Of a stretch of 6,192 bases of DNA, positions 1 through 6,192 are shown piece after piece. A program made the translations under genes and the position numbers. The stretch is taken from positions 1 to 6,192 of the forward strand of contig JAISAX010000840.1 of NCBI GenBank assembly GCA_031266495.1, written 5' to 3'. The notes beneath the pieces are model-generated. The model had not been told where the DNA came from, made no database searches, and was given only the letters and a program-made list of their open reading frames with translations. Positions within the stretch are counted from its first letter, which is position 1. The number at the start of each line of letters is the position of its first letter. Origin of the DNA: Opitutaceae bacterium. Lineage in GTDB: Bacteria > Verrucomicrobiota > Verrucomicrobiae > Opitutales > Opitutaceae.

Positions 1-1005
1 CCCGCCGGGGTTTGGGCCGGGGTTGGGGCGTTTGGTTCCCCCCCCGGCCCCCCCCCCCCCCCCCCCCCCCCCCCCGCCGTCGTCGCCTCTGCTGCTCCGG
101 CCCGGTCACTGCCGTTGCCGATGGCCATCTTCGATTTCCAGACCACCGACCGCTCCCTCGACAAGAAAGGCGCGGAAGTCGCCGCGCTCCTCAACGCCCA
201 TCTTTCGTTGTCGCCCGACGTGTTTCTCGTCGAACGCCAGGAAGTCGAAAAAATTCTTGGAGAACAGGAACTCGGCCTTTCCGGCACCGTCACGCCCGAA
301 TCCGTTGCGAAAGTCGGCGCGCTGGTTGGAGCCAGGGTGCTCGTCACCGGACGCCTGTTTGAATCCGGCGGCAAGGTGTATGCGGTTGCCAAGATCATGA
401 GCGCCGAGACCGGTCGCGTTTACGGCGAGATGGCCACGGCGAAAAATTTCGACGCCATCGAGACCGCCGTCACCGCGCTTTCGGAAAAAATCGTGAAAGT
501 CACGACGACCCGCGCCGACACGTTGGTGGCGAAAGTCGAAACGCAGGAAGCCCGGCTCGAACGCTACAAAAAACTCCTCGGTTCCGCCGCTGCCGATCCC
601 GCTGCCGATCCCGCAAAACTCCCGCCCGTTTATGTAACCATTGCCGAGCAACACCTCGGTCGTCCGGTGATCGATCCGGCGGCGCAGACGGAACTGATGC
701 TTGTGCTCCGGCAGATTGGTTTCGCGGTGTTGTCGGCGGACGAGGCCGCGAACCGCGACGATGTCGTGACGATTACCGGCGAGGCCTTCAGCGAACTCGG
801 CATGCGACGCGGCAACCTCGTCTCGTGCCGTTCGCGGGTGGAGATCACCATAAAAAATGCGTCGGGAAAACTCCTCCTTGCCGACCGCCAGATGGACGTG
901 GCTATCGACATCGCCGAGCACATTGCGGGCAAGAAGGCGCTGGAAAACGCCGCGCTCAAACTCCTCGACCGCATCCTCCCCGCGCTGGCCGCGCAGACGC
1001 GCTGA
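1..1005 (+). CDS. CsgG/LpoB-type exported protein, 5' end unresolved
   Basis: Seen: the frame is open from base 1 to the TGA at 1003-1005. Counting from a TTG at 115 (296 aa), residues 3-110 match the CsgG-type fold: a first strand MAIFDFQTTD, then LLNAHLSLSPDVFLVER, then EVEKILGEQELGLSG, then VAKVGALVGARVLVTGR. A Lys/Glu/Arg-rich linker follows (about 130-165). A second alpha/beta domain (about 169-292) contains GRPVIDPAAQTEL and GEAFSELGMRRGNLVSC. Known: CsgG relatives form outer-membrane secretion channels, and the related LpoB fold activates penicillin-binding proteins; both act at the outer membrane or periplasm. Start: bases 76-102 read AVVASAAPA, like the end of a Sec signal peptide with an Ala-Pro-Ala cleavage site, so the true start should lie upstream. 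There the frame becomes a proline run from the C tract. Starts at TTG 115 or ATG 121 would lack any signal. The lipobox cysteine of CsgG is not visible. Inference: exported envelope protein; the exact role is unknown. Confidence 0.85.
   Translation, partial: PAGVWAGVGAFGSPPGPPPPPPPPPAVVASAAPARSLPLPMAIFDFQTTDRSLDKKGAEVAALLNAHLSLSPDVFLVERQEVEKILGEQELGLSGTVTPESVAKVGALVGARVLVTGRLFESGGKVYAVAKIMSAETGRVYGEMATAKNFDAIETAVTALSEKIVKVTTTRADTLVAKVETQEARLERYKKLLGSAAADPAADPAKLPPVYVTIAEQHLGRPVIDPAAQTELMLVLRQIGFAVLSADEAANRDDVVTITGEAFSELGMRRGNLVSCRSRVEITIKNASGKLLLADRQMDVAIDIAEHIAGKKALENAALKLLDRILPALAAQTR
7..28 (+). other. G-quadruplex-like motif
   Basis: Four runs of 4, 3, 4 and 4 guanines are separated by TTT, CC and TT, which fits the usual four-run, short-loop quadruplex rule. 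It lies 19 bases before the long C tract. It may be a real structure at the 5' end of gene 1 or low-quality contig-end sequence. No promoter can be recognised around it. Confidence 0.45.
48..75 (+). repeat. 28-base poly-C tract
   Basis: This is an uninterrupted run of 28 cytosines; an 8-base C run (38-45) lies just before it, separated by GG. It falls in the frame of gene 1, where it would encode a proline run exactly where the hydrophobic core of a signal peptide is expected. A tract this long is prone to slippage in cells and to miscounting in sequencing, so its length and the frame upstream of it are unreliable. Confidence 0.85.
589..612 (+). repeat. 12-bp perfect tandem duplication
   Basis: GCTGCCGATCCC occurs twice back to back (589-600 and 601-612) inside gene 1. 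It adds one Ala-Ala-Asp-Pro unit to the linker between the CsgG-like module and the C-terminal domain. It keeps the frame and probably only changes linker length. Confidence 0.9.
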
Positions 1006-1092
1006 CCGGCGACCGACCGGTGGCGCGGGCGTCCCGCCCGCTTCCGGAACCGCAGGGGTTTCGCAAGCGAAACCCCTGCAAATGCCGCCGGC
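1005..1092 (+). repeat. Composite palindromic (REP-like) intergenic element
   Basis: Consecutive palindromes fill the space just after gene 1: ACCGG/CCGGT (1005-1009 with 1017-1021); GCGGGCG/CGCCCGC around a 3-base loop (1025-1041); TTCCGGAA (1042-1049); a perfect 13-bp stem with an AA loop (1052-1079); and GCCG-C-CGGC (1084-1092). This dense pattern resembles dispersed REP-type elements. From general recollection, similar GC-rich palindromes are common between genes in Verrucomicrobiota. Only one copy is present here, so its repetitive nature is inferred. Confidence 0.6.
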
Positions 1093-1096
1093 TTTT
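1052..1096 (+). terminator. Strong hairpin, possible terminator of gene 1
   Basis: GCAGGGGTTTCGC (1052-1064) pairs perfectly with GCGAAACCCCTGC (1067-1079) over an AA turn, starting 47 bases after the gene 1 stop. The first run of T (1093-1096, then ATTTATT) is 13 bases beyond the stem, too far for a textbook intrinsic terminator. The hairpin may end transcription or protect the 3' end, or may just be part of the REP-like element. Confidence 0.3.
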
Positions 1097-1225
1097 ATTT
1101 ATTCTCTCTTCGCCAAACCCAATTTTGGCCACACACACACCGCCCCCCCCCCCCCCCCATTTCCAATGCTGAAACATGCCGGTTTTTTCCCCTTCTTTTT
1201 TACTTCGGCTATGTCAGATATCATC
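1093..1225 (+). other. Leader region of the large gene
   Basis: This region contains a weak inverted repeat (GCCAAA 1112-1117 with TTTGGC 1124-1129), the CA/C tract and a 19-base pyrimidine run (1183-1201). In-frame ATGs at 1166 and 1211 precede the one at 1226. None of the three has a purine-rich Shine-Dalgarno sequence. I cannot identify a convincing -35/-10 pair. The promoter of the large gene, if it has its own, should lie here or in the palindromic element upstream. Confidence 0.4.
1130..1158 (+). repeat. (CA)5 repeat followed by a 16-base poly-C tract
   Basis: Five CA units (1130-1139), then CCG, lead into 16 cytosines (1143-1158). The tract ends 7 bases before the first in-frame ATG of the large gene (1166) and 67 bases before the start chosen here (1226). 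Length change here would alter the leader or promoter spacing rather than the frame if translation starts at 1166 or later. Confidence 0.85.
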
Positions 1226-4200
1226 ATGTTTTTGCCTCGTATCACTCACCATCCTGATACCCGTCCCGATACTGGCGTTTCCCGTGCGCGGGATGTCGCC
1301 CTGCGGATTTTTCGTGCTGTAGTTGTGACAGGAAGTTGCCTGTTCGCTGCTCTGTCAGCGTCGCCTTCACCGCTGACACCCGTGGTGGAGCCAACAAAAA
1401 ACATGGACGCGAACGGAATGAAACCAACAGCATCCGTCGGGGATTTTGTCCGTCTTGTCGATGCGGTGAGGTTGGGGGATGTTGCGGGAGTGAGGCGTTT
1501 GCTGGAGTCGGGAATCGACATCAACCGCACCGACGCGCTCGGACAAACGGCGTTGTTTCACGCCTTGCACGCAGGACAAATGGGCGCGGCACGGGTTTTG
1601 GTCGAGGCGGGCACGGATGTCGAAAAAGACATTCGCGGGGAACCGCCGCTTGGCTGGGCCGCCGCGTTCGGAGAGCCGGATGTCGTGCGGTTGATCGCAG
1701 GGCGCAGCGCCGGCGTCAGTCACGGTGGAGCGGATACGCGTGCGTTGCGCGCGCTCGTCATGGCGGCTCGCTGGGGGCGTGTGGACAATTTCCGGGAGTT
1801 GGAAAAAACCGGCGTGGTCTGGAAGGCACGTTCGTCCGGCAAGGGCAATACGGGCATTGGCAAGGGCAAGGACGCCGTCGTTGATGGCGGAGGCGCGGAG
1901 AAGAGCGGGGGCGCGGGAGGAGCGGGAGGCTCGATGTTGGTGTCCGCCGCCGGAGGGGGGAATGTTGACATGATCGGATACATCCTCGCGCAGGGTGTTT
2001 TGTTCGACACGGTGTCCGGGACCGCCGGTGTCACGCCGCTCAACGCCGCCGTGCAGAGCGGGAACAGGGAGGCGGTGCGCGCGTTGCTCGACGCCGGGGC
2101 CGATCCAAATAAGACCGGCGTCGTGGAAACGCCTTCGTGGAATAGAGGGACGCGAACGCCGCTGGCGTTGGCCGTGATTCTCGGCGAGCACGAAATGGCG
2201 GCGCTTCTTCTGGAGCGTGGGGCTGATCCGGGGGCGCAGAAGAACGAGGCGATTTTGTGGGCGGACTTTATGGGTGATGGCGTAATGCGGGACATGCTGC
2301 GCAGGGCGGGTGCGCCGGAGCCGGAGCCGTTTGAGTGGATGGATCGTTTCGGGGCGTCCCGCTGGCGAGTGGAGCCTGGGCGCAGGTTGCGGGAGAGCAG
2401 CGAGGCGCGCGCGCTTGCCTCGCTGGTTTCGTTGCTGCCCGCCGCGAATGGCACGGGCGTTGCGGATGTTGGCGCCGCGACGGCAGGAGGGGGGGGGGAG
2501 GGGGGAACGACGGGGACGACGGGAATGTCGGTGGGATTTTCCCGCGTCACGCGTATTGCGATCATCAACACGGACCCGGGGCTTGGGAATGCGGAGGCAT
2601 TGTTGTCCGCACGCTTGTCGGAGGTCGGAAACGTCACGGTGCTGGAGCGTTCGGAATTGCGCCGGCTGGCGGGGGAGCGTGCGTTGGGCGAGGCCTTCAG
2701 GGGGCCGTCCGCGATTGAAAACATGCGGCTGGGGCGCTTGCTCGGGGCGGATGCGCTGGTGTTCATGCGGCAGTGGCCGGGCGAGAAAAACACGGTGGGC
2801 GAGATCCGGGTGTCGGGAGTGCTGAACGGGCTGGTGGCGGCGCAATGTCAGCAGATTCTGGATACGGGAGACGCGGACAAATGGGCGGTGGAAATGGCGC
2901 GGCATTGCGTGGAGGCGGAGGGAAGGATTTTCACGCTGCCCAAGGAGGCGCGGCTGGTGTCGGTGGCTCCGTTTACGGCGGCGGGCAACACGCCGGAGAC
3001 ACGTGCGCAGGAGCGGATGTTTGCGCTCGGGTTGGCGTTGCGGCTGGCTCGGGCGCCGGGCGTCTTCCTGCTGGAACGCGAGGAGATGTCCCGTTTGCTG
3101 GCAGAGTCGGCAGGGGAGGGGGAAGGATTCCTTGGCGGCAACTGGTTGCTGGATGGCGCGGTGTCACCGTCGCTTAATGCGGGCGAGGCTCCGTCGTTGC
3201 ACCTGGTCTTGACTGCGGGTGGCGTGGTGAGCAGCGGCGGGAATGGCGATGGTGGTGACGCGAAGAAGGCGTTGGTGATTTCCGGGAACGGGCGAACGGA
3301 GACGCAGGTGGTTGACGAGGCTGCCACGCAATTGACCCGGATTATTTCGGGAGAGATTTCCGGCGTGGAGGCCACGCGAAGGTGGGAGGCGAAGGAGGAG
3401 GCGAAGGCGTTTTTTGCGCGCGCGGAAATGTTTTTCCGGCAGCGCATGTGGGAACAGGCGCAGGTGACGGCGGAGGCGGCGTGGGCGCTCGGTTTGCGCG
3501 ATGATCGCGTGACGCGCCTGCGTGTCGAGGCCGCCGTTCGCCGCATGGAGTTTTCGGACAAGTATTTGTCCGGAAATACGGATACCGGGCTATGGGGGAA
3601 GCTGATCGATTCGCAGGGGCGCGTGGCGGCTCGCGCGGCGGTCAGCACGAAGGATCCGGATATGCGCGCGTTGTCGCTGGAGGAGTTTTTTGAGCAGGCG
3701 AATGTTATGCTCGATTTGTTCGAGGGGTCGCTGGAGCGGATCGACTCGGGAGAGGTGACGCAATTCGGGGGGCAGGAGGTTTCGTCCTGGCTCCTTGACG
3801 GGGTGTGGAAAATGGCAACGGTTCCGTTGCAACATGCGTCGGCCTTGTCATGGAAAAGTGAATATGGGATGGAACTGGACGCGTTGCAGGCGCGGTTGAT
3901 GGCCCTGAGCGAGCGGATGATCGGTATCGCGCGGGAGCGGGGGGATTGGTTGCTGCTGCAGTCGCTGGTGGTTTTTCGCTGCAAATTATTGCCGTTCTGG
4001 ACGGACGACGAGAGTGTTTTCCAGTCGGAGGTTTTGCGTTGGTTGAGGGAATCGCGCGAGTGGCCCGCGCCTGGTTCGGCGCACGCGGTGTGGGGGGGAG
4101 TGTTCCGGGTGGCGCGAACCTCATGGCCTGCAAGATCAAAGCCTCAGCGGCTGTATCAGGTCGGGTGGGTGGGACGGGCGGAGGGGCGGTGGTTGAGGCT

Positions 4201-6019
4201 GGCTCGTTTGCTTGCCGCGTCGGAGGCCGATGGCGAGCGGCTTTTCGGACTGGCTTTGCTGGCACCGCGTTATGACGGGCCGGGCCTGGTGCTGGGCTTT
4301 CAACGCGAAAGTCTGCGTCTGTTTGCGAGTCTCGTGGAGAACGATCATGCATGGCCGGGGTCGGTGAGCACGGAGTGTTTCGATTCGTACAGCACGTCTT
4401 ACGAGAGAAGATGGCGGACGTTTACCGCATGGTATAGGGACGCGATCGAAAGAATATTCTGGACGAACGGGGCGGAATTGAGCGCGGGAAACAAATACAG
4501 GATAGGTAGCTGGATATCGTTCGATCTGACGAACCTTGAGCCGCACATGCTGGCAGAGCGGCGCGTGTTTTTTCACGGAAAGATGTTGCGCAGGCTTGCC
4601 TTGATCCGGGAGCGCGGGGAGTTATCCGGTTTCTTTGCCCTGCCGAATTCCCAGTCAGGTTTTTCTTCCGGCGAGTTTGAGCGCATGGGAAAGGAGTTCG
4701 GCGAGCTTTGCGCGTCCCAAAAGGATTTGTTGCGCAGGATGCCTGCGGCGACAAAGGCGCTGGAGGGAGTGACTGCGTATATGGACTCGCAGCGGATCGG
4801 GCTGGAAAATAATGCCGTCAAAATGCGTGGCAGGGAGCGGGCGGCGGAGTTGCCGCCGGTGTCGCTCACGGCACGGTGGTTCCTGGAGTCGCCACCGGAA
4901 AAATGGATTCACGACAGATATTCGAGCAACGATTTCTACAGGCACGACACGCCTCGTGCGTTGCCGCCGCCTTCGGATGACTGGATCCTGAACGGGCTTA
5001 ATCGGGTGTTGACCCGCCTGGATCGCGAGGGCCGGATCGTGGGGCGTATCCGGATGCCGGATGCACCGGCGGCTGGAGCGTTGCGCTTGTGGCGTGTGTG
5101 GCCCAAAACGTTCTCGTCTTTGACGGGTGTTTTGCCAGGGGTTACGGCGGACATGAGCGAGCAGTTTTTCGTTTGCCCCGGCACGGAAATAGCCAGGGTG
5201 GGAGACATATCGAGGTTGATAGATCGGCTCGTCTTGTTCGACAGGAGGAACGGGCTGGCGACGGGCAAGGAGGAGAAGGGGGGGGGAGGGGGCGAATGGC
5301 GGGAACTGCGTTTGCCGCAAACCGTTTCCGATGTGCTCGGGATCAGGATATTCGGGGAGAAGATTTTCTTTTCGTGGCTTAACAATCCGGAAGCTGCGAA
5401 GCGAACGGATGATGATGTCCGCGCGTTGCTGCGGGGTGAGCCGGTTTTCGGAGTCTCGGAATATGATGTGGCGACAGGGAAGTTTTCCCTGATCGCAAGC
5501 AGCAGGCGCGAACCGGCGTTGTCGCCGGCGGATAATGTGGCGCATGGGTATTTTGTGATACTGAGATTGTCGGAACACGAGTGGACGACGTCCGGGCAGC
5601 GGAAATTTGTTTACGACACGCGGGATGGAGCGTGGCGAGCGGCAAGCGAGGACGAGGCGCAGCGATTATGGCGGACAGATAGTTTCGACGGGCGACGATG
5701 GCGTCCCGCGAAATCGCAGTCGGAACAGCAATCGTGGGGAGTGTCGAGTCGCCGGAACACGCTGGTGCTTTCCGGGAACAGGGGCGACCGGTCCACGCCG
5801 GATGTCGTGATCCCTCTGGCGCTGGATGACCGTGATGTGGCGCATCATTTCGCGGGAGCACCGGATTTTACGCGCGATTATGAGGTATTGAAAAAAGCGG
5901 ATCGTTTGTCTCCGGTTGTAATGCCTGGAGGGATACTGTTGCAGCGCGGTCCGGTGTATTACTGGTTGCCGGACGAACGGATCGAAGAAGCGTGCCGCCG
6001 CGTCATTCCGGCTCCATGA
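1226..6019 (+). CDS. Large exported ankyrin-repeat protein with two degenerate CsgG-like modules
   Basis: Seen, counted from ATG 1226 (1,597 aa): a long basic n-region, a hydrophobic stretch (about 31-43) and LSA-SPSP around 43-49 look like a Sec signal peptide; Cys38 is in a poor lipobox (TGSC). Ankyrin-type repeats span about 71-362 (LLESGIDIN, VLVEAGTDV, LLDAGADPN, LLLERGADP), interrupted by a Gly/Lys insertion (205-235). A Gly/Thr linker (420-433) precedes module A (443-540: TRIAIINTD, VTVLERSELRRLAGERALG, LGRLLGADALVF) and module B (576-710: LVSVAPFT, VFLLEREEMSRLL), both like the neighbour's CsgG-like module. Residues about 720-1120 look helical; about 1250-1597 look beta-rich with no recognised family. 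Known: ankyrin repeats bind proteins. Inference: an envelope or secreted binding protein working with gene 1; the function is unknown. Starts at 1166 (1,617 aa) and 1211 are equally possible. A start at 1403, with GGAG 12 bases upstream, would remove the signal. The frame is open back to 857 only because it overlaps gene 1. Confidence 0.88.
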   Translation: MFLPRITHHPDTRPDTGVSRARDVALRIFRAVVVTGSCLFAALSASPSPLTPVVEPTKNMDANGMKPTASVGDFVRLVDAVRLGDVAGVRRLLESGIDINRTDALGQTALFHALHAGQMGAARVLVEAGTDVEKDIRGEPPLGWAAAFGEPDVVRLIAGRSAGVSHGGADTRALRALVMAARWGRVDNFRELEKTGVVWKARSSGKGNTGIGKGKDAVVDGGGAEKSGGAGGAGGSMLVSAAGGGNVDMIGYILAQGVLFDTVSGTAGVTPLNAAVQSGNREAVRALLDAGADPNKTGVVETPSWNRGTRTPLALAVILGEHEMAALLLERGADPGAQKNEAILWADFMGDGVMRDMLRRAGAPEPEPFEWMDRFGASRWRVEPGRRLRESSEARALASLVSLLPAANGTGVADVGAATAGGGGEGGTTGTTGMSVGFSRVTRIAIINTDPGLGNAEALLSARLSEVGNVTVLERSELRRLAGERALGEAFRGPSAIENMRLGRLLGADALVFMRQWPGEKNTVGEIRVSGVLNGLVAAQCQQILDTGDADKWAVEMARHCVEAEGRIFTLPKEARLVSVAPFTAAGNTPETRAQERMFALGLALRLARAPGVFLLEREEMSRLLAESAGEGEGFLGGNWLLDGAVSPSLNAGEAPSLHLVLTAGGVVSSGGNGDGGDAKKALVISGNGRTETQVVDEAATQLTRIISGEISGVEATRRWEAKEEAKAFFARAEMFFRQRMWEQAQVTAEAAWALGLRDDRVTRLRVEAAVRRMEFSDKYLSGNTDTGLWGKLIDSQGRVAARAAVSTKDPDMRALSLEEFFEQANVMLDLFEGSLERIDSGEVTQFGGQEVSSWLLDGVWKMATVPLQHASALSWKSEYGMELDALQARLMALSERMIGIARERGDWLLLQSLVVFRCKLLPFWTDDESVFQSEVLRWLRESREWPAPGSAHAVWGGVFRVARTSWPARSKPQRLYQVGWVGRAEGRWLRLARLLAASEADGERLFGLALLAPRYDGPGLVLGFQRESLRLFASLVENDHAWPGSVSTECFDSYSTSYERRWRTFTAWYRDAIERIFWTNGAELSAGNKYRIGSWISFDLTNLEPHMLAERRVFFHGKMLRRLALIRERGELSGFFALPNSQSGFSSGEFERMGKEFGELCASQKDLLRRMPAATKALEGVTAYMDSQRIGLENNAVKMRGRERAAELPPVSLTARWFLESPPEKWIHDRYSSNDFYRHDTPRALPPPSDDWILNGLNRVLTRLDREGRIVGRIRMPDAPAAGALRLWRVWPKTFSSLTGVLPGVTADMSEQFFVCPGTEIARVGDISRLIDRLVLFDRRNGLATGKEEKGGGGGEWRELRLPQTVSDVLGIRIFGEKIFFSWLNNPEAAKRTDDDVRALLRGEPVFGVSEYDVATGKFSLIASSRREPALSPADNVAHGYFVILRLSEHEWTTSGQRKFVYDTRDGAWRAASEDEAQRLWRTDSFDGRRWRPAKSQSEQQSWGVSSRRNTLVLSGNRGDRSTPDVVIPLALDDRDVAHHFAGAPDFTRDYEVLKKADRLSPVVMPGGILLQRGPVYYWLPDERIEEACRRVIPAP
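1838..1869 (+). repeat. 11-bp direct repeat at 21-bp period in the ankyrin insertion
   Basis: GGCAAGGGCAA occurs at 1838-1848 and again at 1859-1869, exactly seven codons apart. It encodes the GKGN/GKGK part of a low-complexity Gly/Lys segment. The segment continues as a Gly/Ala-rich stretch to about 1930 and interrupts the ankyrin repeats, consistent with expansion by slippage. Confidence 0.8.
2489..2505 (+). repeat. In-frame G10-A-G6 tract
   Basis: Ten guanines (2489-2498), one A, then six more (2500-2505) encode a Gly-rich linker between the ankyrin region and module A. Gaining one G would move translation into a frame that stops at 2718; losing one, into a frame that stops at 2825. Either product would be roughly 500-530 aa, with ankyrin repeats but no intact downstream domains. 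Confidence 0.85.
5278..5292 (+). repeat. In-frame G9-A-G5 tract
   Basis: Nine guanines (5278-5286), one A and five more (5288-5292) encode a five-glycine loop in the beta-rich C-terminal region. The layout copies the tract at 2489. A one-base gain would end translation at 5382, and a one-base loss at 5492, removing about the last 175-240 residues. Confidence 0.85.
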
Positions 6020-6067
6020 ATACTCGCGTATCACGTTCCGCCGCATTACGAGCACGCAATCCGAATC
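6020..6067. other. Short gap between convergent genes
   Basis: These 48 bases separate the stop of the large gene from the stop of the minus-strand gene. The only symmetry is a 4-bp stem, ATAC/GTAT around TCGC (6020-6031), too weak to call a terminator. Confidence 0.4.
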
Positions 6068-6192
6068 TTACATGAACCGGCGGGAGCGGCAACCGTGGAG
6101 CAGAACGGCGATGGCAACGGTGGACTGGATACCAAGGATCGCCAGAGCGAAGCCGGAAGAAGGGAGCCAGCGATCATTGTTGAGCCGGAAGG
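6068..6192 (-). CDS. 3' end of an unidentified, possibly membrane, protein (partial)
   Basis: Seen: on the minus strand a frame enters from the right edge and runs 40 codons to a TAA at 6070-6068. The translation begins FRLNNDRWLPSSG, then has a hydrophobic span FALAILGIQSTVAIAVLLHG of membrane-helix length, and ends in a basic tail CRSRRFM. A basic tail after a helix suits a cytoplasmic C-terminus. Most codons end in G or C and few are rare, unlike the plus-strand reading of the same bases, which is Arg-rich with AGA, AGG and ATA codons. The gene would converge on the large gene with a 48-base gap. Only the tail is visible, so neither family nor start can be given, and it could be a chance open frame. 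Confidence 0.45.
   Translation of the reverse strand, partial: FRLNNDRWLPSSGFALAILGIQSTVAIAVLLHGCRSRRFM

Follow-up and report, generated by a model that had tools for sequence, protein, structure and literature searches.

The window, that is, the whole stretch of 6,192 nucleotides that was analysed, carries two genes on the forward strand, located at the positions given in the original prediction (the motif RIAIINTD lies at residue 443 of the gene 2 product, numbered from the ATG at position 1226). Features of the two genes are summarized in Table 1. The 5′ end of gene 1 is missing, having been cut off by the contig start, and since the contig begins inside this gene, no sigma factor gene is present in the window. 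A tRNA search of the whole window detected none. Two homopolymeric tracts, a run of 28 C at positions 48-75 (within gene 1, near the contig start) and a run of 16 C at positions 1143-1158 (intergenic), are either possible slippage sites or possible artefacts of assembly. The gene 1 frame 5′ of the longer run bears no resemblance to a signal peptide. Inspection by eye revealed signal peptides in two relatives of gene 2 (P0002 and P0003) that are clearer than that of gene 2 itself, and from signal peptides recognized in this way the proteins encoded by gene 1 and gene 2 are probably exported.

Table 1. Features distinguished in the 6,192-nt window
Feature	Position	Strand	Basis or remark
Gene 1, small CsgG-fold protein	1..1005	+	ORF ending at 1005; PF03783 33.4 bits
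Gene 1 N-domain, TolB-N/CsgG/LpoB-like fold	103..513	+	
Gene 1 E-R-x8-E core motif	232..264	+	Present in 11/11 aligned gene 1 rows
Gene 1 C-domain, second domain of the same fold class	544..1002	+	
Gene 2, giant ankyrin / tandem CsgG-module protein, 1597 aa, complete	1226..6019	+	ORF; start as in database protein P0001
Gene 2 probable signal peptide region	1226..1381	+	By eye: basic, hydrophobic and small-residue stretches
Gene 2 ankyrin repeats	1460..2323	+	Pfam Ank_2 1.1e-27, Ank_4 5.8e-19; end of last repeat by eye
Gene 2 CsgG-like module 1	2537..2929	+	
Module 1 E-R-x8-E core motif	2645..2677	+	18/19 aligned rows
Gene 2 CsgG-like module 2	2945..3364	+	
Module 2 E-R-x8-E core motif	3074..3106	+	18/19 aligned rows
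Gene 2 TPR-like and helical solenoid region	3389..4846	+	Predicted helices, pLDDT mostly 70-90 with low stretches; module alignment reaches its start
Gene 2 C-terminal beta-propeller-like region	4850..5980	+	
Conserved SSRRxPxxSxxD stretch inside the propeller-like region	5498..5533	+	S, R, R, S and D columns invariant (7- and 10-sequence alignments)

A CsgG-type module shared by the small and the giant protein

The proposal that both genes encode a common CsgG-like module is supported by profiles and by predicted structures. Both proteins pass the cut-off (20.8 bits) of the Pfam CsgG family (PF03783), gene 1 with 33.4 bits, in an alignment spanning only positions 32-98 of the 210-position profile, and gene 2 with 21.1 bits. 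In profile-profile searches, the E-values of which are those of single comparisons, the N-domain of gene 1 matched module 1 of gene 2 with a probability of 97.5% (E 5.9e-12, 105 columns) and module 2 with 94.8% (E 5.5e-8, 43 columns), compared with at most 1.5% for 10 control pairs (the ankyrin, TPR, middle and C-terminal parts of gene 2 and the C-domain of gene 1). Wider alignments (hhalign) gave 98.4% for module 1 and 96.4% for module 2, with five controls at or below 1.0%, and 100 column shuffles of module 1 scored no higher than 17.5, versus 86.1 for the real profile.

The CsgG-like part of gene 2, originally taken to be one region, is present, but consists of two modules (residues ~438-572 and 573-712). 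Their description as degraded copies is apt for the overall sequence, as only three of the seven members of the gene 2 family are recognized by Pfam CsgG (at E 0.1), but not for the E-R-x8-E core, which is kept in all 11 gene 1 sequences and in 18 of 19 sequences for either module; a similar motif is presumably present in CsgG of E. coli. In the profile comparison, module 1 scores nearer to gene 1 than to module 2, which makes a duplicated ancestor of gene 1 and the gene 2 modules plausible.

The predicted structures of both proteins, which are single-chain models (that of gene 2 being only fair, with a mean pLDDT of 68 and a pTM of 0.49), agree with the shared module. The closest fold matches include TolB, FlgT and LpoB, and CsgG chains are among the fold matches of the gene 1 C-domain. 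In the gene 1 model the strands are predicted to be joined by short turns, with neither membrane hairpins nor a propeller. A Foldseek search with the gene 2 model gave no match at E ≤0.001. Profile searches of solved chains produced weak matches only (E ≥0.005), and FlgT, LpoB, PelC and GNA1162 were not among the matches listed. Within NCBIfam, gene 2 matched ankyrin-type models and one channel model only, all far under the cut-off, and gene 1 had a single match, also under the cut-off. LpoB (PF13036) was absent from the Pfam matches of the window proteins up to an E-value of 1; one gene 1 orthologue reached 14.4 bits with this model, below the cut-off of 22.3.

Among 7994 database candidates scored, seven proteins, including the window's own, share the architecture of gene 2, the other six showing 29-36% identity. 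Ankyrin repeats occur in all seven. A scan of genome contigs with gene 2 alone as the query yielded no relative, and a scan with the alignment of the gene 2 family yielded three loci. Locus L003 was dropped as a gene 2 relative, its match being confined to the ankyrin part.

Gene order, co-occurrence and divergence in other genomes

The surroundings of gene 1 were examined at 42 loci from 40 genomes (13 from the family search and 27 from the class search); G549, G486, G294 and G564, with matches near contig ends, are omitted from the neighbour table, and G001 and G048 are counted once. Gene picking based on GC content misplaces starts (L044, L045 and L083), so the counts rest on six-frame profile matches. 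A same-strand CsgG-like module beginning within 1.5 kb after gene 1, in a frame of at least 400 aa, was found at 35/42 loci with any profile, at 34 with the iterated giant profile and at 32 with non-iterated profiles. At 21 of the 42 loci the downstream match is at least 200 aa long and covers both modules. These figures supersede a count of 36/42 for which the limit was 6.5 kb and the iterated profile had been trained on these very loci; in that count the matches of L039 fell on later genes and that of L077 lay 3.2 kb away. Matches on the opposite strand amounted to one per profile tried. The window itself has the arrangement that defines the pair, in which a gene 1 orthologue precedes the gene of a large protein containing CsgG-like modules.

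The gap between gene 1 and the downstream gene is no longer than 40 nt at 25/42 loci; it was measured to the first same-strand frame of at least 500 aa, which is not the matched protein in L077, L044 and L083, the 25 short gaps being unaffected. The giant is placed 3.2 kb downstream of gene 1 in L077, with a gene for a Sel1-repeat protein in between, and upstream of gene 1, on the same contig and strand, in L079, L088 and L091. No giant was found in L096, which has a weak gene 1 match. A second, divergent gene 1-like gene follows the giant in L039 (G112:C20:9418-10293), which suggests a local duplication of the small partner.

With the ankyrin part removed, the gene 2 profile matches 18 of 25 giants of other gene 1 loci (whole-sequence E 3e-55 to 1.7e-7), mostly across modules 1 and 2 and the start of the TPR region, and in many cases also at the SRRxP stretch; the SSRRxPxxSxxD stretch is the second match region of this profile in giants of other genomes. 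The same profile gave no match in the giants of L032, L037, L038, L040, L071, L076 and L080, all seven of which are reached by profiles built later.

The claimed neighbourhood of the two genes is thus common in a broader form, a large CsgG-module protein directly after gene 1 at 35/42 loci, but is only partial at the level of orthologues. Direct adjacency was observed in one of the four gene 2 genomes of the family, G211, where the C-terminal half of gene 1 is followed, after 24 nt, by gene 2 (interrupted in this genome). In G106 the orthologue is also downstream of gene 1, but at a distance of ~16 kb, and in G001 and G002 (loci L001 and L002) the two genes are on different contigs; adjacency is therefore not required. 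A row of giants, all on the strand of gene 1, comes after this gene in G106 (3193-3229 kb; L032, L030 and L031), with large proteins of 1417, 1167, 1457, 1541, 2092 and 1494 aa and two small ones, one weakly alpha/beta-hydrolase-like and one L7/L12-like. Two relatives of gene 2 lie within this row. In L001 and L002 the ankyrin giant gene adjoins sufT of opposite orientation, an odd site for the gene of an envelope protein; the NCBIfam score of the L001 SufT is 201.8 bits, just below the cut-off of 202.6. According to NCBIfam, sufD and sufB follow on the other side of the giant gene in L002.

Upstream of gene 1, profiles iterated on the same loci in which they were counted detected a secreted-looking protein, designated X, at 36/42 loci, an anti-sigma-like membrane protein at 25/42 and an ECF sigma factor at 22/42 (22/38 among loci whose upstream sequence exceeds 2.5 kb). 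The identity of the ECF sigma factor was confirmed by Pfam/NCBIfam in L039 and L092. Protein X (~270 aa; positions 3000-3839 in L039), the gene of which immediately precedes gene 1, matched nothing in Pfam (L039) or NCBIfam (L092); it was detected at more gene 1 loci than the sigma factor.

The two genes also occur together. In the family of G001 (a Rariglobus MAG), comprising 252 genomes, gene 2 was found in four and gene 1 in 13, including all four gene 2 genomes (p 4e-6); among the 384 genomes of the class sample, gene 1 was present in 33, giant modules in 25 and both in 24 (p 1e-29); and in the phylum sample of 337 genomes, gene 1 was found in 34 of the 38 giant-bearing genomes (p 9e-28), all of these p values ignoring the kinship of the genomes and taking no account of their completeness, and some genomes being shared by the class and phylum samples. 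Over the whole phylum sample, gene 1 was detected in 55 genomes at E 1e-15 (62 at 1e-10). In 17 or more of the 38 genomes with a giant, the gene 1 match is followed within 350 nt by the start of the giant match. Four of the 38 giant-bearing genomes had no gene 1 at E 1e-15. At the same threshold, nine of the 33 gene 1 genomes of the class sample had no giant, and five of these nine carry a more divergent one (L043, L080, L083, L086 and L090).

The window's gene 1 and the gene 1 row of G106 (L032) share 91% identity, whereas the best relative of gene 2 in that genome shows only 32% identity. Median identities over 14 pairs of loci, taken from 22 with gene 1 identity of at least 60% (a choice that favours a high gene 1 value), were 69% for gene 1, 44% for the anti-sigma-like protein, 40% for X and 33% for the giant, and 61% for the sigma factor (13 pairs), making the giant the most divergent of the five proteins compared. 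The eight pairs left out were five with L068 plus L072-L074, L072-L080 and L037-L039.

Ankyrin repeats were detected in eight of the 34 downstream proteins scanned, which include one non-giant (the Sel1 protein of L077), and CsgG at E 0.01 in 15 of them. The repeats are N-terminal in gene 2 and C-terminal in most other ankyrin-bearing giants: the best-matching stretch is found towards the C-terminus in L039, L043, L044, L045, L046 and L090, and precedes the modules in L085 and L087, the order also seen in the window. The joining of the module to ankyrin repeats, which the original prediction could relate to no described family, is therefore real and recurs in both orders, and ankyrin was probably gained more than once among the giants. 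EF-hand matches were noted at the C-terminus of the L080 and L072 giants, that of L072 falling under the Pfam cut-off.

Proposed role of the pair

We propose, with a probability of roughly 0.6, that the pair constitutes a sigma-controlled envelope complex, with a conserved small protein and a rapidly diverging giant together serving as an assembly or sensing scaffold. The proposal builds on what was obtained by computation, namely the modules common to both proteins, their architecture, a conserved order of the genes and their co-occurrence; signal peptides seen by eye, the fold class and the sigma context suggest its location in the envelope, its control by the sigma factor and the use of the variable parts as binding surfaces. 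The window would then represent two genes of a Verrucomicrobiota operon. The core pair would be formed by the gene 1 product, with two CsgG/TolB-N-fold domains, and a giant with two tandem modules, a TPR/helical solenoid and a propeller-like domain, both proteins being exported. An envelope signal, acting through the ECF sigma factor and the membrane anti-sigma-like protein (upstream in about half of the related loci), would switch the operon on, and the small protein would dock on the giant via the CsgG-fold modules in the periplasm. The propeller, the solenoid and the optional ankyrin repeats of the giant may provide a rapidly changing surface to which an envelope or external partner binds. 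Analogy with TolB, FlgT, LpoB and PelC suggests that such a scaffold would be non-enzymatic.

More tentatively, a phylum-wide machine switched by the ECF sigma factor can be imagined, with the small CsgG/PelC-like protein as a ring or platform that holds interchangeable giant receptors. The giants of such a machine would diversify fast, repeatedly gaining ankyrin repeats, EF-hands or extra copies (several in the G106 row), and these additions might bind different envelope or external targets.

It is conceivable, if unlikely, that the two proteins are operon neighbours that make no physical contact, i.e. products of jointly regulated envelope-stress genes that both use an old, common fold but work separately. 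The CsgG/TolB-N fold is widespread in envelope proteins, the genes are apart in G001 and G002, and both structure predictions are of single chains; the usually immediate adjacency, the co-occurrence across the class and phylum samples and the better conservation of the small partner than of the giant speak against this reading. Somewhat less probable is a TolB- or LpoB-like regulator, in which the pair would couple to the outer membrane or to peptidoglycan synthesis, with the ankyrin and propeller parts binding cell-wall enzymes. The presence of TolB, FlgT and LpoB among the fold matches and the combination of module and propeller in the giant are consistent with this, but ~500 mostly helical residues are predicted between the modules and the propeller-like part, which in TolB are directly joined.

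That the ankyrin giants are surface or secreted proteins contacting eukaryotic hosts or neighbouring cells seems doubtful. The ankyrin repeats and the divergence of the giant would fit such a role, as would the 91% identity of gene 1 to that of Opitutaceae bacterium TAV5, a termite-gut isolate, but no ankyrin match was found in 26 of the 34 downstream proteins scanned. Finally, a curli-like secretion system, with gene 1 as a CsgG-like outer-membrane pore and the giant as an accessory protein or cargo, is suggested by the PF03783 match, by public names such as "curli assembly protein CsgG" and by the CsgG chains matching the C-domain, but is highly improbable, given the partial profile coverage of gene 1, its predicted short turns in place of membrane hairpins and the lack of CsgE and CsgF matches (E 0.001; E. 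coli control positive) in all 13 gene 1 genomes of the family, so that the secretion system originally considered is, in the curli sense, unsupported.

Domains of the CsgG/TolB-N fold occupy key positions in the Gram-negative envelope, in the curli, Pel, LPS export and Tol-Pal systems and in the flagellar rings. Proteins of all these systems appear among the fold matches of the predicted structures. A small/giant pair with this fold, often encoded after an ECF sigma factor, offers a testable entry into the envelope of Verrucomicrobiota, a phylum across which relatives of the pair are found repeatedly, in many cases close to a stress-type sigma factor. It also gives a context to at least 1860 database proteins matching the gene 1 profile, many of them unnamed, hypothetical or called "curli CsgG". 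How scaffolds of this kind diversify is illustrated by the fusion of the fold to ankyrin repeats on either side.

Relation to known systems

No account of such a small/giant system was found among the literature matches listed, and two papers (PMC8159010 and PMC11309003) treat CsgG and ankyrin separately. Ankyrin effectors, represented by the NCBIfam Dot/Icm T4SS Ank models, resemble gene 2 in the ankyrin part only (best score 45.5 bits, cut-off 600); gene 2 differs from them in its probable signal peptide, and the remainder of the protein is unrelated. FlgT of the flagellar H ring, LpoB, PelC and GNA1162 differ from the pair in both architecture and context.

The likeness to the CsgG family lies in gene 1 and module 1 of gene 2, which pass the Pfam cut-off and belong to the same fold class. 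From curli CsgG itself the pair is set apart by the CsgE/CsgF result, by a gene 1 model without membrane hairpins, by its tandem domains and by its giant multi-domain partner. TolB, in which the propeller directly follows a single N-domain, is unlike the giant in the latter's two modules, ankyrin repeats, ECF-sigma context and long, mostly helical stretch predicted before the propeller-like part. It is like the giant in that its N-terminal domain has the TolB-N fold and in that both pair such a domain with a propeller or, in the giant, a predicted propeller-like region.
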